Shown here: piece after piece, positions 1-64,000 of the stretch
Position numbering within the stretch: position 1 is the first letter of the stretch
Layout of the letters: the number at the start of each line of letters is the position of its first letter
NCBI RefSeq assembly: GCF_030408635.1
Contig: NZ_CP047198.1
Location: 930,001-994,000, forward strand
Direction: 5' to 3'
DNA: 64,000 bases
DNA from: Corynebacterium coyleae
Lineage (GTDB): Bacteria; Actinomycetota; Actinomycetes; Mycobacteriales; Mycobacteriaceae
Position numbers and translations under genes: made by a program
The notes under the pieces: generated by a model
The model's database searches: none
The model's input: only the letters and a program-made list of their open reading frames with translations
What the model was told of the DNA's origin: nothing

Positions 1-1225
1 TCAGCGGGGTCACGATCGACGGGGAAGACTCGGCAAGCTCGCGCATGTGCTCGACGTTCGGCTCGATGCCGTCGACAAGCCTGGTGGCGAACTGACGGGA
101 AGTGTTCGCCAGCAGGCGGGAGGACTCGAGCACGTTGCGTGCCATCATCGGGATGAACACGTTGAGCTCGAACTGGCCCTGGGTGCCGCCGAACGCAACA
201 GCAGCGTCATTACCAATGACCTGCGCGGACACCTGCGTAGCGGTCTCGCACAGCACCGGGTTGACCTTGCCCGGCATGATCGAGGAACCCGGCTGCAGAT
301 CCGGCAGGTGGATCTCAGCGAAACCAGCCAGCGGGCCCGAGCCCATCAAGCGGATATCGTTAGCAATCTTGTACAGGGAAACCGCCACGGAACGCATCGC
401 GCCGGAGAACTCCACCAGGCTGTCGCGGTTCGCCTGCGCCTCAAAGTGGTTCTTTGCCTCGGAGAGCTCATCCAGGCCGGTGAGCTTCTTGAGCTCCTCG
501 GTAACCTTGCCGCCGAACTCAGCCGGAGTGTTGATGCCGGTGCCCACAGCGGTGCCGCCAATGGCCAGCTCGCCCAGACGGTGCAGGGTCGCCTCGACGC
601 GCTCGACACCCAGCTCGATCTGGCGTGCGTAGCCGGAGAACTCCTGACCCAAGGTGACCGGGGTGGCATCCATCAAGTGGGTGCGGCCCGACTTCACAAC
701 CTCGTGCCACTCCTTCGCCTTCTTCTCCAGGGACTCCTGGAGCACCTTCAGCGCCGGGATGAGATCGTTTGCGGCAGCCTCGGTGGCAGCAACGTGAGTA
801 GCGGTCGGGAAGGTGTCGTTAGAGGACTGGCCCATGTTCACATGGTCGTTCGGGTGAACCTCAACACCGTTCGCCTTCGCGATGGACGCGATAACCTCAT
901 TGGTGTTCATGTTCGACGAGGTGCCGGAACCGGTCTGGAACACATCGATCGGGAACTGGTCGTCGTGCTTGCCGTCCGCAATCTCCTTCGCAGCAGCGAT
1001 GATCGCGTCCGCCTTCTCAGCGTCCAGCTTGCCCAGGTCCTTGTTCACCTGAGCACACGCAGCCTTCAGCAGACCAAGTGCGCGAATCTGCTGGGCCTCA
1101 AGGCCGCGGCCGGAGATTGGGAAGTTCTCCACAGCACGCTGCGTCTGGGCGCGCCAGAGAGCGTCGACGGGCACCTTGACCTCGCCCATCGTGTCATGTT
1201 CGATGCGGTATTCCTGATCAGCCAT
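1..1225 (-). CDS. fumC: Class II fumarate hydratase, partial (C-terminus beyond window edge)
   Basis: Catalyses reversible hydration of fumarate to malate in the TCA cycle; cytosolic homotetramer, iron-independent class. The reverse-strand frame runs open from an ATG at 1225 to the window edge (about 408 residues visible, no stop reached). It shows the superfamily signature [11 protein letters not shown] near residue 320 and the substrate-loop pattern [10 protein letters not shown] near residue 98. N-terminus starts [11 protein letters not shown], typical for actinobacterial FumC. Full-length members are about 465 residues, so roughly 55-60 are missing. The first gene of the next block is transcribed divergently with about 100 bp between them. 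Confidence 0.95.
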
Positions 1226-1328
1226 GATTGTCCTTTACTTCTATCCCATGCACGCCACGCACGCTAAAGTGCGCTCGTGCCTTTCCAAAGATCGATTATG
1301 CCCCAGATAACAAAAATGAGGAGCTGTA

Positions 1329-2021
1329 ATGTCTGAAAACCGGACACAAAAGGCCCCCGCATTGAGGGATGCGCTGGTGGCGTTGGCGGCAATGGCCATT
1401 ATGTACGCCCTTTTGGCGGGACAAGGTCTGCTGTTGGTGCACGCGAACGTGTCCCGCACCGTCGCGATCAGCATGCTGCCTCTCGCGGTTCTCATTGCCA
1501 TCGTTGTGCCCTTGGTGCTGCTTATCCGCTACATGAAAAGTCGCGGACTCGAGCTGGGGTTTACGCGGCTAGGGAGTCGAGGCTGGCATGTGCTGTGGCA
1601 AGTTCCGGCAGTGATCGTCGGGGCGGCTGCGTCGAGCGCTATCGTCGGCTCGCTGATCGGGATGGAACCAGGCGGAGGCTCAACCGCAGATGACTTAGCC
1701 AAAGATGCCGGAAGTGTGGCGCCGGTGCTCATCTTGCTTGCCGGTTATCTGCTACTCGGGCCAGTGATTGAAGAGATTGTGTTCCGCCGTGTGCTCATGG
1801 GGTACTTTGACACGCTCATGCCGGCAGCAGCGAGCGTGCTGCTCACCTCCGTCATCTTTGCTGCAGCCCATATCGCGCCACCCGTGATCGTCTACACATT
1901 CTTCTGCGGCATCGGCCTCGCACTGGTCGCACGGTTCCACGGCGGCATCACTGCGAGTTTCATCGTGCACGTAGCCAACAACTTCGCGGCTAGCGCAGCA
2001 GTCATTGGAGCCTTGTTCTAG
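1329..2021 (+). CDS. CPBP family intramembrane metalloprotease
   Basis: A 230-residue polytopic membrane protein of the CAAX protease and bacteriocin-processing (CPBP) family. The family motifs are present: EEIVFRR (EExxxR) near residue 146, FAAAHI (FxxxH) near 179 and a third motif, HVANN, near 215. These supply the conserved Glu and His residues of the putative metal site. Six or more hydrophobic segments are visible. The start is supported by GAGGAG six bases upstream of ATG. The substrate is unknown; family members process prenylated proteins or act in bacteriocin self-immunity. It stands alone and ends at a strong hairpin. Confidence 0.85.
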   Translation: MSENRTQKAPALRDALVALAAMAIMYALLAGQGLLLVHANVSRTVAISMLPLAVLIAIVVPLVLLIRYMKSRGLELGFTRLGSRGWHVLWQVPAVIVGAAASSAIVGSLIGMEPGGGSTADDLAKDAGSVAPVLILLAGYLLLGPVIEEIVFRRVLMGYFDTLMPAAASVLLTSVIFAAAHIAPPVIVYTFFCGIGLALVARFHGGITASFIVHVANNFAASAAVIGALF

Positions 2022-2030
2022 AACGACAAA

Positions 2031-2062
2031 GCCCCGCGCTCTTCGCTGAGAAGGCGCGGGGC
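2031..2062. terminator. Bidirectional intrinsic terminator
   Basis: A perfect 9-bp GC-rich stem (GCCCCGCGC / GCGCGGGGC) sits between the convergent CPBP protease and glpX. It is preceded by an A-run (ACAAA) and followed by AAAA, so it can work on both strands. Confidence 0.75.
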
Positions 2063-2074
2063 AAAAGTCAGGTT

Positions 2075-3085
2075 CTACTTGGTTGGCTCGGAGTAATCGA
2101 CCACCGAGTAGTCCTGCAGCTTGGCCAGCTGGTGCTGGGATTCGACGTAGCGCACGGTGCCGGACTTCGAACGCATCACCAGCGAACGGGTGGTGGCGCC
2201 AGACTTGCGGTAGGTCACGCCACGCAGCATGTCACCGTTGGTCACGCCGGTAGCGGCGAAGTAGCAGTTATCAGAGGTGACCAGGTCGTTGATGCCAAGG
2301 ACACGATCCAGGTCGTGGCCAGCGGCGAGTACCTTCTCGCGCTCCTCGTCGGACTGCGGGGCCAGCATGCCCTGGATGTCGCCCCCGAGGCACTTCAGCG
2401 CACATGCGGTGACAACACCTTCCGGGGTGCCGCCGATGCCCATGGCGATGTCGATGGAGCTGTTGTCCTGAGCGGCAGCAATTGCGCCGGCGACGTCGCC
2501 GTCCATGATGAAGCGAACCTTGGCGCCGGCGGCACGGATTTCCTCGACAAGCTTGTCGTGGCGCGGACGATCCAGCACAACAACCGTGATGTCAGCCGGA
2601 CGAACACCCTTCGCCTTTGCAACCGACTTGATGTTGTCCTCTACGGAAGCGGTGATATCAATCGCTCCGACCGCCTCCGGGCCGACAGCAATCTTGTTCA
2701 TGTAGAACGCGTCCTGCGGGTTGAACATGGAGCCACGATCCGCGGCAGCAATAACAGAAATCGCGTTCGGGCGACCCTCTGCCATCAAGCGGGTGCCATC
2801 TACCGGGTCAACGGCGATATCCACCGCAGCACCACGGCCGGTGCCAACCTGCTCGCCGTTGAACAGCATCGGGGCCTCGTCCTTCTCGCCTTCGCCGATC
2901 ACGATCACGCCGTCCATCTCCACGGAGTTGATCATCTTGCGCATCGCGTTCACGGCAGCGCCGTCGCCCTCGTTCTTCTGTCCGCGACCCACCCAACGGC
3001 CGGAGGCGAGCGCTGCTGCCTCCGTCACACGGACGAGCTCCATTGCTAGGTTGCGGTCAGGGACAAGATCAGACTGTTCAGTCAT
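2075..3085 (-). CDS. glpX: Class II fructose-1,6-bisphosphatase (GlpX)
   Basis: Hydrolyses fructose-1,6-bisphosphate to fructose-6-phosphate in gluconeogenesis; it is the only FBPase type in corynebacteria. The 336-residue length fits GlpX. Visible motifs include [11 protein letters not shown] near residue 65 and DPVDGTR near residue 90, which form the metal and substrate site, plus the conserved stretch GIGGTPEGV near 220. An in-frame extension to 3166 exists, but [12 protein letters not shown] at 3085 is chosen because GGAGGAAGG lies 8 bases before it and the extension has no family similarity. Confidence 0.95.
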
Positions 3086-3227
3086 CGCGGGGGCCTTCCT
3101 CCAGAGGACAAAAATCGACCCCTCTATTCTGGCACTTCCACACGCCGAAGTGTTGGTATCGCCCACCTTTACGGGGGAGAAGCCCGCCCGTTCTGGGGCG
3201 CAGGTGGCTCATGACATACTGAAACGC

Positions 3228-3800
3228 GTGGCAAACGACAAGAAACCCCGCATCTTCCAAAACGGCCGAGACATGGCAATCAACGCCGTGCTCATTGTGG
3301 TGCTCATGCTCGTCGCTGTCGGCGCGACCGGGCTGTGCTCCTTCAACCCCGGCGCCCCAGAATCCGGCCCCGTGCAGGAGGTCGACGCAGAAGCGTTCCT
3401 CGACCTCGAGGCGCGTGCGGTGAACTACCCGGTGCGCTACCCGGAGATGCCGGAAGGCTGGACCACCAACTCGGCGCGCCGCAGCATGCTTGCCGGCAAC
3501 TCGGCACCCGTCGTCGGGTGGGTCACCCCGAACCGTGGCTACCTGCAACTCACCCAGACTGGCGTCGATAAGGATGCGGCGCTCCAGGCCTCCAACGCCG
3601 ACAACCGCATGCTCGATCGCACAGTGCGTATCGACGACACCGACGTCGAGGTCTACACCAGCGACGAACGCGAGGTCCGCGACCTGTGGATTGTGGACGC
3701 CGGCGACGCACGCTTCGTCGTCACCGGCGCAGGCAGCACGGACGAGTTCGAAGAGCTCATCAGCGCAGCGCTGAAGGCTACTCCGATCACACCCCAGTAG
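3228..3800 (+). CDS. DUF4245 domain-containing membrane-anchored protein
   Basis: A 190-residue protein with the pattern found next to glpX in corynebacteria and mycobacteria: a short positive N-terminus (KKPRIFQNGRDM), one transmembrane segment around residues 18-35, and an extracytoplasmic DUF4245 domain. The GTG at 3228 is chosen because the sequence after it matches the usual family N-terminus, whereas the longer open frame back to 2721 runs antisense through glpX. Biochemical function is unknown. Diverges from glpX with about 140 bp between the starts. Confidence 0.8.
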   Translation: MANDKKPRIFQNGRDMAINAVLIVVLMLVAVGATGLCSFNPGAPESGPVQEVDAEAFLDLEARAVNYPVRYPEMPEGWTTNSARRSMLAGNSAPVVGWVTPNRGYLQLTQTGVDKDAALQASNADNRMLDRTVRIDDTDVEVYTSDEREVRDLWIVDAGDARFVVTGAGSTDEFEELISAALKATPITPQ

Positions 3801-3810
3801 CTTCTAGTAC

Positions 3811-4080
3811 TTACTGCTCAGGAGCCTGCCCGCTGACCTGACGGGTGCTGATGGCTTCTTCGACGCGCTTCGAGGCGCCGTCGAGAAGCACCTCGCACCG
3901 CTTCGCCAGCGCCTCACCGCGCTCCCAATACTTCAACGACTCGTCCAAACTCATCTGGCCGAGCTCCAAAATCTTCACCGTCTCCACAAGCTCATCGCGA
4001 GCCTGCTCGTAGGTCAGCGTCTCCGGGTCCGGGAAAGCATTGTCGTTCGCCTGGCCGGATCCAAACGTGTTGTCTGTCAT
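3811..4080 (-). CDS. xseB: Exodeoxyribonuclease VII small subunit
   Basis: An 89-residue protein with the XseB helical core: [18 protein letters not shown] and [19 protein letters not shown]. With XseA it forms the large nuclease that degrades single-stranded DNA in both directions. It lies 42 bp downstream of xseA on the same strand, so the two are probably co-transcribed. It ends 10 bp from the convergent DUF4245 gene. Confidence 0.93.
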
Positions 4081-4122
4081 GAGTGTTCCTTAAACGTTCT
4101 TAGTTGACTTCAGCTGGTTGCA

Positions 4123-5397
4123 TTAATCAGCGGGAGTGGTGGACATCGATGCAGCGGTAATCGAGCCATCGCCGACACGGATACGCAGCTGCGCGCCGGG
4201 CTGAGCCTGATCAATAGAGGTCACAACCTCAGGGCCAGAGTGGTCGCGCGGAACCACCTGCACCACGGCGTAACCACGGGCCAAGGTTGCAGAGGGGCCG
4301 AGCGCCGACACCTGCGCGCGCAACGCCGAGACCTGCTGGTTCTCACGCTGCAGCACATGGGAAATGTCGCGGCGGATCAACGCCTGGGCGCGCTCCACTT
4401 CCTCGCGGCGGCGCGTGATCGCCATCATCGGATCCGCTAGGGCAGGACGGGTGCGAATCGACGCGAGGCCGTTTCGTTCCCGCTGCACCCATCCGCGCAG
4501 GGCGGCGGACATGCGGGCACGTGCTTCGTCGATAAGCGCACGCTCCTGCACAACATCCGGCACGGCACGCTTCGCAGCATCGGTCGGGGTGGCGGCGCGA
4601 ACATCAGCCACATTGTCCAGCACCGGGTTATCCGGCTCGTGGCCAATCGCCGAAATGACAGGTGTGCCAGCGGCCGCCACCGCGCGTTGCAGGGCCTCCT
4701 CCGAAAACGGCAACAAGTCCTCAACCGAACCGCCGCCGCGGGCGATGATGATCACCTCCACGTCCGGATCGCGATCCAGCACCTGCAGTGCCTCGATCAC
4801 CGCAGGCACGGTCGTCGGCCCCTGTACCGGCGTGTTGATGATCTCGAAGTTCACCTGTGGCCAACGTCCCTGCGCCACCGTGACCACGTCACGCTCAGCA
4901 GCCGAACCACGCCCCGTGATCAGGCCAACCTTTTTCGGAAGGTAGGGCAGCGGGCGCTTGCGTGCCGGATCGAACAGGCCCTCGGCCGCCAACTGCTTGC
5001 GCAACGCCTCAATGCGCGCCAGCAACTCGCCCGCGCCAACGTGGCGGATCTCCGCCACCTTCATCGAAAACGAGCCGCGGCCTTGATAAAACGTCGGCTT
5101 ACCGTATGCGACCACGCGGTCGCCGTCCTTCAACGGCACAGCCATGCCGGTCAGTAACGACGTCTCCGCCGTCAACTGCACCGACACCTGCTCCTGCGTA
5201 TCCCGCAACGTCATATACGACAACCGCCACGACGGCTTCGTATTAATCTGCGTGAGCTGACCCTCAATCCACAACCAACCCAGCCGGTCGATCCAACTCT
5301 TCACGGAGTTATTGAGCTTGGCCACAGACCACGGCGTTTCCGGCGTGCTCTTCGGCGGCGCACTCTGCGCACCTTGCACACCTTGTGTTTCTGTCAC
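4123..5397 (-). CDS. xseA: Exodeoxyribonuclease VII large subunit
   Basis: 424 residues. The N-terminal OB fold (about residues 20-125; [19 protein letters not shown]) is followed by the catalytic domain with the conserved [14 protein letters not shown] near 160, [16 protein letters not shown] near 217 and [13 protein letters not shown] near 250. The family more often has HETD where this sequence has HEPD. A coiled-coil C-terminal part follows, which in the family binds XseB. Divergent from ispH with about 100 bp between the starts. Confidence 0.94.
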
Positions 5398-5500
5398 GCG
5401 ATGCTCCTTTCTCCCCAGTTCTTCTGCCAGGTAAACAGTACCCGGCGGGCACGATTTACCCGCCTACTGTTTTTGACGCAGATTCGTTAGGGTTGGTTCC

Positions 5501-6472
5501 ATGACTGATCAGGGTAAGAAAGTGCTACTCGCGTCCCCACGCGGATACTGTGCAGGCGTGGACCGCGCCGTGGAGACCGTAGAAAAGGCGCTGGAGAAGT
5601 ACGGCGCCCCCGTCTACGTGCGCAAGGAGATCGTGCACAACAAGTACGTGGTGGAGACGCTGCAGGACCGCGGCGTGATCTTTGTCGACGAAACCGACGA
5701 GGTCCCCGAAGGATCCCACCTCGTGTTCTCCGCCCACGGTGTGTCGCCCGCAGTGCGCGAATCCGCCAAGGAGCGCAGCCTGCACACCCTCGACGCATCC
5801 TGCCCGCTGGTGACCAAGGTGCACAACGAGGCGAAGCGCTTCGCCCGCGACGGCTACCACATCCTGCTCGTCGGCCACGAAGGCCACGAAGAGGTCGAAG
5901 GCACCGCAGGTGAGGCTCCGGACATCACCCACCTCGTCGACGGCGTCGACGGCGTCGACCGCCTGCCGGACTTCCCGGAGGGGCAGAAGCTGGTGTGGCT
6001 GTCCCAGACGACGCTGTCTGTCGACGAGACCATGGAGATCGTCAACAAACTGCACGAGCGTTACCCGAACTTGGAGAACCCGCCGAGCGACGACATTTGT
6101 TACGCCACCCAAAACCGCCAGGCCGCAGTGAAGAAGATCGCGCCGCAAAGTGACCTGGTCATCGTGGTCGGCTCCCAGAACTCGTCCAACTCGAAGCGCC
6201 TCGTCGAGGTCGCGCTCGAGGCCGGCGCGCAGGAGTCCCACCTGGTCGATTACGCCCACCAAGTCGACGATGCCTGGTTCGAGGGTGTCAACACCGTTGG
6301 CGTGACCTCTGGCGCCTCGGTGCCGGACATCCTCGTGCGTGAACTGCTCGACTATCTGGGGGAGAAGGGCTACGGCGACGTGGAAGAGATCACCACCACC
6401 GTGGAGACCATCACCTTCTCGCTGCCGCGCGAACTGCGCCTGCCGCGCCGCGAGGCACCGCTCGAGGCATAA
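5501..6472 (+). CDS. ispH: 4-hydroxy-3-methylbut-2-enyl diphosphate reductase
   Basis: The last enzyme of the MEP isoprenoid pathway, an Fe-S protein converting HMBPP to IPP and DMAPP. The 323-residue sequence keeps the three cluster cysteines in context: [10 protein letters not shown] (about residue 18), [11 protein letters not shown] (about 109) and [10 protein letters not shown] (about 207). The family glutamate/threonine region (CYATxNRQ) and SSNSKRL phosphate-binding stretch are also visible. A possible -10 (TAGGGT) lies shortly before the ATG. The gene is followed by a hairpin terminator. Confidence 0.96.
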
Positions 6473-6490
6473 ACCCCGCCGAGAACGACC

Positions 6491-6527
6491 AAAGGCCTTG
6501 CCCCGTTGATATCGGAGCAAGGCCTTT
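6491..6527. terminator. Intrinsic terminator between ispH and DUF6542 gene
   Basis: A perfect 11-bp inverted repeat (AAAGGCCTTGC / GCAAGGCCTTT) with a 15-base loop lies between convergent genes. Its right arm runs into the stop codon of the minus-strand gene. The A/T-rich outer ends make it a plausible bidirectional terminator. Confidence 0.75.
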
Positions 6528-7203
6528 AGCCTTTGTACAAGTCCTCGCCGAGACGGTGAACCGCACGTGAAGAACCACCGGTTTCACCGGATCTACGCGA
6601 GCCACCCGCATTTGCCTTGCGACGACGCGCCCCCTCCGACTTCGCCCGCTCCAACAACTCCTGCACAGGAACCGACCGAGCCTGCTCGCGAGCCCTCCGC
6701 CCTTGAGAATTTGTGCGACGGTTGCTGCGGTTCTGCGAGGTCCGCTGGGCGGTTTCGCGTCGGCGAATCGCATCGTTTTGCCGACGGATCAGTCGCAGCC
6801 GCACCGCAGCGATAAGCAGCGAGCCCGCGGTGGTGAAAAACAGTACCGGGAAGTACTCCGCCACCGGGTACGCGATACCGAGCAGTGCAGTCTTAGCGCT
6901 CGCGCCGCCAGCCGACAGGCTCTCGCGCGACATGACATACCCCGTAGCCACCAGCGCGGCGACAAACATTAATGGTGCGCTCGTCACCGTCAGGGAAAGC
7001 CCCTTCGGGTTCACCAACGTGGTCACCACGATGACCGCGAGGGCATACAGCGCAAGAAAGGGCCACGAAATTACACCTGCGGACAGCGACAGCAGCACGC
7101 CGGTGAACAGGGCGGCGAACACGATGCCGAGGCCAGACCCCGTCGGCAACCCAACAAAGGTGGCGGACGTAGGGGAATGGCTCCGGCTCGAAAGATGTGA
7201 CAC
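6526..7203 (-). CDS. DUF6542 domain membrane protein with basic C-terminal tail
   Basis: 225 residues with four hydrophobic segments between about residues 20 and 130, followed by an Arg/Ser-rich cytoplasmic tail of about 90 residues. The position just after ispH and the overall pattern match the DUF6542 proteins of corynebacteria. The function is not known. It is separated from rmuC by 11 bp on the same strand, so they may share a transcript. Confidence 0.65.
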   Translation of the reverse strand: MSHLSSRSHSPTSATFVGLPTGSGLGIVFAALFTGVLLSLSAGVISWPFLALYALAVIVVTTLVNPKGLSLTVTSAPLMFVAALVATGYVMSRESLSAGGASAKTALLGIAYPVAEYFPVLFFTTAGSLLIAAVRLRLIRRQNDAIRRRETAQRTSQNRSNRRTNSQGRRAREQARSVPVQELLERAKSEGARRRKANAGGSRRSGETGGSSRAVHRLGEDLYKG

Positions 7204-7214
7204 GCTGACGCAGC

Positions 7215-8264
7215 TTACCTGTCATTGTCCTCCGCCATGTGCCGGGCACGCGTTGAAACCGGATTCAGCTCGGGCGCCTGCTCCCGCCGTACGGGAACAT
7301 GGGCCTCCTCAAGCTTGCGGGCCGTCACCATCACGCGGGAATCTATCGACGCCAACGTGGAGTTATAGGCCTCCACCGCCTTTTCTAATGAGGCGCCGAC
7401 TTTGTTGTAGTGGCGGGCCATCGTCGATAAACGCTGATGCAGTTCCGCACCGAGGCGCTGCACCTCCTTCGCGGACGCGTTGATAGCTTCCTGCCGCCAC
7501 CCCAGTGCCACTGTGCGTAGCAGCGCAAACAGTGTGGTCGGGGTGGCGATGACCACGTCGCGCGAAAACGCATAGTCAAGCAGTTCCGGATCGAGCCCGA
7601 GCGCGGCATCCAAAAACGGGTCCGCCGGAACGAACAACACAACAAACTCCGGGGTGGGTTGAAACGCCTCAATGTAGGCCTTGCCCGACAACGTATCCAC
7701 ATGCGAACGCAACAAATGCGCATGGCGACGCAGGTGGGCCTCGTGCTCCTCAGGATCGTCCGTGTTCAGCGCGTCGAGGTAAGAGCCGAACGGAACTTTC
7801 GCGTCCACCACGATGTTTCGGCCCTGGGTGAGGCGGATGATCATGTCGGGGCGGACCCGGGTGTCGTCGATACGCATGTGCGCCTGCGTATCAAAGTCGA
7901 CATGTTCGAGCATGCCTCCGAGCTCCACGACGCGCTCCAGCTGCATCTCGCCCCAACGCCCGCGCGTCTGCGGGGAGCGCAGCGCAGTGATGAGTTGATC
8001 GGTGCGGTCACCGAGGCGCGCGGAGGTGCGCCCGATCGCCTGCACCTGCCCTGCGATTGCCGACGACGCCACCGCCTGCTGCTTATCCATCGCATCAATC
8101 TGCTCACGCATGTCCTTCAACGCGCGAGCGACGGGGCGAAGATCCTGCGGCGGCGCCGGCTGTGGCGCAGAGCGGCGAAACCACGCCACGCCGGTGAACA
8201 CCCCGACGATAAACCCGGTGAGGAGACCCGTTGCAAGGATGAGAAAGACCGTGGAGGTTTGCAT
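7215..8264 (-). CDS. rmuC: DNA recombination protein RmuC
   Basis: 349 residues. An N-terminal transmembrane anchor (about 5-28) and a helical linker are followed by the RmuC nuclease-like domain, with the characteristic GRWGEMQLERVVELGGM near residue 102, VVDAKVPFGSYLDAL near 152 and VLFVPADPFLDAAL near 210. In other bacteria RmuC limits inversions and rearrangements at short inverted repeats. It overlaps no gene but lies close behind the AI-2E permease gene on the same strand. Confidence 0.88.
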   Translation of the reverse strand: MQTSTVFLILATGLLTGFIVGVFTGVAWFRRSAPQPAPPQDLRPVARALKDMREQIDAMDKQQAVASSAIAGQVQAIGRTSARLGDRTDQLITALRSPQTRGRWGEMQLERVVELGGMLEHVDFDTQAHMRIDDTRVRPDMIIRLTQGRNIVVDAKVPFGSYLDALNTDDPEEHEAHLRRHAHLLRSHVDTLSGKAYIEAFQPTPEFVVLFVPADPFLDAALGLDPELLDYAFSRDVVIATPTTLFALLRTVALGWRQEAINASAKEVQRLGAELHQRLSTMARHYNKVGASLEKAVEAYNSTLASIDSRVMVTARKLEEAHVPVRREQAPELNPVSTRARHMAEDNDR

Positions 8265-8295
8265 GCCGGAGATCTAACCACCCCGGCACGACACA

Positions 8296-9672
8296 CTACT
8301 CGTCGGGTTCGCTTTTATGTTCGAACTCCCTGCGGCGCAAGATGGTGCGATTGCCTACCTCGCGCAACTTCTTCAAGCTGTTCGACGCGAAGTGGGGCGA
8401 CTCCTTGTCCTCATCACCTTCTTGCACGTCCTCTTCGGGGGTCTGCGGAGCGTTCACCCAGTCACGCTCGCCACGCCACGCCTCGCGCTTGTGCACGGAC
8501 TCGGCCTCGTCGATTTCCGCAATGAGCTTGCCTTCCGGAGTGGCGAAGGTGAGGTCCTCGGCGCGGACCTCGCCGGCGTTGATGCGCAGGATATCCAGCA
8601 CGTAGCGGTACACCACAGCAATCATCGCCGCCGCTGGTACCGCGAGGAAGCCGCCCATCAGGCCGAAGAGGCCGCCGCCGACGGTCACGGAGATCAGCAC
8701 GATCACCGGGTGCAGGTTCATCGCCTTGGACTGCAGCAGGGGAGAGAGCACGTTGCCCTCAAGCTGCTGGGTGGCCAGCACAATGCCGAGCACGATCAGG
8801 GCCTTGGTGAACCCGAGGGTGACCAGCGCGATCAGGACTGCAAGCGCGCCTGCGACGACGGCGCCGACGATGGGGATGAAGCCCGCAACGAACGTAATAA
8901 TCGCAAGCGTGAACGCCATGGGAACGCCGACGATGGCAATGCCGATGCCGATCACCAGCGCATCGATGAGGGAACACACCGCCTGCGCCCTGATGAAGCC
9001 CGACAGGGTGTTCCAAGCGCGGGTCAACAGTTCCGTGAAGTGGAGTCCCGTGCGTCCGCCCGTCGCGCCGCGCAGCCACGGCAGGAAGCGGTGGCCGTCC
9101 TTCAGGAAGAAGAAGGTCAGCACGAACAGCACCATCAGCGTCACCGACAGGCCTGCCGCGGTGTTGATGCCGGAGAACACGCCACCGGCGATGGCGCCGG
9201 CCTGGTTCTGGACCCACCGCGTGATTTCGTCGACACCCTCGTTCAGGTTCTCCGGATTCACGTTCAGCGGTGGACCCTGCGCCCACAACTGCAGGCGCTG
9301 CACACCCTCGAGCGCCTGGATGTACAGCAGCCGCGATTGGCCCACAATATCGGGGGCGACGATCATGCCGAGGGCTGCCAGCACGCCGAAGAACAGCAAC
9401 ATGGTCACCATGGCCGCGATGCCGTCGGTGAACTTATGGTTGCGCAGCCAGCTCGCAACCGGGGCAAGCACCGTGCACACAATCAGCGCGAGCACCGCAG
9501 GCAACACGCCGACCCAAAAGGCGCCGATGAGCTTGCCGATTGCGAAGAAAAACAGCGCGATGACCAGCAGGCGCAGCGTAAACTTCGCCCCGGACGAGAC
9601 CCAGGCGTTAAACACCACGATGCGATCGACGCGGTCGTCGCGCTTATCTGCAGTCTGATTCGGAGCGGTCAC
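8296..9672 (-). CDS. AI-2E family transporter (UPF0118)
   Basis: A polytopic membrane protein of about 458 residues with the family layout: two N-terminal segments, a long extracytoplasmic stretch around residues 115-200, and a C-terminal bundle containing GFIPIVGAVVAG and QQLEGNVLSPLLQSKAMNLHP, which is the family signature. The tail is hydrophilic and acidic, then basic. The GTG at 9672 (VTAPNQTADKR) is preferred; an earlier ATG at 9732 would run into the ychF promoter. Substrate unknown; related proteins move autoinducer-2, Na+/H+ or other solutes. Confidence 0.82.
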   Translation of the reverse strand: MTAPNQTADKRDDRVDRIVVFNAWVSSGAKFTLRLLVIALFFFAIGKLIGAFWVGVLPAVLALIVCTVLAPVASWLRNHKFTDGIAAMVTMLLFFGVLAALGMIVAPDIVGQSRLLYIQALEGVQRLQLWAQGPPLNVNPENLNEGVDEITRWVQNQAGAIAGGVFSGINTAAGLSVTLMVLFVLTFFFLKDGHRFLPWLRGATGGRTGLHFTELLTRAWNTLSGFIRAQAVCSLIDALVIGIGIAIVGVPMAFTLAIITFVAGFIPIVGAVVAGALAVLIALVTLGFTKALIVLGIVLATQQLEGNVLSPLLQSKAMNLHPVIVLISVTVGGGLFGLMGGFLAVPAAAMIAVVYRYVLDILRINAGEVRAEDLTFATPEGKLIAEIDEAESVHKREAWRGERDWVNAPQTPEEDVQEGDEDKESPHFASNSLKKLREVGNRTILRRREFEHKSEPDE

Positions 9673-9755
9673 GCGAACTATTGTGCCCCACTGCACATTG
9701 CTTTGCGACGAACCCCTCACAACCAGCGCCACAACGTGGGATAGGATGGAGCGCC

Positions 9756-10841
9756 GTGAGCCTTACTCTTGGAATTGTCGGTCTGCCCAACGTCGGTAAA
9801 TCCACCTTGTTTAATGCGCTGACGCGCAACGAGGTGCTTGCCGCTAACTACCCGTTCGCCACCATCGAGCCGAACATCGGCCTGGTGGAGCTGCCGGATC
9901 CGCGCCTGGATCGGCTGGCGGAGATCTTCGACTCGGAGCGCGTGCTGCCAGCAACCGTGTCCTTCGTGGACATCGCCGGCATCGTCAAGGGCGCGTCCGA
10001 GGGCGAGGGCATGGGTAACGCCTTCTTGGCCAACATCCGTGAGGCGGACGCGATCTGCCAGGTGGTGCGTGCGTTTTCCGACGACAACGTCATCCACGTC
10101 GACGGCCAGGTCAACCCGTCCTCGGACATCGACGTGATTAACACCGAGCTGATCCTCGCGGACCTGCAGACCATCGAAAAGGCCCTGCCACGCCTGGAGA
10201 AGGAAGGCCGCAAGGACAAGGACGTCGCCGACCAGGCCGAGGAGGCTAAGAAGGCCCAGGCCATTCTCGAAGACGGCCGCACCCTCTTCGCCGCCTCCAA
10301 GACCGGCGATATCGACCTGGCACTGCTGCACCACCTGCACCTGATGACCGCCAAGCCGTTCCTCTACGTCTTCAACTCCGACGAAGCCGTGCTGACCGAC
10401 GAGGCGAAGAAACAGGAACTGCGCGAACTCGTCGCCCCTGCCGAGGCTGTGTTCCTCGACGCCCAGACCGAAACCGAGCTGCTCGAACTTGACGACGAAG
10501 ACGCAGCCGAGCTCCTCGCCGCCGTCGGCCAAAACGAACCAGGTTTGAAGACCCTGGCCAAGGCCGGCTTTGACACCCTCGGCCTGCAGACCTACCTCAC
10601 CGCGGGCCCGAAGGAGGCTCGCGCCTGGACCATCCACAAGGGGGACACCGCCCCGAAGGCCGCAGGCGTGATCCACTCCGACTTTGAAAAGGGCTTCATC
10701 AAGGCCGAAATCGTCGGCTTCGAAGACCTGGACGCGCTCGGCTCCATGGCCGAGGCCCGCGCCGCCGGCAAGGTCCGCCAGGAAGGCAAGGACTACGTCA
10801 TGGTCGACGGCGACGTGGTCGAGTTTAAGTTCAATGTGTAG
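9756..10841 (+). CDS. ychF: Redox-regulated ATPase / Obg-family GTPase YchF
   Basis: 361 residues. The G domain has the P-loop GLPNVGKSTLFN near residue 8 and switch region DIAGIVKGASEGEGMGN near 69, and NSDEA occupies the specificity position, consistent with the ATP preference of YchF/OLA1. The C-terminal TGS domain ends EFKFNV, typical of the family. The start is the GTG at 9756 (MSLTLGIVGLPNVGK). It acts at the ribosome and in the oxidative stress response. The last 21 bp of this gene recur at 12185 and 15401, marking a probable integration site, so the present 3' end may come from an incoming element. Confidence 0.95.
   Translation: MSLTLGIVGLPNVGKSTLFNALTRNEVLAANYPFATIEPNIGLVELPDPRLDRLAEIFDSERVLPATVSFVDIAGIVKGASEGEGMGNAFLANIREADAICQVVRAFSDDNVIHVDGQVNPSSDIDVINTELILADLQTIEKALPRLEKEGRKDKDVADQAEEAKKAQAILEDGRTLFAASKTGDIDLALLHHLHLMTAKPFLYVFNSDEAVLTDEAKKQELRELVAPAEAVFLDAQTETELLELDDEDAAELLAAVGQNEPGLKTLAKAGFDTLGLQTYLTAGPKEARAWTIHKGDTAPKAAGVIHSDFEKGFIKAEIVGFEDLDALGSMAEARAAGKVRQEGKDYVMVDGDVVEFKFNV
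10821..10841 (+). repeat. Putative attachment-site copy A, inside the 3' end of ychF
   Basis: The last seven codons of ychF (encoding EFKFNV-stop). It differs from copies B and C at two positions, TTT for TTC and AAT for AAC, both silent. This is expected if a mobile element carried its own ychF tail and rebuilt the gene on insertion. Confidence 0.7.
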
Positions 10842-10964
10842 GTTAGCCGAATAAGAAGCTCTGGCAGATGGTGGGGCAATCCTGCTCTGACATCTTAATC
10901 TAGCTTGGGTGCGCTGGGATTAGGACTGGTCACGTGTGAGAAGTTTTCGTGTACAACTAGTGAC

Positions 10965-11939
10965 ATGAACTTTTTATTGCTCGGTGGTACCGGTTTCCTT
11001 GGAGGACACATTGCGGCTGCAGCAGTCGACCGAGGCCATCAAGTTACTTGCCTTGCACGAGGTAACGGGAAGGCTCCCAACGGAGCTGAGTTTGTGAGTG
11101 CGGACCGTGACCGTGACGGTGCGTACGATGAGGTTGCGGGGAAAACTTGGGATACCATTGTGGATCTGACGAGTCAGCCGAAGCATGCGCGGGATGCGGC
11201 GGCGAAACTCCAGGCCAAGCATCGTATATTTGTGTCTTCGAGCAGCGTATATGAGGATCAGGGAAGTATTTCTTCCGAGTCTGATTCCGTAGTCACTCCG
11301 CTTGAAATTGACTACATGGAGGACATGGGGCAGTACCCAGCCGCAAAGTCTGCTTGCGAAACGATTTATCGCAGCACAAATCGGTCGGTAATGGTAGTTC
11401 GACCCGGTCTGATCGCTGGCTACGGCGACGAAACAGGGCGCAGTGGTTACTATCCGTGGCGCTTCGCGCATCCCACGGGTGAGAACGTGATCGTCCCAGA
11501 CCCGGCGTTTCCCGTCGCTATGATTGATGTGAAAGACCTTGCAGACTGGATAGTTGAGTCTGCAGAAGTTGGAACTTTCGGAACCTTTAACGCCACGGGG
11601 TTTGCTACTTCCTTATCCGATGTGTTCAAGATTTCGCGTGAGTTAACCGCATCGGAGGCTACGGAGCGACCTTGCTCTGATGAACTGCTTCTCGCTAATG
11701 ATGTAACCCCGTGGATGGGCCCAAAATCGTTGCCGTTGTGGGTACCAGGTGAACAGTTTCGCAACATCGCGCTACTCGATTGCGCCACAGCCTACGAAGC
11801 TGGCCTGCGGATTCGACCGTTGAAGGAAACATTGGCGGATGCGCTGCGATTCGAAGAAGAACAGCAGGGTGAAAGACTCGCTGGGCTCAGCGATGAAGAG
11901 GAAGTCGTGCTTCGCCAGCGGTTAGAAGATGGTATTTAG
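10965..11939 (+). CDS. NAD-dependent epimerase/dehydratase family protein
   Basis: A 324-residue extended short-chain dehydrogenase. It has the Rossmann nucleotide-binding motif GGTGFLGG near residue 7, FVSSSSVYED around residue 90, a shifted active-site region where the usual YxxxK appears as YPAAKSACE near 124, and VVRPGLIAG near 146. Such proteins act on nucleotide sugars or cofactor-bound substrates; the substrate cannot be told here. The ATG at 10965 is chosen because the Rossmann motif follows directly. Base composition is visibly more AT-rich than the flanks. The gene is alone between two copies of the ychF tail, which suggests it was brought in by a mobile element. Confidence 0.8.
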   Translation: MNFLLLGGTGFLGGHIAAAAVDRGHQVTCLARGNGKAPNGAEFVSADRDRDGAYDEVAGKTWDTIVDLTSQPKHARDAAAKLQAKHRIFVSSSSVYEDQGSISSESDSVVTPLEIDYMEDMGQYPAAKSACETIYRSTNRSVMVVRPGLIAGYGDETGRSGYYPWRFAHPTGENVIVPDPAFPVAMIDVKDLADWIVESAEVGTFGTFNATGFATSLSDVFKISRELTASEATERPCSDELLLANDVTPWMGPKSLPLWVPGEQFRNIALLDCATAYEAGLRIRPLKETLADALRFEEEQQGERLAGLSDEEEVVLRQRLEDGI

Positions 11940-12184
11940 TTTCGGTAGGAACAGTTTTAGTTGCAGTCGGGACCGCGCTGAGTTGGTATTCGTTCCGCGG
12001 CTGACTGTGAGAATGAGTCCGAATCGGACTTGAGGGCAACTTCTGCGGTGCTAGCTCTTCATCACGGGGAGCGATCTGGCCTTCGGAGGTTGCCTTTCCG
12101 AGCAGAAAACTCCTTGCGGCACACTTTTCAGGTTTCTCGAATCGCTTGCAACTGAGTGAGGTAGCCTTCTTTCGCCACTCCGTC
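11940..12184. other. Intergenic stretch of accessory segment 1
   Basis: No convincing gene. A reverse frame of about 100 codons exists but overlaps the end of the epimerase gene, has no domain pattern and reads through the repeat at 12185. No recombinase or terminator could be recognised. Confidence 0.5.
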
Positions 12185-12205
12185 GAGTTCAAGTTCAACG
12201 TGTAG
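12185..12205 (+). repeat. Putative attachment-site copy B (displaced ychF tail)
   Basis: Identical over 21 bp to copy C at 15401; with one mismatch the match extends 5 bp further upstream. It still reads as EFKFNV followed by TAG although the rest of ychF is absent. It separates the epimerase segment from the mercury segment. Confidence 0.8.
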
Positions 12206-12328
12206 TGCTTAACCTCTGCGATGAACTCTTTGATCCCGGGACGTGATGAGGACTGGGGCTATTGTGCTCCCCCGAACGCTACGGCCCGGGGGCACGAGGC
12301 TGTGTCGCAGGTGCAGGCGAGAGGACCA

Positions 12329-12598
12329 CTAGCGAAACACAGACCGCTGAGTCGACGCAGTCACGGTAAAGACGGAGCCGTCTAGGCGGTGCTCGAGGTT
12401 GCGCGAGATACGGTGACGCTGGGCGTCGGTAAGCGATGCGCATTCCGCGACATCGATGGAAAGCTGGACTTTGCCGTCCGTCGTGTTGACGCCCTGGCCG
12501 CCCGGAGTCGACGATTTCGCGAAACGCTCCGCGAGATCGGCGGCGATGACCGCACCGTCGGGGATCCCCGGGCCGGGTGCTATGGTCATGTCGTTCAT
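12329..12598 (-). pseudogene. Truncated arfB copy (release-factor-like peptidyl-tRNA hydrolase)
   Basis: 89 residues that match the first part of the intact ArfB encoded at 17335-17778, including the catalytic GGQ (PGGQGVNTTD near residue 32). It ends at QRSVFR followed by TAG, where the intact copy continues QRSQVRNRAEARERL and a basic tail. The missing C-terminal tail is the part that inserts into the empty mRNA channel of stalled ribosomes, so a working rescue factor is unlikely. It is diverged from the full copy, so not a fresh duplication. It lies in the accessory segment downstream of the mer genes. Confidence 0.8.
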
Positions 12599-12790
12599 GC
12601 CGCCCAGCCTAGGTGCCCACAACCCTTTCTCGTCTCGGCGGAAGCGGAGACCGCGTCGCGACGGCCGGGATCCAGCCTCAGGATTATCCTCGTCACCGGT
12701 TGATTCGAACGCTTTTTGCTCCTCCTTCTCCCGTCGGGCTTCGATTTCAGCGGCCTCCGCAGGTGGCAGTGATCGCTGGATCCGCTCGAA
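12599..12790. other. Short gap between arfB fragment and mer cassette
   Basis: No open frame with a recognisable domain on either strand. This is probably the junction between the mer cassette and the sequence carrying the arfB fragment. Confidence 0.4.
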
Positions 12791-13141
12791 CTACCGGTTC
12801 CGATCAGCGGTCGAAAGATTTTCGCAGCAGCCGGACCTGCGGCGCCGGTGCCGCCGCCGTAGCCTGACGAGCATCCCCGCCATGACGGCCATCACGACGG
12901 CGGTCCCGGCACCGATGATCCAGGGATTACCGAGGAGCCCACCGACGCCTGCGAGTGCTCCGCCCGCCGCGATGAACGGCAGGCCGCAGCAGAGCAGCGA
13001 CGGAAGCGCGCAGCATGCCAGCAAGAGCAGCCCGGTCACTGCAGCGACGACGGGACCGGCGCGCCATTCGTCGCGGTCCTGATCGGCGCTCATCGTCTGC
13101 TTCAGGATGAGATCTCCCCGATTGCCTGCGTTGCCGTTCAT
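12791..13141 (-). CDS. Small two-helix membrane protein with paired cysteines, putative Hg(II) uptake
   Basis: 116 residues from the ATG at 13141 (a second in-frame ATG at 13093 gives 100). Two hydrophobic helices are visible, the first containing two vicinal cysteine pairs (LLACCALPSLLCCGLPF) and the second around AGTAVVMAVMAGML, then a very basic tail with one more Cys pair. Paired cysteines in a short two-helix protein are the hallmark of MerF/MerT-type mercuric ion transporters, though overall similarity could not be tested. The upstream start overlaps the merA stop as ATGA, implying translational coupling. The job inferred is delivery of Hg(II) to MerA. Confidence 0.65.
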   Translation of the reverse strand: MNGNAGNRGDLILKQTMSADQDRDEWRAGPVVAAVTGLLLLACCALPSLLCCGLPFIAAGGALAGVGGLLGNPWIIGAGTAVVMAVMAGMLVRLRRRHRRRRSGCCENLSTADRNR

Positions 13142-14559
13142 GCGCAGCACGACAGCAGCGACGGGTCGGTGGTGAAGGCCTTCGCGGCGATCCGGATGCC
13201 CTCGGCCATGGTCAGGTAGGGGGCCCAGGCGTTGGCGACCTCGGCGACGGTCCTGCCGAGCACGTGGACGCCTGCGGCGGCGAGCTCCCCGGCGTCCTTG
13301 GCGACGGCGGTCAGGCCGAGGATCTCTTTCGTCTCGGCGTTCACGACGATCTTGATGAACCCGCGGGTGTCGCGGTTGACCAAGGCGCGGGGCACGTGGT
13401 GCAGGGGCAGGACGCGGCAGTCGCAGTGGATCCCTGCGGCGAGGACGTCCTTCTCGGTCATCCCGACCGCGCCGATCGCGGGCCCGGTGAACGTCACCCG
13501 CGGCAGGCGGGCGTAGTCGACGGACCGGTCGGCGTCGGCGAACGCGTTCTCGGCGACGAGGGTGCCGTGGTGGGCGGCGACGTAGACGAACTCGGGGTGC
13601 CCGGTCACGTCGCCCGCGGCCCAGACCCGCGGGTTCGAGGACTGCAGCCGGTCGGAGACGACCACCTCGCCGGAGTCTCCGGTATTCACCCCGACCGCAT
13701 CGAGGTTCAGGCCATCGGTGACGGGACGGCGTCCGAGGGCGACCAGGACCTGGTCGGCGCGGAACTCCTGCGAGCCGCCGGACAAGGCGGCGGTCACGAC
13801 GGCCTCGCCTCCCGTGCCGCGGGAGACCCGGGTGGGCACTGCGCGGCTGACGACGCGGATGCCCCCGTCGGCGAACACCTCCTGGAGCGCCTTCGACACC
13901 TCCGGCTCCTCCTTCGAGGCGAGCCGGGACCGCACGAGCAGCGTGACCTGCGAGCCGAGGCGGGCGAACAGCTGCGCCTGCTCCAGGGCGACGTAGCCGC
14001 CGCCGAGCACCAGCAGCGACTCGGGGACCTCCGTCAGCTCCATCGCCGTGGTCGAGGTCAGGTATCCGGTCTCCTTCAGGCCGTCGATCGGCGGTGCCCA
14101 CGGGCGAGAACCAGTCGCGACCAGGTAGTGGTGGGCCTCGATGGACTCGACGCTTCCGTCGGATCCGGCAACATCGAGAACCGGCGCATCAGGGGTGCCC
14201 ACGAACGAGGCGTCGCCGCGGAGGACCTGCCAGCCGTAGGAGTCGGCGACGTCGGCGTACTTCTCGCCGCGCAGCGACTCCACCAACGCTTGCTTCCCAG
14301 CGATCAGCGCGGGCATGTCGACGGGATCCGCCGTCGTCGCGATCCCGGGGAACCGGGTTGCGGCGTCGACCGCGACGTGCCGCGCGCCGGCCGCGGCAAT
14401 GAGCGCCTTCGACGGGACGCAGCCCGTGTTCACGCAGGTGCCGCCGAGCGTCCCGCGCTCGATCATCACCACCGACTTCCCGAGCGTGCTGGCGCGGATC
14501 GCAGCGGCGAACGCGCCGCCTCCCGATCCGATGATGGCGAGATCGTACTTCGTAGGCAT
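13138..14559 (-). CDS. merA: Mercuric reductase
   Basis: 473 residues of the pyridine nucleotide-disulfide oxidoreductase family, reducing Hg(II) to Hg(0) with NADPH. Visible: FAD motif GSGGGAFAAA near residue 11, redox-active CVNTGCVPSK near 43, NAD(P) motif GGGYVALEQAQ near 185, second FAD motif VWAAGDVTG near 306, and a C-terminal vicinal pair (LLSCCA) that receives mercury and distinguishes MerA from lipoamide dehydrogenase. There is no N-terminal heavy-metal-associated domain. The ATG at 14559 has GGAG upstream. Local GC content is much higher than in the flanking core, a sign of transfer. Confidence 0.93.
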   Translation of the reverse strand: MPTKYDLAIIGSGGGAFAAAIRASTLGKSVVMIERGTLGGTCVNTGCVPSKALIAAAGARHVAVDAATRFPGIATTADPVDMPALIAGKQALVESLRGEKYADVADSYGWQVLRGDASFVGTPDAPVLDVAGSDGSVESIEAHHYLVATGSRPWAPPIDGLKETGYLTSTTAMELTEVPESLLVLGGGYVALEQAQLFARLGSQVTLLVRSRLASKEEPEVSKALQEVFADGGIRVVSRAVPTRVSRGTGGEAVVTAALSGGSQEFRADQVLVALGRRPVTDGLNLDAVGVNTGDSGEVVVSDRLQSSNPRVWAAGDVTGHPEFVYVAAHHGTLVAENAFADADRSVDYARLPRVTFTGPAIGAVGMTEKDVLAAGIHCDCRVLPLHHVPRALVNRDTRGFIKIVVNAETKEILGLTAVAKDAGELAAAGVHVLGRTVAEVANAWAPYLTMAEGIRIAAKAFTTDPSLLSCCA

Positions 14560-14600
14560 CGCTACTCCTGTCAACTCTTGGCTTTCTGCTCTGTCTCAGC

Positions 14601-14633
14601 CATACTGGACCTTCCAGTGCAGGGGAAGGTCAA
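14601..14633 (-). promoter_or_regulatory. MerR-type operator/promoter of merA
   Basis: A perfect 8-bp inverted repeat (GACCTTCC at 14608-14615, GGAAGGTC at 14624-14631) with an 8-base spacer lies between divergent merR and merA. Read on the minus strand it overlaps a TTGACC -35 and a CAGTAT -10 separated by about 20 bp, the overlong spacing that MerR-family activators correct by twisting DNA. Confidence 0.75.
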
Positions 14634-14657
14634 GCGCGGCCACGGAGGGAGACAGCA

Positions 14658-15047
14658 ATGTGGATCGGAGAACTCGCCGAGAGGGCGGGCACTACCGCGA
14701 AGACCCTTCGCTTCTACGAGGAACAGGGCCTTCTGCCCCCGACCGAGCGCACGCCGTCCGGATACCGCGACTACGCGCCCGAGACGGTCGCTCGGATCGA
14801 CTTCATCCACCGCGGCCAGGCCGCGGGTCTCACTCTCGCCCAGATCCGCCAGATCCTCGACATCCGCGACGGCGGCCATGCGCCCTGCGAGCACGTGCGC
14901 GACCTGCTTGACGTGCGCCTCGCTGAGATCGAGCAGCAGATCGCGCAGCTCTCCGTGCTGCGCGACACTATCGCGGACCTTAGCCAGGACGCCGCGCACC
15001 CGGATCCTGAAACGTGCAGCACCGATCAAGTGTGTAGATACTTGTAG
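14658..15047 (+). CDS. merR: Mercury-responsive MerR family regulator
   Basis: 129 residues. The N-terminal winged helix (IGELAERAGTTAKTLRFYEEQGLL) is followed by a long dimerisation helix and a C-terminal metal loop. Three cysteines lie at the positions MerR uses for Hg(II): APCEHV near residue 79 and CSTDQVC near residues 120-126. Divergent from merA over the dyad operator, the normal arrangement for repression without and activation with mercury. Confidence 0.9.
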   Translation: MWIGELAERAGTTAKTLRFYEEQGLLPPTERTPSGYRDYAPETVARIDFIHRGQAAGLTLAQIRQILDIRDGGHAPCEHVRDLLDVRLAEIEQQIAQLSVLRDTIADLSQDAAHPDPETCSTDQVCRYL

Positions 15048-15090
15048 ACGGCGGGAGTCAATGACTCAAACGCTACAACCCCGATATGCG

Positions 15091-15339
15091 CTAGCGCATG
15101 TCGATGCCGCCGGTGCCCACCTCGATGATTTTGGTGGTGGCCGCGATAGCACACAGCAGCGGCATCGGGGCGGAGGCCTGCAGTGCGAAGTGGTGGACTC
15201 GGAAGGACGCGTTGTTCACGCCGATTTCGTCCGCAGCCTGGGTGATCTCCAGACGAGTCTTGGCGATCTTTTCCGCAGATGGCCCGCACTAGCTGCCGAA
15301 GGCGTAATGCCCGAAGCTTAAGAAGCCGAACGCTTTCAT
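15091..15339 (-). pseudogene. Remnant of a luciferase-like (LLM class) flavin monooxygenase
   Basis: Begins well (AAAGGAG then ATG, MKAFGFLSFGHYAFGS) but hits TAG at codon 17. The same frame then continues with family-like sequence (SAEKIAKTRLEITQAADEIG, VHHFALQASAPMPLL, IIEVGTGGIDMR) and stops again at TAG where intact members read MRYEN and continue for about 280 residues. Only the first 80 or so codons remain. The break falls in a 14-bp perfect palindrome (15086-15099). Confidence 0.75.
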
Positions 15340-15400
15340 TGGATAACACTCCTTTTGATGGTGTTAACGAGAGGGGGTAACTTTGCAACGACATACCGTG

Positions 15401-15421
15401 GAGTTCAAGTTCAACGTGTAG
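15401..15421 (+). repeat. Putative attachment-site copy C (displaced ychF tail)
   Basis: 21 bp identical to copy B and 19 of 21 to the present ychF end. The stop codon of the convergent VOC gene begins one base after this copy. The simplest ancestral order is therefore ychF directly facing the VOC gene, with everything from 10842 to 15421 inserted. Confidence 0.8.
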
Positions 15422-15772
15422 CTAGGCCTCGGGGCTGCCCACACAGAACTCGTTGCCCTCTGGATCCTGCATGACGGTCCACACCAATCCCGGTGCTTTG
15501 TGGGTGCCGAGTTCGGTTGCGCCCAAGCCTTTGAGGCGCTCTACTAAGGATTCGCGCTCCGCCCCGCCAGCGTCGATGTGCATGCGGTTCTTGCCAGGCG
15601 TGGGATCGTCAACGCGCTGAAACCCTAGCGCTGGGGTGGAATCAACCATCACGAAATCGCCGTAATCCGCGGCGATTTCGCAACCTGTGGCGGCGGACCA
15701 AAACTCGGCGAGCTGGGACGGTTCGAGGCAGTCGAAAGTGATCTGGCGGATCGTGAAGTTGGGGTCGCTCAT
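15422..15772 (-). CDS. VOC family (glyoxalase/bleomycin resistance-like) protein
   Basis: 116 residues forming one vicinal-oxygen-chelate module pair. Typical elements are ITFDCLEPSQLAEFWSAATG at the N-terminus, RMHIDAGG in the middle and WTVMQDPEGNEFCVG at the end. The substrate is not predictable. The ATG at 15772 is preferred over upstream in-frame starts because family similarity begins with it. Its stop abuts copy C of the ychF tail repeat. Confidence 0.8.
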   Translation of the reverse strand: MSDPNFTIRQITFDCLEPSQLAEFWSAATGCEIAADYGDFVMVDSTPALGFQRVDDPTPGKNRMHIDAGGAERESLVERLKGLGATELGTHKAPGLVWTVMQDPEGNEFCVGSPEA

Positions 15773-15828
15773 GGGCATCATTATGGGGGCGGGGCTAAGA
15801 AAGCGCAGCATGGTGTCCGGGCGGGGAC

Positions 15829-15976
15829 TCAGCCTTCCGGCGTAGTGGAGCGTATTGAATCGCGAGGGTCACTCCCGCGAGAGCGCAAGAACTCGATGTC
15901 GTAGCCTTTTTCGGCTTCGGCGACCCAAGCATCAACCTGATCTTCACTGATCGGCTTCCCGTTTTATTGTCTTCAC
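15829..15976 (-). pseudogene. Fragment of a CopG/ribbon-helix-helix-type small regulator
   Basis: Reading from a GTG at 15976 gives VKTIK, then a one-base shift in an AAAA run leads into GKPISEDQVDAWVAEAEKGYD and a stop about 25 codons later. The motif resembles the N-terminal lead of CopG-like antitoxin/regulator proteins, but the DNA-binding ribbon-helix-helix part that should follow is absent. It is both frameshifted and truncated. Confidence 0.5.
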
Positions 15977-16105
15977 GGTAGCCACCGTAATGCGGAGCTT
16001 GCGACGGTGTGGTTGCGTAAAGTGGGTGTGCATTTGTATTCGGGCGAGCACAAACTTAACGTTGTGCGTTATTGACGCTTCGCGTTATGGGGGATAGGGT
16101 GAGAC

Positions 16106-16387
16106 ATGATCCAGTCATTCGCTGACAAGGACACTGAGCGTCTGTGGAATCGAGAGCGGGTCCGCTCGATCGATTCCCGCATTCACTCAGTAGCGCTGCG
16201 CAAGCTTCGCCAGCTTGGGTACGCGCAGACTCTCGATGAGTTACGGATTCCTCCGGGAAGCCGGCTCGAGGCCTTGAAAGGCGACCGGCGGGGTCAGTTC
16301 AGCATTCGAATCAACGACCAGTGGCGGATCTGTTTTCGGTGGTCCGCCGCGGGGCCAGAGGAGGTTGAGATCGTTGACTACCACTGA
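16106..16387 (+). CDS. higB: HigB-type (RelE superfamily) mRNA interferase toxin
   Basis: 93 residues with the HigB pattern: SFADKDTERLWN at the start, SRLEALKGDRRGQFSIRINDQWRICFRW in the core and a short C-terminal strand EEVEIVDYH. Toxins of this type cut mRNA at the ribosome. Toxin-first order with an overlapping antitoxin gene is normal for HigBA. Two copies of GCGTTAT (16066 and 16082) upstream could be operator half-sites. Confidence 0.9.
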   Translation: MIQSFADKDTERLWNRERVRSIDSRIHSVALRKLRQLGYAQTLDELRIPPGSRLEALKGDRRGQFSIRINDQWRICFRWSAAGPEEVEIVDYH

Positions 16388-16682
16388 CAAGCTCCCTCCG
16401 GTTCACCCGGGTGAGATCCTTATGGAGGACTTTCTCAAGGAAATGGAGATCACCCAGCACAAGCTGGCCGTCTCCATCGGCGTTCCGCCCCGCCGGATCA
16501 ACGAAATTGTTCACGGTAAGCGCGCTGTAACCGCTGACACTGCCCTTCGTTTGGCGAAGTTTTTCGGGATGAGCCCCCAGTTCTGGCTTGGGTTACAGGC
16601 CCAGTACGACCTGGATGTGGCAGAAGACAAAATCCTGGCGGAAATCGAACGGATTCAGCCGCTCCAGGCTGCCTCGGCGTAG
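16374..16682 (+). CDS. higA: HigA family antitoxin (XRE-type)
   Basis: 102 residues from TTG at 16374, chosen because AGAGGAGG lies 9 bases upstream and the protein then begins TTTDKLPPVHPGEIL, the family N-terminus. The helix-turn-helix covers TQHKLAVSIGVPPRRINEIVHGKRAVTADTA in outline. Overlaps the end of higB by 14 bp, so the two are translated in step. It neutralises HigB and represses its own promoter in characterised systems. Confidence 0.9.
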   Translation: MTTTDKLPPVHPGEILMEDFLKEMEITQHKLAVSIGVPPRRINEIVHGKRAVTADTALRLAKFFGMSPQFWLGLQAQYDLDVAEDKILAEIERIQPLQAASA

Positions 16683-16695
16683 CAGGTCAGCGACT

Positions 16696-17286
16696 TTAAA
16701 TGCGTCGCGCCATGTCGGGGTAGTAGACGACAACCCCATCTTCGTCGACTTCGAGCTCTACATCGACTCCTCGTGTTCCGCTTGCGTAGCGAACTTTGTG
16801 TGAGTCGATTGAACTGTAGTACTGATCCGAGGCGATTACCTGGAGAGAGGGCATATCGATCCAGGCCATGATGAGCGGAGTCTTGGGGACATTCTCTTCG
16901 AGCAACCCGAGGCGCCGAATGGGCATCGTGTTTGTCAAGGGGCATAGACCCAGGTCACAGTCCACTGCAGTTTCCAGATCAGCTGGTTGTACAAGACCCG
17001 GTGACGGGAGGTGGTCCGGCTGGGTGCCTGATTCTTTAGTAGTCGATTTCCACTCGCCTTCTTCGGACCGTGTGAGCTTAAGGTGACGCTCCCAACCTTC
17101 GCCCACGACGTTGGCCACCACGTTTTGAGTTACCCAGTTTTCTACAGCCCTCAGATCCCAGGCGGCTTTGTAACCTTCCCCGACCTGGGTACCGCTAGCC
17201 GTCAAGCCAGTTTGGTGGAACTGCACCCTTGCTTCGTTCTGGATTAAGGGGTTGTCTACATGCTGCCATGTGTAAGTCCGTTCCAT
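16696..17286 (-). CDS. Putative glycolipid-binding family protein
   Basis: 196 residues with the family pattern of an internal duplicated beta barrel. Visible hallmarks are YTWQHVDNP, a central D-DLGLCPLTNTMPIRRLGL stretch near residue 115, and IDMPSLQV followed by YSSID near 145. This corresponds to the putative glycolipid-binding domain (COG3554-like). The ligand is unproven. It is convergent with higA, 13 bp apart. Confidence 0.7.
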   Translation of the reverse strand: MERTYTWQHVDNPLIQNEARVQFHQTGLTASGTQVGEGYKAAWDLRAVENWVTQNVVANVVGEGWERHLKLTRSEEGEWKSTTKESGTQPDHLPSPGLVQPADLETAVDCDLGLCPLTNTMPIRRLGLLEENVPKTPLIMAWIDMPSLQVIASDQYYSSIDSHKVRYASGTRGVDVELEVDEDGVVVYYPDMARRI

Positions 17287-17334
17287 GCGCTGAAGCCTAC
17301 TGGCCCAGGGCGCTTGTGGTCGATGGTGACAGCT

Positions 17335-17778
17335 CTAAGGAATCTGGGGCCGCTTCCTCATGGACTTCAGCTCCGAGCGACGCATCTTCGCTTCTCGACG
17401 GCGCCGCACCGAGCCCCTGGTCGGCTTCGTCTTGCGCCGCGGGGGAGGCGGCGGGGCGAGCGCCTCGCGCAGCAGGGCGGCCAACCGCTCGCGCGCCTCG
17501 GCACGGTTGCGGACCTGTGACCGCTGGGACGACGCTGCCACGGTGAGGACGGTGCCGTCTAGGCGATGCTCGAGGTTGCGCAAGATGCGGCGACGTTGGG
17601 CGTCGGTAAGCGATGCGCATGCGGCGATGTCGAGGGAAAGCTGTACCTTGCTGTCGGTGGTATTGACGCCCTGGCCGCCCGGCCCCGACGACTTTGCGAA
17701 CCGCTCCGTCAGGTCGGCGGCCGCGATGACCACGCCGCCGGGGATCCCCGGGCCGGGCGCGATGGTCAGGTCGTTCAT
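17335..17778 (-). CDS. arfB: Peptidyl-tRNA hydrolase ArfB (ribosome rescue)
   Basis: 147 residues. The RF-1 domain has the GGQ loop (GPGGQGVNTTDSK near residue 35) and is followed by a proline-rich hinge and a strongly basic C-terminal tail (RRRREAKMRRSELKSMRKR) that enters the mRNA channel of stalled ribosomes. Start MNDLTIAPGPGIP at 17778. A shortened relative lies at 12329-12598. Confidence 0.9.
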   Translation of the reverse strand: MNDLTIAPGPGIPGGVVIAAADLTERFAKSSGPGGQGVNTTDSKVQLSLDIAACASLTDAQRRRILRNLEHRLDGTVLTVAASSQRSQVRNRAEARERLAALLREALAPPPPPRRKTKPTRGSVRRRREAKMRRSELKSMRKRPQIP

Positions 17779-17799
17779 GCCGCCCACCCTACGTCCGAG

Positions 17800-18087
17800 C
17801 TAAAAATCGCGATAGATCTCGCGGCGATGACCGATTGAAAGCACTTCGATTGTGATTGTGCCTTCGTTGATGAGAGCGAGGATTCGGTATGTGCCGACGC
17901 GGTAGCGCCACTCGCCGGACCGATTCGCGATGAGCCCTTTCCCAAATGCTCGTGGGTTGGTGCAACCTTCCAAGTTGTCTTTGATCCAGGTGGCGATGAT
18001 CCGCGCGTCGAAGCGGTCCATCTTCTTCAACTGTTTGCGGGCGCGGGCTGTGAATTCGACCTTGTACTCTCCTGCCGCTGCGTTCAT
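17800..18087 (-). CDS. RelE/ParE superfamily toxin
   Basis: 95 residues: EYKVEFTARARKQLKKMDRFDARII at the N-terminus, then GEWRYRVGTYRILALINEGTITIEVLSIGHRREIY, the classic RelE/YoeB-like core with a C-terminal basic patch. It lies 9 bp after the antitoxin gene on the same strand. By family, it cuts mRNA on the ribosome, although ParE-like gyrase inhibition cannot be excluded. Confidence 0.88.
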   Translation of the reverse strand: MNAAAGEYKVEFTARARKQLKKMDRFDARIIATWIKDNLEGCTNPRAFGKGLIANRSGEWRYRVGTYRILALINEGTITIEVLSIGHRREIYRDF

Positions 18088-18096
18088 TGAAAGTTG

Positions 18097-18312
18097 CTAC
18101 TGATCGAGGTCGGCCAGAATTTCGTCGAGACTGTAGCGCTCGCCGGTGTCGTGAGCGATTGCGTCGCGAAGCTCCTGTAAATCGTGCGCATCCTCAATTT
18201 TCTCCAAGATCGCATCGCGGGCGAAGTCGGAAATAGTTACGCCCTCGAAGCGCGCGTACTTGCGCACTAGCTCGGCATCATTGTCATCCATCCGGATTGT
18301 CATCGTTGCCAT
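18097..18312 (-). CDS. RelB/ribbon-helix-helix antitoxin
   Basis: 71 residues: an N-terminal ribbon-helix-helix (MATMTIRMDDNDAELVRKYARFEGVTISDFARDAI) and an acidic C-terminal toxin-binding tail (EERYSLDEILADLDQ in outline). The ATG at 18312 has AAAGGGG just upstream; the longer frame to 18663 crosses a gene remnant on the other strand. Antitoxin-first operon with the RelE toxin. Confidence 0.88.
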   Translation of the reverse strand: MATMTIRMDDNDAELVRKYARFEGVTISDFARDAILEKIEDAHDLQELRDAIAHDTGERYSLDEILADLDQ

Positions 18313-18332
18313 GGGTACCCCTTTCATCAAAC

Positions 18333-18349
18333 TGAATACAGTGTATTCA
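18333..18349. promoter_or_regulatory. Palindromic operator of the RelBE-type operon
   Basis: A perfect palindrome, TGAATACA-G-TGTATTCA, ends 20 bp before the antitoxin start, where an autorepressing ribbon-helix-helix antitoxin would bind. Confidence 0.7.
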
Positions 18350-18411
18350 GCGGGTGACTGGCGTGCAATGGTCAATCGAGGGCTCGACGACTTCCGCTTA
18401 CAATGGCGCGC

Positions 18412-18682
18412 ATGAAGACATCGCTTTACGTTTCGATCCCCGGCAATGCCTGAGAGGCGCTCGAGTTTTATCACGGCGTGTTTGGCGGCGACGACCTGCA
18501 AAATCAGAAAGGCACTCTCGACCGTGGCGTGTTTGGATTCACCGTCGACGTTGAGTCGGTGAAAGAAGGCGAGCGTCTCATCGAACGCCTTACCGCAGGC
18601 GCCATGGGGTGCGCATTTCGGGGTGCTCGAGGATAAGTTCGGGCTCGCATGGAACATCAGCACCGGAGACGGTCCTCGCTAA
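18412..18682 (+). pseudogene. Inactivated VOC/PhnB-like glyoxalase-fold gene
   Basis: Reads MKTSLYVSIPGNA, TGA, EALEFYHGVFGGDDLQNQKGT, GVFGFTVDVESVKEGERLIERL, then a one-base shift near 18600 restores WGAHFGVLEDKFGLAWNIS and a stop. One nonsense codon (likely CGA to TGA) plus one frameshift in a sequence otherwise following the family from end to end. Its stop overlaps the end of the FUSC gene. Confidence 0.8.
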
Positions 18683-19743
18683 CTCACCTTCCGCGGCAGC
18701 ACCACGGTGGGGTACTTGCGCACGTATCCCACCGCGATGATCGCCAAAGCAGCCACCGCGCCGAGCATGGTTTCTGCGGTGCGGGCGAGCAGCATTGGGA
18801 CGACTGGGGCGGCGTCGACAACTTGCACCATCAAAAGCGCGGTCGGGGTGATGAAGCTGGCGGCGATGGTGTAGTTGCGGGTCACGTACATCTCGGTCAG
18901 GTACTGCAGGATGACGATCCACACCACAATCTGCCAGCCCTGCGGGTGATGCGACAGCAGGAAGCCGGTCACAGCGATACCGGTCAGGGTGCCAAGGACG
19001 CGCTCGATGGCACGGAAGTACTGCACCTTAAACCGGGAGTTCACTAGGGGAGCGGCCGCGGCGACCATGGCCCAGTAGGAGTGGGAGAGGGGGTCGAAAA
19101 GCGTCACCGAAATCAGGCCTAAGGTTCCAGCGAGCAGCGGGGCGAAGAAGAACCGGTTTGCCTCGACCGCAAGGCGGCGGCTTGGCACCCGGCCTGCGTC
19201 GGGGGCTCGGGCGGGGATCTCGCTTTCCTTCGCATCGCCGCCAGGGCCTTCGCCGATGAGGTGGGAAAACTGGCCCAAGATGAGGCATACCAGCGCGGCT
19301 CCTCCTGCGATGGCGAAGGCGAGCAACGGATGCACCGGGTTGCTCAATGAACCGACGGCGGCGACAGCAAAGATGACGAACACGGAGCCGGTCGGTTTCA
19401 TATCGGTGGCCAAGGCGATCGTCGCCCATACTGATGAAGCGATGGAGGTGACAATCAGCAGGATCCAGGGGCTGACATCAAACCACGCGATGGTGGCGCC
19501 GAGGGTGACCATCAAGGTCAGTGCGGTGCCGGCAAGCATGTGGTGCTTCAGACGGACCTCGCGGGTGGCATGGCGGCCGTACACGCCGGTAAAAGCGCCG
19601 AAGTTTGCGTAGATGGCAAGGTCGAGCCGCCCGAGCGCCAGCAGGGTAAACATGGGGATGGCCACGCCGAGCGCGGTGCGGAAGGCGGGGATATGGTCGC
19701 GTCGTGCAGGTCCCATCGTGAATAGTGGGCTGAAATGACGCAA
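18679..19743 (-). CDS. FUSC family membrane protein (aromatic acid exporter-like)
   Basis: About 354 residues with two blocks of transmembrane helices (about 25-165 and 210-340) separated by a short loop with ESEIPARAPDAGRVPSRR. This duplicated-half layout is typical of the fusaric acid resistance/aromatic acid exporter superfamily. The TTG at 19743 is preferred because AGGAGG lies six bases upstream. The exported substrate is unknown. Confidence 0.75.
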   Translation of the reverse strand: MRHFSPLFTMGPARRDHIPAFRTALGVAIPMFTLLALGRLDLAIYANFGAFTGVYGRHATREVRLKHHMLAGTALTLMVTLGATIAWFDVSPWILLIVTSIASSVWATIALATDMKPTGSVFVIFAVAAVGSLSNPVHPLLAFAIAGGAALVCLILGQFSHLIGEGPGGDAKESEIPARAPDAGRVPSRRLAVEANRFFFAPLLAGTLGLISVTLFDPLSHSYWAMVAAAAPLVNSRFKVQYFRAIERVLGTLTGIAVTGFLLSHHPQGWQIVVWIVILQYLTEMYVTRNYTIAASFITPTALLMVQVVDAAPVVPMLLARTAETMLGAVAALAIIAVGYVRKYPTVVLPRKVS

Positions 19744-19853
19744 CCGGGGCCTCCTCAATATCGAACTTGTTCATGCTGCCCTGCTAAGGCACTCGAAATA
19801 CTCTAATGGTCACTTCAAAATGTTTCAGAAGAGGGCCGTTAAGGTGTGCGCAT

Positions 19854-20300
19854 ATGACTACAACCAACGAGATCAGGGTCGCGGAGGTAGCGGACGCGGG
19901 GGTCGTCGCAAAGCTATTGCGCGATTTCAACACAGAGTTTGATACTCCGGTTCCCGAAGGCCTTGAGGAGCGGTTTGCGCAGATCATCGCGCGCGACGAC
20001 GCCTTCGTTCTCCTCGCTGGCGACATTGGTTTCGCCTACCTCACCCTGCGCCCGAGCCCGTATTACGACGGTCCGGTGGCGATGCTCGACGAGCTCTACG
20101 TCGCCCCCGCTCACCGAAATCGCGGGGTCGGCACGGCACTGCTGCAACGGGTCTTCGAGGAGATCCGCAAGCGCAACGCCGGCGAATTACAAATCAACGT
20201 CGACGAGGTAGACACCGACGCCCGCCGCTTTTACGAGCGCCACGGCCTGACCAACATCGAGTACGGCTCCCGCATGCTGCTCTACATCCGTGAGCTTTAG
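19854..20300 (+). CDS. GNAT family N-acetyltransferase
   Basis: 148 residues. The acetyl-CoA-binding motif appears as LYVAPAHRNRGVGTALLQRVFEE near residue 85, with the preceding LDEL strand and the C-terminal ARRFYERHGL. The start ATG at 19854 follows a short spacer after an AAGG sequence. The acceptor substrate cannot be inferred. The gene ends overlapping the histidine kinase gene by 4 bp, tail to tail. Confidence 0.85.
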   Translation: MTTTNEIRVAEVADAGVVAKLLRDFNTEFDTPVPEGLEERFAQIIARDDAFVLLAGDIGFAYLTLRPSPYYDGPVAMLDELYVAPAHRNRGVGTALLQRVFEEIRKRNAGELQINVDEVDTDARRFYERHGLTNIEYGSRMLLYIREL

Positions 20301-21328
20301 GCGGGAAGCGATAGCTTTGCGACGAGCCCACCACCGGCCCGCGGCGCAAGCACCAGGGATCCGCCGTGGGCGTTTGCGATCGCATCGACGAGTGCCAGCC
20401 CGAGCCCGTGGCCGGCGCCTGCGGTGCGTTCGGCGCGCGCGAATGGTTCGGTCCAGGTTGCAACCTCGGCCGCGGAGTAGGTCTCGCCGCCGGATTCCAC
20501 GGTGACCTCAGCGAAGTTGCCCACCTTGCGCAGGGTGAGCGCGGGGTTGTTGCCGTGGGTGAGTGCGTTGCGCACCAGGTTGTCCACCGCCTGGCGGGTC
20601 AGGGTGGGGGAGGCGTCCACGGTCACGGGCACGGCGTCGGCGGGGACGTTGCGGTCGGCGCACACCTCGCGGCACAGTTCTGCCAGGTCGAGGCGCTGCC
20701 GGTCGCGCACGTCCACGTTGGCCAGTTGCAGCAAGGCGGCGACGGTGTCGGCGCTGCGGGCGTTGACCTCGCGCACGCGGGTTAGCGTGGGACGCAGCCC
20801 GCCGTCGTCGCCGGTCAGGGCCACGTCTGCCATGGTCTGGATGGTTGCGATCGGAGTCTTCAACTCATGGGAGGCGTTGGAGGCGAACCGGCGCTGGCGC
20901 TCCACTGCGCCAGCCAGCTCGTCGAGCATGACGTTGAGCGCGTCTGCGAGTTCGCCGACCTCGTCGTCGGGACCATGGTGGGTGATGCGGGCTGAGAGGT
21001 CGCCGCGGGTGACGGTGGCGGCGTCGTCGGCAATGTCGCGAAGAGGTTTGATCACCAGGCCTGCCACGAACCAGCCGATCACACCCGCAAGCAGGGTCAA
21101 CAGGGCAAGTACCGACAGGGAGGCGAGGAGGACGCGGCGCAGGATCTCGCTGGTGATCGGCACGGCACCGTCGATGATGACACCGTCCTCCACCGTGGGG
21201 AAGGTGGCCGTTACCGGCACCGGGGTGAGCTTCAGGTAGGCATACACTAGCCCGATCAGAGCCAACCCCATCCCAAGCACCGTGGCCACGAACATCACCG
21301 TGATGCGGGCCCGCAAACTCAGCCTCAT
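20297..21328 (-). CDS. Two-component sensor histidine kinase
   Basis: 343 residues: transmembrane helices at about 10-32 and 68-92 flank a short extracytoplasmic sensor loop (about 35 residues). A HAMP domain (PLRDIADDAATVTRGDLSARI), a HisKA site (SNASHELKTPIATIQT near residue 150), the N box (DNLVRNALTHG) and the G box (GAGHGLGLALV) follow. The small sensor loop suggests sensing in or near the membrane. Its start overlaps the regulator's stop as ATGA, giving a coupled two-gene operon. Confidence 0.93.
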   Translation of the reverse strand: MRLSLRARITVMFVATVLGMGLALIGLVYAYLKLTPVPVTATFPTVEDGVIIDGAVPITSEILRRVLLASLSVLALLTLLAGVIGWFVAGLVIKPLRDIADDAATVTRGDLSARITHHGPDDEVGELADALNVMLDELAGAVERQRRFASNASHELKTPIATIQTMADVALTGDDGGLRPTLTRVREVNARSADTVAALLQLANVDVRDRQRLDLAELCREVCADRNVPADAVPVTVDASPTLTRQAVDNLVRNALTHGNNPALTLRKVGNFAEVTVESGGETYSAAEVATWTEPFARAERTAGAGHGLGLALVDAIANAHGGSLVLAPRAGGGLVAKLSLPA

Positions 21329-21999
21329 CGTTCCTCCTCCGCCACGTAGTAGCCGGCGCCGGCCACGGTGTGCACGATGCGCGGCTCACCTAGCTTCTTG
21401 CGCAGGTGCGACACCGTCACGCGCGGGGAGTTGGTGAACGGGTCCGCGTTTTCGTCCCACGCCTCCGCGAGCAGGTCCTCGGCAGAGATCACCCCGCCGT
21501 CGGCCTCCATGAGCACCTCGAGCACCGCGAACTCCTTCGGGCTCAGCGGCACAGTCTCGCCACCACGGGTGACCTCGCGCCGAAAGGTGTCTAGGCGCAC
21601 ATCCCCGCACCGATACACCTCGCCGCGCGCCGGGGCGTTGCGCTTCGCCAACGCATTAACCCGCGCGATCAGCTCCGGGACCTCGAACGGCTTGGGCAGA
21701 TAGTCGTCCGCGCCGAGCCCGAAGCCTTCCAGCCTGTCGTCCAGGGACCCGGATGCGGTCAGCATGATCACCCGGGTCGCGGGATGCGTATCGACGACCC
21801 ACCTGCACACCTCATCACCATGCAACCCCGGCAGGTCCCGGTCGAGGACGACGACGTCGGGGCGGGTGTCGTCGATACGCGAACGCGCCTCTACACCGTC
21901 ATACACGGCGGTGGCCTGCATATTCGCGTTGTTGAGTGCGGTGGCGATGGCGTCGGCGAGATAGGCTTCGTCGTCGACCACAAGTACCCGAATTGTCAT
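21325..21999 (-). CDS. OmpR-family response regulator
   Basis: 224 residues. The receiver domain has acidic residues DDEAY near 9, the phosphoacceptor in VVVLDRDLPG near 52, the conserved Thr in MLTASG near 80 and Lys in LPKPFEVPEL near 102. The C-terminal winged helix contains LSPKEFAVLEVLM and RVTVSHLRKKLG. It is the cognate partner of the downstream kinase. The target genes may include the divergent membrane protein/protease pair starting at 22077. Confidence 0.94.
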   Translation of the reverse strand: MTIRVLVVDDEAYLADAIATALNNANMQATAVYDGVEARSRIDDTRPDVVVLDRDLPGLHGDEVCRWVVDTHPATRVIMLTASGSLDDRLEGFGLGADDYLPKPFEVPELIARVNALAKRNAPARGEVYRCGDVRLDTFRREVTRGGETVPLSPKEFAVLEVLMEADGGVISAEDLLAEAWDENADPFTNSPRVTVSHLRKKLGEPRIVHTVAGAGYYVAEEER

Positions 22000-22076
22000 G
22001 GCCCCGATCGTATCGGCGGGGGTGTTGCGTCCACGTTAACGTCACCGCAACATCTGGTTGCGTAACTTCCACAGCC

Positions 22077-22916
22077 ATGCAGACCCGAAACGTAGGAATC
22101 GACGCCGCCCGCGCGGTGGCACTCGTCGCCATGATGGTCGCGCACCTCACCGTCCAAGACGGCATCACCGCACAGGTGCTGTTCGGCTTCCCGGCCGCAC
22201 TGTTCGCCTTCATCGCCGGTGTCTCAATGGGGTACATGCGCGCCCAGCCCGCCGAGTTCATCGTGCGCGGCATCCTTCTGATCGCCCTGCACTTCGCGCT
22301 CGCCCCATTTTCGGGGTCGATCGTGGTGGTGCTCGGCACCATCGGGGTCTGCATGGCGCTGCTCGCCTGGGCGCCACGCTGGGACACACCACTGTTGCTG
22401 TGGCTCGCGTGCGCCCTCACTTTTGGCTCGGCGGTGCTCGCGCCGTCGTCCTGGCCGTACCCGCCCATGATGTGGGCCACGCTCATGATCGCCGGCATCC
22501 TGTTCAAACGCTACATGCCGTTGTGGCCCGGCCTCGTGGTCGGCGGGGCGCTGTTCGCCCTGGATGTGGCGCTGCGCTGGACCACACCGTTGCCACCGCT
22601 TCTCGACGCCACCGGACACACCGGCGGGCTCATAGACGTTGTGGGCAGCGTGGGGGCGTCGATAAGCATCTGCTCCCTGTGCTGCCTGGCGCAACGGTGG
22701 CTCGGATGGCTCGCGCCGCTGGGGCGGATGCCGCTGACCCTGTACTGCATCCACGTGCTCACCTCCGAATGGCTCAATGTCTGGGTGAGCGTGGGCGGCG
22801 CCATCGTGATCGCTTACGCCTGGCTCGCGATATTTAAGCGCGGGCCGCTTGAAACTGTAATTCGCCGCATCACCGCGGTAGTGAAGGAGAACAATCGTGA
22901 AAAAGTACGTAGCTAG
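22077..22916 (+). CDS. DUF418/acyltransferase-like polytopic membrane protein
   Basis: 279 residues with about nine hydrophobic helices. It begins RNVGIDAARAVALVAMMVAHL and ends with LGRMPLTLYCIHVLTSEW, the pattern of the DUF418/heparan-alpha-glucosaminide acyltransferase-like group. Acceptor and donor are unknown. The ATG at 22077 is used; the longer frame would run through the divergent regulator gene. The last 20 bp overlap the serine protease gene, so these two are probably co-expressed. Confidence 0.7.
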   Translation: MQTRNVGIDAARAVALVAMMVAHLTVQDGITAQVLFGFPAALFAFIAGVSMGYMRAQPAEFIVRGILLIALHFALAPFSGSIVVVLGTIGVCMALLAWAPRWDTPLLLWLACALTFGSAVLAPSSWPYPPMMWATLMIAGILFKRYMPLWPGLVVGGALFALDVALRWTTPLPPLLDATGHTGGLIDVVGSVGASISICSLCCLAQRWLGWLAPLGRMPLTLYCIHVLTSEWLNVWVSVGGAIVIAYAWLAIFKRGPLETVIRRITAVVKENNREKVRS

Positions 22917-23748
22917 CCTCGCCGTCGCAGGCGCCCTCGTCGCCCAACCCGCATGGGCGATGGAAAGCACCACCTTCGCCGGTGATGCCGACGAGGCCAA
23001 GCCCGTGGTCTCCGTGCGTGTCGACGACTCCGACCCCGACGACGGCGTCTGCACCGGCACCGCCATCGACCCCCACTGGGTAATCACCGCCCGCCACTGC
23101 GTCGAGGCTGCCGCCAAGCCGGGCGGCTCGGTGCGCACCGGCCAGGGCGACGACCAGCGCGTCTACAAGGTCGACCGCCACGAGATTGCCCCGCGTGGCG
23201 ACATCGCCCTGCTCCACACCGAAGAGGAAATGCAGCTAGACACGTTTGCAGAGGTTGCCGACGAGATCCCCGCTGGCGCAGTCAACATCTACGGCTGGTC
23301 CTCCGACGGCTCGGGCGGCTCCACCAAGCTGCCCTCCGCCGAGGCCGAGGTGCGTGGCGATTCCCCGCTCGCCCTTTTCGACGCCCCAACCGCCCTCGAG
23401 GTCGCCCTCAAGAACGGCGCCCGCATCCAGCCGGGCGACTCCGGCGGCGCCATCTTCGCCGACGGCAAGGTTGCTGGCGTCATGTCGGCCGGTCTGTTCG
23501 AGGATCCCGAGAACCCGACCGAGGAGGAAATGACCTCCAACGCCGCCGTCGCGGTGGCGCCGGTCGCTGAGCAGGCCGAGTGGATCCGCAGCGTTGTTGG
23601 TGGTGAGGCGGCAGATTCTTCCGCGACCGCCTCTCCGAAATCGCAGGCTGAGCCATCGGCGTCCTGGCGTAACGTTGCCATCGGCCTGGGCGTTTTGGCC
23701 CTCGTGGTTGCTGGCTTCCTGGTGCTGCTGCGTCGCCGTTCTAACTAA
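22897..23748 (+). CDS. Secreted, membrane-anchored trypsin-like serine protease
   Basis: 283 residues. A signal peptide (MKKYVASLAVAGALVAQPAWA) is followed by an S1 domain with His in VITARHCVE near residue 66, Asp in GDIALLHTE near 107 and Ser in PGDSGGAIF near 183. A single C-terminal helix (VAIGLGVLALVVAGFLVLL) plus RRRSN tail holds it in the membrane with the protease outside. There is one Cys pair (VCTGTAI and RHCVE), the usual S1 disulfide. Close link to the upstream acyltransferase-like gene and a nearby two-component system. Confidence 0.87.
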   Translation: MKKYVASLAVAGALVAQPAWAMESTTFAGDADEAKPVVSVRVDDSDPDDGVCTGTAIDPHWVITARHCVEAAAKPGGSVRTGQGDDQRVYKVDRHEIAPRGDIALLHTEEEMQLDTFAEVADEIPAGAVNIYGWSSDGSGGSTKLPSAEAEVRGDSPLALFDAPTALEVALKNGARIQPGDSGGAIFADGKVAGVMSAGLFEDPENPTEEEMTSNAAVAVAPVAEQAEWIRSVVGGEAADSSATASPKSQAEPSASWRNVAIGLGVLALVVAGFLVLLRRRSN

Positions 23749-23800
23749 TCGCACCCGCTAGCCACTCTCGCTAGAGCACAGGGTTAAAACTCGAGGTGTG

Positions 23801-24349
23801 CTACTCGGTTTCTTTCGCCGGGTAGCGCACCTTTTTGTCGTCGCCGACGGTGGCGCCGTCGTTGAGCTTTGCGGGGGTCAGGGTGGGGCCGTGCTGGGTC
23901 ATGCCCATGATGTGCTGCACGTCGTCGCCGTGGGCGAGGAGGTGGTCGGCGATGATGCGGCGATGGCAGCGCCACCACACTGCTTCCGAGCACATGATCG
24001 CCGTTGGGGTTTCCGCGGCCTGGTCTCTGAGTTCTGCGAGGGCTTGCACGAACTCGCTACCAAGCGCGTGGTCCGCGTAATTGTGGAAGCTGCGGTTGCG
24101 CCAGTTTCCGTTGACCTCAAAGGGGATGGTCTTGGAGACGTTGCGCCGCCCGGTAAGGCCTTCGCTTCGGGAGTAGGCGATGCCGTGCTCGGGTAGGTGT
24201 GTGGCGAGGTGGTCGTCGTTGAACCAGGGGTACTTCCTGGAGCCGGGGAGTTTGCGCACGTCCACAATGGCGCGCACGCCGGAAGCCTCGAGCATGCCAG
24301 TGAACTGGTCAAACTCGAGGTTGGAATGGCCGACGGTGAAAATACGCAT
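23801..24349 (-). CDS. DUF488 family protein
   Basis: About 182 residues with the DUF488 hallmarks: FTVGHSNLEFDQF at the N-terminus, VDVRKLPGSRKYPWFN near residue 35 and the cysteine-containing EAVWWRCHRRIIADHL near 125. Function is unknown; many are encoded near DNA-repair or stress genes. The ATG at 24349 is favoured over a GTG six codons upstream on family similarity. Confidence 0.82.
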   Translation of the reverse strand: MRIFTVGHSNLEFDQFTGMLEASGVRAIVDVRKLPGSRKYPWFNDDHLATHLPEHGIAYSRSEGLTGRRNVSKTIPFEVNGNWRNRSFHNYADHALGSEFVQALAELRDQAAETPTAIMCSEAVWWRCHRRIIADHLLAHGDDVQHIMGMTQHGPTLTPAKLNDGATVGDDKKVRYPAKETE

Positions 24350-24369
24350 GCCTTCGAGGGTAGGCACCG

Positions 24370-25896
24370 TTAGGCACCTTTGGGCATCGGTGGGCTACCA
24401 GGTGGGGGACCCGGTGGGTAAAAGGCAGGGTCGAGTGTCCCGGTCCGGGCGCAGTCGCATCTTCCTTTGGCTGCGTAAATTCTGCTGACTGCGGAGTGTT
24501 TCGCGGGTACTGATTGGTTGTATTTCAGCGGGTCAAAGGGGTGTTTTCGGTACCCGGCTTTGCCTGTTTGGGGGTCGTAATCCATGTACCCCTTGTTCAA
24601 GGAGCCGTCTCTGTTGTCGTTGTTGCACCTGTGGTGTTCGCGGCACAGTCCGGTGAGGTTTTCGATGTCCGTGTTGCCGCCCTTGATCCAGGCAAGGATG
24701 TGGTGGGCTTCGCACTCCGTCATTGGGGTGGTGCAGCCCAGCCAGGAGCACACGCCTTGGATGGCGAACATTGCGATGCGCTGTTCGACTGAGGCGAGTC
24801 GTGTGGTCCGGCCCATCCACAGTGGCACTGAGGTGACGCCGTCGACTTGGAGGAGGAAGTCGGTGGTTCCGTCCATGCCGAGGCGGATGAGGTCGAAGCA
24901 GTCGACTTCGATGCCGGTGTTGGTGTCGTAGAGCATGGAGGCGTCGCCGTCGGCAAGGTCGTCGAGCGTCATCGAGATCACTACCGAAGCCGCCCCACCG
25001 TTTTTCTTCTGGCAGTCCTGTTCGTACTGCTGGAAGATGGCGAAGAACTGGTCGAAGCGTCGCTGCCCAGGCGATCGGGTGTCCTTCTCGTCCTGGAATT
25101 CTGCAGGCAGGTTCGAGTTCGGTGCGAGGCCTCTATCAGCGTGCGCCTTGATCAACGCGGCGGCGCCGGCCGTGGCGGTGATGTGGATATCAACGGTGCC
25201 ATCTGCTTTACGACGACCAAACGACAAACCACGGTTCTCATACCCCGCATTCGGATTGGAGTGGGGAGCGTGCTTCCGGTTCGCTTCAGCCACGGCGCGG
25301 CGGACGAACTGGCGGAGGTCTTCCGGGCTGCGCAGGAGCGCTTCGGCCATGGCGTCGGCGTAGATGCGGGTGCGCTCACCGGCGGCGGCCTTGAGCAGCT
25401 TGTCCAGTTCGCGCCGGATGATGTCTTGCTTTTCGGCGCTGACTTGGGAGGAGTTCTTGCGGGCGTCGTCTTGCTGCTGCTTCTGACGGTCCTGCTGCTC
25501 CTGCTCCTGTTGGTCCTGGTGGTCCTCGTCTGCGGCACCAAAGAGGTCGTCATCCTGGTCTTCCTCAACCGGGGGAGCGGCAGGTTCCGGCGGTGGGCCG
25601 AACAGCAGGCGTCCGCGCTCGAGGCGGTTGTAGGCTTCGCCCTTCGACAGGTCGAGGTACTGCTGGAGGTATGCGTTGGGGTAGTTGGCGCCAACGATGC
25701 GGCCGGCGTCGTCGCGTTCGGCAATAAAAGCGAATGCGGCGTCGATGGTTGCCTTCTTTTTAAATTGTTCTTCCAGGCGTTCCATGTCGCGGCGGATGTC
25801 GTTGAATGCGAGGGTGGAGGGGTCGTCGAAAAGCGAGCTCAATGTGCGAAGCGCAGCGGAAATCTCGTTGACGCATTGCGTGATGGTACTGGTCAT
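24370..25896 (-). CDS. DUF222 plus HNH endonuclease-motif protein
   Basis: 508 residues. The N-terminal two-thirds is a helical DUF222-type region with a Gln/Asp-rich low-complexity linker around residues 115-155 (QQEQEQQDRQKQQQDD). The C-terminal HNH module has CSWLGC, ECEAHHILAWIKGG, and LCREHHRCNNDN, carrying the catalytic His pair and zinc-binding cysteines. Similar proteins are repeated many times in corynebacterial and mycobacterial genomes (13E12-like). Whether this is a repair nuclease or a mobile-element relic is unknown. Confidence 0.85.
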   Translation of the reverse strand: MTSTITQCVNEISAALRTLSSLFDDPSTLAFNDIRRDMERLEEQFKKKATIDAAFAFIAERDDAGRIVGANYPNAYLQQYLDLSKGEAYNRLERGRLLFGPPPEPAAPPVEEDQDDDLFGAADEDHQDQQEQEQQDRQKQQQDDARKNSSQVSAEKQDIIRRELDKLLKAAAGERTRIYADAMAEALLRSPEDLRQFVRRAVAEANRKHAPHSNPNAGYENRGLSFGRRKADGTVDIHITATAGAAALIKAHADRGLAPNSNLPAEFQDEKDTRSPGQRRFDQFFAIFQQYEQDCQKKNGGAASVVISMTLDDLADGDASMLYDTNTGIEVDCFDLIRLGMDGTTDFLLQVDGVTSVPLWMGRTTRLASVEQRIAMFAIQGVCSWLGCTTPMTECEAHHILAWIKGGNTDIENLTGLCREHHRCNNDNRDGSLNKGYMDYDPQTGKAGYRKHPFDPLKYNQSVPAKHSAVSRIYAAKGRCDCARTGTLDPAFYPPGPPPGSPPMPKGA

Positions 25897-25978
25897 GGCC
25901 CCTCCTTTCTTGAGTTGCCATAAACCTATCAGCCCCTCACGACATCAACCCGACTCATTCGAACAAAGATTCGAACAT

Positions 25979-27073
25979 TTAAAGAATCTCCACACTCTCG
26001 TAGCGCCCAACGCGAAGCGCACCCACTGGCATTCCAGCGTCGGTCTGGAAGTGCATGTACTGCGGCGCAACGGTCAACCGCACGCGTTGTCCAACGACCT
26101 TCTCCCACTCGACGTTTTGGAGGTACTGGTGGCCACGGGCGCCGATTTCCCGACGCCCCAGGCTCACGGAATCCGTGGACTTTGTGTACACGGATCCGGC
26201 GTGCTGGTAATCCGTGAACTCCTGGGGAGAATCCAGCTCAAGCAGGAAGTATTCGCTCGAGGGGTCCTCGCCGTTTGGCATGCCTTCGGGTTGCAGCTCG
26301 GCACCAGTTTTCATCACCACAGTGCCCTCGATAACAACGTCCTCGCCGCCAACGCGCTCGACAGTGCTTTCCTCCAGGTGGACGGTGAGTTCGCCGGCGT
26401 CAAGGGGCGCGCGATCCTCCGGAGTCATCCAGTCAATGACCAGGTGTAGCGGAGACGAATTCATAGCGCTGAAACCAGAGGATTCCTGCGATGCAACCAA
26501 CGAGGACCCCTCCAGATCCACCCAGGTACTTTGACCCTCGCCCGTGCCCGAAGAATGCGTGGTCTGGTACAGGCCACGCCCAAGCTGGGAAGCAAAGAGA
26601 CCAGCCCGGAAGCCGCCGGCGCCAGCAGCGCCATAAACGAGTGATTGATCAGCAACTTCCAGCGACCCACCGTCCGTGGTGAACACCAAGACACTGGCAT
26701 AACGGTCCGAGTGCATGTTGTCGCCCCACTGGCTGAGCAGCAGCTCCGGGTTTCCGCCACCGTTGGCTTCAACGAGCGCATAGTTGTAATTACCGTTCAG
26801 CGTGAAGTCTAATTCGCCATCCGTGGCCAGCGGAACATCGAAAATTTGCTCGCCTGGCGCGTCAAGGACTTTCGCGTACAGTTCGCGCCAATTGCTTGTC
26901 GACGACCCCTTCTCACCATCCGGGCCATCCTCCCCTTCAATCTCCGAGCCATCGGGGTTGACCCACTTCACAGAGGTGACCACCACGGTCTCTCTTGAAT
27001 CCCCGCCCGCGCAGGCGGAGACGAACGCAACGGAACTGGCAGCAACAAGCGCGAGGGCGCGACGCAACATCAT
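25979..27073 (-). CDS. Lipoprotein of unknown function
   Basis: 364 residues with a lipoprotein signal (MMLRRALALVAASSVAFVSAC, lipobox VSAC) and an exported mature part rich in acidic residues and beta-prone segments. No catalytic motif was recognised. It is predicted to be anchored on the outer face of the cytoplasmic membrane. Stands alone between the HNH gene and the DUF1707 gene. Confidence 0.75.
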   Translation of the reverse strand: MMLRRALALVAASSVAFVSACAGGDSRETVVVTSVKWVNPDGSEIEGEDGPDGEKGSSTSNWRELYAKVLDAPGEQIFDVPLATDGELDFTLNGNYNYALVEANGGGNPELLLSQWGDNMHSDRYASVLVFTTDGGSLEVADQSLVYGAAGAGGFRAGLFASQLGRGLYQTTHSSGTGEGQSTWVDLEGSSLVASQESSGFSAMNSSPLHLVIDWMTPEDRAPLDAGELTVHLEESTVERVGGEDVVIEGTVVMKTGAELQPEGMPNGEDPSSEYFLLELDSPQEFTDYQHAGSVYTKSTDSVSLGRREIGARGHQYLQNVEWEKVVGQRVRLTVAPQYMHFQTDAGMPVGALRVGRYESVEIL

Positions 27074-27110
27074 GCGCCAACTCTAACCGCCGTGCACAGG
27101 AAATATCCGG

Positions 27111-27605
27111 CTATTTCCCAAGTTCTTTGCGGCGCTCGTACGCGAGCTTGAGGCGCTTCGCGCGTTCCTTCTTGTCCTTTTGTAGCAGCTCTTCGAGGAC
27201 TTCATCTTCCTCTTCGGAGATGTTGAATACGGGGAACCAGGTGATCATCAGAACGCCCGTTATTGGCCAGACCGCCCAGGCGTAATCCAGGTCGAAGCCG
27301 AGTTGGAGGATGAAGTATGTGAGGGCGCCGAGGACACCGGTTGCGACCATGGCGGCATCCATCTTCTTTTTCGCCGCGAGTTTTTGCTCCAGTTCGATCT
27401 CAGAAACGGACGGCTTTGCGGGGGCTGCGGGTTGGTCGGGGAGGTCGTCGAAAAGCGTTGCAAGCTCGCCGCGTGTGCGGGCGACTGCGGCTTGAGCTGT
27501 GCGTTCATCGAACTCGCTGACCTCCAGGTAGCCGTCCGCAAACAGCGTGCCTAGGCGGTCGAGTGCTTCCGAGCGCTCAGCGTCGCCTACGCGAATCTCG
27601 TCCAT
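27111..27605 (-). CDS. DUF1707 domain protein with two transmembrane helices
   Basis: 164 residues. The N-terminal DUF1707 module (IRVGDAERSEALDRLGTLFADGYLEVSEFDER in outline) is followed by two transmembrane helices around residues 85-125 and a Lys/Glu-rich charged tail. DUF1707 is common in actinobacterial membrane proteins of unknown role. The ATG at 27605 places the domain at the extreme N-terminus. Divergent from the MerR-type regulator gene. Confidence 0.82.
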   Translation of the reverse strand: MDEIRVGDAERSEALDRLGTLFADGYLEVSEFDERTAQAAVARTRGELATLFDDLPDQPAAPAKPSVSEIELEQKLAAKKKMDAAMVATGVLGALTYFILQLGFDLDYAWAVWPITGVLMITWFPVFNISEEEDEVLEELLQKDKKERAKRLKLAYERRKELGK

Positions 27606-27655
27606 GAAGCCTCCAGTTTGTGCTTGCCCCTGCGGCAACCTGTTCAATCACATTC

Positions 27656-28429
27656 ATGACAGAGGATAACGAGTACACGATCGGCGAAGCAGCACAGGCA
27701 CTTGGCGTATCTGCGAAAGCCCTACGCCACTGGGAAACCCTCGGGCTCATCGAACCGGAGCGCACGTGGGCGGACCACCGCATCTACACCGAGGCGGACC
27801 TCGAGCGAGGTGCAGCTATCGCACTCTACCGCGGCGTGGGCGTGCCACTCGCGGAGATCGCATCGCTTCTCGACGCCTCCCCGCACACCCTCGCAAGCGC
27901 CCTCAAACACCACAAGCGGGCACTTGCTTCTCGACGAGACGCCCTCGAGGAACAACTCGCCTCTGTCGAACAACTCATCAACGAATCAACACAAGGAGCG
28001 ATCAACATGGACGCAATGAAGAAGTACCTCGGCGAGAACATGCCCGCCTACCAGGAGGAAGCACAGCAGCGCTGGGGCGAAACGCCGGAGTGGGCACAGT
28101 CCCAGGAGAAGCTGGCGCAGATGGGTGACGGCGACTTCAAGCGCCTCCAGGAAGAGCAGGACGCGCTGGCTAAGGACCTAGTCGTGGCCCGCGATGCCGG
28201 TGTCGCGCCGGGCTCCGAGGAAGCCGAAGCGCTGGTGGAGCGTCACCGCGCGAGCATCGGTCAGTGGTACGACGTCACCCCGGCGCGCCAGCTCATCCTG
28301 GCCCGCATGTACGTTGGCGACGACCGCTTCCACGCCGCCTACGACGGAGCGCAGGATTACCTGCTCGAACTGATCACCGCGCACGCGAAGAACGCAGGCG
28401 TGGATGTGGACAACCCACAGTGGGGCTAG
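27656..28429 (+). CDS. TipA-type MerR regulator with TipAS drug-binding domain
   Basis: 257 residues. N-terminal MerR winged helix (YTIGEAAQALGVSAKALRHWETLGLI) and coiled coil, followed from about residue 118 by a TipAS domain (MKKYLGENMPAYQEEAQQRWG, later ARMYVGDDRFHAAYDG). TipAS domains trap hydrophobic antibiotics and switch the protein to an activator. An internal ATG (MDAMKKYLG) could yield the short TipAS form alone, as in Streptomyces TipA. The divergent DUF1707 gene or its own promoter are the nearest possible targets. Confidence 0.88.
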   Translation: MTEDNEYTIGEAAQALGVSAKALRHWETLGLIEPERTWADHRIYTEADLERGAAIALYRGVGVPLAEIASLLDASPHTLASALKHHKRALASRRDALEEQLASVEQLINESTQGAINMDAMKKYLGENMPAYQEEAQQRWGETPEWAQSQEKLAQMGDGDFKRLQEEQDALAKDLVVARDAGVAPGSEEAEALVERHRASIGQWYDVTPARQLILARMYVGDDRFHAAYDGAQDYLLELITAHAKNAGVDVDNPQWG

Positions 28430-28485
28430 CCCAACTCTTCAACTCCCATGATTGCCCCGGACCTGCCCTGGATCTGTGCCGGCAC

Positions 28486-29238
28486 CTACACCGGGCAAAT
28501 GACAGGAACGTTGCCGTCGTGGAGCACTTTGGCGCGGATGCCGTAGACCTGCTCCAACAGTTCCGGCGTGAAGGCATCGTTGGGTGAGTCGTGGGTGATC
28601 GTTTTGCCGCCTTTCATGACGAGTAGCTCGTCGCAGTAGCGGGCAGCGAGGTTGAGGTCATGGATGGCGACGATTGCCAGCTTGTCGGTGCCTGCGATGA
28701 CCTCACGGACCAGCTGGAGGACGTCGACTTGGTGGCGGAGGTCGAGGGCGGAGGTGGGCTCGTCGAGAAGCAAGATGCGAGGCTCGCGTACCAACATCTG
28801 TGCGATGCCGACGAGTTGTCGCTGGCCGCCTGACATGGCGGACATCATGCGGTCTGCAAGCGCTGTGATTCCGAGCCGGCTCATGATGCGCGCTGTGGCT
28901 TCGACGGGATTTTCGGTGGAGCCACCGCCGCGCCGGGCTGCGATCACGATGGACTCGAACGCGGTGAGCGAGGCTCCAGTGAGCAGATCCTGTGGTACAT
29001 AACCGACGACGTGAGGGCGGTTAGCGTCGGAGACATTCGCACCGTCGAGAGTGATTGTGCAGGTGCCGGACGTTGGCGTTTTAATGCCTGCCAGGGTCTT
29101 GATCAGCGTTGATTTTCCGGCGGCGTTTGGGCCGAGCAGGCCGATTACGTTGCCTTCAGTTAGCGGGCCGAACGACATGGAGTCGAGGATGGTGCTGCGC
29201 CCGTATTTCACTGTCAGGTCGTCTACTTGGACTGCCAT
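28486..29238 (-). CDS. Iron-siderophore type ABC transporter ATPase (FecE/FepC-like)
   Basis: 250 residues. Walker A GPNAAGKSTL near residue 36, Q loop in VGYVPQDLL, signature MSGGQRQLVG near 135, Walker B ILLLDEPTSALD near 156 and the switch His in AIHDLN. It powers uptake with the permease and lipoprotein encoded upstream. The start ATG is 4 bp after the permease stop, within one operon. Confidence 0.92.
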   Translation of the reverse strand: MAVQVDDLTVKYGRSTILDSMSFGPLTEGNVIGLLGPNAAGKSTLIKTLAGIKTPTSGTCTITLDGANVSDANRPHVVGYVPQDLLTGASLTAFESIVIAARRGGGSTENPVEATARIMSRLGITALADRMMSAMSGGQRQLVGIAQMLVREPRILLLDEPTSALDLRHQVDVLQLVREVIAGTDKLAIVAIHDLNLAARYCDELLVMKGGKTITHDSPNDAFTPELLEQVYGIRAKVLHDGNVPVICPV

Positions 29239-29242
29239 GGTT

Positions 29243-30325
29243 TCAGCCTTTCCGCCGGTTGCGGGTGAAAATGAGGAAGATGAAGAATGGCACGCCGACG
29301 AGCGCCGTGATGATGCCGATCGGGATCGCCACGCCCGGGATAATGGAAAGGGATACGGCGTAAGCGACGCTGAGCAGCATTGCCCCAGCTGCAGCTGAGG
29401 CGGGTAGGAAGAACTTCTGGTCTTCGCCGACCAGCATCCTGGCCACGTGCGGGCCGACGAGACCGATAAAACCGATGATGCCGGTGAACGCCACCGAGGC
29501 TGCTGCGAGCACTGAAGCGACAAGCAGGGTGGTGATGCGGAGCCGGGCGACATTGATACCGAGGGCGGCGGCTCGGTCGTCGCCAAGCCGAAGCGCTGTA
29601 AGTCGCCATGAATTGGCAACGCAAAACGGGATGGCGACTGCAATAACCACGGCAAGAATGGACGTGGTGGTCCAGTTCGCGCGTTGCAGCGAGCCCATTG
29701 TCCAGAACACAATCTGTTGGAGCGCTTCGGTGTTCGCGCCGTATTGCAACAGCGAAAGTAGCGCCTGGAAGAGGAACGATAGGGCGATGCCGAGCAGGAT
29801 CATCGACTCGGCGTTCGCACCTTTCCACACTGCGGCCGCAGCAACGATGGCGACTGCGACAAGTGCCGACAATGCTGCGGTGAACGCCAAGTTGAGTTGA
29901 GCGTTCGGCAACACCACCCAACCGATGACGATGGACATTGCCGCGCCGAAGGCTGCCGCTGCGGAGATACCGAGGGTGAACGGTTCCGCTAGCGGGTTGT
30001 CCAGGATTGTCTGCATCTGCGCGCCTGCGAGTGACAGTGCTACGCCGACGAGGACTGCCATGATCGCAGCCGGAAGGCGTAGGGTGCGGATGACGGTGCG
30101 CGTTTGCTCGTCGACAAGTTCAGGGCGGAAAACCGCATTCCAAACCTGGCCGAGCGAAATGTCCAACGGACCGACGATGACTGCGATGAGGAAGCTCACA
30201 ACCGCGGCGAGGGTGAGCCCCGCAATCGCGATTGCTTTGCGACGACCCCGTTGCCGGTACGTCGCAATCGCCTCCATTGCCTCTGCCTCGTCATACATGA
30301 CTGGAGGTGTTACCGCTGTAGCCAT
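29243..30325 (-). CDS. FecCD-family ABC permease
   Basis: 360 residues, about ten transmembrane helices. Family markers: LRLPAAIMAVLVGVALSLAGA near residue 105, GISAAAAFGA near 145 and GFIGLVGPHVARMLVG near 283 (the coupling helix contacting the ATPase). A single permease gene implies a homodimer, as in BtuCD/HmuUV. Start overlaps the binding-protein stop as TAATG. Confidence 0.92.
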   Translation of the reverse strand: MATAVTPPVMYDEAEAMEAIATYRQRGRRKAIAIAGLTLAAVVSFLIAVIVGPLDISLGQVWNAVFRPELVDEQTRTVIRTLRLPAAIMAVLVGVALSLAGAQMQTILDNPLAEPFTLGISAAAAFGAAMSIVIGWVVLPNAQLNLAFTAALSALVAVAIVAAAAVWKGANAESMILLGIALSFLFQALLSLLQYGANTEALQQIVFWTMGSLQRANWTTTSILAVVIAVAIPFCVANSWRLTALRLGDDRAAALGINVARLRITTLLVASVLAAASVAFTGIIGFIGLVGPHVARMLVGEDQKFFLPASAAAGAMLLSVAYAVSLSIIPGVAIPIGIITALVGVPFFIFLIFTRNRRKG

Positions 30326-31536
30326 TAGGAGTTAGCATCCGACGCGTTGACGAAGAAGGTGCCGCTGTAGTCGTACGGCAGCCATTCGTCGTGGAACTCT
30401 TCGAACTCCTTTGCCGGATCGAGGTCCTTGAACTCCTCGGGGTGCAGCCACTTCGCAATCGCTTCGAGGGCGAACACGTTGAACGGGTTGTCGTAGAACT
30501 GGTGGTAGATGGCGTAATAGTTGCCGTTCTTCGGGGCGTCGAGCAGCTCGATGCCGGGGATCTCCAACGGACCAGAGCAGGTTTTAAGTGCTGTGTTGGC
30601 GTCGGCCTGGTAACCGAGTTCGACATGCTGGAACTGCTCGGTCTTGTTCGGGTCGCGGGCCCACTCACCACCAGTGACGATGAGCTTCTCCGGGTTGATC
30701 TCTACCAGCTTCTCTGCGGTGAGCTTTGGAGAGTCAACGCTGATGACATCAGGTCCGAGGTTATGCCCGCCTGCAGCGGTGACCAGGGTGCCCAGGTGGA
30801 CATCGCCTGCGACGCTGCAGCAGTCGGTGAACCCGGCTGCAGTCCACACCAAGGTGTCGGGGCGGTCCTTGATGGTTGCGACACGGTCTGTCACAGTGCG
30901 GACCTTAGTGTCGTAGAAGTCGTTGAACTTCGCTGCCCGATCTTCTTTGTCCAGCAGGGCGCCGAGCAGGGACATGGAAACGGTAGTATTTTCCAGTGGC
31001 TTTTGGCGGAAGTCGATGAAGGCGTACGTGATGCCGGCGGCGTCCATGTCCGCCAGGAAGCCGCTTTCTTCGGTGGCCTTCTTCTGGTCGAGCGTCATGA
31101 TGACTACGTCCGGATCCTGAGCGAGCAGGTTTTCCACCGTGACGTCACCCTTTTGAATCGAGCCGATCATGGGCATGTCGATGGCTTCCGGGAACTGCTG
31201 GAAAAGCTTCTCGCGGAATGCGGGTGCGGCTTTAAACAGGTCTTGGCCGTAGGCGACGATGTTGTCGAATGGGTCATCTTGCAGAGCAGAGGTAGCAAAG
31301 ACCGCGCGTCCTTCGGCGAGGACGATGCGGTCGGGGTGCTCGTCGAATTCGAGAGTGCGTCCCGCAGCGTCTGTGACGTGGACGCTACCGTCCGCCTTGC
31401 GTGTCGAGGACGCCGTGGCGGATGTCGCCGACGTTGCGGTGGTGTCTTGTGGTTGGGTCTCGCCGGAGCATGCGACGAGGCCGAGAACTGTTGCAGCGGA
31501 GACAATGGCTACCCCTGCGCGCTGGATGAGCTTCAA
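30325..31536 (-). CDS. Periplasmic-type iron-siderophore binding lipoprotein
   Basis: 403 residues with a lipoprotein signal (lipobox GLVAC near residue 23) and a PF01497-like binding fold: GRTLEFDEHPDRIVLAEG, then DVVIMTLDQKK near 145 and a second lobe after the long linking helix. The ligand is probably an iron-siderophore or haem complex, judged from the operon and the DtxR-like sites upstream. First gene of the three-gene operon. Confidence 0.85.
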   Translation of the reverse strand: MKLIQRAGVAIVSAATVLGLVACSGETQPQDTTATSATSATASSTRKADGSVHVTDAAGRTLEFDEHPDRIVLAEGRAVFATSALQDDPFDNIVAYGQDLFKAAPAFREKLFQQFPEAIDMPMIGSIQKGDVTVENLLAQDPDVVIMTLDQKKATEESGFLADMDAAGITYAFIDFRQKPLENTTVSMSLLGALLDKEDRAAKFNDFYDTKVRTVTDRVATIKDRPDTLVWTAAGFTDCCSVAGDVHLGTLVTAAGGHNLGPDVISVDSPKLTAEKLVEINPEKLIVTGGEWARDPNKTEQFQHVELGYQADANTALKTCSGPLEIPGIELLDAPKNGNYYAIYHQFYDNPFNVFALEAIAKWLHPEEFKDLDPAKEFEEFHDEWLPYDYSGTFFVNASDANS

Positions 31537-31558
31537 CCCAGTACCTTTCTAAATATTG

Positions 31559-31600
31559 ATTAGGCTTACCTTACAAGCCTCGGAGGTAAGGTAAGGCACG
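31559..31600 (-). promoter_or_regulatory. Iron-regulator (DtxR-like) operator region
   Basis: Upstream of the iron-uptake operon, a perfect 10-bp inverted repeat (CTTACCTTAC at 31565-31574, GTAAGGTAAG at 31586-31595) with an 11-base spacer overlaps TTAGGCTTACC. This partly matches the DtxR/IdeR box (TTAGGTTAGCCTAACCTAA). Repression by iron-loaded DtxR is inferred from the match and the position just before the binding-protein gene. Confidence 0.6.
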
Positions 31601-31654
31601 CCTGGCTTGGCGTCAAGTGTCTGGGGGTGAGTTAGGGGGACGCTGGGGAATCGC

Positions 31655-31939
31655 CTAGAGCGCCCCGTGCTCCAGCACGAGGTCTGCGAAGTCCTGGTCG
31701 CCGTCGGGCATGGCGACCTCGGCCACGTACAGCAGGCTGAGTGCGTAGTGGCGCGGGCAGAACAACAGCGTTTCACCCGCGTGCGCTGAGCCGTGCTCGG
31801 GGCAGGGGTAGGACACGAAGTACTGTGCGGTGTCGCCACACGGAGCGTTGGTCCAGTTGCAGCCCTTGTGGGACCAGCCGTCGTTGGTGTCCATCGGTGG
31901 CAGCGAATCGACGGTGTCGGTTGTGAAGCGTGTGCTCAT
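31655..31939 (-). CDS. Small cysteine-containing hypothetical protein
   Basis: 94 residues with five Cys and several His (KGCNWTNAPCGD, YPCPEHGSAH, LFCPRHYAL), a spacing that could bind a metal such as zinc. No known family recognised. Its start overlaps the stop of the upstream 339-residue gene by one base, so the two are probably translated together. Confidence 0.6.
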   Translation of the reverse strand: MSTRFTTDTVDSLPPMDTNDGWSHKGCNWTNAPCGDTAQYFVSYPCPEHGSAHAGETLLFCPRHYALSLLYVAEVAMPDGDQDFADLVLEHGAL

Positions 31940-32958
31940 TATTTACCCCCAATGGCTTTGAGCGCGGTTGCGATTGCGGTGTCGATTTCGGCGTCGGTGT
32001 GCGGGATGGAGTCGTCGGCAAGATGCCCCCACCTGCGCTGGAATCGTTCCTGGAGTTCGTGGCGTTTGGCGTACGGCACTTGGTGCTTATTTTCGACGAC
32101 CACACTTCCGCCGTTGTTATCCACCGTGATGTACAGCAGCGTGGCGTCAGGGGAGACCTTGAGCATGAAGTTCAGGTCGGGAAAGCACAGTGCCCACCAG
32201 TTGTACTCAGCCGACGGTTCGAAGGTGACGTATTCGGGCAGGTCGGAGATCCGGTACGCGGTCGCCGCACCGCACTGGGTTGGCTGGGTGCTTGCGGCGG
32301 CGTCCATGTACTGGGCGTAGACGTAGGAGGCGTAGCCCATGTCCTGGAGGATCTCGTACCACTGGTTTGGCTCGATCGAGGTGGTGTAGGGGCCTGGGGA
32401 GTATGCGTCGGGGTGGCCGGTGTCGGCGATCAGGCTGGCATCCCCAAGCCCGGTTCGTGTCGCATTGCCCGGCCAGAACAGTTCGCGCACCTCGACGCGC
32501 ACTGGGCTGGAGCACAGGACACGGTTGAGATAGTCCTCGCAGGCCTTCGGGTCCGCGAACGCTTCCAGGCGCACTGGGGTGTAGGACACCTCGACCACGT
32601 TGTGCTCGGCGCGCTGAAGTTCGGAATCCAGATCGTCGCCGTGCCAGCGCGGATCCTGTCGGTCGGCTTCGCGCCCGCAGCCGTCGAGGTAGACGATGGC
32701 GTCGTACCAGTCCAGAAGCGTCACCGGTCGCTGCGGCAACTCGGGGATATCACGGGTGAGAACACCGTTGATGGTCACGGATTCCACAGTGTCGTCCTCG
32801 CCGAGGCGTAAACCGTACACGGCGTCGCCGCCGGTGTAGGTGCGGGCGTGGATCTGCCAGGTGTCGCCTATAAGCGAAAAGTCCCCCGGTGAAACCTTGG
32901 ATAAATACGACGGAACGTAATCGGGTGCGGCGGCCAGCGCGCGCTCGAAAGGATTCAT
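31939..32958 (-). CDS. Hypothetical protein of unknown family
   Basis: 339 residues, no signal peptide and no transmembrane helix. It has a regular codon structure and ends in a charged helical tail. No motif pointing to a function was recognised. First gene of a two-gene operon with the small Cys protein; divergent from the 2H phosphoesterase gene with 38 bp between starts. Confidence 0.65.
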   Translation of the reverse strand: MNPFERALAAAPDYVPSYLSKVSPGDFSLIGDTWQIHARTYTGGDAVYGLRLGEDDTVESVTINGVLTRDIPELPQRPVTLLDWYDAIVYLDGCGREADRQDPRWHGDDLDSELQRAEHNVVEVSYTPVRLEAFADPKACEDYLNRVLCSSPVRVEVRELFWPGNATRTGLGDASLIADTGHPDAYSPGPYTTSIEPNQWYEILQDMGYASYVYAQYMDAAASTQPTQCGAATAYRISDLPEYVTFEPSAEYNWWALCFPDLNFMLKVSPDATLLYITVDNNGGSVVVENKHQVPYAKRHELQERFQRRWGHLADDSIPHTDAEIDTAIATALKAIGGK

Positions 32959-32996
32959 GCAGCCACAATACGCATGTAAATAGGTACGCTACTGGC

Positions 32997-33488
32997 GTGT
33001 CACCCGAGAATATTTTGTTGCGCATCCCGGAGGAGGAAGAACGCGCAGTTCGGCAGATCTACGCGGAGCTCGCGGAGCGGGGCTTCCCGCAGCAGCACCA
33101 ACGGCCGCACATCTCGGTTACCTTCGCACCGACAATGCACCGCAACGCTATCGGGGAGGCGGCAGTCATCCTGCCGCCAGAATTGCCAGCTGCTTTACGA
33201 CGAACCGGGGTCGTCGTCTTCGGCACCAAATCCAAACAAACCGTGGCCTGGCTGCTTGAAGGCCCCGAATCCCTCGACACGGCAGCCCAGCGCGTCAGCG
33301 CCGCCAACCCGGACGGTCGCGGCGCTCGCTGGATCCCGCACCTGACCATGGGACTGCGTATTCCCAAGGCCATGGTGCCGGACTACATCGCAGCGTTAGC
33401 CGAGGTCACATCCCCGCACTTCAAAGAACTCACCGCGGAATACGCCGCGCTCTACCAGCCGTCGCTGGGCACTGAGTTACGGCTCTGA
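32997..33488 (+). CDS. 2'-5' RNA ligase / 2H phosphoesterase family protein
   Basis: 163 residues with the two His-containing motifs that define the 2H fold: RPHISVTF near residue 36 and PHLTMGL near 117. The members hydrolyse or form 2',3' or 2'-5' phosphodiester bonds in RNA or nucleotides. The GTG at 32997 follows a TACGCT -10-like box by only a few bases, so the mRNA may be leaderless. A longer frame upstream would overlap the divergent gene. Confidence 0.8.
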   Translation: MSPENILLRIPEEEERAVRQIYAELAERGFPQQHQRPHISVTFAPTMHRNAIGEAAVILPPELPAALRRTGVVVFGTKSKQTVAWLLEGPESLDTAAQRVSAANPDGRGARWIPHLTMGLRIPKAMVPDYIAALAEVTSPHFKELTAEYAALYQPSLGTELRL

Positions 33489-33504
33489 AGTCCCTTGCGG
33501 TGGG

Positions 33505-34281
33505 TTAGTCGTGGTGGGGCGGGGTGTCGTCGATAAGCAATTGCCCCAACTTCGACGGCACGTCAGCACAACACCGCAACGGCTGATCAGACGCCGCGAC
33601 CACCACGTTGCCGTACGCGCCGCCGGCGAGCACCGGCGCACTTGCCGCGACCATGGTGTGGCGAAACACCTCGCTCAAACCCGCTAATTCCGCACGCGTG
33701 CGTGCAAGACCAGCGGCATCTCCAATGTTCGCCACAAACAACCCACCTGGACACAACGCTCGATGTACTGCCCGATAAAACTCCACCGTGGTTAGTGGGC
33801 GGGGCGTGTCCGGGCCAGCGAACACATCGCGCACAATCACATCCACCGAACCTTCCAGCAACGCATGCGTAAACGCGCGCGCCTCCGCCACCTTGATCGC
33901 CACCGGCGGATCAAACGCATCGCGCACCAACCGCGCCAACTGACCATCCAGCTCCACCGCAACGTTGCTGCTCGGCCACCGATGCTGCACATAACTCGGC
34001 AACGCACACCCCGCAGCACCCAGATGCAACGCAGCAAACGGCGCGAGGGGCCGGTCCTCCACAAACCCCTGGATAAACCCCGCGATCCACCGCATGTAGT
34101 CATACTCCAACACCTCGGGCGCGCCGGGCACCACATACGACGACGGGACGTTATTCACCTCTAACGTGTAGCCACCGTCGCGGTCCGGATCCGCGATGAT
34201 GGCCGCGTGGCCTGAAGCAATGGGGTAGGTGCCCGTGATGCGTCGCTTTGGCGCACGAGGTTTACGCCGTGGGGAGTTCAT
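33505..34281 (-). CDS. Spermidine synthase-like methyltransferase-fold protein
   Basis: 258 residues. A Rossmann-like core is visible: LHLGAAGCALPSYVQHRWP near residue 88 (motif I), VAVELDGQLARLVRDAF near 107 and VDVIVRDVF near 147, followed by TTVEFYRAVHRALCPGGLFVANI. This is the pattern of spermidine synthase-like proteins that often lack polyamine activity in actinobacteria. Ends 16 bp from the convergent 2H gene. Confidence 0.72.
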   Translation of the reverse strand: MNSPRRKPRAPKRRITGTYPIASGHAAIIADPDRDGGYTLEVNNVPSSYVVPGAPEVLEYDYMRWIAGFIQGFVEDRPLAPFAALHLGAAGCALPSYVQHRWPSSNVAVELDGQLARLVRDAFDPPVAIKVAEARAFTHALLEGSVDVIVRDVFAGPDTPRPLTTVEFYRAVHRALCPGGLFVANIGDAAGLARTRAELAGLSEVFRHTMVAASAPVLAGGAYGNVVVAASDQPLRCCADVPSKLGQLLIDDTPPHHD

Positions 34282-34327
34282 AAGGGAAATACCAGCACAG
34301 GGTCGGACCAGTTGTTACGATCGCTGC

Positions 34328-34843
34328 ATGATCTACTTGTCGCAGGATTATATCGGTGAGCTACCCAAGCAACATATCTCGCTGGGAAAGTTTGATCCCG
34401 ACAATATTCCTGCGGACCCGAACGAACTGTTTGCCACGTGGTTTAAAGAAGCCGTTGAGAACGAAGTCGGCGACCCTACTGCGGTAACCGTGGCCACGGT
34501 GGACGACAACGGTCAGCCCGATGCGCGAGTTGTTGACCTGTTGTACCTCAACTCCGACGGCTTCCACTTCGGAACCGCGACAGGAACGGCGAAGGTAGAC
34601 CAGCTTGAAAAGAGCTGGGCCGCTGCGCTGAATTTCTGGTGGCAGCCCATGCGCCGGGCAGTGCGCATCCGCGGCGCTGCGTCGCGCGTTGTCGATGGTG
34701 ACCGCTTCAACCTCTGGCGCGTCGAGCCGAACCACTTCGAATTTTTCAACCTTTGGGACGACCGCTCAAACTCGGACCGCGTGGCCTACGTGCTCAATGA
34801 CCACGGTGACTGGGATCGCGTCCGCATCATGCCGCGCCCTTAA
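34328..34843 (+). CDS. Pyridoxamine 5'-phosphate oxidase family flavoprotein
   Basis: 171 residues with a split-barrel flavin-binding fold: DPTAVTVATVDDNGQPDARVVDLLYLNSDGFHFGT, then WQPMRRAVRIRGAASRV, and a C-terminal HGDWDRVRIMPRP. The arrangement resembles PdxH (FMN-dependent pyridoxal phosphate formation), but it is shorter than typical PdxH (about 200-215), so another substrate is possible. Divergent from the spermidine-synthase-like gene, 46 bp apart. Confidence 0.72.
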   Translation: MIYLSQDYIGELPKQHISLGKFDPDNIPADPNELFATWFKEAVENEVGDPTAVTVATVDDNGQPDARVVDLLYLNSDGFHFGTATGTAKVDQLEKSWAAALNFWWQPMRRAVRIRGAASRVVDGDRFNLWRVEPNHFEFFNLWDDRSNSDRVAYVLNDHGDWDRVRIMPRP

Positions 34844-34884
34844 GCGCACCAACCTAGGCGCTGTTCCGCTACGGTCCTACCTCT

Positions 34885-36369
34885 CTAGGCGCTGCCCCAG
34901 GACTTGGTTTTTGCAAAGAAGCAGGCAGTCAGAGCGCCGGCGGCGATAACGAGGCACGGCAACCAAATCGACGTTGCCATCGCAGCCGCAAACGGCTCGT
35001 GCAAAAACTCCGGCAGGGGGCCGGAAACCTGCGTTGGCGATGCAGTTGGCGATGCTGGCGGTGTCTCCGCGGCGCCGCCGTTCGCACCCGCGTGTGTACC
35101 CAACCGCGAATCGAGCTGCGCGGACATCATCGCGGCAATCGCCGCCGATCCGATCACTGCACCAATCTGGCGGGTGGTGTTGTACACACTCGAACCGGCA
35201 CCCGCCAACTTCGGGTTCAGGTTGCGGGTGGCAATCATGGAAAGTGGCCCCCACATCATCGAGTTGGCCACGCCGTACACCACCGAAATGGCATACATCC
35301 AGTTCGGGTCAACCCCAGGTGTTGTGATCAGTGCGGTTGCGCCGATGCTTAGCGCCGCCAGCGTCATTCCCGCTATGGCGAACGGCTTCGGGTCGTGCGT
35401 GTTGGTGAGTCTGCCGATGTACGGCGACAACACCCCGGAGACCAAGCCAGACGGCAAGATCAGCAATGCGGCGTGGGTGGGGGAGAGCTCGCCGACGGTT
35501 TGGATGTAGATCATCCACGGAATGACATAAGTGGATACCGCGAAGCCGACGGTGGAGATGGTGAAGGCGGCGAGGGAGAAGTTGCGGTCGTCGAAAAGTG
35601 CAAGCGGCACCAATGCGTTCGTGGATTGGCGTGACTGCCAGCGGAAGAAGAACACCATCGCAACAACGCCAACGACGAGCAGGGTCCACACGCGCCAGTC
35701 CCAGCCGAACTGCTGGGCTTCCTGCACGCCGAAGACGAGGCAGAACATGCCAAGCGCACTGAGCACCACGCCAAGCAAGTCAAAGTGGCGGTTATTCTGC
35801 TCCAGCTTCGGCACAAATACCCAGGCCAGGATGAGTCCGATGATGCCGATTGGGACGTTGACGTAGAAGATCCAGGGCCACCCGGCGGCGTCGACAAGCA
35901 CACCGCCCAGCAGAGGTCCGGTCACCGTGGCAAGGCCGGCAGTCGCACCCCACACACCCATAGCGCCGCCGCGCTCTTTCGGCGCGAATGTGCGGATCAT
36001 CACCGACATCGTCTGCGGCGTCACCAGCGCGCCACCCAAACCTTGGAAAGCGCGGGCGGCGATGAGCGCAGCCGAACTTTCCGCCAACCCGCACGCCAGC
36101 GAAGAAACAGTAAAGATCGTCAGGCCGATCAGATAGATCGTGCGCGGCCCGAAGCGGTCCCCGAGACGCCCCGTGATCAGCAGCGGCACCGCGTAGGCGA
36201 GCAGGTAAGCACTGTTGACCCACAACACCTCGTTATAGGACGCCTCCAACCCGTCAGAGATCGCCGGGATGGCTACGGAGACGATGGTGGAATCCACCAA
36301 AATCATGAAAAAGCCCAGCATCATGCTCCACAGAGCAGGCCACGGCGAGCGCTTTACAGGGACAGTCAC
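34885..36369 (-). CDS. MFS drug exporter, DHA2 (14-helix) family
   Basis: 494 residues with 14 predicted helices. Motif A appears as LLITGRLGDRFGPRTIYLIGL near residue 59 and motif C as GVWGATAGLATVTGPLLGGVLVD near 140. This is the EmrB/QacA type of proton-driven multidrug exporter. There is a Thr/Ser/Pro/Ala-rich loop (ETPPASPTASPT) before the last helix. No adjacent TetR-type regulator is visible. Confidence 0.88.
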   Translation of the reverse strand: MTVPVKRSPWPALWSMMLGFFMILVDSTIVSVAIPAISDGLEASYNEVLWVNSAYLLAYAVPLLITGRLGDRFGPRTIYLIGLTIFTVSSLACGLAESSAALIAARAFQGLGGALVTPQTMSVMIRTFAPKERGGAMGVWGATAGLATVTGPLLGGVLVDAAGWPWIFYVNVPIGIIGLILAWVFVPKLEQNNRHFDLLGVVLSALGMFCLVFGVQEAQQFGWDWRVWTLLVVGVVAMVFFFRWQSRQSTNALVPLALFDDRNFSLAAFTISTVGFAVSTYVIPWMIYIQTVGELSPTHAALLILPSGLVSGVLSPYIGRLTNTHDPKPFAIAGMTLAALSIGATALITTPGVDPNWMYAISVVYGVANSMMWGPLSMIATRNLNPKLAGAGSSVYNTTRQIGAVIGSAAIAAMMSAQLDSRLGTHAGANGGAAETPPASPTASPTQVSGPLPEFLHEPFAAAMATSIWLPCLVIAAGALTACFFAKTKSWGSA

Positions 36370-36402
36370 TGCCGAGATGATACTGGGCTTTCCCAGGGGT
36401 GG

Positions 36403-37905
36403 CTAGAGGCCGAGCATCTGTCGAATCTGAGGCGGAAGCATATCGACGACCTGCTGCGGGATCTGGTCCTTCACATACGGGAACACCAGCATGCCAGCCG
36501 CGCCAAGTGCGGCGACGACGCCCAACACGATGCCTGTGGTGCGCAGAGCGTCGTTGTCCTCGGAGGACAGGAGCGTTTCCGGCTTGCTCTGGACCAGGTT
36601 TTCCTCGGATTGCATGTCCGGAGTGTCGGTGGCGGCGTGCTCTTCGACCTCCAGGACCTTGTCGTCCTCGATAGCCTCATCCATGTTGATGCCGAAGAAG
36701 GTGTCCAGGCCCTTCACGTTGAACTGGGTGGACATGTAGCGGTCGTTCGTGCCGGTGTTCCACTGGGAGACGACGATGTCCATGTTGTCAATCGTGGACC
36801 CAGGCACGATGTAGCCGCCGTAAGGCTGCGACCAGTTCTTGGGATTTTGCGGCCTGAGCCAGGAGCCGTGCTTGGCAATCGTCGCCACGGGCACGTTGTC
36901 CCAGTTTTGCTCAAGCGTGTCGGAGATGCGTACCTCGATGGCCAGCTTCTCCTCGTTGAACATCACGAGCACCCAGTGACCGTTGATGTAGCGCAGGTTC
37001 ATCTCGCCGGCCTTGACACCGTCCGACAGAATTGGGGCAGCGACGTTGCTCCACTTCTTGTCGGCGTCGGGTTCGGAGTAGTCGTAGAGCTCCCACTTGC
37101 TGCGATCCGCAATGTCCTGCGGCTTAAAGCGCGAAAGGAAAACCTTTTCCTTGCGGGTGAAGGCACTCGACATCACGTACACGTAGCCGTCCGGGCCCTT
37201 CTCCCAGGTGATCAGGTCGCCGAGGCCTCCCGGAATGTAATTCGTTGGGGTTTTGGAAATCGACTTCCAGGTCTGGCCGTTGTCGGTGGACTTCCAGATC
37301 TCCGTGTAGAGCACGTTACCGATGCCCTTGTTCCACATGCCCTGCATGTACAAGGTGCCGTCGAGGTTGATCACATCCGACGGGATAAGCGTCAGGTTGT
37401 CGGTGTGGTGGTACGACACCAGGCTTTCCACACGGCGTCCGTTGTTCAGGGGGCGGACAATCTCAATGAACCCGTCGTCGTTCATCTTCGCCACAACACC
37501 AACCGGGCTCAACCATTCGTTCTTGGGGCCCTTGATGGATTCGCGGAAGGAGTCGCCGAAGATCATGGCGAACTCCTTGCTGTTGTTCAGTGGCGCCATC
37601 GCACCCAGGTCGCCGTCCTTAAACCCGACGTGCTTCGAATACTTGCCCAGCACATCGTCCATCACCTGCACGATTGTGCCGTCGGGCATGGTCACAGGGT
37701 CGGACGCACGCTTCTCAGGTGGTTTCGGGAACGTGTAGGACTCGTTTGACGGTGATGAGGGTCGCGACGAGCCGGACGAACCAGACGAGCTAGAAAAGCT
37801 CAGGCTGGACTGAGCGTGCGCGGGGGCGCATACGGAACCGGCGAGAAGCAAGCTGCCTGCGGTGGTAGCACACAGCAAAGCGTTGCGACGAGAGGGGAAA
37901 CGCAT
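36403..37905 (-). CDS. Secreted DUF4185 protein with C-terminal membrane anchor
   Basis: 500 residues: signal peptide (cleavage near APAHA-Q), a Ser-rich linker (SSSSGSSGSSRPSSPS), a large DUF4185 beta-propeller-like domain (about 75-400; GAMAPLNNSKEFAMIFGDSF, WNTGTNDRYMSTQFNV), an acidic stretch and a C-terminal helix (GIVLGVVAALGAAGMLVF). DUF4185 occurs in actinobacterial surface proteins, some with arabinan or other glycan-active relatives. Activity here is unproven. Confidence 0.82.
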   Translation of the reverse strand: MRFPSRRNALLCATTAGSLLLAGSVCAPAHAQSSLSFSSSSGSSGSSRPSSPSNESYTFPKPPEKRASDPVTMPDGTIVQVMDDVLGKYSKHVGFKDGDLGAMAPLNNSKEFAMIFGDSFRESIKGPKNEWLSPVGVVAKMNDDGFIEIVRPLNNGRRVESLVSYHHTDNLTLIPSDVINLDGTLYMQGMWNKGIGNVLYTEIWKSTDNGQTWKSISKTPTNYIPGGLGDLITWEKGPDGYVYVMSSAFTRKEKVFLSRFKPQDIADRSKWELYDYSEPDADKKWSNVAAPILSDGVKAGEMNLRYINGHWVLVMFNEEKLAIEVRISDTLEQNWDNVPVATIAKHGSWLRPQNPKNWSQPYGGYIVPGSTIDNMDIVVSQWNTGTNDRYMSTQFNVKGLDTFFGINMDEAIEDDKVLEVEEHAATDTPDMQSEENLVQSKPETLLSSEDNDALRTTGIVLGVVAALGAAGMLVFPYVKDQIPQQVVDMLPPQIRQMLGL

Positions 37906-37973
37906 GGGAGGGCCTTCTTAAACAAAGATGTCGAATTGCGTGTGAATAAGCCCTTAGAATGTAGCAGACGAAA

Positions 37974-38000
37974 ACGGCCCCGGCAGGTGCTCGGGGCCGT
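37974..38000. terminator. Intrinsic terminator after the cupin gene
   Basis: A perfect 9-bp stem (ACGGCCCCG / CGGGGCCGT) with a 9-base loop, preceded on the plus strand by AAAA, which becomes a T-run on the minus strand. It lies just beyond the stop of the cupin gene. Confidence 0.75.
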
Positions 38001-38032
38001 GACGTTATTGCTGTACGTTGCCTGTGTTTGGA

Positions 38033-38452
38033 TTAGACAGCGTCGTGTTCATCCGGGTCGTTATCGGCGTCCGCCTTGGTCTCGTGACGGGTGCCCGGCT
38101 TGTGCTCTGGCGGTGCGTAAATGGAGTACAGCTTTGCCGGCTTGTCGGACTCGTTGACAAAGTTGTGCCACTTGCCGCCCGGGACGAATGCTGCCCAATC
38201 ATCCTTGATCACTTCGTCGACTTCGAGGTCGTCCTCGGATGCGCCGATCATTGCGCGCAGCTCGCCTTCTTCGAGGCGCAGGAACTGGTCATGACCGTCG
38301 TGGATCTCAGCGCCGATCTCGCCGCCCGGCGGGATGGTCATGACGGTCAGCTGCAGGAACTTGCCGGTCCACAGGGTGTCGCGGAACGCCTCGTTATCAA
38401 GCGTCGCCTTTTCAATGTCAACGACGTACGGATTCGGTCCATGGTCAGCCAT
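38033..38452 (-). CDS. Cupin domain protein
   Basis: 139 residues. The two cupin motifs are present: PGGEIGAEIHDGHDQFLRLEEGELRAMIG (metal ligands in H-x-H/Q/E pattern) and AAFVPGGKWHNFVNESDKP. A very acidic Asp-rich tail follows. Single-domain cupins include isomerases, dioxygenases and binding proteins; no specific reaction can be assigned. Confidence 0.85.
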   Translation of the reverse strand: MADHGPNPYVVDIEKATLDNEAFRDTLWTGKFLQLTVMTIPPGGEIGAEIHDGHDQFLRLEEGELRAMIGASEDDLEVDEVIKDDWAAFVPGGKWHNFVNESDKPAKLYSIYAPPEHKPGTRHETKADADNDPDEHDAV

Positions 38453-38505
38453 GATTGCTCCTTAAACTTCGGGTTCGTTACGGTTCCCACCATAGGAGCT
38501 TTTGC

Positions 38506-39582
38506 TTATCGACGATGCCTTCCGCCACGACGACGCTTCCGGTTCCGCCTCCTGAGCTGGACCTTCTCCACCTCGGTGAGGTAGCCCTCTGGGCGGTCGT
38601 TCTGCGCAACTCGTGTTGCGTCCGGGCGCTTCGCGGGCGCTGCAGGCGCTGCGGGCTTGTCGGGTGTTTCGGTCTCGTCGAGACGCGCGAACATCTCCGT
38701 CGGTGCGTCGAGCTCGTCTGGGCGGCCTTTGCCCTCAAGCGAGACATAGCGTGCGGTGTGCTTCGGGTGCACCGTGTCTTGGGGGTCGATCGCTGCGTCG
38801 CGCTCCACGGTGATGGCCCAGCTGCCGTCTGGAAAGTCGATCACTTGCCACGGCGTGATCTGGCGTGCCGGCGCCGCCGATAGCGGCGGGACGGTGTCGG
38901 TGCCTTCGTCCGGGCTTGCGGCATCCAGTGCCGCCATGCCGTCGAGCAGGATTGCGCGTGCCCAAAGGTTGCCGTGCTCGTAGGAGCGAACCCATTCGAC
39001 GACCTCGGGCTCCGCAAGCGAGCCGAGCACCTTGCCATCCAGGGTCGCGACGGCGGTGTCTCCGAGCGCTTGCAATCCGACGAACCATTGGCCAGGGGAG
39101 CGGTGTGCTAGATCTGCCGCGTTAAATTCCCCTTCGGTGGTGTCGATGACCAACATGTCGCCGGCACGCAGGACAGTGGCGGTCTCAGGTGCGTTGTTGC
39201 GCGGAACCGCCAACTGGGGCTCGGGCAGCAACAAGTTGACCTCGAATTGGCCGATGTCGCGTTCCAACTTCACTGCCGCCAGGGCAACGGGTTTCAGGAT
39301 TGAGGAGTGGACGCGCTCCACCTCGTCGAAAAGCGAACGCCACTGTGGCGAAACTTCCCCGAGCACTGGTCCAGCCAGCATGCTGTTTTGCGATGCTGCA
39401 TTGTGTAGCCGCAAACGCCACGACGCGTTGAGGGGGTTCGCCTCAAGCACGACGGGCACGTAGGAGGTGCCCCGCTTACCAGCGAAATCCGAGAACAACG
39501 CCGCTTGGGAGACGTGATCTACGGGGATTTCAACGGCCGCACCCCATGTGGATGGAGCCAGTGGGTAAAGCTTTTGTGCCAT
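38506..39582 (-). CDS. Hypothetical cytoplasmic protein with Arg-rich C-terminus
   Basis: 358 residues, no signal peptide or transmembrane helix. The main part has mixed alpha/beta character, followed by a Pro/Ala linker (ETPDKPAAPAAPAKRP) and a strongly basic end (QLRRRNRKRRRGGRHRR) that suggests nucleic-acid or ribosome binding. No known domain recognised. It is close upstream of the cupin gene on the same strand (53 bp). Confidence 0.6.
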   Translation of the reverse strand: MAQKLYPLAPSTWGAAVEIPVDHVSQAALFSDFAGKRGTSYVPVVLEANPLNASWRLRLHNAASQNSMLAGPVLGEVSPQWRSLFDEVERVHSSILKPVALAAVKLERDIGQFEVNLLLPEPQLAVPRNNAPETATVLRAGDMLVIDTTEGEFNAADLAHRSPGQWFVGLQALGDTAVATLDGKVLGSLAEPEVVEWVRSYEHGNLWARAILLDGMAALDAASPDEGTDTVPPLSAAPARQITPWQVIDFPDGSWAITVERDAAIDPQDTVHPKHTARYVSLEGKGRPDELDAPTEMFARLDETETPDKPAAPAAPAKRPDATRVAQNDRPEGYLTEVEKVQLRRRNRKRRRGGRHRR

Positions 39583-39602
39583 GGGCGCATTGTAGGCGCA
39601 GC

Positions 39603-40562
39603 CTACGCAGCGTCCGTCGGGGCAGTCTCTTGGGAGCGCTCGGATGCGTCACCACCGCGCAGTTTGCCCACAGCAGTGACGATGCCGACGATGATGAAGC
39701 CGACGATCAGGCCAACGACGAGCGAGACGCCGGTGTCCACGAACCAGCCAAGCACACCGCCACCGACGAGTTCCTGACCCTTTTCGATGATGTGGTGTGG
39801 CCAGTCAATGCCGAAGACCTCATCGAGGCCACGAACAATGAGGTGACCGCCGACCCAGAGCATCGCAACAGTGCCGATAACGCCGATGGTGCTAAGCACG
39901 TACGGCATGCCTTTCACCAGTGCGTGACCGGTTTTCGGTGCGTTGCCACGCTTGATCATGCCGTGGCCGATGTCATCGATCTTCACCAGTAGTGCCACAG
40001 CGCCGTAGACGGCAAACGTGATGAAAATGCCAACCGCGAGCAGTACTGCGGCCTCCATCCAAATTGACTGGTCCTTGACCTCGTCCAACGCGATGATCAT
40101 GATCTCCGCGGAAAGGATCAAGTCCGTGCGGATCGCGCTGTTGACCAGAGAATCCTCGTCCTGCTCTGTTCTATTGACCGCTTGTTCTTGCTGCTCCTCG
40201 GCGTCGGAGGAAAGCTTATGGGCGATCTTCTCCGCGCCCTCAAAGCACAGGTATGCGCCGCCAAGCATGAGGATCGGGACCAACGCCCACGGTGCAATCG
40301 CGTTGAGCAGCAGTGCGACCGGCAGAATAAACAGCAGCTTGTTGCGCAGGGATCCTTTGGTGATGCGCCAGATCATCGGAAGCTCACGCGCCGGAGTAAC
40401 ACCGGAGACGTATTGCGGGGTGACCGCGGCATCGTCGATTACAACCCCGGCTGCTTTCGTGGATGTTTTTGCGGTCAAGGTGGCGACATCGTCGACACTT
40501 GCCGCGGCTTGTCGTGCGATCAGTGCGACATCGTCGAGAAGTGCGAGGAGGCCACCGGCCAT
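39603..40562 (-). CDS. DUF808 family membrane protein
   Basis: 319 residues with the family signature at the N-terminus (MAGGLLALLDDVALIARQAAASVDDV) and about six transmembrane helices (LLNAIAPWALVPILMLGGAYLCFEGAEKI is typical). Function unknown; homologue of E. coli YedI. The ATG at 40562 starts exactly at the family N-terminus; a longer open frame to 40784 is not supported. Divergent from the peptide-transport operon. Confidence 0.88.
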   Translation of the reverse strand: MAGGLLALLDDVALIARQAAASVDDVATLTAKTSTKAAGVVIDDAAVTPQYVSGVTPARELPMIWRITKGSLRNKLLFILPVALLLNAIAPWALVPILMLGGAYLCFEGAEKIAHKLSSDAEEQQEQAVNRTEQDEDSLVNSAIRTDLILSAEIMIIALDEVKDQSIWMEAAVLLAVGIFITFAVYGAVALLVKIDDIGHGMIKRGNAPKTGHALVKGMPYVLSTIGVIGTVAMLWVGGHLIVRGLDEVFGIDWPHHIIEKGQELVGGGVLGWFVDTGVSLVVGLIVGFIIVGIVTAVGKLRGGDASERSQETAPTDAA

Positions 40563-40778
40563 GAGGGTCCTTTCATACAGGTGCAACTGCTTTGCGACGC
40601 AAACGCCACGGGCCTCGAGTGTATTGCACGTACCTCCTGACACACGATGCTCACAGCGTTTCAAAAGATATTTGTGAAACTCCCCACGGGCGACCGTCAA
40701 GTGTGGTGAAATACATGGACATCCAAATTGTGAGCCACAGGACATTCCTTGGCTCCATACTTGGTCGAAGGAGAACAC

Positions 40779-42377
40779 ATGCAACTGAAGAAGACAGCGG
40801 CGATTCTTGGCGCCGGTGCCCTGACGTTCGGTCTGGTCGCCTGCGGTGACTCAAACGATTCTGCAGATGGTGGCGCTGAAGGCACCACCAGCGGTGGCGA
40901 CAACTACGTTCTTGTCAACGGCTCGGAGCCGCAGAACCCGCTCGTACCGGGCAACATCAACGAGACCGGTGGCGGCCGCATCATCGACCAGATCTTCGCA
41001 GGCCTGGTCTATTACGACGGCGACGGCGAAGTGCAAAACGATATCGCCGAGTCCATCGAGCCGGAAGGCGACGCAGGCTACCGCGTCACCCTGAAGGACG
41101 CGAAGTGGTCCGACGGCACCACAGTGACCGCCAAGGACTTCGTCGACGCATGGAACTACACGGTAGAAAACTCGCTGCTCGGCGCGTACCACCTCGAACC
41201 GATCAAGGGCTTCGAGGAGGGCAAGAAGCTCGAGGGCCTCGAAGTTGTCGACGACAAGACCTTCACTATCGAGCTGGCCCAGCCGGAGTCTGACTTCCCG
41301 AGCCGCCTTGGCTACACGGCGTTCTTCCCGATGCACCCGTCCGCATACGACGACATCGAGGCGTACGGTGAGAAGCCGATCTCCAATGGCCCGTACACGC
41401 TGTCCGAGTGGAACCACAACCAGAACGCAGTTGTTGTCCCGAACGCTGAGTACGACGGCCCGCGCAAGGCCCAGAACGACGGCCTGGACTACGTCTTCTA
41501 CGCGCAGCAGGACGCCGCCTACGCCGACCTGCTCTCCGGCAACCTGGACGTCCTCGACGCCATCCCGGACTCTGCATTCGCCACCTTCGAAGACGAGCTC
41601 GGCGACCGTGCAGTGAACCAGCCAGCAGCGATCTTCCAGTCCATGACGATCGGTGAGAAGGCCGACCACTTCAGCGGTGAGGAGGGTGCGCTTCGTCGTC
41701 AAGCAATCTCGCGTGCGATCAACCGCGAGGAGATCACGGCAACGATTTTCGACGGCACCCGCACCCCGGCCACGGACTTCACCTCCCCGGTGCTGCCGGG
41801 CCACTCCGACAGCCTCAACGGTGTTGAGGTACTGAAGTACGACCCGGAGGAGGCGAAGCGTCTGTGGGCTGAAGCCGACGCAATCGCACCGTTCACCGGC
41901 GAGTTCACCATCTCCTACAACGCTGACGGTGGCCACCAGGCATGGGTCGATGCTGTTGCGAACTCCATCCGCAACACCCTCGGCATCGAGGCAGTGGGCA
42001 ACGCGTACCCGGACTTCAAGTCCCTGCGCGATGACGTGACCAACCGCACCATCGAAGGCGCATTCCGTACCGGCTGGCAGGCAGACTACCCGCTGCTGAG
42101 CAACTTCCTTGGCCCGTTGTACGGCACCGGCGCAGGCTCGAACGACGGCGACTACTCCAACGCTGAGTTCGACGACCTGCTGAAGAAGGCCAACGGTGCA
42201 GCAGACCAGGAAGCAGCCGTGAAGGACCTCAACGCGGCGCAGGAGATCCTGCTGAAGGATCTGCCAGCAATCCCGCTGTGGTACTCGAACCTGACCGGTG
42301 GCTACTCCGAGGACGTTGACAACGTTGTCTTCGGCTGGAACCAGGTGCCGCTCTACTACCAGATCACCAAGAAGTAA
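40779..42377 (+). CDS. Peptide/oligopeptide-binding lipoprotein (ABC transporter family 5), copy 1
   Basis: 532 residues with lipobox LVACG near residue 22 and the family 5 extracellular solute-binding fold (VTLKDAKWSDGTTVTAKDFVDAWNY; PLWYSNLTGGYSE). It captures peptides for the permeases encoded after copy 2. GAAGGAG lies a few bases before the ATG. It is followed by a terminator, so it may be produced in excess over the permeases. Confidence 0.92.
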   Translation: MQLKKTAAILGAGALTFGLVACGDSNDSADGGAEGTTSGGDNYVLVNGSEPQNPLVPGNINETGGGRIIDQIFAGLVYYDGDGEVQNDIAESIEPEGDAGYRVTLKDAKWSDGTTVTAKDFVDAWNYTVENSLLGAYHLEPIKGFEEGKKLEGLEVVDDKTFTIELAQPESDFPSRLGYTAFFPMHPSAYDDIEAYGEKPISNGPYTLSEWNHNQNAVVVPNAEYDGPRKAQNDGLDYVFYAQQDAAYADLLSGNLDVLDAIPDSAFATFEDELGDRAVNQPAAIFQSMTIGEKADHFSGEEGALRRQAISRAINREEITATIFDGTRTPATDFTSPVLPGHSDSLNGVEVLKYDPEEAKRLWAEADAIAPFTGEFTISYNADGGHQAWVDAVANSIRNTLGIEAVGNAYPDFKSLRDDVTNRTIEGAFRTGWQADYPLLSNFLGPLYGTGAGSNDGDYSNAEFDDLLKKANGAADQEAAVKDLNAAQEILLKDLPAIPLWYSNLTGGYSEDVDNVVFGWNQVPLYYQITKK

Positions 42378-42421
42378 CACCCCGCTGTTGGCGAATTAGA
42401 TTCGCGACAACGGCAACGACC

Positions 42422-42469
42422 GCGCCGTCCACATCCCCCCTGGGTTGTGGCGGCGCAGTTTCTATTTTT
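42422..42469 (+). terminator. Intrinsic terminator/attenuator after binding protein copy 1
   Basis: GCGCCG-T-CCACA pairs with TGTGG-CGGCGC (11 bp with one bulge) around a 12-base loop, followed by AGTTTCTATTTTTC. Lies between the two tandem binding-protein genes. Confidence 0.75.
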
Positions 42470-42600
42470 CGGTCCCTTGGACCGCACGCGCGGGGCGGCC
42501 GGATTATGGGAGGTTACGTTTATTGTGGTGGACTCCTTAGAGCACGCTGAGTGTTTGACAGCACAACATGCGAAAACATGAAAAGACACAAGGAGTCAAG

Positions 42601-44178
42601 GTGCATATCAAGAAAGCAGTTGCCGCCCTCGGCGCCGGCGCACTGGCGCTCGGCCTTGCCGCATGTGGTGGCTCCGCCGACAATTCTGCCGACGGAGCTG
42701 GAAACTACGTTCTGACCAACGGTTCCGAGCCACAGCGTCCGTTGCTGCCCGCAGATACGAATGAGACTGGCGGCGGCCGCATCGTCGATGTCCTGTACGC
42801 AGGTTTGACCTACTACGACAAGGACGGCGAAAGCCACAACGAGCTCGCAGAGTCCATCGATCTCGAGGGTGAGAAGACCTACCGTGTCACGCTGAAGGAC
42901 ACGAAGTGGGCCGATGGTACCCCGGTGACGGCGAAGGACTTCGTCGACGCGTGGAACTACGCAGTCGAGAACTCCCAGATGAACGCGTACTTCTTCGAGC
43001 CGATCAAGGGCTACGAGGACGGAAAGCCGCTCGAGGGCCTGGAGGTTATCGACGACAAGACCTTCACCATCGAGCTCGAGCAGCCGGAGGCTGACTTCCC
43101 GCAGCGCCTCGGCTACACGGCATTCTCGCCGCTTCACCCGTCTGCGTTCGACGACATGGAAGCGTACGGCGAAAACCCGATCTCGAACGGCCCTTACAAG
43201 CTGCTGGAGTGGAACCACAACCAGGACGCCATCGTGGTGCCGAACGAGGAGTACCAGGGTGATCGCAAGGCGCAGAACGACGGCGTGAACTTCATCTTCT
43301 ACGCCCAGCAGGACGCGGCCTATGCCGACCTGCTCTCCGGAAATCTCGACGTGCTCGATGCTGTGCCGGATTCTGCACTGGCCAACTTCGAAGACGAGCT
43401 TGGCGAGCGCGCTGTGAACCAGCCAGCAGCTGCATTCCAGTCGATCACCATCAACGAGAACGAAGAGCACTTCGGCGGCGAGGAAGGCAAGCTTCGTCGC
43501 CAGGCAATCTCTAAGGCGATCGACCGCGAGCAGATCACCAAGACCATTTTCGACGGCACCCGCACCCCGGCGACCGACTTTGCTGCACCGGTGATCCCGG
43601 GCCACTCCGACAACCTTGAGGGCGTCGACGTGCTCAAGTACGACCCGGAGGAGGCAAAGCGCCTGTGGGAGGAAGCCGACAAGATCAACCCGTACACCGG
43701 TGACCTGGAGATCTCCTACAACTCCGATGGTGGCCACCAGGCATGGGTCGATGCTGTTGCGAACTCCATCCGCAACGCCATCGGCATCGAGGCAGTGGGC
43801 AACGCCTACCCGGACTTCAAGTCCATGCTCGACGATATGGACAACGACGCCGTCAAGGGCGCATTCCGTACCGGCTGGAGCGCTGACTACCCGTCGCTGG
43901 GTAACTTCCTGATCCCGCTGTACGGCACGGGCGCTTCCTCGAACTATGCGCGTTACTCCAACCCGGCAGTCGACGCACTGCTGGAAGAAGCAGCAACCGC
44001 AGCTTCTCCGGAAGCTGCTGCTGAAAAGTACAACGAGGTGCAGAAGGTTCTGTTTGAGGATCTGCCAGCGATCCCGCTGTGGTACTCCAACGTTGCAGGT
44101 GGCTACTCCGAAAACGTAGAGAACGTCGCGTTCTCCTGGCGCTCACTTCCGGTGCTGCATCAGATCACCAAAAACTAG
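42601..44178 (+). CDS. Peptide/oligopeptide-binding lipoprotein (ABC transporter family 5), copy 2
   Basis: 525 residues with lipobox GLAAC near residue 20, closely similar to copy 1 over the whole length; a 47-bp run (41929-41975 and 43730-43776) is identical. The GTG at 42601 is chosen because AAGGAG lies 5-6 bases upstream; an in-frame ATG at 42568 would give an unusual leader. Two binding proteins on one transporter may widen the range of ligands. Confidence 0.92.
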   Translation: MHIKKAVAALGAGALALGLAACGGSADNSADGAGNYVLTNGSEPQRPLLPADTNETGGGRIVDVLYAGLTYYDKDGESHNELAESIDLEGEKTYRVTLKDTKWADGTPVTAKDFVDAWNYAVENSQMNAYFFEPIKGYEDGKPLEGLEVIDDKTFTIELEQPEADFPQRLGYTAFSPLHPSAFDDMEAYGENPISNGPYKLLEWNHNQDAIVVPNEEYQGDRKAQNDGVNFIFYAQQDAAYADLLSGNLDVLDAVPDSALANFEDELGERAVNQPAAAFQSITINENEEHFGGEEGKLRRQAISKAIDREQITKTIFDGTRTPATDFAAPVIPGHSDNLEGVDVLKYDPEEAKRLWEEADKINPYTGDLEISYNSDGGHQAWVDAVANSIRNAIGIEAVGNAYPDFKSMLDDMDNDAVKGAFRTGWSADYPSLGNFLIPLYGTGASSNYARYSNPAVDALLEEAATAASPEAAAEKYNEVQKVLFEDLPAIPLWYSNVAGGYSENVENVAFSWRSLPVLHQITKN

Positions 44179-44207
44179 GTGGTAACCTAAGCAACCACGC
44201 AAAGTGG

Positions 44208-44229
44208 CCCGTTCGCATTTTGCGGCGGG
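44208..44229 (+). other. Weak hairpin between binding protein copy 2 and permease
   Basis: CCCG-TT-CGCA pairs with TGCG-G-CGGG around a TTT loop. With no clear T-run it is better viewed as an mRNA-stabilising or attenuating stem that lets the binding proteins outnumber the permeases. Confidence 0.4.
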
Positions 44230-44297
44230 TCATTACTCGTTTCACACTCAAAATTGGTTTTCGTCCCGACTCACATGGAAAAGGAGAGCCCGGAACC

Positions 44298-45224
44298 ATG
44301 CTGCGTTATATCGGGCGGCGGCTGCTCCAAATGATCCCCGTCTTCTTCGGGGCCACTCTGTTGCTTTACGCCCTCGTGTTCCTCATGCCGGGCGACCCCG
44401 TACAGGCGCTTGGCGGAGACCGCGGCCTGTCCGAGGCCGCCCGCGCCCGCATCGAAGCGGAATACAACCTTGATAAACCATTTATCGTCCAATACCTGCT
44501 CTACATCAAGGGCATTTTCATGGGCGATTTTGGCAAGACCTTCTCCGGCCAGCCCGTCGCGTCGGTGATGGCTAACGCGTTCCCGGTGACCATCAAGCTC
44601 GGTTTGATGGCGCTGGCGTTTGAGGCTGTGTTCGGCATCATCTTCGGCGTGATCGCCGGTGTGCGCCGCGGCGGTGTCTTCGACTCCACGATTCTCGTCG
44701 CATCGCTGATCGTCATCGCCGTCCCGTCGTTCGTGATCGGCTTTGTCATGCAGTACCTCTTCGGCGTGAAGTGGGGACTGTTGCCTGCAACGGTGGGGCG
44801 CAATGAGTCATTTGAAGCGTTGCTCATGCCTGCGATCGTGCTTGGTGCGCTGTCGTGCGCGTATGTGATCAGGCTGACGCGTCAGTCCGTGAGCGAAAAC
44901 CTTCGCGCAGACTACGTCCGTACCGCGCGAGCTAAGGGTCTGAGCGACGGTACCGTGATGACTCGCCACGTGCTTCGCAATTCCATGATCCCGGTCGTGA
45001 CTTTCCTTGGCGCTGACCTTGGTGCGCTGATGGGTGGCGCGATTGTGACCGAAGGTATCTTCGGCATTAACGGTATCGGTGGCACGATCTACCAGTCGAT
45101 CATTAAGGGCGAGCCCGCGACCGTCGTGTCGATCACCACTGTGCTGGTGATTATCTACATCGTTGCCAACCTCATCGTTGACCTGCTTTACGCAGTACTC
45201 GACCCAAGGATCCGCTATGACTAA
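44298..45224 (+). CDS. Peptide ABC transporter permease (DppB/OppB-like)
   Basis: 308 residues, six helices. It starts MLRYIGRRLLQMIPVFFGATLLLYALVFLMPGDP in outline, typical of OppB, and carries the cytoplasmic loop YVRTARAKGLSDGTVMTRHVLRNSMIPVV that docks on the ATPase. AAGGAG precedes the ATG. The last 8 bp overlap the next permease gene. Confidence 0.93.
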   Translation: MLRYIGRRLLQMIPVFFGATLLLYALVFLMPGDPVQALGGDRGLSEAARARIEAEYNLDKPFIVQYLLYIKGIFMGDFGKTFSGQPVASVMANAFPVTIKLGLMALAFEAVFGIIFGVIAGVRRGGVFDSTILVASLIVIAVPSFVIGFVMQYLFGVKWGLLPATVGRNESFEALLMPAIVLGALSCAYVIRLTRQSVSENLRADYVRTARAKGLSDGTVMTRHVLRNSMIPVVTFLGADLGALMGGAIVTEGIFGINGIGGTIYQSIIKGEPATVVSITTVLVIIYIVANLIVDLLYAVLDPRIRYD

Positions 45225-46212
45225 TTCCATTCCACAACCTGAAATGTCGGCTGATCGCACGATGGCCAATGCTGGGGTGCTGCGCGGTCAGGAATACTAC
45301 GTCGCAGAGACCGATGAGACTGGCCTCGGCGCAGTTGATGCTGTGCCGGATGCCGGTACACCCACCAGCCAGTGGGCTGAAGCTTGGAACTACCTGCGTC
45401 GCAGGCCGCTGTTCTGGTTCTCTGCAGTATTGATCCTGCTTGCCGTCACCGTCGCTGTGTTCCCTGGTCTGTTCACCAGCGTCGATCCGCGCGAGTGCAT
45501 GCTGTCGCGCTCGCTGAACGGGCCGACGGACGGGCACATCTTCGGCTTTGACCGTCAAGGCTGCGATATTTACTCGCGCATGATGTACGGTGCTCGCGCA
45601 TCGGTTACGGTCGGCGTGCTGACCACACTGATCGTGACCGTGCTTGGTGGCCTCATCGGTGCGATCGCCGGTTACTTCGGCGGCATCTGGGACACACTGC
45701 TATCGCGTCTGACTGACATCTTCTTCGCGGTGCCGCTCGTGCTGGCCGCGATCGTCGTCATGTCCATGTTCCAGAACAAGCGCTCGATCTGGATGGTGGT
45801 ATTCGCGCTGTCCATGTTCGGCTGGACTCAGATCGCCCGCATCACCCGCGGTGCAGTGATGGGGATTAAGAACGACGAGTTCGTCACCGCCGCCCGCGCG
45901 GTGGGGGCGAGCGACTGGAAGATCATCACCTCCCACATCCTGCCGAACGCCGCGGCGCCCGTGATCGTGTACGCCACGGTTGCGCTCGGCCAGTTCATCG
46001 TGGCCGAAGCGACCCTGTCCTTCCTGGGCATCGGTCTGCCGTCCACGGTGGTGTCGTGGGGTGGCGATATTTCGGCTGCGCAGGCGTCGCTACGCACTCA
46101 GCCGATGGTGCTGTTCTACCCGGCAATTGCGCTCGCACTGACGGTGCTGAGCTTCATCATGATGGGCGACGTTGTGCGCGACGCCCTTGATCCGAAGGCG
46201 AGGAAGCGATGA
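45217..46212 (+). CDS. Peptide ABC transporter permease (DppC/OppC-like)
   Basis: 331 residues: a cytoplasmic N-terminal extension of about 65 residues, then six helices. The OppC docking loop is seen as DEFVTAARAVGASDWKIITSHILPNAAAPV. Start overlaps the DppB-like stop and its own stop overlaps the ATPase start as ATGA, indicating coupled translation. Confidence 0.93.
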   Translation: MTNSIPQPEMSADRTMANAGVLRGQEYYVAETDETGLGAVDAVPDAGTPTSQWAEAWNYLRRRPLFWFSAVLILLAVTVAVFPGLFTSVDPRECMLSRSLNGPTDGHIFGFDRQGCDIYSRMMYGARASVTVGVLTTLIVTVLGGLIGAIAGYFGGIWDTLLSRLTDIFFAVPLVLAAIVVMSMFQNKRSIWMVVFALSMFGWTQIARITRGAVMGIKNDEFVTAARAVGASDWKIITSHILPNAAAPVIVYATVALGQFIVAEATLSFLGIGLPSTVVSWGGDISAAQASLRTQPMVLFYPAIALALTVLSFIMMGDVVRDALDPKARKR

Positions 46213-47894
46213 CCACCGCAATCGGTAAAGACAACAAGACTGGCGCGCCCGAGCCGCTGCTTGAGGTGACCGACCTCCGCATCACGTTCGAGTCCTCCAC
46301 GGGTGTGGTTGAGGCTGTGCGTGACTTCGATATGACGATCTACCCGGGCCAGAAGGTCGCGATCGTGGGCGAGTCCGGTTCGGGCAAGTCCACCTCTGCC
46401 ATGGCGGTGCTCGGCCTGCTGCCTGGCACCGGCAAGGTCACTGGCGGCTCGATCAAGCTGCGCGGCGAGGAACTGACCAATCTCGATGAGAAGGGCTGGC
46501 AGAAGATTCGCGGCAACAGGATTGGTCTGGTTCCGCAGGATCCGATGTCTAACCTGAACCCGGTGTGGCGTATCGGTACCCAGGTGGAGGAGTCGCTGAA
46601 GGCGAACAACATCGTCGAAGGCTCCGAGCGCCACCAGCGCGTCATCGAGTTGCTTGAGCATGCAGGCCTGCCGGACGCGGAGCGTCGTGCGGGCCAGTTC
46701 CCGCACGAGTTTTCCGGTGGCATGCGCCAGCGCGCACTCATCGCGATGGGCTTGGCTGCGAACCCGGAGCTGCTCATTGCCGACGAGCCCACGTCTGCCC
46801 TCGATGTGACCGTGCAGAAGCGCATCCTGGACCACCTTGAGATGCTCACCCAGGAATCCCAGACCGCGCTGCTGTTTATCACCCACGATCTGGGGCTTGC
46901 AGCAGAGCGCGCTGACCACCTGCTGGTTATGCACCGCGGTCGTGTGGTTGAGCGCGGACCGAGCCTGGATATTTTGCGCAACCCGAAGCACCCGTACACC
47001 CGCAGGCTGGTTAACGCGGCTCCGTCGCTGGCAGCCGCGCGTACGCACGCTGCGCTGAAGGATGAAGACGTCACGGTGGCCGAGACCAAGCCGGAGGACG
47101 TGGTCATCCGGGTGGATAACCTGGTCAAGGAGTTCGACGTCCGTGGCCAAAAGGGTGCGAAGAAGACACTGCGCGCGGTCGATGAGGTGTCCTTCGATCT
47201 TCGCCGCGGCACCACGCTTGCGCTGGTGGGTGAGTCTGGCTCCGGCAAGTCCACTGTGGCCAACATGGCGCTAAGCCTGCTTGAGCCGACCAGCGGCACC
47301 GTGTACTTCGAGGGCCGCGACATCTCGGAGTTAAACCGCAAGGAACTGTTCAAACTGCGTCGCAAGATGCAGGTGGTGTTCCAGAACCCGTACGGTTCGC
47401 TCGACCCGATGTACTCGATCTACCGCTGCATCGAGGAGCCGTTGCGCCTGCACAAGGTGGGCTCGCGTAAGGAGCGCGACGCTCGCGTGGCGGAGCTGCT
47501 GGACATGGTGCAGATGCCGAGGTCCGCGATGCGTCGCTACCCGAACGAGCTCTCTGGCGGTCAGCGTCAGCGCATCGCGATTGCACGTGCGATGGCGTTG
47601 GGCCCAGAGGTCATCGTCCTCGACGAGGCGGTCTCGGCCCTCGACGTGCTCGTGCAAGACCAGATTCTGCAGTTGCTCAAGGGCCTGCAGGCCGATATGA
47701 ACCTGTCCTACCTGTTCATCACCCATGACTTGGCTGTGGTCCGCGAGACCGCAGACGACATTGTGGTGATGCGCCAGGGCAAGGTTGTGGAGCAGGGGCC
47801 GGCGGATGCGATCTTCGCCGACCCGCAGGCGGATTACACCCGCAACCTGATCGATTCCGTGCCGGGTCTCCACATCGAGTTGGGGCGCGGCTAG
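46209..47894 (+). CDS. Peptide ABC transporter ATPase, fused DppD-DppF type
   Basis: 561 residues with two ATPase domains. First half: GESGSGKSTSA near residue 56, SGGMRQRALIAMG, LLIADEPTSALDVT. Second half: GESGSGKSTVA near 350, LSGGQRQRIAIARA, VIVLDEAVSALDV. The second Walker B has DEA in place of the usual DEP. Each half carries the C-terminal extension typical of oligopeptide ATPases. Last gene of the operon. Confidence 0.94.
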   Translation: MTTAIGKDNKTGAPEPLLEVTDLRITFESSTGVVEAVRDFDMTIYPGQKVAIVGESGSGKSTSAMAVLGLLPGTGKVTGGSIKLRGEELTNLDEKGWQKIRGNRIGLVPQDPMSNLNPVWRIGTQVEESLKANNIVEGSERHQRVIELLEHAGLPDAERRAGQFPHEFSGGMRQRALIAMGLAANPELLIADEPTSALDVTVQKRILDHLEMLTQESQTALLFITHDLGLAAERADHLLVMHRGRVVERGPSLDILRNPKHPYTRRLVNAAPSLAAARTHAALKDEDVTVAETKPEDVVIRVDNLVKEFDVRGQKGAKKTLRAVDEVSFDLRRGTTLALVGESGSGKSTVANMALSLLEPTSGTVYFEGRDISELNRKELFKLRRKMQVVFQNPYGSLDPMYSIYRCIEEPLRLHKVGSRKERDARVAELLDMVQMPRSAMRRYPNELSGGQRQRIAIARAMALGPEVIVLDEAVSALDVLVQDQILQLLKGLQADMNLSYLFITHDLAVVRETADDIVVMRQGKVVEQGPADAIFADPQADYTRNLIDSVPGLHIELGRG

Positions 47895-47904
47895 GAGCAT
47901 AATT

Positions 47905-47951
47905 GCTTATCGACGACGCCACCGCGCCGATGCGGGACGTCGTCGATAAGC
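47905..47951. repeat. Inverted pair of the recurrent TCGTCGNNAMGC motif forming a hairpin
   Basis: GCTTATCGACGACG (from 47905) and CGTCGTCGATAAGC (to 47951) are perfect 14-bp complements around a 19-base loop, between the peptide-transport operon and the TPP riboswitch. There is no T-run, so termination efficiency is uncertain, but the position suits the end of the peptide operon. Both arms are copies of a motif found at many other sites in the window. Confidence 0.75.
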
Positions 47952-47989
47952 ATGTCTGGGGCGTGTTGTAGCATCGCCTCCGAGAACTG

Positions 47990-48075
47990 AACACACACGG
48001 GTGCTGCATTCGCAGCTGAGATGCCTTCGGGCGGACCGTTGAACCTGATCCGGGTAATGCCGGCGATAGGAAGGA
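47990..48075 (+). promoter_or_regulatory. TPP riboswitch (THI element)
   Basis: The conserved elements are in order: ACGGGTGC, GCTGAGATG, GGACCGTTGAACCTGATC and CGGGTAATGCCGGCG, ending 6-8 bases before the start codon, with AGGAAGG as the ribosome site. In this class thiamine pyrophosphate binding switches off the downstream gene. The close distance to the start suggests control of translation initiation. Confidence 0.93.
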
Positions 48076-48081
48076 AAGCAC

Positions 48082-48684
48082 ATGACTGTGCCTGTTAAAA
48101 ACAATTCTTGGCGTGTAATCGATATTGTCACCGCCGCCGTCCTCGGTGTGGCGTGTGGTCTGCTGTTTTGGGTGTGGAACAGCGTTGGCTACGCAGGGTT
48201 TAAGGCGCTGGATACGTTGACGCCGGGCCTTGGTGGCCTGGTCACCGGTATCTGGTTCACCGGCGGAGTGCTTGGCGGGCTGATCATCCGCAAGCCTGGC
48301 GCAGCCGTGTTCGTCGAGGTCATCGCGGCGTCGGTTTCAGCGTTGATCGGCAGCCAGTGGGGCATTGAGACGCTCTACTCGGGCCTTGCACAGGGTCTTG
48401 GCGCAGGGCTGATCTTCCTGCTCTTCGCGTACCGTCGCTTCGATCTGACGGTGGCAATCTTGGCCGGTATCGGCTCCGCTGTCGGCGCGTTCATCCTCGA
48501 GCTGTTCCTGTCGGCGAACCTGGCGATGAGCCTGCAGTTCAACATCATCTACCTGACCTGCATGGTCATCTCCGGCGCGATCCTTGGCGGCGTGCTGTGC
48601 CACTACCTGGTCAAGGCACTCGCGAAGACCGGTGCGCTGGACCGCTTCGGCGCAGGCCGTGAGCGTTTCAACCAGGCTGCGTAA
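48082..48684 (+). CDS. ykoE: ECF transporter substrate-specific component (YkoE-like, thiamine/HMP)
   Basis: 200 residues, about five to six transmembrane helices (IDIVTAAVLGVACGLLFWVWN at the N-terminus). The TPP riboswitch directly upstream and the following ECF ATPase and T genes identify it as the vitamin-binding S component of the YkoE family; the ligand is thiamine or its pyrimidine precursor HMP. The next gene starts immediately after its stop. Confidence 0.88.
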   Translation: MTVPVKNNSWRVIDIVTAAVLGVACGLLFWVWNSVGYAGFKALDTLTPGLGGLVTGIWFTGGVLGGLIIRKPGAAVFVEVIAASVSALIGSQWGIETLYSGLAQGLGAGLIFLLFAYRRFDLTVAILAGIGSAVGAFILELFLSANLAMSLQFNIIYLTCMVISGAILGGVLCHYLVKALAKTGALDRFGAGRERFNQAA

Positions 48685-50019
48685 ATGACGCTGGCGATTC
48701 GTGCTCGAGGGTTGACGTACCAGCACGCCACGCGTCCCCAACCTGCGTTTACTGGCGTTGATCTCGACGTCGAGCGCGGCGAGCGCATCCTCATCTCCGG
48801 CGACTCTGGTTCCGGCAAGTCCACGTTGCTCGCGGTCATCGCGAAACTTATCGACGACTCCGAGGACGGCAGCCGCACCGGCTCCCTTGAGGTCAACGGC
48901 ACGGTAGGCATGGTGCTGCAGGATCCAGAATCGCAAACGATTTTGTCGCGTGTCGGTGACGATGTCGCTTTCGGCGCGGAGAACCTCGGGATGCCGCGCG
49001 ACGAGATATGGCGCCGCGTGGAGGCCTCCCTGGAGGCCGTGGGCCTGGACCTGCCGCTCGATCACCCCACATCACGCCTGTCCGGTGGACAGAAGCAACG
49101 CCTTGCACTGGCCGGGGTGTTGGCGATGGGGGCCGATATTTTGGTGCTCGACGAGCCGACGGCGAACCTCGACCCGCGTGGCCGCGACGAGGTCATCAAC
49201 GCCGTCGACCGTGTCTGCACACGCACCGGCGCGACCCTGATCGTGGTGGAGCACCGCCCGAAGCACTGGTCGCACGTGGTGGACACCTACTACCGCTTGG
49301 ATGCGGACGGTTTTCGCCGCATTACCGAAGAAGAGCTACCGCAGGTGCCTTCGTTGCCGCCGGCGAAGCAGGTTCCCGCTGGCACGCCGGCTGCGGTTGC
49401 GACGCAGAACTTGCTCACCCGCTTCGGCCCGCCGCGCACGGTGCTTGCGCCTGAGGGGTTCTCCACTGTGGTCACCGGTGAAAACGGCTCGGGAAAAACT
49501 ACGCTCGTGCAGGTACTTGCCGGGCTAACACCGCCGAAGCAAGGGCGGGTGGAGTACTCGGAAACTATCCGCCAGGGGCTAGCCAAGCCGTCGATTGACT
49601 GGTCCTCGGCAGATCTGGCGCAACGCATCGGGTACGTCTTCCAGGAACCGGAACACCAATTTGTCACTGCCACCGTGCGCGAGGAAATGGCGCTGTCTGG
49701 TGCGCCGCAGGAACGCATCGATGATCTGCTGCAGCGTTTGCGCCTGACCCACCTCGTCGACGCCAACCCGTTCACACTCTCTGGCGGGGAGAAACGCCGA
49801 CTTTCGGTGGCAACCGCGCTGGTCAACGCTCCGAAGTTGCTTATTTTGGACGAGCCGACCTTCGGCCAGGACGATCGCACCTTCGTCGAACTCGTCGGCC
49901 TGATCCGCGAACTCACGGGCAAGGGCGTCACGGTCATCTCGATTACCCACGACGAAGCGTTTATCGCATCGCTTGGAGACCACACCGAACACATCACGGC
50001 AGGGGAGGGTCAGCCATGA
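48685..50019 (+). CDS. ykoD: ECF transporter double-ATPase component (YkoD-like)
   Basis: 444 residues with two complete ATPase domains. First: GDSGSGKSTLL near residue 34, RLSGGQKQRLALAG near 132, LVLDEPTANLDP. Second: GENGSGKTTLV near 268, LSGGEKRRLSVAT, LILDEPTFGQDD. It energises vitamin uptake with the S and T components. Its stop overlaps the next start as ATGA. Confidence 0.92.
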   Translation: MTLAIRARGLTYQHATRPQPAFTGVDLDVERGERILISGDSGSGKSTLLAVIAKLIDDSEDGSRTGSLEVNGTVGMVLQDPESQTILSRVGDDVAFGAENLGMPRDEIWRRVEASLEAVGLDLPLDHPTSRLSGGQKQRLALAGVLAMGADILVLDEPTANLDPRGRDEVINAVDRVCTRTGATLIVVEHRPKHWSHVVDTYYRLDADGFRRITEEELPQVPSLPPAKQVPAGTPAAVATQNLLTRFGPPRTVLAPEGFSTVVTGENGSGKTTLVQVLAGLTPPKQGRVEYSETIRQGLAKPSIDWSSADLAQRIGYVFQEPEHQFVTATVREEMALSGAPQERIDDLLQRLRLTHLVDANPFTLSGGEKRRLSVATALVNAPKLLILDEPTFGQDDRTFVELVGLIRELTGKGVTVISITHDEAFIASLGDHTEHITAGEGQP

Positions 50020-50777
50020 ACCTGCTGGCAAACATCAACCCCGTGACCCGGATCCTTGGCCTGGCGCTACTGACAACCCCGTTGATGTTCACCGTGGACT
50101 GGGTTTCCGCAACCGTGGTGCTCGCGTTTACGCTGCTCATGGTGCCGCTATGCGGGCTTGGCTACGGACGCTTTTTCAAACGCGCATTGCCGATCCTCAT
50201 CGTCGCGCCCCTGGCCGGTATCCCGATGGCGCTCTACGGACAGGCGGGCGGGGAGACTTACCTGAACTGGGGTTTGATTCACGTCACGGAACTCTCCGTC
50301 TCTCTTGCCGGTGCGATGGTGTTGCGCGTGCTTGCCATCGCGCTGCCGGTGGTGCTGTTGTCCGCCGATGTCGACCCGACTGACCTTGGCGACGGCCTCT
50401 CCCAGGTCCTGCGCCTCCCCGAACGCTTTGTCATCGGTACTGTCGCGGCCCTTCGCATGCTCACACTGCTTCGCGACGACCTCGACGCCATGCGCCGATC
50501 GCGTCGCGCCCGCGGTATCGCGGACCAAGGCAAGATCAAATACTGGTTCACCTTGTCATTCGGGCTGTTGGTGATGTCGCTGCGCCGTGCCGGAAAACTC
50601 GCCACCGCAATGGAGGCGCGCGGTTTTGGCGGACCGACGAAGCGTTCCTGGGCCCGAGAATCCAAACTGCGCAGCCGCGACTGGGGCGTCATGGTTGTGT
50701 GCCTTGGGGTGGCACTTGTCGCACTTGGCATCGCGTGGCTCACAGGCGACCTGCGTCCAGTGTGGTCAGTGCGATGA
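50016..50777 (+). CDS. ykoC: ECF transporter transmembrane (T) component (YkoC-like)
   Basis: 253 residues, about five helices. The ARG-type coupling motifs are seen as RSRRARGI near residue 165 and MEARGFGG near 200. It connects the ATPases to the S component. Its stop overlaps the kinase start as ATGA, so the kinase belongs to the same operon. Confidence 0.9.
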   Translation: MNLLANINPVTRILGLALLTTPLMFTVDWVSATVVLAFTLLMVPLCGLGYGRFFKRALPILIVAPLAGIPMALYGQAGGETYLNWGLIHVTELSVSLAGAMVLRVLAIALPVVLLSADVDPTDLGDGLSQVLRLPERFVIGTVAALRMLTLLRDDLDAMRRSRRARGIADQGKIKYWFTLSFGLLVMSLRRAGKLATAMEARGFGGPTKRSWARESKLRSRDWGVMVVCLGVALVALGIAWLTGDLRPVWSVR

Positions 50778-51238
50778 CATACACCCTGCTCATCGATGGC
50801 CCATCTGGCTCCGGCAAGACCACCCTGGCCAACCAGATCGGCGACGCGCTCGGTATCCGGGTGGTGCACCTCGACGATTTTTACCCCGGTTGGTACGGCC
50901 TCGAAGAAGGTGCCGCGATGGTCGCCCGCGATGTGCTGCACCCTGCCAGGCCAGGGTTTTGGCGCTGGGACTGGATCAACCACGAGCGCGCCGAGTGGGT
51001 GCCGCTCGACCCCGCAGAGGATCTTGTGGTGGAAGGTGTTGGGGCGGTCACGGAGTCGTCGATACGCGCCGCCCGGGCGCGTGGAACCGTCAACACCATC
51101 CGCGTGACCGCCGACCTAAAGATGCGAAAAACCCGGGCCCTGCGCAGGGACCCGGGCTACGCCCCCTGGTGGGGGATGTGGGCAGCGCAGGAAGCACGAC
51201 TTCCGACGCTGCCCGTCGATGTGACGGTTAGGAGATAG
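50774..51238 (+). CDS. P-loop kinase-like protein co-encoded with the vitamin transporter
   Basis: 154 residues. Walker A GPSGSGKTTLANQIG near residue 10, then VVHLDDFYPGWYGLE, characteristic of uridine kinase/(d)NMP kinase-like enzymes with an acidic substrate-binding pair, and an Arg-rich lid (RKTRALRRDPGYAP). Overlapping ATGA coupling to ykoC and the upstream riboswitch hint that it phosphorylates a thiamine-related compound, but this is inference; nucleoside or AAA-type kinase roles are also possible. Its 3' end overlaps the convergent ABC operon by 11 bp. Confidence 0.8.
   Translation: MTYTLLIDGPSGSGKTTLANQIGDALGIRVVHLDDFYPGWYGLEEGAAMVARDVLHPARPGFWRWDWINHERAEWVPLDPAEDLVVEGVGAVTESSIRAARARGTVNTIRVTADLKMRKTRALRRDPGYAPWWGMWAAQEARLPTLPVDVTVRR
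51132..51156 (-). terminator. Intrinsic terminator for the second peptide operon, inside the kinase gene
   Basis: CCCGGG plus CCCTG pair with CAGGG plus CCCGGG (one bulge). On the minus strand the stem is followed by TTTTTCG. It lies about 70 bp past the stop of the minus-strand ATPase gene, within the coding end of the plus-strand kinase. Confidence 0.7.
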
Positions 51239-53153
51239 CCTCCTCCGCCGGCTTGTACACCGTACGCACGCGGGAGCGCTCCGCATCCGGATCAGGGATC
51301 GGAATCGCCGACAGCAGCGCCTTCGTGTACGGGTGCTGCGGGTTGTCGAAGACGTCGTCGGTCTCGCCGAACTCCACAAAGTCGCCCTTGTACATCACGG
51401 CCACACGATCCGACAGGTGGCGCACCACCGACAGATCGTGTGCGACGAACAGGTAGGACAGGCCAAGCTTGCGCTTGAGCGAATCCAGCAGGTTAATCAC
51501 GCCGGCTTGGATGGACACGTCGAGGGCTGACACTGGCTCGTCGAGCACAATCACCGCAGGGTTCGTCGCCAACGCACGAGCCAAGCCGATGCGCTGACGC
51601 TGACCACCAGAGAAGTGGCCAGGGAAGCGGTCCAACTGCTTCTCATCCAGACCCACCGTGCGCATGAGCTCGGAGATACGGGCATCCTTGTCGCCCTCGT
51701 AGCCCAACGCATCCAACGGCTCTTGGATGATCTCCTTGACCGTCATACGCGGGTTCAGCGAGCTCATCGGATCCTGGAACACCATCTGAATATTGCGGCG
51801 TGCCTGACGACGATCCGACGCACTCATCTTCGCCGCGTCCTTGCCACAGATCACGATGCGGGAATCACCCTGTGGATCCAGGCCCATGATCTCCAGCAGG
51901 GTCGTGGTCTTACCGGAACCGGACTCACCCACAATGGCCATGCACTCACCGGCGCGAACATCGAAGGAGATGTTCTTCACAGCCTCCACGGTGCCGATGC
52001 GGCGCTTCACCAGCGCGCCCTTGGTCAGTGGGAACGCACGGTAAAGGTTCTCTACCTCGAGGGTGACTTCGCGCTCCTCGCGCGGGATGCCCGCGAACTT
52101 GTTCTCCGGCAGGACAGGTGCGGGGAACAACGGCTTACCGTCGAGAGTGCCGTTTTCAATCTCATCGTGGCGCACGCACGCAACCATGTGGTTCTCGTCG
52201 CCCTTGTTCGGCACCAGCGGCGGCTCCTGCGTCAGGCAGGCCTCGGTGGCGATGGGGCAGCGGGGTGCGAACTGGCAGCGGTCGGCGACGTCGATGAGCA
52301 TCGGTGGGTTGCCGTCGATAAACGTCAGTGGCTCGCTAGACGGCTGATCCACGCGCGGGGTAGAGCCCAGCAAGCCCACCGAGTACGGCATCTTCGGGTT
52401 GCCGAACAGTTGGTGGACTTCGGCGCGCTCGACCGGACGTCCGCCGTACATCACCAGCACGTCATCGGCGGTGCCTGCCACCACACCCATGTCGTGGGTA
52501 ATCATGATGCAGGCAGCGCCGGTCTCACGCTGCGCCGTCTTGATCACGTCCAGAATCTGAGCCTGGATGGTCACGTCGAGGGCTGTGGTGGGCTCGTCGG
52601 CAATAAGCACCTTCGGGTTGTTCGCAATCGCAATTGCGATCACCACACGCTGACGCATGCCGCCCGAGAACTCGTGCGGGAAGGAACGCAGCCGCTTCTT
52701 CGGCTCGGGGATACCCACCAGATCGAGCAACTCTGCAGCACGGTCCATCGCCTTCGACTTAGAGATGTTCGTGTGCGCCTGGATGGCTTCCACCAACTGC
52801 GTGCCGATGTCGTACACCGGAGTCAGAGCGGACAGCGGATCCTGGAAGATCATGCCGATGCCGTTGCCACGAATCTTCGACATGGCGGCATCCGACTTGC
52901 CCAGGAGCTCCTCGCCCTCAAACATCACAGAACCGGTGACCTTGGCGTAATCCGGCAACAGGCCCATGACAGCGAGAGAGGTGACGGACTTGCCGGAACC
53001 TGATTCGCCCACGATGCCGAGGGTACGGCCTGGGAGGAGATCGAAATCCACGCCTCGCACCGCGCGGACCACGCCGGCCTCCGACGGGAACGACACGTTG
53101 AGGTCGCGTACCGAAAGCACCGGGGAACCCGAGTTGTTGATGCTGGTTGTCAT
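51228..53153 (-). CDS. Peptide ABC transporter ATPase, fused DppD-DppF type (second system)
   Basis: 641 residues with two ATPase domains: GESGSGKSVTSLA near residue 41 with SGGMRQRVVIAIA and VLIADEPTTALDV, then GESGSGKTTTLLE near 418 with FSGGQRQRIGLARAL and VIVLDEPVSALDV. The middle region contains a Cys-bearing oligopeptide-binding ATPase C-terminal segment (RCQFAPRCPIATEACLTQEPPL in outline). Last gene of a four-gene operon; its start overlaps the permease stop. Confidence 0.94.
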   Translation of the reverse strand: MTTSINNSGSPVLSVRDLNVSFPSEAGVVRAVRGVDFDLLPGRTLGIVGESGSGKSVTSLAVMGLLPDYAKVTGSVMFEGEELLGKSDAAMSKIRGNGIGMIFQDPLSALTPVYDIGTQLVEAIQAHTNISKSKAMDRAAELLDLVGIPEPKKRLRSFPHEFSGGMRQRVVIAIAIANNPKVLIADEPTTALDVTIQAQILDVIKTAQRETGAACIMITHDMGVVAGTADDVLVMYGGRPVERAEVHQLFGNPKMPYSVGLLGSTPRVDQPSSEPLTFIDGNPPMLIDVADRCQFAPRCPIATEACLTQEPPLVPNKGDENHMVACVRHDEIENGTLDGKPLFPAPVLPENKFAGIPREEREVTLEVENLYRAFPLTKGALVKRRIGTVEAVKNISFDVRAGECMAIVGESGSGKTTTLLEIMGLDPQGDSRIVICGKDAAKMSASDRRQARRNIQMVFQDPMSSLNPRMTVKEIIQEPLDALGYEGDKDARISELMRTVGLDEKQLDRFPGHFSGGQRQRIGLARALATNPAVIVLDEPVSALDVSIQAGVINLLDSLKRKLGLSYLFVAHDLSVVRHLSDRVAVMYKGDFVEFGETDDVFDNPQHPYTKALLSAIPIPDPDAERSRVRTVYKPAEEAIS

Positions 53154-54229
53154 GCTGCAGAACCTCCAGAGTTCGAGTTCGGGTCGAGTGCGTCACGCAG
53201 ACCATCGGCGATGAACGCCATGGACACGGTGAGCAAGGTCAGGACGAGGGCAGGGAAGTAGAACTGCCACGGAGCGGTCACCAGGGTTGCGGTACCAGAC
53301 TGCAACAACGTACCCAGGGACACGTCCGGCAGCTTCACACCGAGGCCCAAGAACGACAGGGCGGTCTCAGACATGATCGTGGACACGATGCCCAACATCA
53401 GCTGGATAATCAGCAGCGACGCGACGTTCGGGATGATGTGGCGCACGATTGTCTTGGAGTTGGACACGCCCATGAACTTGGCGGCACGCACATAGTCGTT
53501 TTCGCGGATGGACAACGACAAGGACCAAATCACACGTGCTGAGTACATCCAGCCAAACGCGATGAGCACGACGGTGAGCACCTTCCAGTCGCCGCCCGAG
53601 CCGGATACCAGCAGGGCGATGATGAGGAACGTCGGCACAGCCAGCAGGAAGTGGATCACTGCCAGCACAATCTTCTCCAAGCTTCCGCCAAACAGGGCAG
53701 CACCTGCACCGACAATCGCGGAGATCACCGTGGTGGCAATCGATGCCGGTACCGCAATAGACAACGAGCGACCGAGGCCGTGCACCACCTGTGCAAACAG
53801 GTCGTTGCCGGAGTCAGTAGTGCCAAACCAGTGTTCAGCGGAGGGCGCGACGGACAGGTTCATGAAGTCCGGGTCGTCGTAGCTCCACGGCGTCATGAAC
53901 TTGCCAAAGAGCGCGAGCAGTACCATCAGGAAGAAAATCACCAGGCCGACAACCGCGGCCTTGTTACGCATGAAGCGGCGCAGATAAATCTTCGACTTAC
54001 GAGTCGCGCGCATCGTCTGCTGATCTTCGACGCTGTCGCCCTGCTTCGGCTGGATCGGGCGCGTGTTCTTGTCTTTACTCATCACGCCGTCGGCCTGGCG
54101 GCCGGTCTCAGAGATGGCGGTCATGTCGTTGACCGGCATTGCGGCGTGCAGCGCCAGCTCGCTCGAGGTGGCGTGGGCGCGGGGGTCACTGAGCTTGCGG
54201 GACGTACCGCGTGGTGGCTTGTTTGTCAT
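53150..54229 (-). CDS. Peptide ABC transporter permease (DppC-like, second system)
   Basis: 359 residues: a long cytoplasmic N-terminus of about 90 residues, then six helices. The docking loop reads NDYVRAAKFMGVSNSKTIVRHIIPNVASLL. GLGVKLPDVSLGTLLQSG near the end is typical of DppC. The gene lies 13 bp after the DppB-like gene and overlaps the ATPase start. Confidence 0.92.
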   Translation of the reverse strand: MTNKPPRGTSRKLSDPRAHATSSELALHAAMPVNDMTAISETGRQADGVMSKDKNTRPIQPKQGDSVEDQQTMRATRKSKIYLRRFMRNKAAVVGLVIFFLMVLLALFGKFMTPWSYDDPDFMNLSVAPSAEHWFGTTDSGNDLFAQVVHGLGRSLSIAVPASIATTVISAIVGAGAALFGGSLEKIVLAVIHFLLAVPTFLIIALLVSGSGGDWKVLTVVLIAFGWMYSARVIWSLSLSIRENDYVRAAKFMGVSNSKTIVRHIIPNVASLLIIQLMLGIVSTIMSETALSFLGLGVKLPDVSLGTLLQSGTATLVTAPWQFYFPALVLTLLTVSMAFIADGLRDALDPNSNSGGSAA

Positions 54230-54242
54230 GGCTGTGATCTCC

Positions 54243-55226
54243 TTAGCTCACGCGCACGCGCGGGTCGAGGGCAACAACGATGAGGTCGGCCAAGATAGCG
54301 GACACTGCGGTCATTGCGGCACCGAATGCGGCCACAACGACGACACCGTGGACGTCGTTACGCGCAATCGTTTGGATGAAGTACTGGCCCATGCCTTGCC
54401 ACGCGAAGATGCGCTCCGTCATCACGGCACCGGTGAAGATGCCGGGCACCGAGAACGCCACCGAGGTAGCAACCGGAATTAGCGAGGTTCGCAGCGCGTG
54501 TTTGCGCACTGCTTGCGCCTTGGTTAGGCCCTTCGCGCGGGCGGTGCGGACGTAATCGGCGTTCAAGTTATCCAACAGCAGTGTTCTCTGCATGAAGTGA
54601 TAGCCCGCATACGAAATGATCAACAGTGACAAGGTGGGGAGCACGAGGTGTTGGGCGTAGTCGACCATCTTCGGGAAGAACCCTTCAACGCCCGGGTTGG
54701 AAGCACCGGTGACGTAGAAGACGCGCTTGCCGGTCCACTCGTTGACCTTCAGACCGAACCACACCACGGCGATCGAGGCGACGACCACGTGAATGTTCAT
54801 CGTGATGATCGAGATGCCCTGCCACATGCGGTCGGCGCGCTTGTACTGGCGCGACGCAGTGTACACACCGAGGGCGACACCGAGGAGGATCGACAGCAGG
54901 GTGGCAAACAGGGTCAGCTGCGCGGAGACCCAGATGCGGTAGGAGACTTGTTCATTGACGGAGTCGCCGATCGGGGATTTACCCCAGTCCCAACGCGTCA
55001 GGACGCCAGTAAGCCACGTCCACCAACGCTCGAAGATTGGTGTGTTTGGGTTCAAGTTCAACGGATCGAGCAGTGCATCGATCTGCTCTTCTGGCAGAGG
55101 TGGTCGGCGGCCAAAGTAGTTGGCGCGGGGATCGAGGAAAAAGCTGGCGAGAAAAAACGTGAGGTTGGTGGCAAGAAAAACAATCAAGCCCCAGCTCAGC
55201 GTCTTCCGGATCAGGTATCGAAACAT
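54243..55226 (-). CDS. Peptide ABC transporter permease (DppB-like, second system)
   Basis: 327 residues, six helices with a large extracytoplasmic loop after the first. The docking loop NADYVRTARAKGLTKAQAVRKHALRTSLIP is clear. Start MFRYLIRKTLSWGLIVFLATN fits the family. Confidence 0.92.
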   Translation of the reverse strand: MFRYLIRKTLSWGLIVFLATNLTFFLASFFLDPRANYFGRRPPLPEEQIDALLDPLNLNPNTPIFERWWTWLTGVLTRWDWGKSPIGDSVNEQVSYRIWVSAQLTLFATLLSILLGVALGVYTASRQYKRADRMWQGISIITMNIHVVVASIAVVWFGLKVNEWTGKRVFYVTGASNPGVEGFFPKMVDYAQHLVLPTLSLLIISYAGYHFMQRTLLLDNLNADYVRTARAKGLTKAQAVRKHALRTSLIPVATSVAFSVPGIFTGAVMTERIFAWQGMGQYFIQTIARNDVHGVVVVAAFGAAMTAVSAILADLIVVALDPRVRVS

Positions 55227-55280
55227 AGTGTCTCTCAGTTCCGTGGTGGGCGGACGGGGGAGTTATTGAGAAAGATTGGA

Positions 55281-55312
55281 AGCCCGCCCAGCGTGGGAAT
55301 GCTGGGCGGGCT
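55281..55312. terminator. Hairpin between binding protein and permease genes (attenuator)
   Basis: A perfect 12-bp stem (AGCCCGCCCAGC / GCTGGGCGGGCT) around an 8-base loop, followed on the minus strand by a T-rich stretch (TTCCAATCTTTCTC). It probably keeps binding-protein mRNA in excess of permease mRNA. Confidence 0.7.
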
Positions 55313-55354
55313 CGCACTCAGTTCGTGGATTTCACGTGCGTCGAACCGTTACGG

Positions 55355-57058
55355 TTACTTCGCCCAGCCCACGTTCTCGATCGGGAGGATCGCAAAGGAG
55401 TTAGCACCGAAGTTTGCCAGGCCCTTCTTCACGGCGACGATGGCCGGGCCGTTGGCGTACGGCATGATGCCGTACTGAGCCAGGGCTTCCTTCTCAAGCT
55501 CGTTTGCGCGCTTGATCTGCTCGTCAGCATCCGGGAGCTGCTGCAGTTCCTCAATCTTCTTGTCCATCTCCGGGGTGCCGGTGCCGGACTTGTTCAGCTC
55601 GGAATCGGACTTGTAGATCTGGCCGAAGTACGCCACACCGAACGGGTCGGAGGAGCGGAAGCCGGACATGAACAGGTCGAAGTCGCGCTCGGAGACGACC
55701 TTGGAGAAGTCGGAGCTCGGACGCTCCTCAACCTGGACGTCGATGCCAATGTTGCGCAGCATTGCCTGCAGGGCAGTGGTGGTCGCCTGGATCATCGGGG
55801 AGTCACCCAGGGTGACGTAGCGCACGGACAGCGGGTTGGACTCGTCGTAGCCTGCGTCCTTGAGCAGCTCCTTGGCCTTCTCCGGGTCGTACTGGATGAC
55901 CTCGCCGAAGTTGTCCTCGTAGCCCGGCTGGGTCTGGTACAGGTTGAACGAACCTGGCAGATCCTCGGTGTAGCCGAGGCCCTGGAAGCGGATCGCGGCG
56001 AGCTGCTCGCGGTCAACACCGCGCATGATGGCCTCGCGGACCTTGATGTCGTCCAGGCCCGGGGCGGTGGAGTTGATCGTCATCAGGTAGTTCGCCGGGT
56101 TCAGGGCGGTGCGGATCTCGATGGAGTCGCCCATCTCCTTCGCCGTTGCCAGACGGTCACGGGAAGAAACGCCGGTTGCGTCGATCTCGCCTGCGCGGAA
56201 GGCGTTCAGGGATGCCTGGTCTTCCATCTGGCGGTAGGTGATCTTGTCCAGCTTCGGCTTCTCGCCCCACCAGTTCTCGTTCGGGACGAAGGAGGCGGTG
56301 CCGCCTTCGAAGTCAACGTTCTCAACCTTGAACGGGCCAGCGCCCCACTCCGGGTTGACCTTCTTCAGGTAAGCGTTCATGAACGTGTCCGCGTCCTTGA
56401 CCTGCGGCGGCACGAGGGTGCCGAAGAGGCCCTCCCACCACGGGTATGCCTGCTTGAAGGTGACAACGGCCTGCTTGTCGTCCTCGCCGCGCTCGACGGA
56501 CTCGATGAGCTCGTAGCCGTCGGTGGAGTTGACCTGGACATCCGGGTTGGAGCCGTTGTTGAACTTGAAGGTGTTCTCGAAGGCGGTCCAGTCAAGCGGG
56601 GTGCCGTCGTTGTACACGGCGTCCGGGTTGATGGTGTAGGTGACCACGGTCTTGCCGTCGACGGTCTCATCCTTCACGTCGGTCAGATAAGCCGGGTTCG
56701 GGTGATAGGTGCCGTCGCCGTCGAAAAGCGTGAGCTGCGGGTTGTACTTGCTCCAGATGGTGTCCGTGTAGGACGTCATGTTCGCGTGGAACACGTTCTG
56801 CTGCTCAGCAATTTCGGTAATCGCGAGAGTGAGCTCGCCGCCATCCTGGATCTGGTCGCGCTCGAGCGGGTTGTAGTCACCGGCAGCGTTGACTTCGAGC
56901 TGCTCGCCCGAGTTGTCAGCTTCCTTGGAGTTCGCGGAGTCCTGTCCGGCCTGGTTTGCGGTGGTCTCTTCGGTTCCGCCATCCGAGGAGCAGGAGGCGA
57001 GGACGAGGGACAGGGAGGAGAGTCCGGCGAGAGCGGCGACACGGAGGCGTTTGCTCAT
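55355..57058 (-). CDS. Peptide-binding lipoprotein (ABC transporter family 5, second system)
   Basis: 567 residues with a lipoprotein signal (LSLVLASC, lipobox near residue 22) and an acidic Ser/Thr linker before the binding domain. Family 5 features include YTINPDAVYNDGTPLDWTAFENTFKF and SVRYVTLGDSPMIQATTTALQAMLRNIGIDVQ in outline. It shares little close identity with the two binding proteins at 40779 and 42601. First gene of the minus-strand operon. Confidence 0.92.
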   Translation of the reverse strand: MSKRLRVAALAGLSSLSLVLASCSSDGGTEETTANQAGQDSANSKEADNSGEQLEVNAAGDYNPLERDQIQDGGELTLAITEIAEQQNVFHANMTSYTDTIWSKYNPQLTLFDGDGTYHPNPAYLTDVKDETVDGKTVVTYTINPDAVYNDGTPLDWTAFENTFKFNNGSNPDVQVNSTDGYELIESVERGEDDKQAVVTFKQAYPWWEGLFGTLVPPQVKDADTFMNAYLKKVNPEWGAGPFKVENVDFEGGTASFVPNENWWGEKPKLDKITYRQMEDQASLNAFRAGEIDATGVSSRDRLATAKEMGDSIEIRTALNPANYLMTINSTAPGLDDIKVREAIMRGVDREQLAAIRFQGLGYTEDLPGSFNLYQTQPGYEDNFGEVIQYDPEKAKELLKDAGYDESNPLSVRYVTLGDSPMIQATTTALQAMLRNIGIDVQVEERPSSDFSKVVSERDFDLFMSGFRSSDPFGVAYFGQIYKSDSELNKSGTGTPEMDKKIEELQQLPDADEQIKRANELEKEALAQYGIMPYANGPAIVAVKKGLANFGANSFAILPIENVGWAK

Positions 57059-57446
57059 GGTCTGGGTCCTTTCAGTGATCGTCCGTACGCAGAGAACTTT
57101 GCGACGGTTGCCCGTGTTTGGGCGGTACGACGAAATGGGTATTTCGACGACCCCTGCACCACGATTGGGCCCACCAAAACTTGAAGCTCAGGTGAACACG
57201 ACGTAATCAGGTTGCACAAAAACTTACATGAAGTGTTAGGCAGTTCACAGTGTTTGTGAAAAGTAATTTACGGCGAAATGCACGCTGCCTCACAGGGCTA
57301 TGGCAGGAATGGGTGTTTCTGCACGCTGATAGGCATCTGTAGCCATCGCAACGCTTTCTCAGCTTCTTCACGGATCGTGAATGTTATTCGCATAAAACGA
57401 CCCCACCTGCGGGGTGCAGGTGGGGTGCAGTACGGGAATTGGGGTG
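57059..57446. other. Intergenic region upstream of the second peptide operon
   Basis: 388 bp without a gene. It is AT-richer than its surroundings and should contain the promoter for the binding-protein gene at 57058. The part near 57410-57436 is the terminator of the neighbouring DUF402 gene. Confidence 0.55.
57410..57436. terminator. Intrinsic terminator after the DUF402 gene
   Basis: An 11-bp stem (ACCCCACCTGC / GCAGGTGGGGT) with a 5-base loop. On the minus strand it is followed by CGTTTTATG, a short T-run. Confidence 0.75.
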
Positions 57447-57983
57447 TTATGCCACAGGAGTTAACTCGACTTCGTCCGCCCACGTCAGTTCAATACCCAG
57501 GGCGCGCAGCCACTCCATGGCATCGTCGCCGTGCCGAGTAATGCCCTCAACGGCGTTGAGGGTGACGTCCATGGCCTTCTCTGCCTCCTCGGCAGTGATC
57601 AAGCCTGCAGACGTCGCGGCTGCGAGTTCGTCGATATCAAGCACGTCGATCGGGTTGCCTGTCAGCGACACAATGTCGACGTACAGGTCGCGTGTGCGCC
57701 AGATATCGCCATCAACGTCAATGTCGGCGATGTCGAAGTAGAAGTCCTGATCGCGCTCTGCGCCCTCGCGGTAGTGGAAGATGTTTACCCGCAGGCCGAG
57801 TTCCGGCAGCAGCCAGCTTTCTAGGTAGCCGAACTCGGGGTGATTCGCCCCGCGTGCCATGTAGAGGCCAAAGTCGGTGACCTGGTACGTGTCTACCTCG
57901 CGCAGGAATCCCTTTGGGTCTGTGTTGATGTTCGCGGACGTGTCAAAGGTCTCTTGCTTTACCGGGTGTAGGTCGACGGTCAT
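57447..57983 (-). CDS. DUF402 domain-containing protein
   Basis: 178 residues. The DUF402 pattern is visible: GLRVNIFHYREG, FYFDIADIDVDGDIWRTRDLYVDIVSLTG near residues 85-110 and VLDIDELAAATSAGLITAEEAEKA toward the end. Relatives include nucleoside di/triphosphate phosphatases with acidic metal ligands (DxDxD-like), so phosphatase activity is possible but not shown. The gene starts 3 bp after the stop of the upstream secreted-protein gene, so they form an operon. Confidence 0.8.
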   Translation of the reverse strand: MTVDLHPVKQETFDTSANINTDPKGFLREVDTYQVTDFGLYMARGANHPEFGYLESWLLPELGLRVNIFHYREGAERDQDFYFDIADIDVDGDIWRTRDLYVDIVSLTGNPIDVLDIDELAAATSAGLITAEEAEKAMDVTLNAVEGITRHGDDAMEWLRALGIELTWADEVELTPVA

Positions 57984-57986
57984 CGG

Positions 57987-58661
57987 TTACCTCACGTTGA
58001 TCGAAGCGGCGGTCGGGGCAAATGCGCAGGTCTTGTCGGTGGTGCGTACTGCACCGTCGACGACTGCGAGGACGCGGCCCTTGCCTGTGTTTGCGGTGGC
58101 GGACAGGGTGGACGGTCCTGTTGGGTTTATCCCGTTGTTATCTAAAGGCGTTACGCCGGTGCGAAAAGTGTTGAGGTTAACCCAGTACACCTTCATGAGC
58201 CCCTGGTCCTTGGCGGCGGCCGGGGTGCCCAGTGCGGTGAACACAAACGTGGTTTGCCCCGCGCCTGCGCCTGGCGCTGGTGTTTTGGTCGGTCCCGGTA
58301 CCGCAATTGCGGACGCGGTCGAGTGCAGCCCCTTGCCCATGCAGTGCCCGGAGGCCGTCGGCCAGGCGAACTGCGTGAAGGCCGGGGCGTCCTCTGGCAG
58401 TGGAGGGCCGCCGAGCTCGCCGGTGCCAGCGAAGAAGTTCACTGCGGTGCGAAGTGCGTTGCCTACCTGTTCCGGCACCTGTGGTTGGTCCGCGAACGCG
58501 TGGACTCGGGCGGCGGTCTCGGGGGTGGGGCGGCCAAGGCTATCGAGCGGGTTCGATGATTTGGCATGAGCCATTTGCGTATCGACGACACCGGCTACCA
58601 GCATGCCGGCAGCGCAAACCGCCGCGACGGCGGAGCGTGCAAAAGATCGGGGAGTGCGCAC
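57987..58661 (-). CDS. Secreted protein of unknown function
   Basis: 224 residues with a signal peptide (MRTPRSFARSAVAAVCAAGMLVAGVVDTQMAHA) and a compact exported domain with one Cys pair (GHCMGKG and TCAFAP), probably a disulfide. A Pro/Gly/Ala-rich stretch (PGPTKTPAPGAGAG) lies in the middle. It resembles small secreted proteins found in mycolic-acid-containing actinobacteria, but no family name can be given with confidence. Confidence 0.68.
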   Translation of the reverse strand: MRTPRSFARSAVAAVCAAGMLVAGVVDTQMAHAKSSNPLDSLGRPTPETAARVHAFADQPQVPEQVGNALRTAVNFFAGTGELGGPPLPEDAPAFTQFAWPTASGHCMGKGLHSTASAIAVPGPTKTPAPGAGAGQTTFVFTALGTPAAAKDQGLMKVYWVNLNTFRTGVTPLDNNGINPTGPSTLSATANTGKGRVLAVVDGAVRTTDKTCAFAPTAASINVR

Positions 58662-58881
58662 GGCTGTCCTTTATTACATAGGGGCCACGGACATTAACTC
58701 AAGCAACATTAGTCACATAAGTAACAGCGTCAAGTGGAAACCGTTGATTTTGTAGGGGGAATTGTCCAGAAACTTTCGGTGTTCTCCCAGTTTTATCTGT
58801 TTACCCTTGTGAGCACGGGCACATTTAAGACCCGTGAGAACGTGAGATCCGTTGTCCCCAACACTGAAAGGACTGATCACA

Positions 58882-59208
58882 ATGGATGCCCAGACGTTCA
58901 CCACCAACCTGTCCCTTGAGGAGATTGAGCAGCGGCTGTCCGGACTGGACAAGTTCAACGTCAAGGACAAAACCGCCAGCGAACTGGCTGTCAACGTCGG
59001 CAGTGCACTGAAGTTCCGTCTTATCGGTGTGTATTTGAATAAGGACTACCAGGCGCCGCTGGCTATCGATGCCGCAGATAACGGCGATGGCACCACCACC
59101 GTCGAGCTCTCCGCGCGAGGGACTGAAGGTGCTGTCATTACTACTGGAACGGCCGAACAGTTTTTTAATGACGCGTTTGCAGAGCTCCGCGCCACGTTGG
59201 AGGGGTAG
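58882..59208 (+). CDS. Small hypothetical protein upstream of typA
   Basis: 108 residues from the ATG at 58882 (AAAGGA upstream). Soluble, with an N-terminal helix (LSLEEIEQRLSGLDKF) and a beta-rich centre ending in a helix (AEQFFNDAFAELRATLEG). Repeated even spacing of hydrophobic residues suggests a small alpha/beta fold. No known family recognised. It lies 74 bp before typA on the same strand. Confidence 0.68.
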   Translation: MDAQTFTTNLSLEEIEQRLSGLDKFNVKDKTASELAVNVGSALKFRLIGVYLNKDYQAPLAIDAADNGDGTTTVELSARGTEGAVITTGTAEQFFNDAFAELRATLEG

Positions 59209-59282
59209 CGGAGAGGTGCGCTCAACTTAGCTGGGGAGTATCGTGTAACCGTTATTTCCGACAATGTAAAAGGATCTGTTGA

Positions 59283-61199
<1,917 letters not shown>

Positions 61200-61209
61200 C
61201 CTGTTCTTC

Positions 61210-62832
61210 ATGCAGCCTCCTCGATCGCGCCGCCCAGCCACCCGTGCTGCGGCGGCGCTTTCCGCGCTTTGCCTCGTCGCGTCGTGCTCGGCGAACCCGG
61301 GCCCGCCGCCGCTCGTCGAGCCGGAGTCCGCCCAAAGCGAAACATCTGGCGTATCGACGACACCTTCCGACGACAACCCGCGCCGCAGCGACCGCACCCA
61401 GGTGCAAGTGGGTGTCGACCCTGTACGAGGAGGCTTCAACCCGCACCTCATTGCGGACGATTCCGCGACGGTGCGTGCCATCGCAGACCTCACCCTGCCT
61501 AGCGCATATGTGGGCACGAGCCCGAACAGGGACCTGCTGGTGGGGGTTTCAACACTGCCGACCTCGCCCGCGGCCCAAACCGTGCGCTACGTCATCGCAC
61601 CGGAGGCGCAGTGGTCTGACGGCACCCCGATTACCGGATCCGACTTTGCCTACCTGTGGCGCGGGATGGTGACCACCGCCGGCACCGTCAACCCTGCGGC
61701 CTACCGGGCAATTCAGGCGATCCGCATTTCTGGTCAAGGCGGCAAGGTCGTCGATGTGGACTTTGAGCGCCCCGTGGCTAACCGCGAGGAGCTCTTTGCC
61801 TACCTGCTGCCGTCGCACCTGTTCGCCGCTGACGCCAGCGATTTCCCGTTCGCACTGCGCAACATGGTCCCTGCGTCTGCCGGGCGTTTCCTCATGGCAG
61901 ATGTCGGCCGGGCCCGCGGCACGGTAGTGCTGAATAGAAACGACAGGTTTTGGGGTACTGAGCCAGCAAGCGTGGACATTTTGACGCTGACCGCCGCGCG
62001 CGATACAACACAAACCGCCGACCAGTTGCGCTCCGGCCAGCTCGCGTTCGTCGACGTCACGCCGCAGGAAACCACGCAAGAGGTCTTTCGCCGGGTGCCT
62101 GGAGTAGAGGTGCGCGAGGGGTCGTCGTCACGCGTGCTTGGCGTCGTCATCTCCGCGACAAGCGGGCTCGACCAAGCAATGCGCGAGCAAGTGCGATCGC
62201 TTATCGACGTCCCCCTGCTCGCCCACATCGCCGCCGGCCGCAGCACCAACCTGGCCGTAGCAGAGCATGCGTTCACGCCGGGGGAGAAGGACACCGCAGC
62301 GCTACGAGCGCGCACCGTGCCCATCCGCGTCGGGGCGGATGCGATGGACCCGGCGGCGGCCGCGGTGGCGCGCACCCTTGTCGACATCCTCAACGGCGCC
62401 GGCATCCCTGCAAAACTCACCTCTACCGACGCGACGACGCTCGCCGGGCGCAGCCTGCCGTCGTCGGAAGTTGACCTGGCAGTGGTGTGGCAGCGCAACT
62501 CCGCATCCATGACGACGCTCGCCAGCCGTATGGCGTGTCCGTCCAAAACTTCGCGTGCTGGCAACCTCTCCGGCCTGTGCTCCGTGGGCAACGAAGCGCT
62601 CGCCGGGCGAATCCTGGACGGGACCATGAGTGCGACCGAGGCCCGAGCAGCCGTGGCCGAAGCCGAAGAGCGCGACGCCGTATGGGTGCCCATCCTCAAC
62701 GAAACACGCATCGCAGCATCCTCCGGTGGCGTCGCCATCCCAGGCGTCTCCACCTGGCCCGGGGGTATCAGCGACGCCGCCCGCTGGCAACTGGCCGATA
62801 CAGTAGGCCCGACACCGAAGGAGAAACCATGA
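61210..62832 (+). CDS. lpqW: LpqW-like lipoprotein (family 5 solute-binding fold)
   Basis: 540 residues with a lipoprotein signal (lipobox VASC near residue 25) and a family 5 binding fold (VIAPEAQWSDGTPITGSDFAYLWRGMV). The position between typA and mshB matches that of LpqW in mycobacteria, where it steers lipomannan/lipoarabinomannan synthesis rather than importing peptides. There are no permease genes nearby. The assignment rests on synteny and fold; substrate not shown. Stop overlaps mshB start as ATGA. Confidence 0.78.
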   Translation: MQPPRSRRPATRAAAALSALCLVASCSANPGPPPLVEPESAQSETSGVSTTPSDDNPRRSDRTQVQVGVDPVRGGFNPHLIADDSATVRAIADLTLPSAYVGTSPNRDLLVGVSTLPTSPAAQTVRYVIAPEAQWSDGTPITGSDFAYLWRGMVTTAGTVNPAAYRAIQAIRISGQGGKVVDVDFERPVANREELFAYLLPSHLFAADASDFPFALRNMVPASAGRFLMADVGRARGTVVLNRNDRFWGTEPASVDILTLTAARDTTQTADQLRSGQLAFVDVTPQETTQEVFRRVPGVEVREGSSSRVLGVVISATSGLDQAMREQVRSLIDVPLLAHIAAGRSTNLAVAEHAFTPGEKDTAALRARTVPIRVGADAMDPAAAAVARTLVDILNGAGIPAKLTSTDATTLAGRSLPSSEVDLAVVWQRNSASMTTLASRMACPSKTSRAGNLSGLCSVGNEALAGRILDGTMSATEARAAVAEAEERDAVWVPILNETRIAASSGGVAIPGVSTWPGGISDAARWQLADTVGPTPKEKP

Positions 62833-63704
62833 CAACGCGCGACCTCACCGGCTACCGAGTAGTGGCCGTCCACGCCCACCCTGACGACGAAGCCATCACC
62901 ACCGCAGGCGTCATCGCCGATCTGACCCGACGTGGCGCCGACGTCCTCGTCGTCACCTGCACACTCGGCGAAGAAGGCGAAGTTATCGGCGAGCCGTACC
63001 AGCACCTCGTCGTCGACGAAGCCGACCAGCTAGGCGGATTCCGCATCGGCGAACTACGCGAGTCGTTGGCCGCCATCGGCGCGCGCGGCACCTTCCTCGG
63101 CGGAGCCGGCCGCTTCCGCGACTCCGGCATGGCCGGCTCGCCCGCAAGCCGCAACCCGCGCGCCTTTGTCAACTCCGGCGACGCCGCAGTAGCCGAACTT
63201 GCCGCAATCTTCGAAGCGGAGCGCCCCCACCTTGTCATCACCTACGGCCCCGACGGCGGCTACGGCCACCCGGACCACATCCGCGCCCACGAAATCACCC
63301 ACACCGCCGCCGAACGCGTCGCTATCTCGCGCATCCTGTGGGCCGTGCGCCTCGCCGAAGAAACCGCAGCGCTTACGCCCGAGACCGCCCCCGACGGCTG
63401 GCGCCTTGCCCAACCCGGCGAACTCGACGGAGTCGCCACCTCCGACATCGCCGTCTCCCTTGACGACCACGCCTACAGCGCCAAAATCGCCGCCATGCGT
63501 GCCCACGCCACCCAACTCTGGATCGCCGACGGCCGCACCACCGACGTCAACCCCCACGCCGCCATCGCCCAAGGTCCCGTCGTCTACTACGCCCTGTCCA
63601 ACCTCATCACCCAGCCCATCCAACGCGTCGAACACTTCCAACTCGGCGCAGGCACGCCACTTCACGACGACGCCACCCACGTCCTATCCGGAATCCCCAA
63701 ATGA
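62829..63704 (+). CDS. mshB: N-acetyl-1-D-myo-inositol-2-amino-2-deoxy-alpha-D-glucopyranoside deacetylase
   Basis: 291 residues. Zinc-binding motif HAHPDDEAI near residue 15 and the second site HPDHIRAHE near 145, with the catalytic Asp next to the first His. MshB removes the acetyl group from GlcNAc-inositol in mycothiol synthesis, the main thiol of actinobacteria. It overlaps lpqW-like by 4 bp and the next gene by 4 bp. Confidence 0.93.
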   Translation: MTTRDLTGYRVVAVHAHPDDEAITTAGVIADLTRRGADVLVVTCTLGEEGEVIGEPYQHLVVDEADQLGGFRIGELRESLAAIGARGTFLGGAGRFRDSGMAGSPASRNPRAFVNSGDAAVAELAAIFEAERPHLVITYGPDGGYGHPDHIRAHEITHTAAERVAISRILWAVRLAEETAALTPETAPDGWRLAQPGELDGVATSDIAVSLDDHAYSAKIAAMRAHATQLWIADGRTTDVNPHAAIAQGPVVYYALSNLITQPIQRVEHFQLGAGTPLHDDATHVLSGIPK

Positions 63705-64000
63705 GCCACCCCGTCATCCGAACCGAATTTTCACGCGGGGAAGCCATCGCCGGCATCACCTGGCTGAGCGTCGGCGCCCTCGGCTCGCTCATCCTGGAAG
63801 TGGCGTACCTGAACTGGTTCTGGGTCATCATCGCAGCGGTGTTTAATGCGGTGTTGGCGAAGACGGCGCGGCTGTGGTCGTCGAAAAGCATGATTGTTCC
63901 GCTTGCCGTCTGGGCAGCAGCACTGTTCGCCTCCATGGTCATCCTCCCGCCAACCGGGTGGACCCTCGCACTCCTTATCGCGGGGCTAGCGGGAGGCGTT
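63701..64000 (+). CDS. Membrane protein downstream of mshB, partial
   Basis: The first 100 residues are visible and show three hydrophobic segments (GITWLSVGALGSLILEVAYL, FWVIIAAVFNAVLA, VPLAVWAAALFASMVIL). It starts as ATGA over the mshB stop. Position matches the small conserved membrane protein following mshB in mycobacteria; the remainder lies outside the window. Function unknown. Confidence 0.7.
   Translation, partial: MSHPVIRTEFSRGEAIAGITWLSVGALGSLILEVAYLNWFWVIIAAVFNAVLAKTARLWSSKSMIVPLAVWAAALFASMVILPPTGWTLALLIAGLAGGV

Follow-up and report, generated by a model that had tools for sequence, protein, structure and literature searches.

Repeats of the ychF end and the genes between them

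The window, i.e. the whole 64-kb stretch of DNA that was analysed, contains the gene ychF, which is named by homology and whose product we take to be a translation-associated GTPase/ATPase. The last 24 bp of this gene, corresponding to the codons VEFKFNV and the stop, occur three times on the plus strand (Table 1), once as the end of ychF itself and twice further downstream. In the following, each copy is called a tail. A sequence-only reading of the window had reported that the last 21 bp of ychF recur at 12185-12205 and 15401-15421, and these repeats are real: over 21 bp, each downstream copy has two mismatches to the ychF end of today, both at wobble positions, and over 24 bp there is a single mismatch between the two. 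A degenerate pattern allowing up to three mismatches retrieved exactly these three copies from the window, and none from 100 dinucleotide shuffles. A fourth, decayed tail matches in 17 of 24 positions the tail that often precedes a HigBA cassette. Apart from the three clear tails, no 24-mer of the window scores higher (two others reach 16), and homology to the HigBA cassette begins at this tail, at position 16045. The 22 bp upstream of it agree in 12 of 22 positions with the class I arm of recombinase elements (see below), a value reached by 26 of 5000 shuffles.

Table 1. Features of the window related to the ychF array
Feature	Position	Strand	Basis or remark
ychF, target gene; 3' end is the insertion site	9756..10841	+	match in all 201 Corynebacterium genomes searched
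Tail 1, present ychF end	10818..10841	+	GT at 10818-10819 is the putative crossover dinucleotide
Cassette 1, 1364 bp, NAD-dependent epimerase/SDR-like gene	10818..12181	+	homology, Pfam Epimerase
Recombinase-type arm, right end of cassette 1	12160..12181	+	13/22 to mirrored class I attP arm; reached by 3/5000 shuffles
Tail 2, displaced ychF end	12182..12205	+	repeat match
Cassette 2, mercury cassette, 3216 bp	12182..15397	+	end-to-end homology in other loci
Truncated RF-1-domain (release-factor-like) gene	12329..12622	-	PF00472, 25.6 bits, below cut-off of 35
merA, mercuric reductase	13138..14574	-	Pfam Pyr_redox_2 and Pyr_redox_dim; plasmid matches annotated merA at 98%
merR-family regulator	14658..15047	+	Pfam MerR
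Recombinase-type arm, right end of cassette 2	15376..15397	+	16/22 to mirrored class I attP arm; reached by 0/5000 shuffles
Tail 3, displaced ychF end	15398..15421	+	repeat match
Cassette 3 cargo: glyoxalase-like VOC protein	15422..15811	-	Glyoxalase_6
Decayed tail 4	16043..16066	+	HigBA-linked tail, 17/24
Cassette 4 cargo: HigB-like toxin (16106-16387), HTH antitoxin (16365-16682)	16106..16682	+	PF05015, PF01381; cassette homologues
RF-1-domain gene, same cassette family as cassette 4	17335..17787	-	PF00472, over cut-off
LigT/2'-5' RNA ligase-like gene	32889..33488	+	weak Pfam match; close behind ychF in some relatives

The ORF of cassette 1 extends from 10905, or from an ATG at 10965, to 11939 and reaches 22.5 bits with the Pfam Epimerase profile (cut-off 20.9). 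Four other loci share at least 1335 of 1340 bp of the cassette content at 94.7-96.0%, and locus L034 shares 1169 bp at 95.6%. Of 81 other loci, 19 contain the mercury cassette from end to end (alignment 1-3192, 97-99.6%); the 81 loci, like those of the linkage and arm analyses, were mostly picked for tails or for a large serine recombinase (LSR), and 20 of the 81 were picked as single-tail loci. Two further loci contain it in part (2642 bp, 92.5%). The occurrence of this cassette in so many loci at such identity indicates a recent spread within the genus; in contrast, ychF itself is only 80-91% identical in ten genomes compared. A plasmid search with the cassettes matched 17 records, none over more than 49% of the query and essentially in the mer genes.

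The VOC gene behind tail 3 had been regarded as a core gene which once faced ychF directly. Homologues at 79-89% are found in 12 of the 81 other loci and lie immediately behind a tail in several of them. A role as core neighbour is thus not supported; VOC is itself cargo. The LigT-like gene is more useful as a marker of the hotspot's outer limit, although it does not prove that all DNA preceding it is inserted. It is present in 5 of the 20 single-tail loci, and its start follows the ychF stop after about 398 bp in L175, about 478 bp in L191 and 2.2-4.2 kb in three more.

Tails and cargo across Corynebacterium

In 201 Corynebacterium genomes, one per species, the 24-bp ychF end was found 239 times: the gene's own end accounts for 100 copies, another 112 are found within 60 kb downstream on the strand of ychF, and six lie elsewhere. 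As ychF positions are known for 175 of the 201 genomes, six tails in genomes lacking a listed position were excluded from the distance counts. Fifteen tails lie on contigs other than that of ychF. Tail copies away from ychF in four genomes (G036, G051, G093, G109) have cassettes or an LSR element beside them. Note that related genomes can share one insertion, and the counts are therefore not independent events.

The spacings between tails recur in differing order between species, with array units as short as about 0.7-3 kb. The cargo behind ychF comprises mercury resistance, toxin-antitoxin and restriction systems in many species, so that the hotspot with differing cargo envisaged by the sequence-only reading is indeed found across the genus. 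Sites without the segment, which that reading had also called for, exist in other species: in G148 and G066 the LigT-like gene follows ychF at a distance of about 400-480 bp. The opposite pattern, with the same interval in all relatives or with repeats unconnected with insertions, is not what is seen, although some tail copies do lie away from ychF. A downstream tail is present in 52 genomes, and in 25 of these the end of ychF itself falls outside the canonical pattern, in at least one of them (G017) by one residue only. The arrays would explain how genes for metal resistance, toxin-antitoxin systems and restriction travel as exact units from one Corynebacterium species to another.

A large serine recombinase beside ychF

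The LSR consists of 503 residues and contains both PF00239 (Resolvase catalytic) and PF07508 (Recombinase) above cut-off, which is the domain composition and approximate length (500 aa) of a large serine recombinase. Its best match among solved structures is 9iu2, named Integrase (E 6.5e-12), followed by the TP901-1 integrase. Matches with E<1e-110 are present in 25 genomes, 19 of which have the LSR within 8.2 kb of ychF: 18 on the strand of ychF, and the remaining one on the opposite strand at a distance of no more than 2.5 kb. The LSR starts 22-24 bp after the ychF stop in eight genomes and 52 bp after it in one. The other six have it on a different contig or at a distance from ychF, and for two of these a different site is demonstrable. 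The gene is split or contains a stop in three of the 25 genomes (G036, G078, G141). A cognate LSR is lacking in the window's genome; the best match there is 24% identical over 195 residues.

Class II LSR elements have the YchF end VEF(R/K)TG(L/I)(T/P)S..., which occurs in 15 of the 201 genomes. The LSR (E<1e-110) is present in 10 of these 15 versus 15 of the 186 others (Fisher p 2.9e-7), and a canonical tail lies downstream in 9 of the 15. At sites other than ychF (G036, G051), the LSR element still begins with a ychF-like end; the element therefore carries this end with it. In the class II element L160, the LSR, a relaxase (PF03432) and an HTH_17 gene lie between ychF and the displaced tail. 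L160, the element checked for this, thus has integrase and relaxase inside one att pair, as in integrative and mobilizable elements. Of the seven elements inspected for their start, four have an initial ORF that overlaps with the ychF stop by 4 bp.

Arms, tail linkage and the crossover point

In six LSR elements the arms are mirrored around GT, with 13-16 of 22 matching positions against a shuffled mean of 5.7. The largest value among 24,000 shuffles was 14, and shifted centres gave 3.8-6.8; the dyad arms around a central dinucleotide that characterize an attP site are thus present in all six. For this test the far end of an element was taken to be the first downstream tail, which for G016, where that tail is 28 kb away, is an assumption. 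Collapsing cassette ends more than 80% alike left 30 or 31 types, depending on the recognition of ychF's own ends. An LSR attP arm is matched by 22 of 30 distinct types (p<0.01 per end), including both window cassettes; the remaining eight match neither arm class. In small cassettes, a canonical ychF tail stands in place of the mirrored right arm of the LSR element (native site 9/22), which makes their site a hybrid.

After removal of tails with N, short flanks or identical surroundings, 108 tails, including 21 present ychF ends, were used to compare the variable tail bases with the neighbouring sequence types. These bases agree with the type of the right neighbour (z up to 12.1), whereas agreement with that of the left is slight. 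Exceptions are some left linkage at positions 11 (z 2.1) and 23 (z 1.8) and little linkage either way at position 12. We infer that the crossover occurs at the GT forming the first two tail bases. We prefer to read the repeats as ends that ychF formerly had, and not as a long identity required for crossover.

Proposed mechanism and alternatives

The cassettes, their junctions, the association with the LSR, the arm symmetry and the displaced ends can be read directly from the sequences. On this basis, the window very probably contains an array of cassettes that a trans-acting LSR, itself absent from the genome, has inserted serially into the ychF 3' end. The reaction itself, the action in trans and the order of events, as deduced from these data, would be as follows. 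The LSR would exchange strands at the GT opening the last eight ychF codons (seven residues and the stop), and the incoming element would supply its own version of these codons, so that YchF stays complete. YchF would obtain a new C-terminus, and the old end would move to the far side of the insert. Serial insertions would then leave a row of former ychF ends between the cassettes; in the window, three cassettes lie behind clear tails and one behind the decayed tail. Autonomous elements in relatives carry the LSR either immediately next to ychF or further on, after restriction-modification genes, at least one of them together with a relaxase and a helix-turn-helix gene near its far end. Small cassettes such as the mercury cassette carry the ends only. 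Three proposals of the sequence-only reading are supported: site-specific insertion into the ychF 3' end, given the downstream tails and the LSR adjoining ychF; the hotspot; and a recombinase supplied from elsewhere, the LSR lying near ychF in relatives and being absent here. The role given to VOC is not supported. Several observations count against the scheme: the lack of a cognate LSR here, the hybrid sites of small cassettes, the eight end types matching neither arm class, the LSRs and tails situated away from ychF, the three broken LSR genes, the left linkage at tail positions 11 and 23 with little linkage at 12, the scarcity of the LSR in the wider order, and the use of the ychF end by a Gordonia element with a tyrosine-integrase-like gene.

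We consider it possible, if somewhat short of probable, that the cassettes were inserted in this way and are now frozen in the window's lineage without current mobility, which is compatible with the main explanation. The missing cognate LSR and the decay of one tail fit this idea; the recent spread of the mercury cassette within the genus speaks against it. Homologous recombination between the short tail repeats, or transformation replacing whole regions downstream of ychF, would dispense with a site-specific recombinase. Tails are direct repeats, regions sharing several cassettes could move as blocks, and the right-neighbour agreement is strongest at the last tail positions (z 5.9 and 12.1 at 21 and 24), as spread crossovers would give. 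However, crossovers spread over 24 bp should link the early bases leftward, and positions 3, 6 and 9 show no such linkage (z -0.2, -0.9, -1.1). Moreover, the mirrored arms around GT, the LSR-type arms of the cassettes and the LSRs 22-24 bp after ychF would be left unexplained, and we regard this route as very unlikely. Least credible is a tyrosine integrase as the general agent with LSRs as passengers: in Gordonia (L041), a tyrosine-integrase-like gene (two integrase profiles, both below cut-off) of a RepSA/FtsK, AICE-like element does lie beside the displaced ychF tail, but none of the 70 PF00589 matches in 19 Corynebacterium genomes lies inside a ychF array, LSRs or LSR fragments lie inside many, and the cassette arms match those of LSR elements.

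Comparison with known systems

The serial insertion by an LSR proposed here resembles in its working the staphylococcal and enterococcal cassette chromosomes, which use a different target gene. In staphylococci, the large serine recombinases CcrAB or CcrC insert SCCmec and other SCC elements into the 3' end of rlmH, which is restored, and these elements form composite tandem islands with recombinase-less members. Such islands are likewise seen in the ychF arrays. The target, however, is ychF and not rlmH; phylum and recombinase differ as well, the last residues of YchF change, and the full ychF elements read have one LSR gene at ychF.

Integron cassettes are small units which accumulate behind one fixed chromosomal site and have a recombination site at one end of each. 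The ychF cassettes also pile up behind a fixed site, but the system has a serine instead of a tyrosine recombinase (no IntI-type enzyme was found at the arrays, as judged from the PF00589 matches in the 19 genomes), its sites are double-stranded dyads, and a coding gene provides the anchor with its end. Tentatively, ychF might be the anchor of a serine-recombinase counterpart of the integron, in which cassettes have a hybrid site with a P-type right arm and a ychF end on the left; each insertion would thereby regenerate the full ychF target, and cassettes would queue up, whereas autonomous members would place restriction-modification genes directly behind ychF and exchange the C-terminus of YchF. 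Serine integrases are not expected to recombine a hybrid site with attB unaided; if active, the hybrid cassette sites would go beyond the attP x attB rule that these enzymes usually follow. The scheme predicts a compact recombinase acting on a defined attP/attB pair.

The Enterococcus cassette chromosome has direct repeats of 50 bp and paired ccr genes (PMC6222049); its target and hosts differ from those of the ychF array. The catalogue of Durrant et al. lists many LSRs specific for one target gene and att sites with a dinucleotide core (PMC10083194). Its main text contains no occurrence of ychF, and arrays of recombinase-less cassettes, which the ychF system has, are not seen in the passages considered. 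Serine-integrase ICEs and IMEs have the LSR in common with the ychF elements and, in the case of L160, also the relaxase. No report of the ychF end as an insertion site was found in the open-access literature.

The end of ychF, which encodes a conserved translation factor, is a genus-wide and possibly a wider actinobacterial insertion hotspot. Searches with the LSR matched 940 phage records and 118 plasmid records, all below 60% identity; the best phage row was a Microbacterium phage (42.5% over 72% of the query). Among 70 loci from genera other than Corynebacterium, an HMM of 19 Corynebacterium LSR frames retrieved only a Demequina fragment. A genome search across the wider order yielded the LSR at E<=1e-60 in no more than 2 of 150 genomes, one of which (G202) has it beside ychF; in G219, no ychF lies within the 20 kb read.

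Tail repeats and cassettes at the ychF locus

In the 64-kb window, three matches with at most 3 mismatches to the 24-bp 3' end of ychF (in the following, tail, whether in place or displaced) were found, as compared with 0 in 100 shuffles; the repeats near ychF described in the sequence-only reading were thus confirmed. A degenerate VEFxFNV* pattern was searched in 201 Corynebacterium genomes, the window's genome among them, and occurred in 79 of the 121 genomes of a first batch and in 60 of the 80 of a second, whereas the reversed pattern matched in none of the 201. Among the 239 tail matches, 100 are the own end of ychF and 112 lie on the same strand at most 60 kb downstream; the rest are located on other contigs (15), elsewhere on the contig (6), or in genomes with unlisted ychF position (6), which was available for 175 of the 201 genomes. 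At least one extra downstream tail is present in 52 genomes and at least two in 32. The integration hotspot proposed for the ychF 3' end is real and far larger than originally stated.

Coordinates of features in the window
Feature	Position	Strand	Remark
ychF 3' end, VEFKFNV*, 24 bp	10818-10841	+	reference copy of the repeat
Second copy of the ychF end	start 12182	+	strand as ychF
Third copy of the ychF end	start 15398	+	strand as ychF
RF-1-domain gene	12329-12622
RF-1-domain gene	17335-17787
Tail-like stretch	16043-16066		top match to the HigBA-type tail after three clear tails
HigBA-cassette homology	start 16045
Gene with relatives near ychF	18679-19758
LigT-like gene	32889-33488

Across the Corynebacterium genomes, tail spacings of 3212-3219, 2906-2907, 1363-1367, and 4739 bp recur in varying order, and the tails enclose the same units. 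End-to-end alignment (3192 bp) of the window's mercury cassette was obtained at 97.0-99.6% in 19 of 81 further loci, and a partial one, at 92.5%, in two more; the DNA identity of ychF itself is 80-91% in the ten genomes compared. In four loci, the epimerase cassette aligned at 94.7-96.0% over at least 1335 of its 1340 bp, and one more locus matched it over 1169 bp. Homologues of the VOC gene, which follows the window's third tail, were found in 12 of the 81 loci (79-89%), several of them immediately 3' of a tail. The tail-like stretch at the start of the HigBA homology agrees in 17 of 24 positions with the tail frequent before HigBA cassettes. In relatives, genes for a P-type ATPase together with an ArsR-like regulator are among the cargo, as are those for a multicopper oxidase and an accompanying histidine kinase. 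A VOC cassette also stands behind a ychF tail far from ychF (L147:1962 and L148:2194, in G093 and G109). Genes with the release-factor-like RF-1 domain, curious neighbours for a translation factor gene such as ychF, recur in many cassettes; the one in the mercury cassette is truncated.

The sequence-only reading had named empty sites in other strains as possible support. Loci of different species show a variable interval lacking the segment rather than the exact pre-insertion sequence. The LigT-like gene was found within the stretch read in 5 of 20 single-tail loci, namely about 398 bp (G148) and 478 bp (G066) past the stop of ychF, and 2.2-4.2 kb past it in the other three. The remaining single-tail loci have other genes behind ychF, whose right neighbour is consequently variable in any case. 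Since a relative of the window's gene at 18679-19758 lies near ychF in two of the five LigT-bearing loci, part of the interval at 18.7-32.9 kb need not be inserted.

A large serine recombinase as the likely mover

PF00589 gave 70 matches in 19 genomes, none of which is inside a ychF array. PF00239 matches do occur there, as full genes immediately 3' of ychF and as fragments behind tails. With the large serine recombinase (LSR) of G016, which combines Resolvase and Recombinase domains, as query, matches were found in 82 of the 201 genomes at E<=1e-5 and in 25 at the strong-match threshold of E<1e-110; of these 25 genes, two are split and a third contains an in-frame stop. In 18 of the 25, the LSR lies at most 8.2 kb from ychF on its strand (at 22-24 bp in eight and at 52 bp in one). 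One further LSR is within 2.5 kb on the opposite strand, and the other six lie at a different place or on a different contig. The query found only a 24%-identical stretch in the genome of the window. This covers 195 residues of the first of two adjacent serine recombinase genes outside the window (G000:C1:334296-336215; frames of 497 and 537 aa), a pair also present in G054 and G060.

The array is best explained as a cassette chromosome driven by the LSR, with the window holding its recombinase-less cassettes. The nearest known system that we found is ECC (PMC6222049). Among the open-access papers listed, none places a serine recombinase or an array of cassettes at ychF. Judged by title and the beginning of the abstract, none of the open-access papers containing both 'ychF' and 'Corynebacterium' is on this subject; the nearest concerns a pneumococcal prophage with ychF-linked excision (PMC6375853). 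A pneumococcal prophage site between a DUF951 gene and ychF is described in a further paper (PMC8637289).

Crossover point and arms

Linkage was evaluated for 108 distinct tails, including 21 own ends of ychF. Each variable tail position shows better agreement within sets of tails that share the right neighbour (z 0.7 to 12.1) than within sets that share the left one (z -2.0 to 2.1); position 12 has the weakest right linkage, and some left linkage is seen at positions 11 and 23. This indicates that the tail moves mainly with the right-hand unit and that exchange occurs at or near the tail start. In six LSR elements, with the far arm taken from the first downstream tail, the 22-bp arms are mirrored around GT (tail positions 1-2) in 15, 16, 13, 13, 14, and 14 of 22 positions, as compared with a shuffled mean of 5.7 (maximum 14) and 3.8-6.8 for centres shifted by 1-3 bases; the native site of the window scores 9 of 22. 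The bases T20, A22, and C23, which mirror conserved left-arm bases, occur in 15 of 19 LSR-type right arms, a list that includes near-duplicates. The conserved left-arm bases are present in native ychF as well, as coding bases.

The LSR elements are of two types, class I and class II. At p<0.01 per end, matches to the class I arm were obtained for 16 of 30 distinct cassette-end types and matches to the class II arm for 6; the remaining 8 match neither. The window's cassette ends match the class I arm in 13 (3/5000 shuffles) and 16 (0/5000) of 22 positions, the stretch preceding the decayed tail in 12 of 22 (26/5000). Joined to a canonical tail, such cassettes imply a hybrid site.

ychF ends supplied by the elements

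Class I elements provide the YchF C-terminus VEFRFNVT*, with a variant VEFKFNVT*; their sequence is constant across several species, while the host base immediately before GT varies. In G036 and G051, a class I element at a non-ychF place opens with the same ychF-like sequence, which is hence part of the element; this placement also suggests that secondary targets may exist. These elements are at L152:6943 and L153:6712, with more cassettes behind them. Class II elements provide the end VEF(R/K)TG(L/I)(T/P)S..., which 15 of the 201 genomes have; 10 of these 15 are among the 25 LSR genomes, whereas 15 of the other 186 genomes have the LSR (p 2.9e-7); a canonical tail lies downstream in 9 of the 15. 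Altogether, the ychF end departs from the canonical pattern in 25 of the 52 genomes with a downstream tail, G017 deviating merely by VDFKFNV.

In seven elements with the LSR some kilobases downstream of ychF, the distance from the ychF stop to the start of the first ORF is -4, -4, -4, -4, +6, +39, and +97 bp; the overlap points to a putative translational coupling with ychF. Pfam identified methyltransferases in four of the five first ORFs scanned (L163, by eye similar to L162, and L165 were left out); that of L164 had no match, but a type II methyltransferase lies behind it.

Loci outside Corynebacterium

An extra downstream tail was detected in 10 of 70 ychF loci of other genera (Gordonia, Dietzia, three Nocardia, Prauserella, Janibacter, Rhodococcus, Brevibacterium, and one MAG) with a loose pattern in stretches of at most 10 kb; some may be chance matches. 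A restriction-modification protein encoded behind ychF in Corynebacterium G009 has an 86%-identical counterpart in a Nocardia coubleae locus, and in G202, from another family, an LSR is flanked by ychF and a displaced tail.

In Gordonia spumicola, an AICE-like element (L041:11057-20814) lies between ychF and a displaced tail; it encodes RepSA, a weak FtsK, and one gene with two integrase profiles, both below cut-off. The agent here looks like the tyrosine integrase of this element, and an unrelated recombinase type may thus also exploit the ychF site.

The motif cgtta(a/t)tgacg, resembling the start of the Corynebacterium HigBA cassette, opens the right tail flanks at L045:11057 (Dietzia), L071:11057 (Rhodococcus), and L073:16803 (Brevibacterium). 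A further stretch, L195 (G219:C1:5022000-5041900), contains a ychF-like tail on the - strand and two LSR-like genes in the absence of ychF, and is possibly another secondary site.
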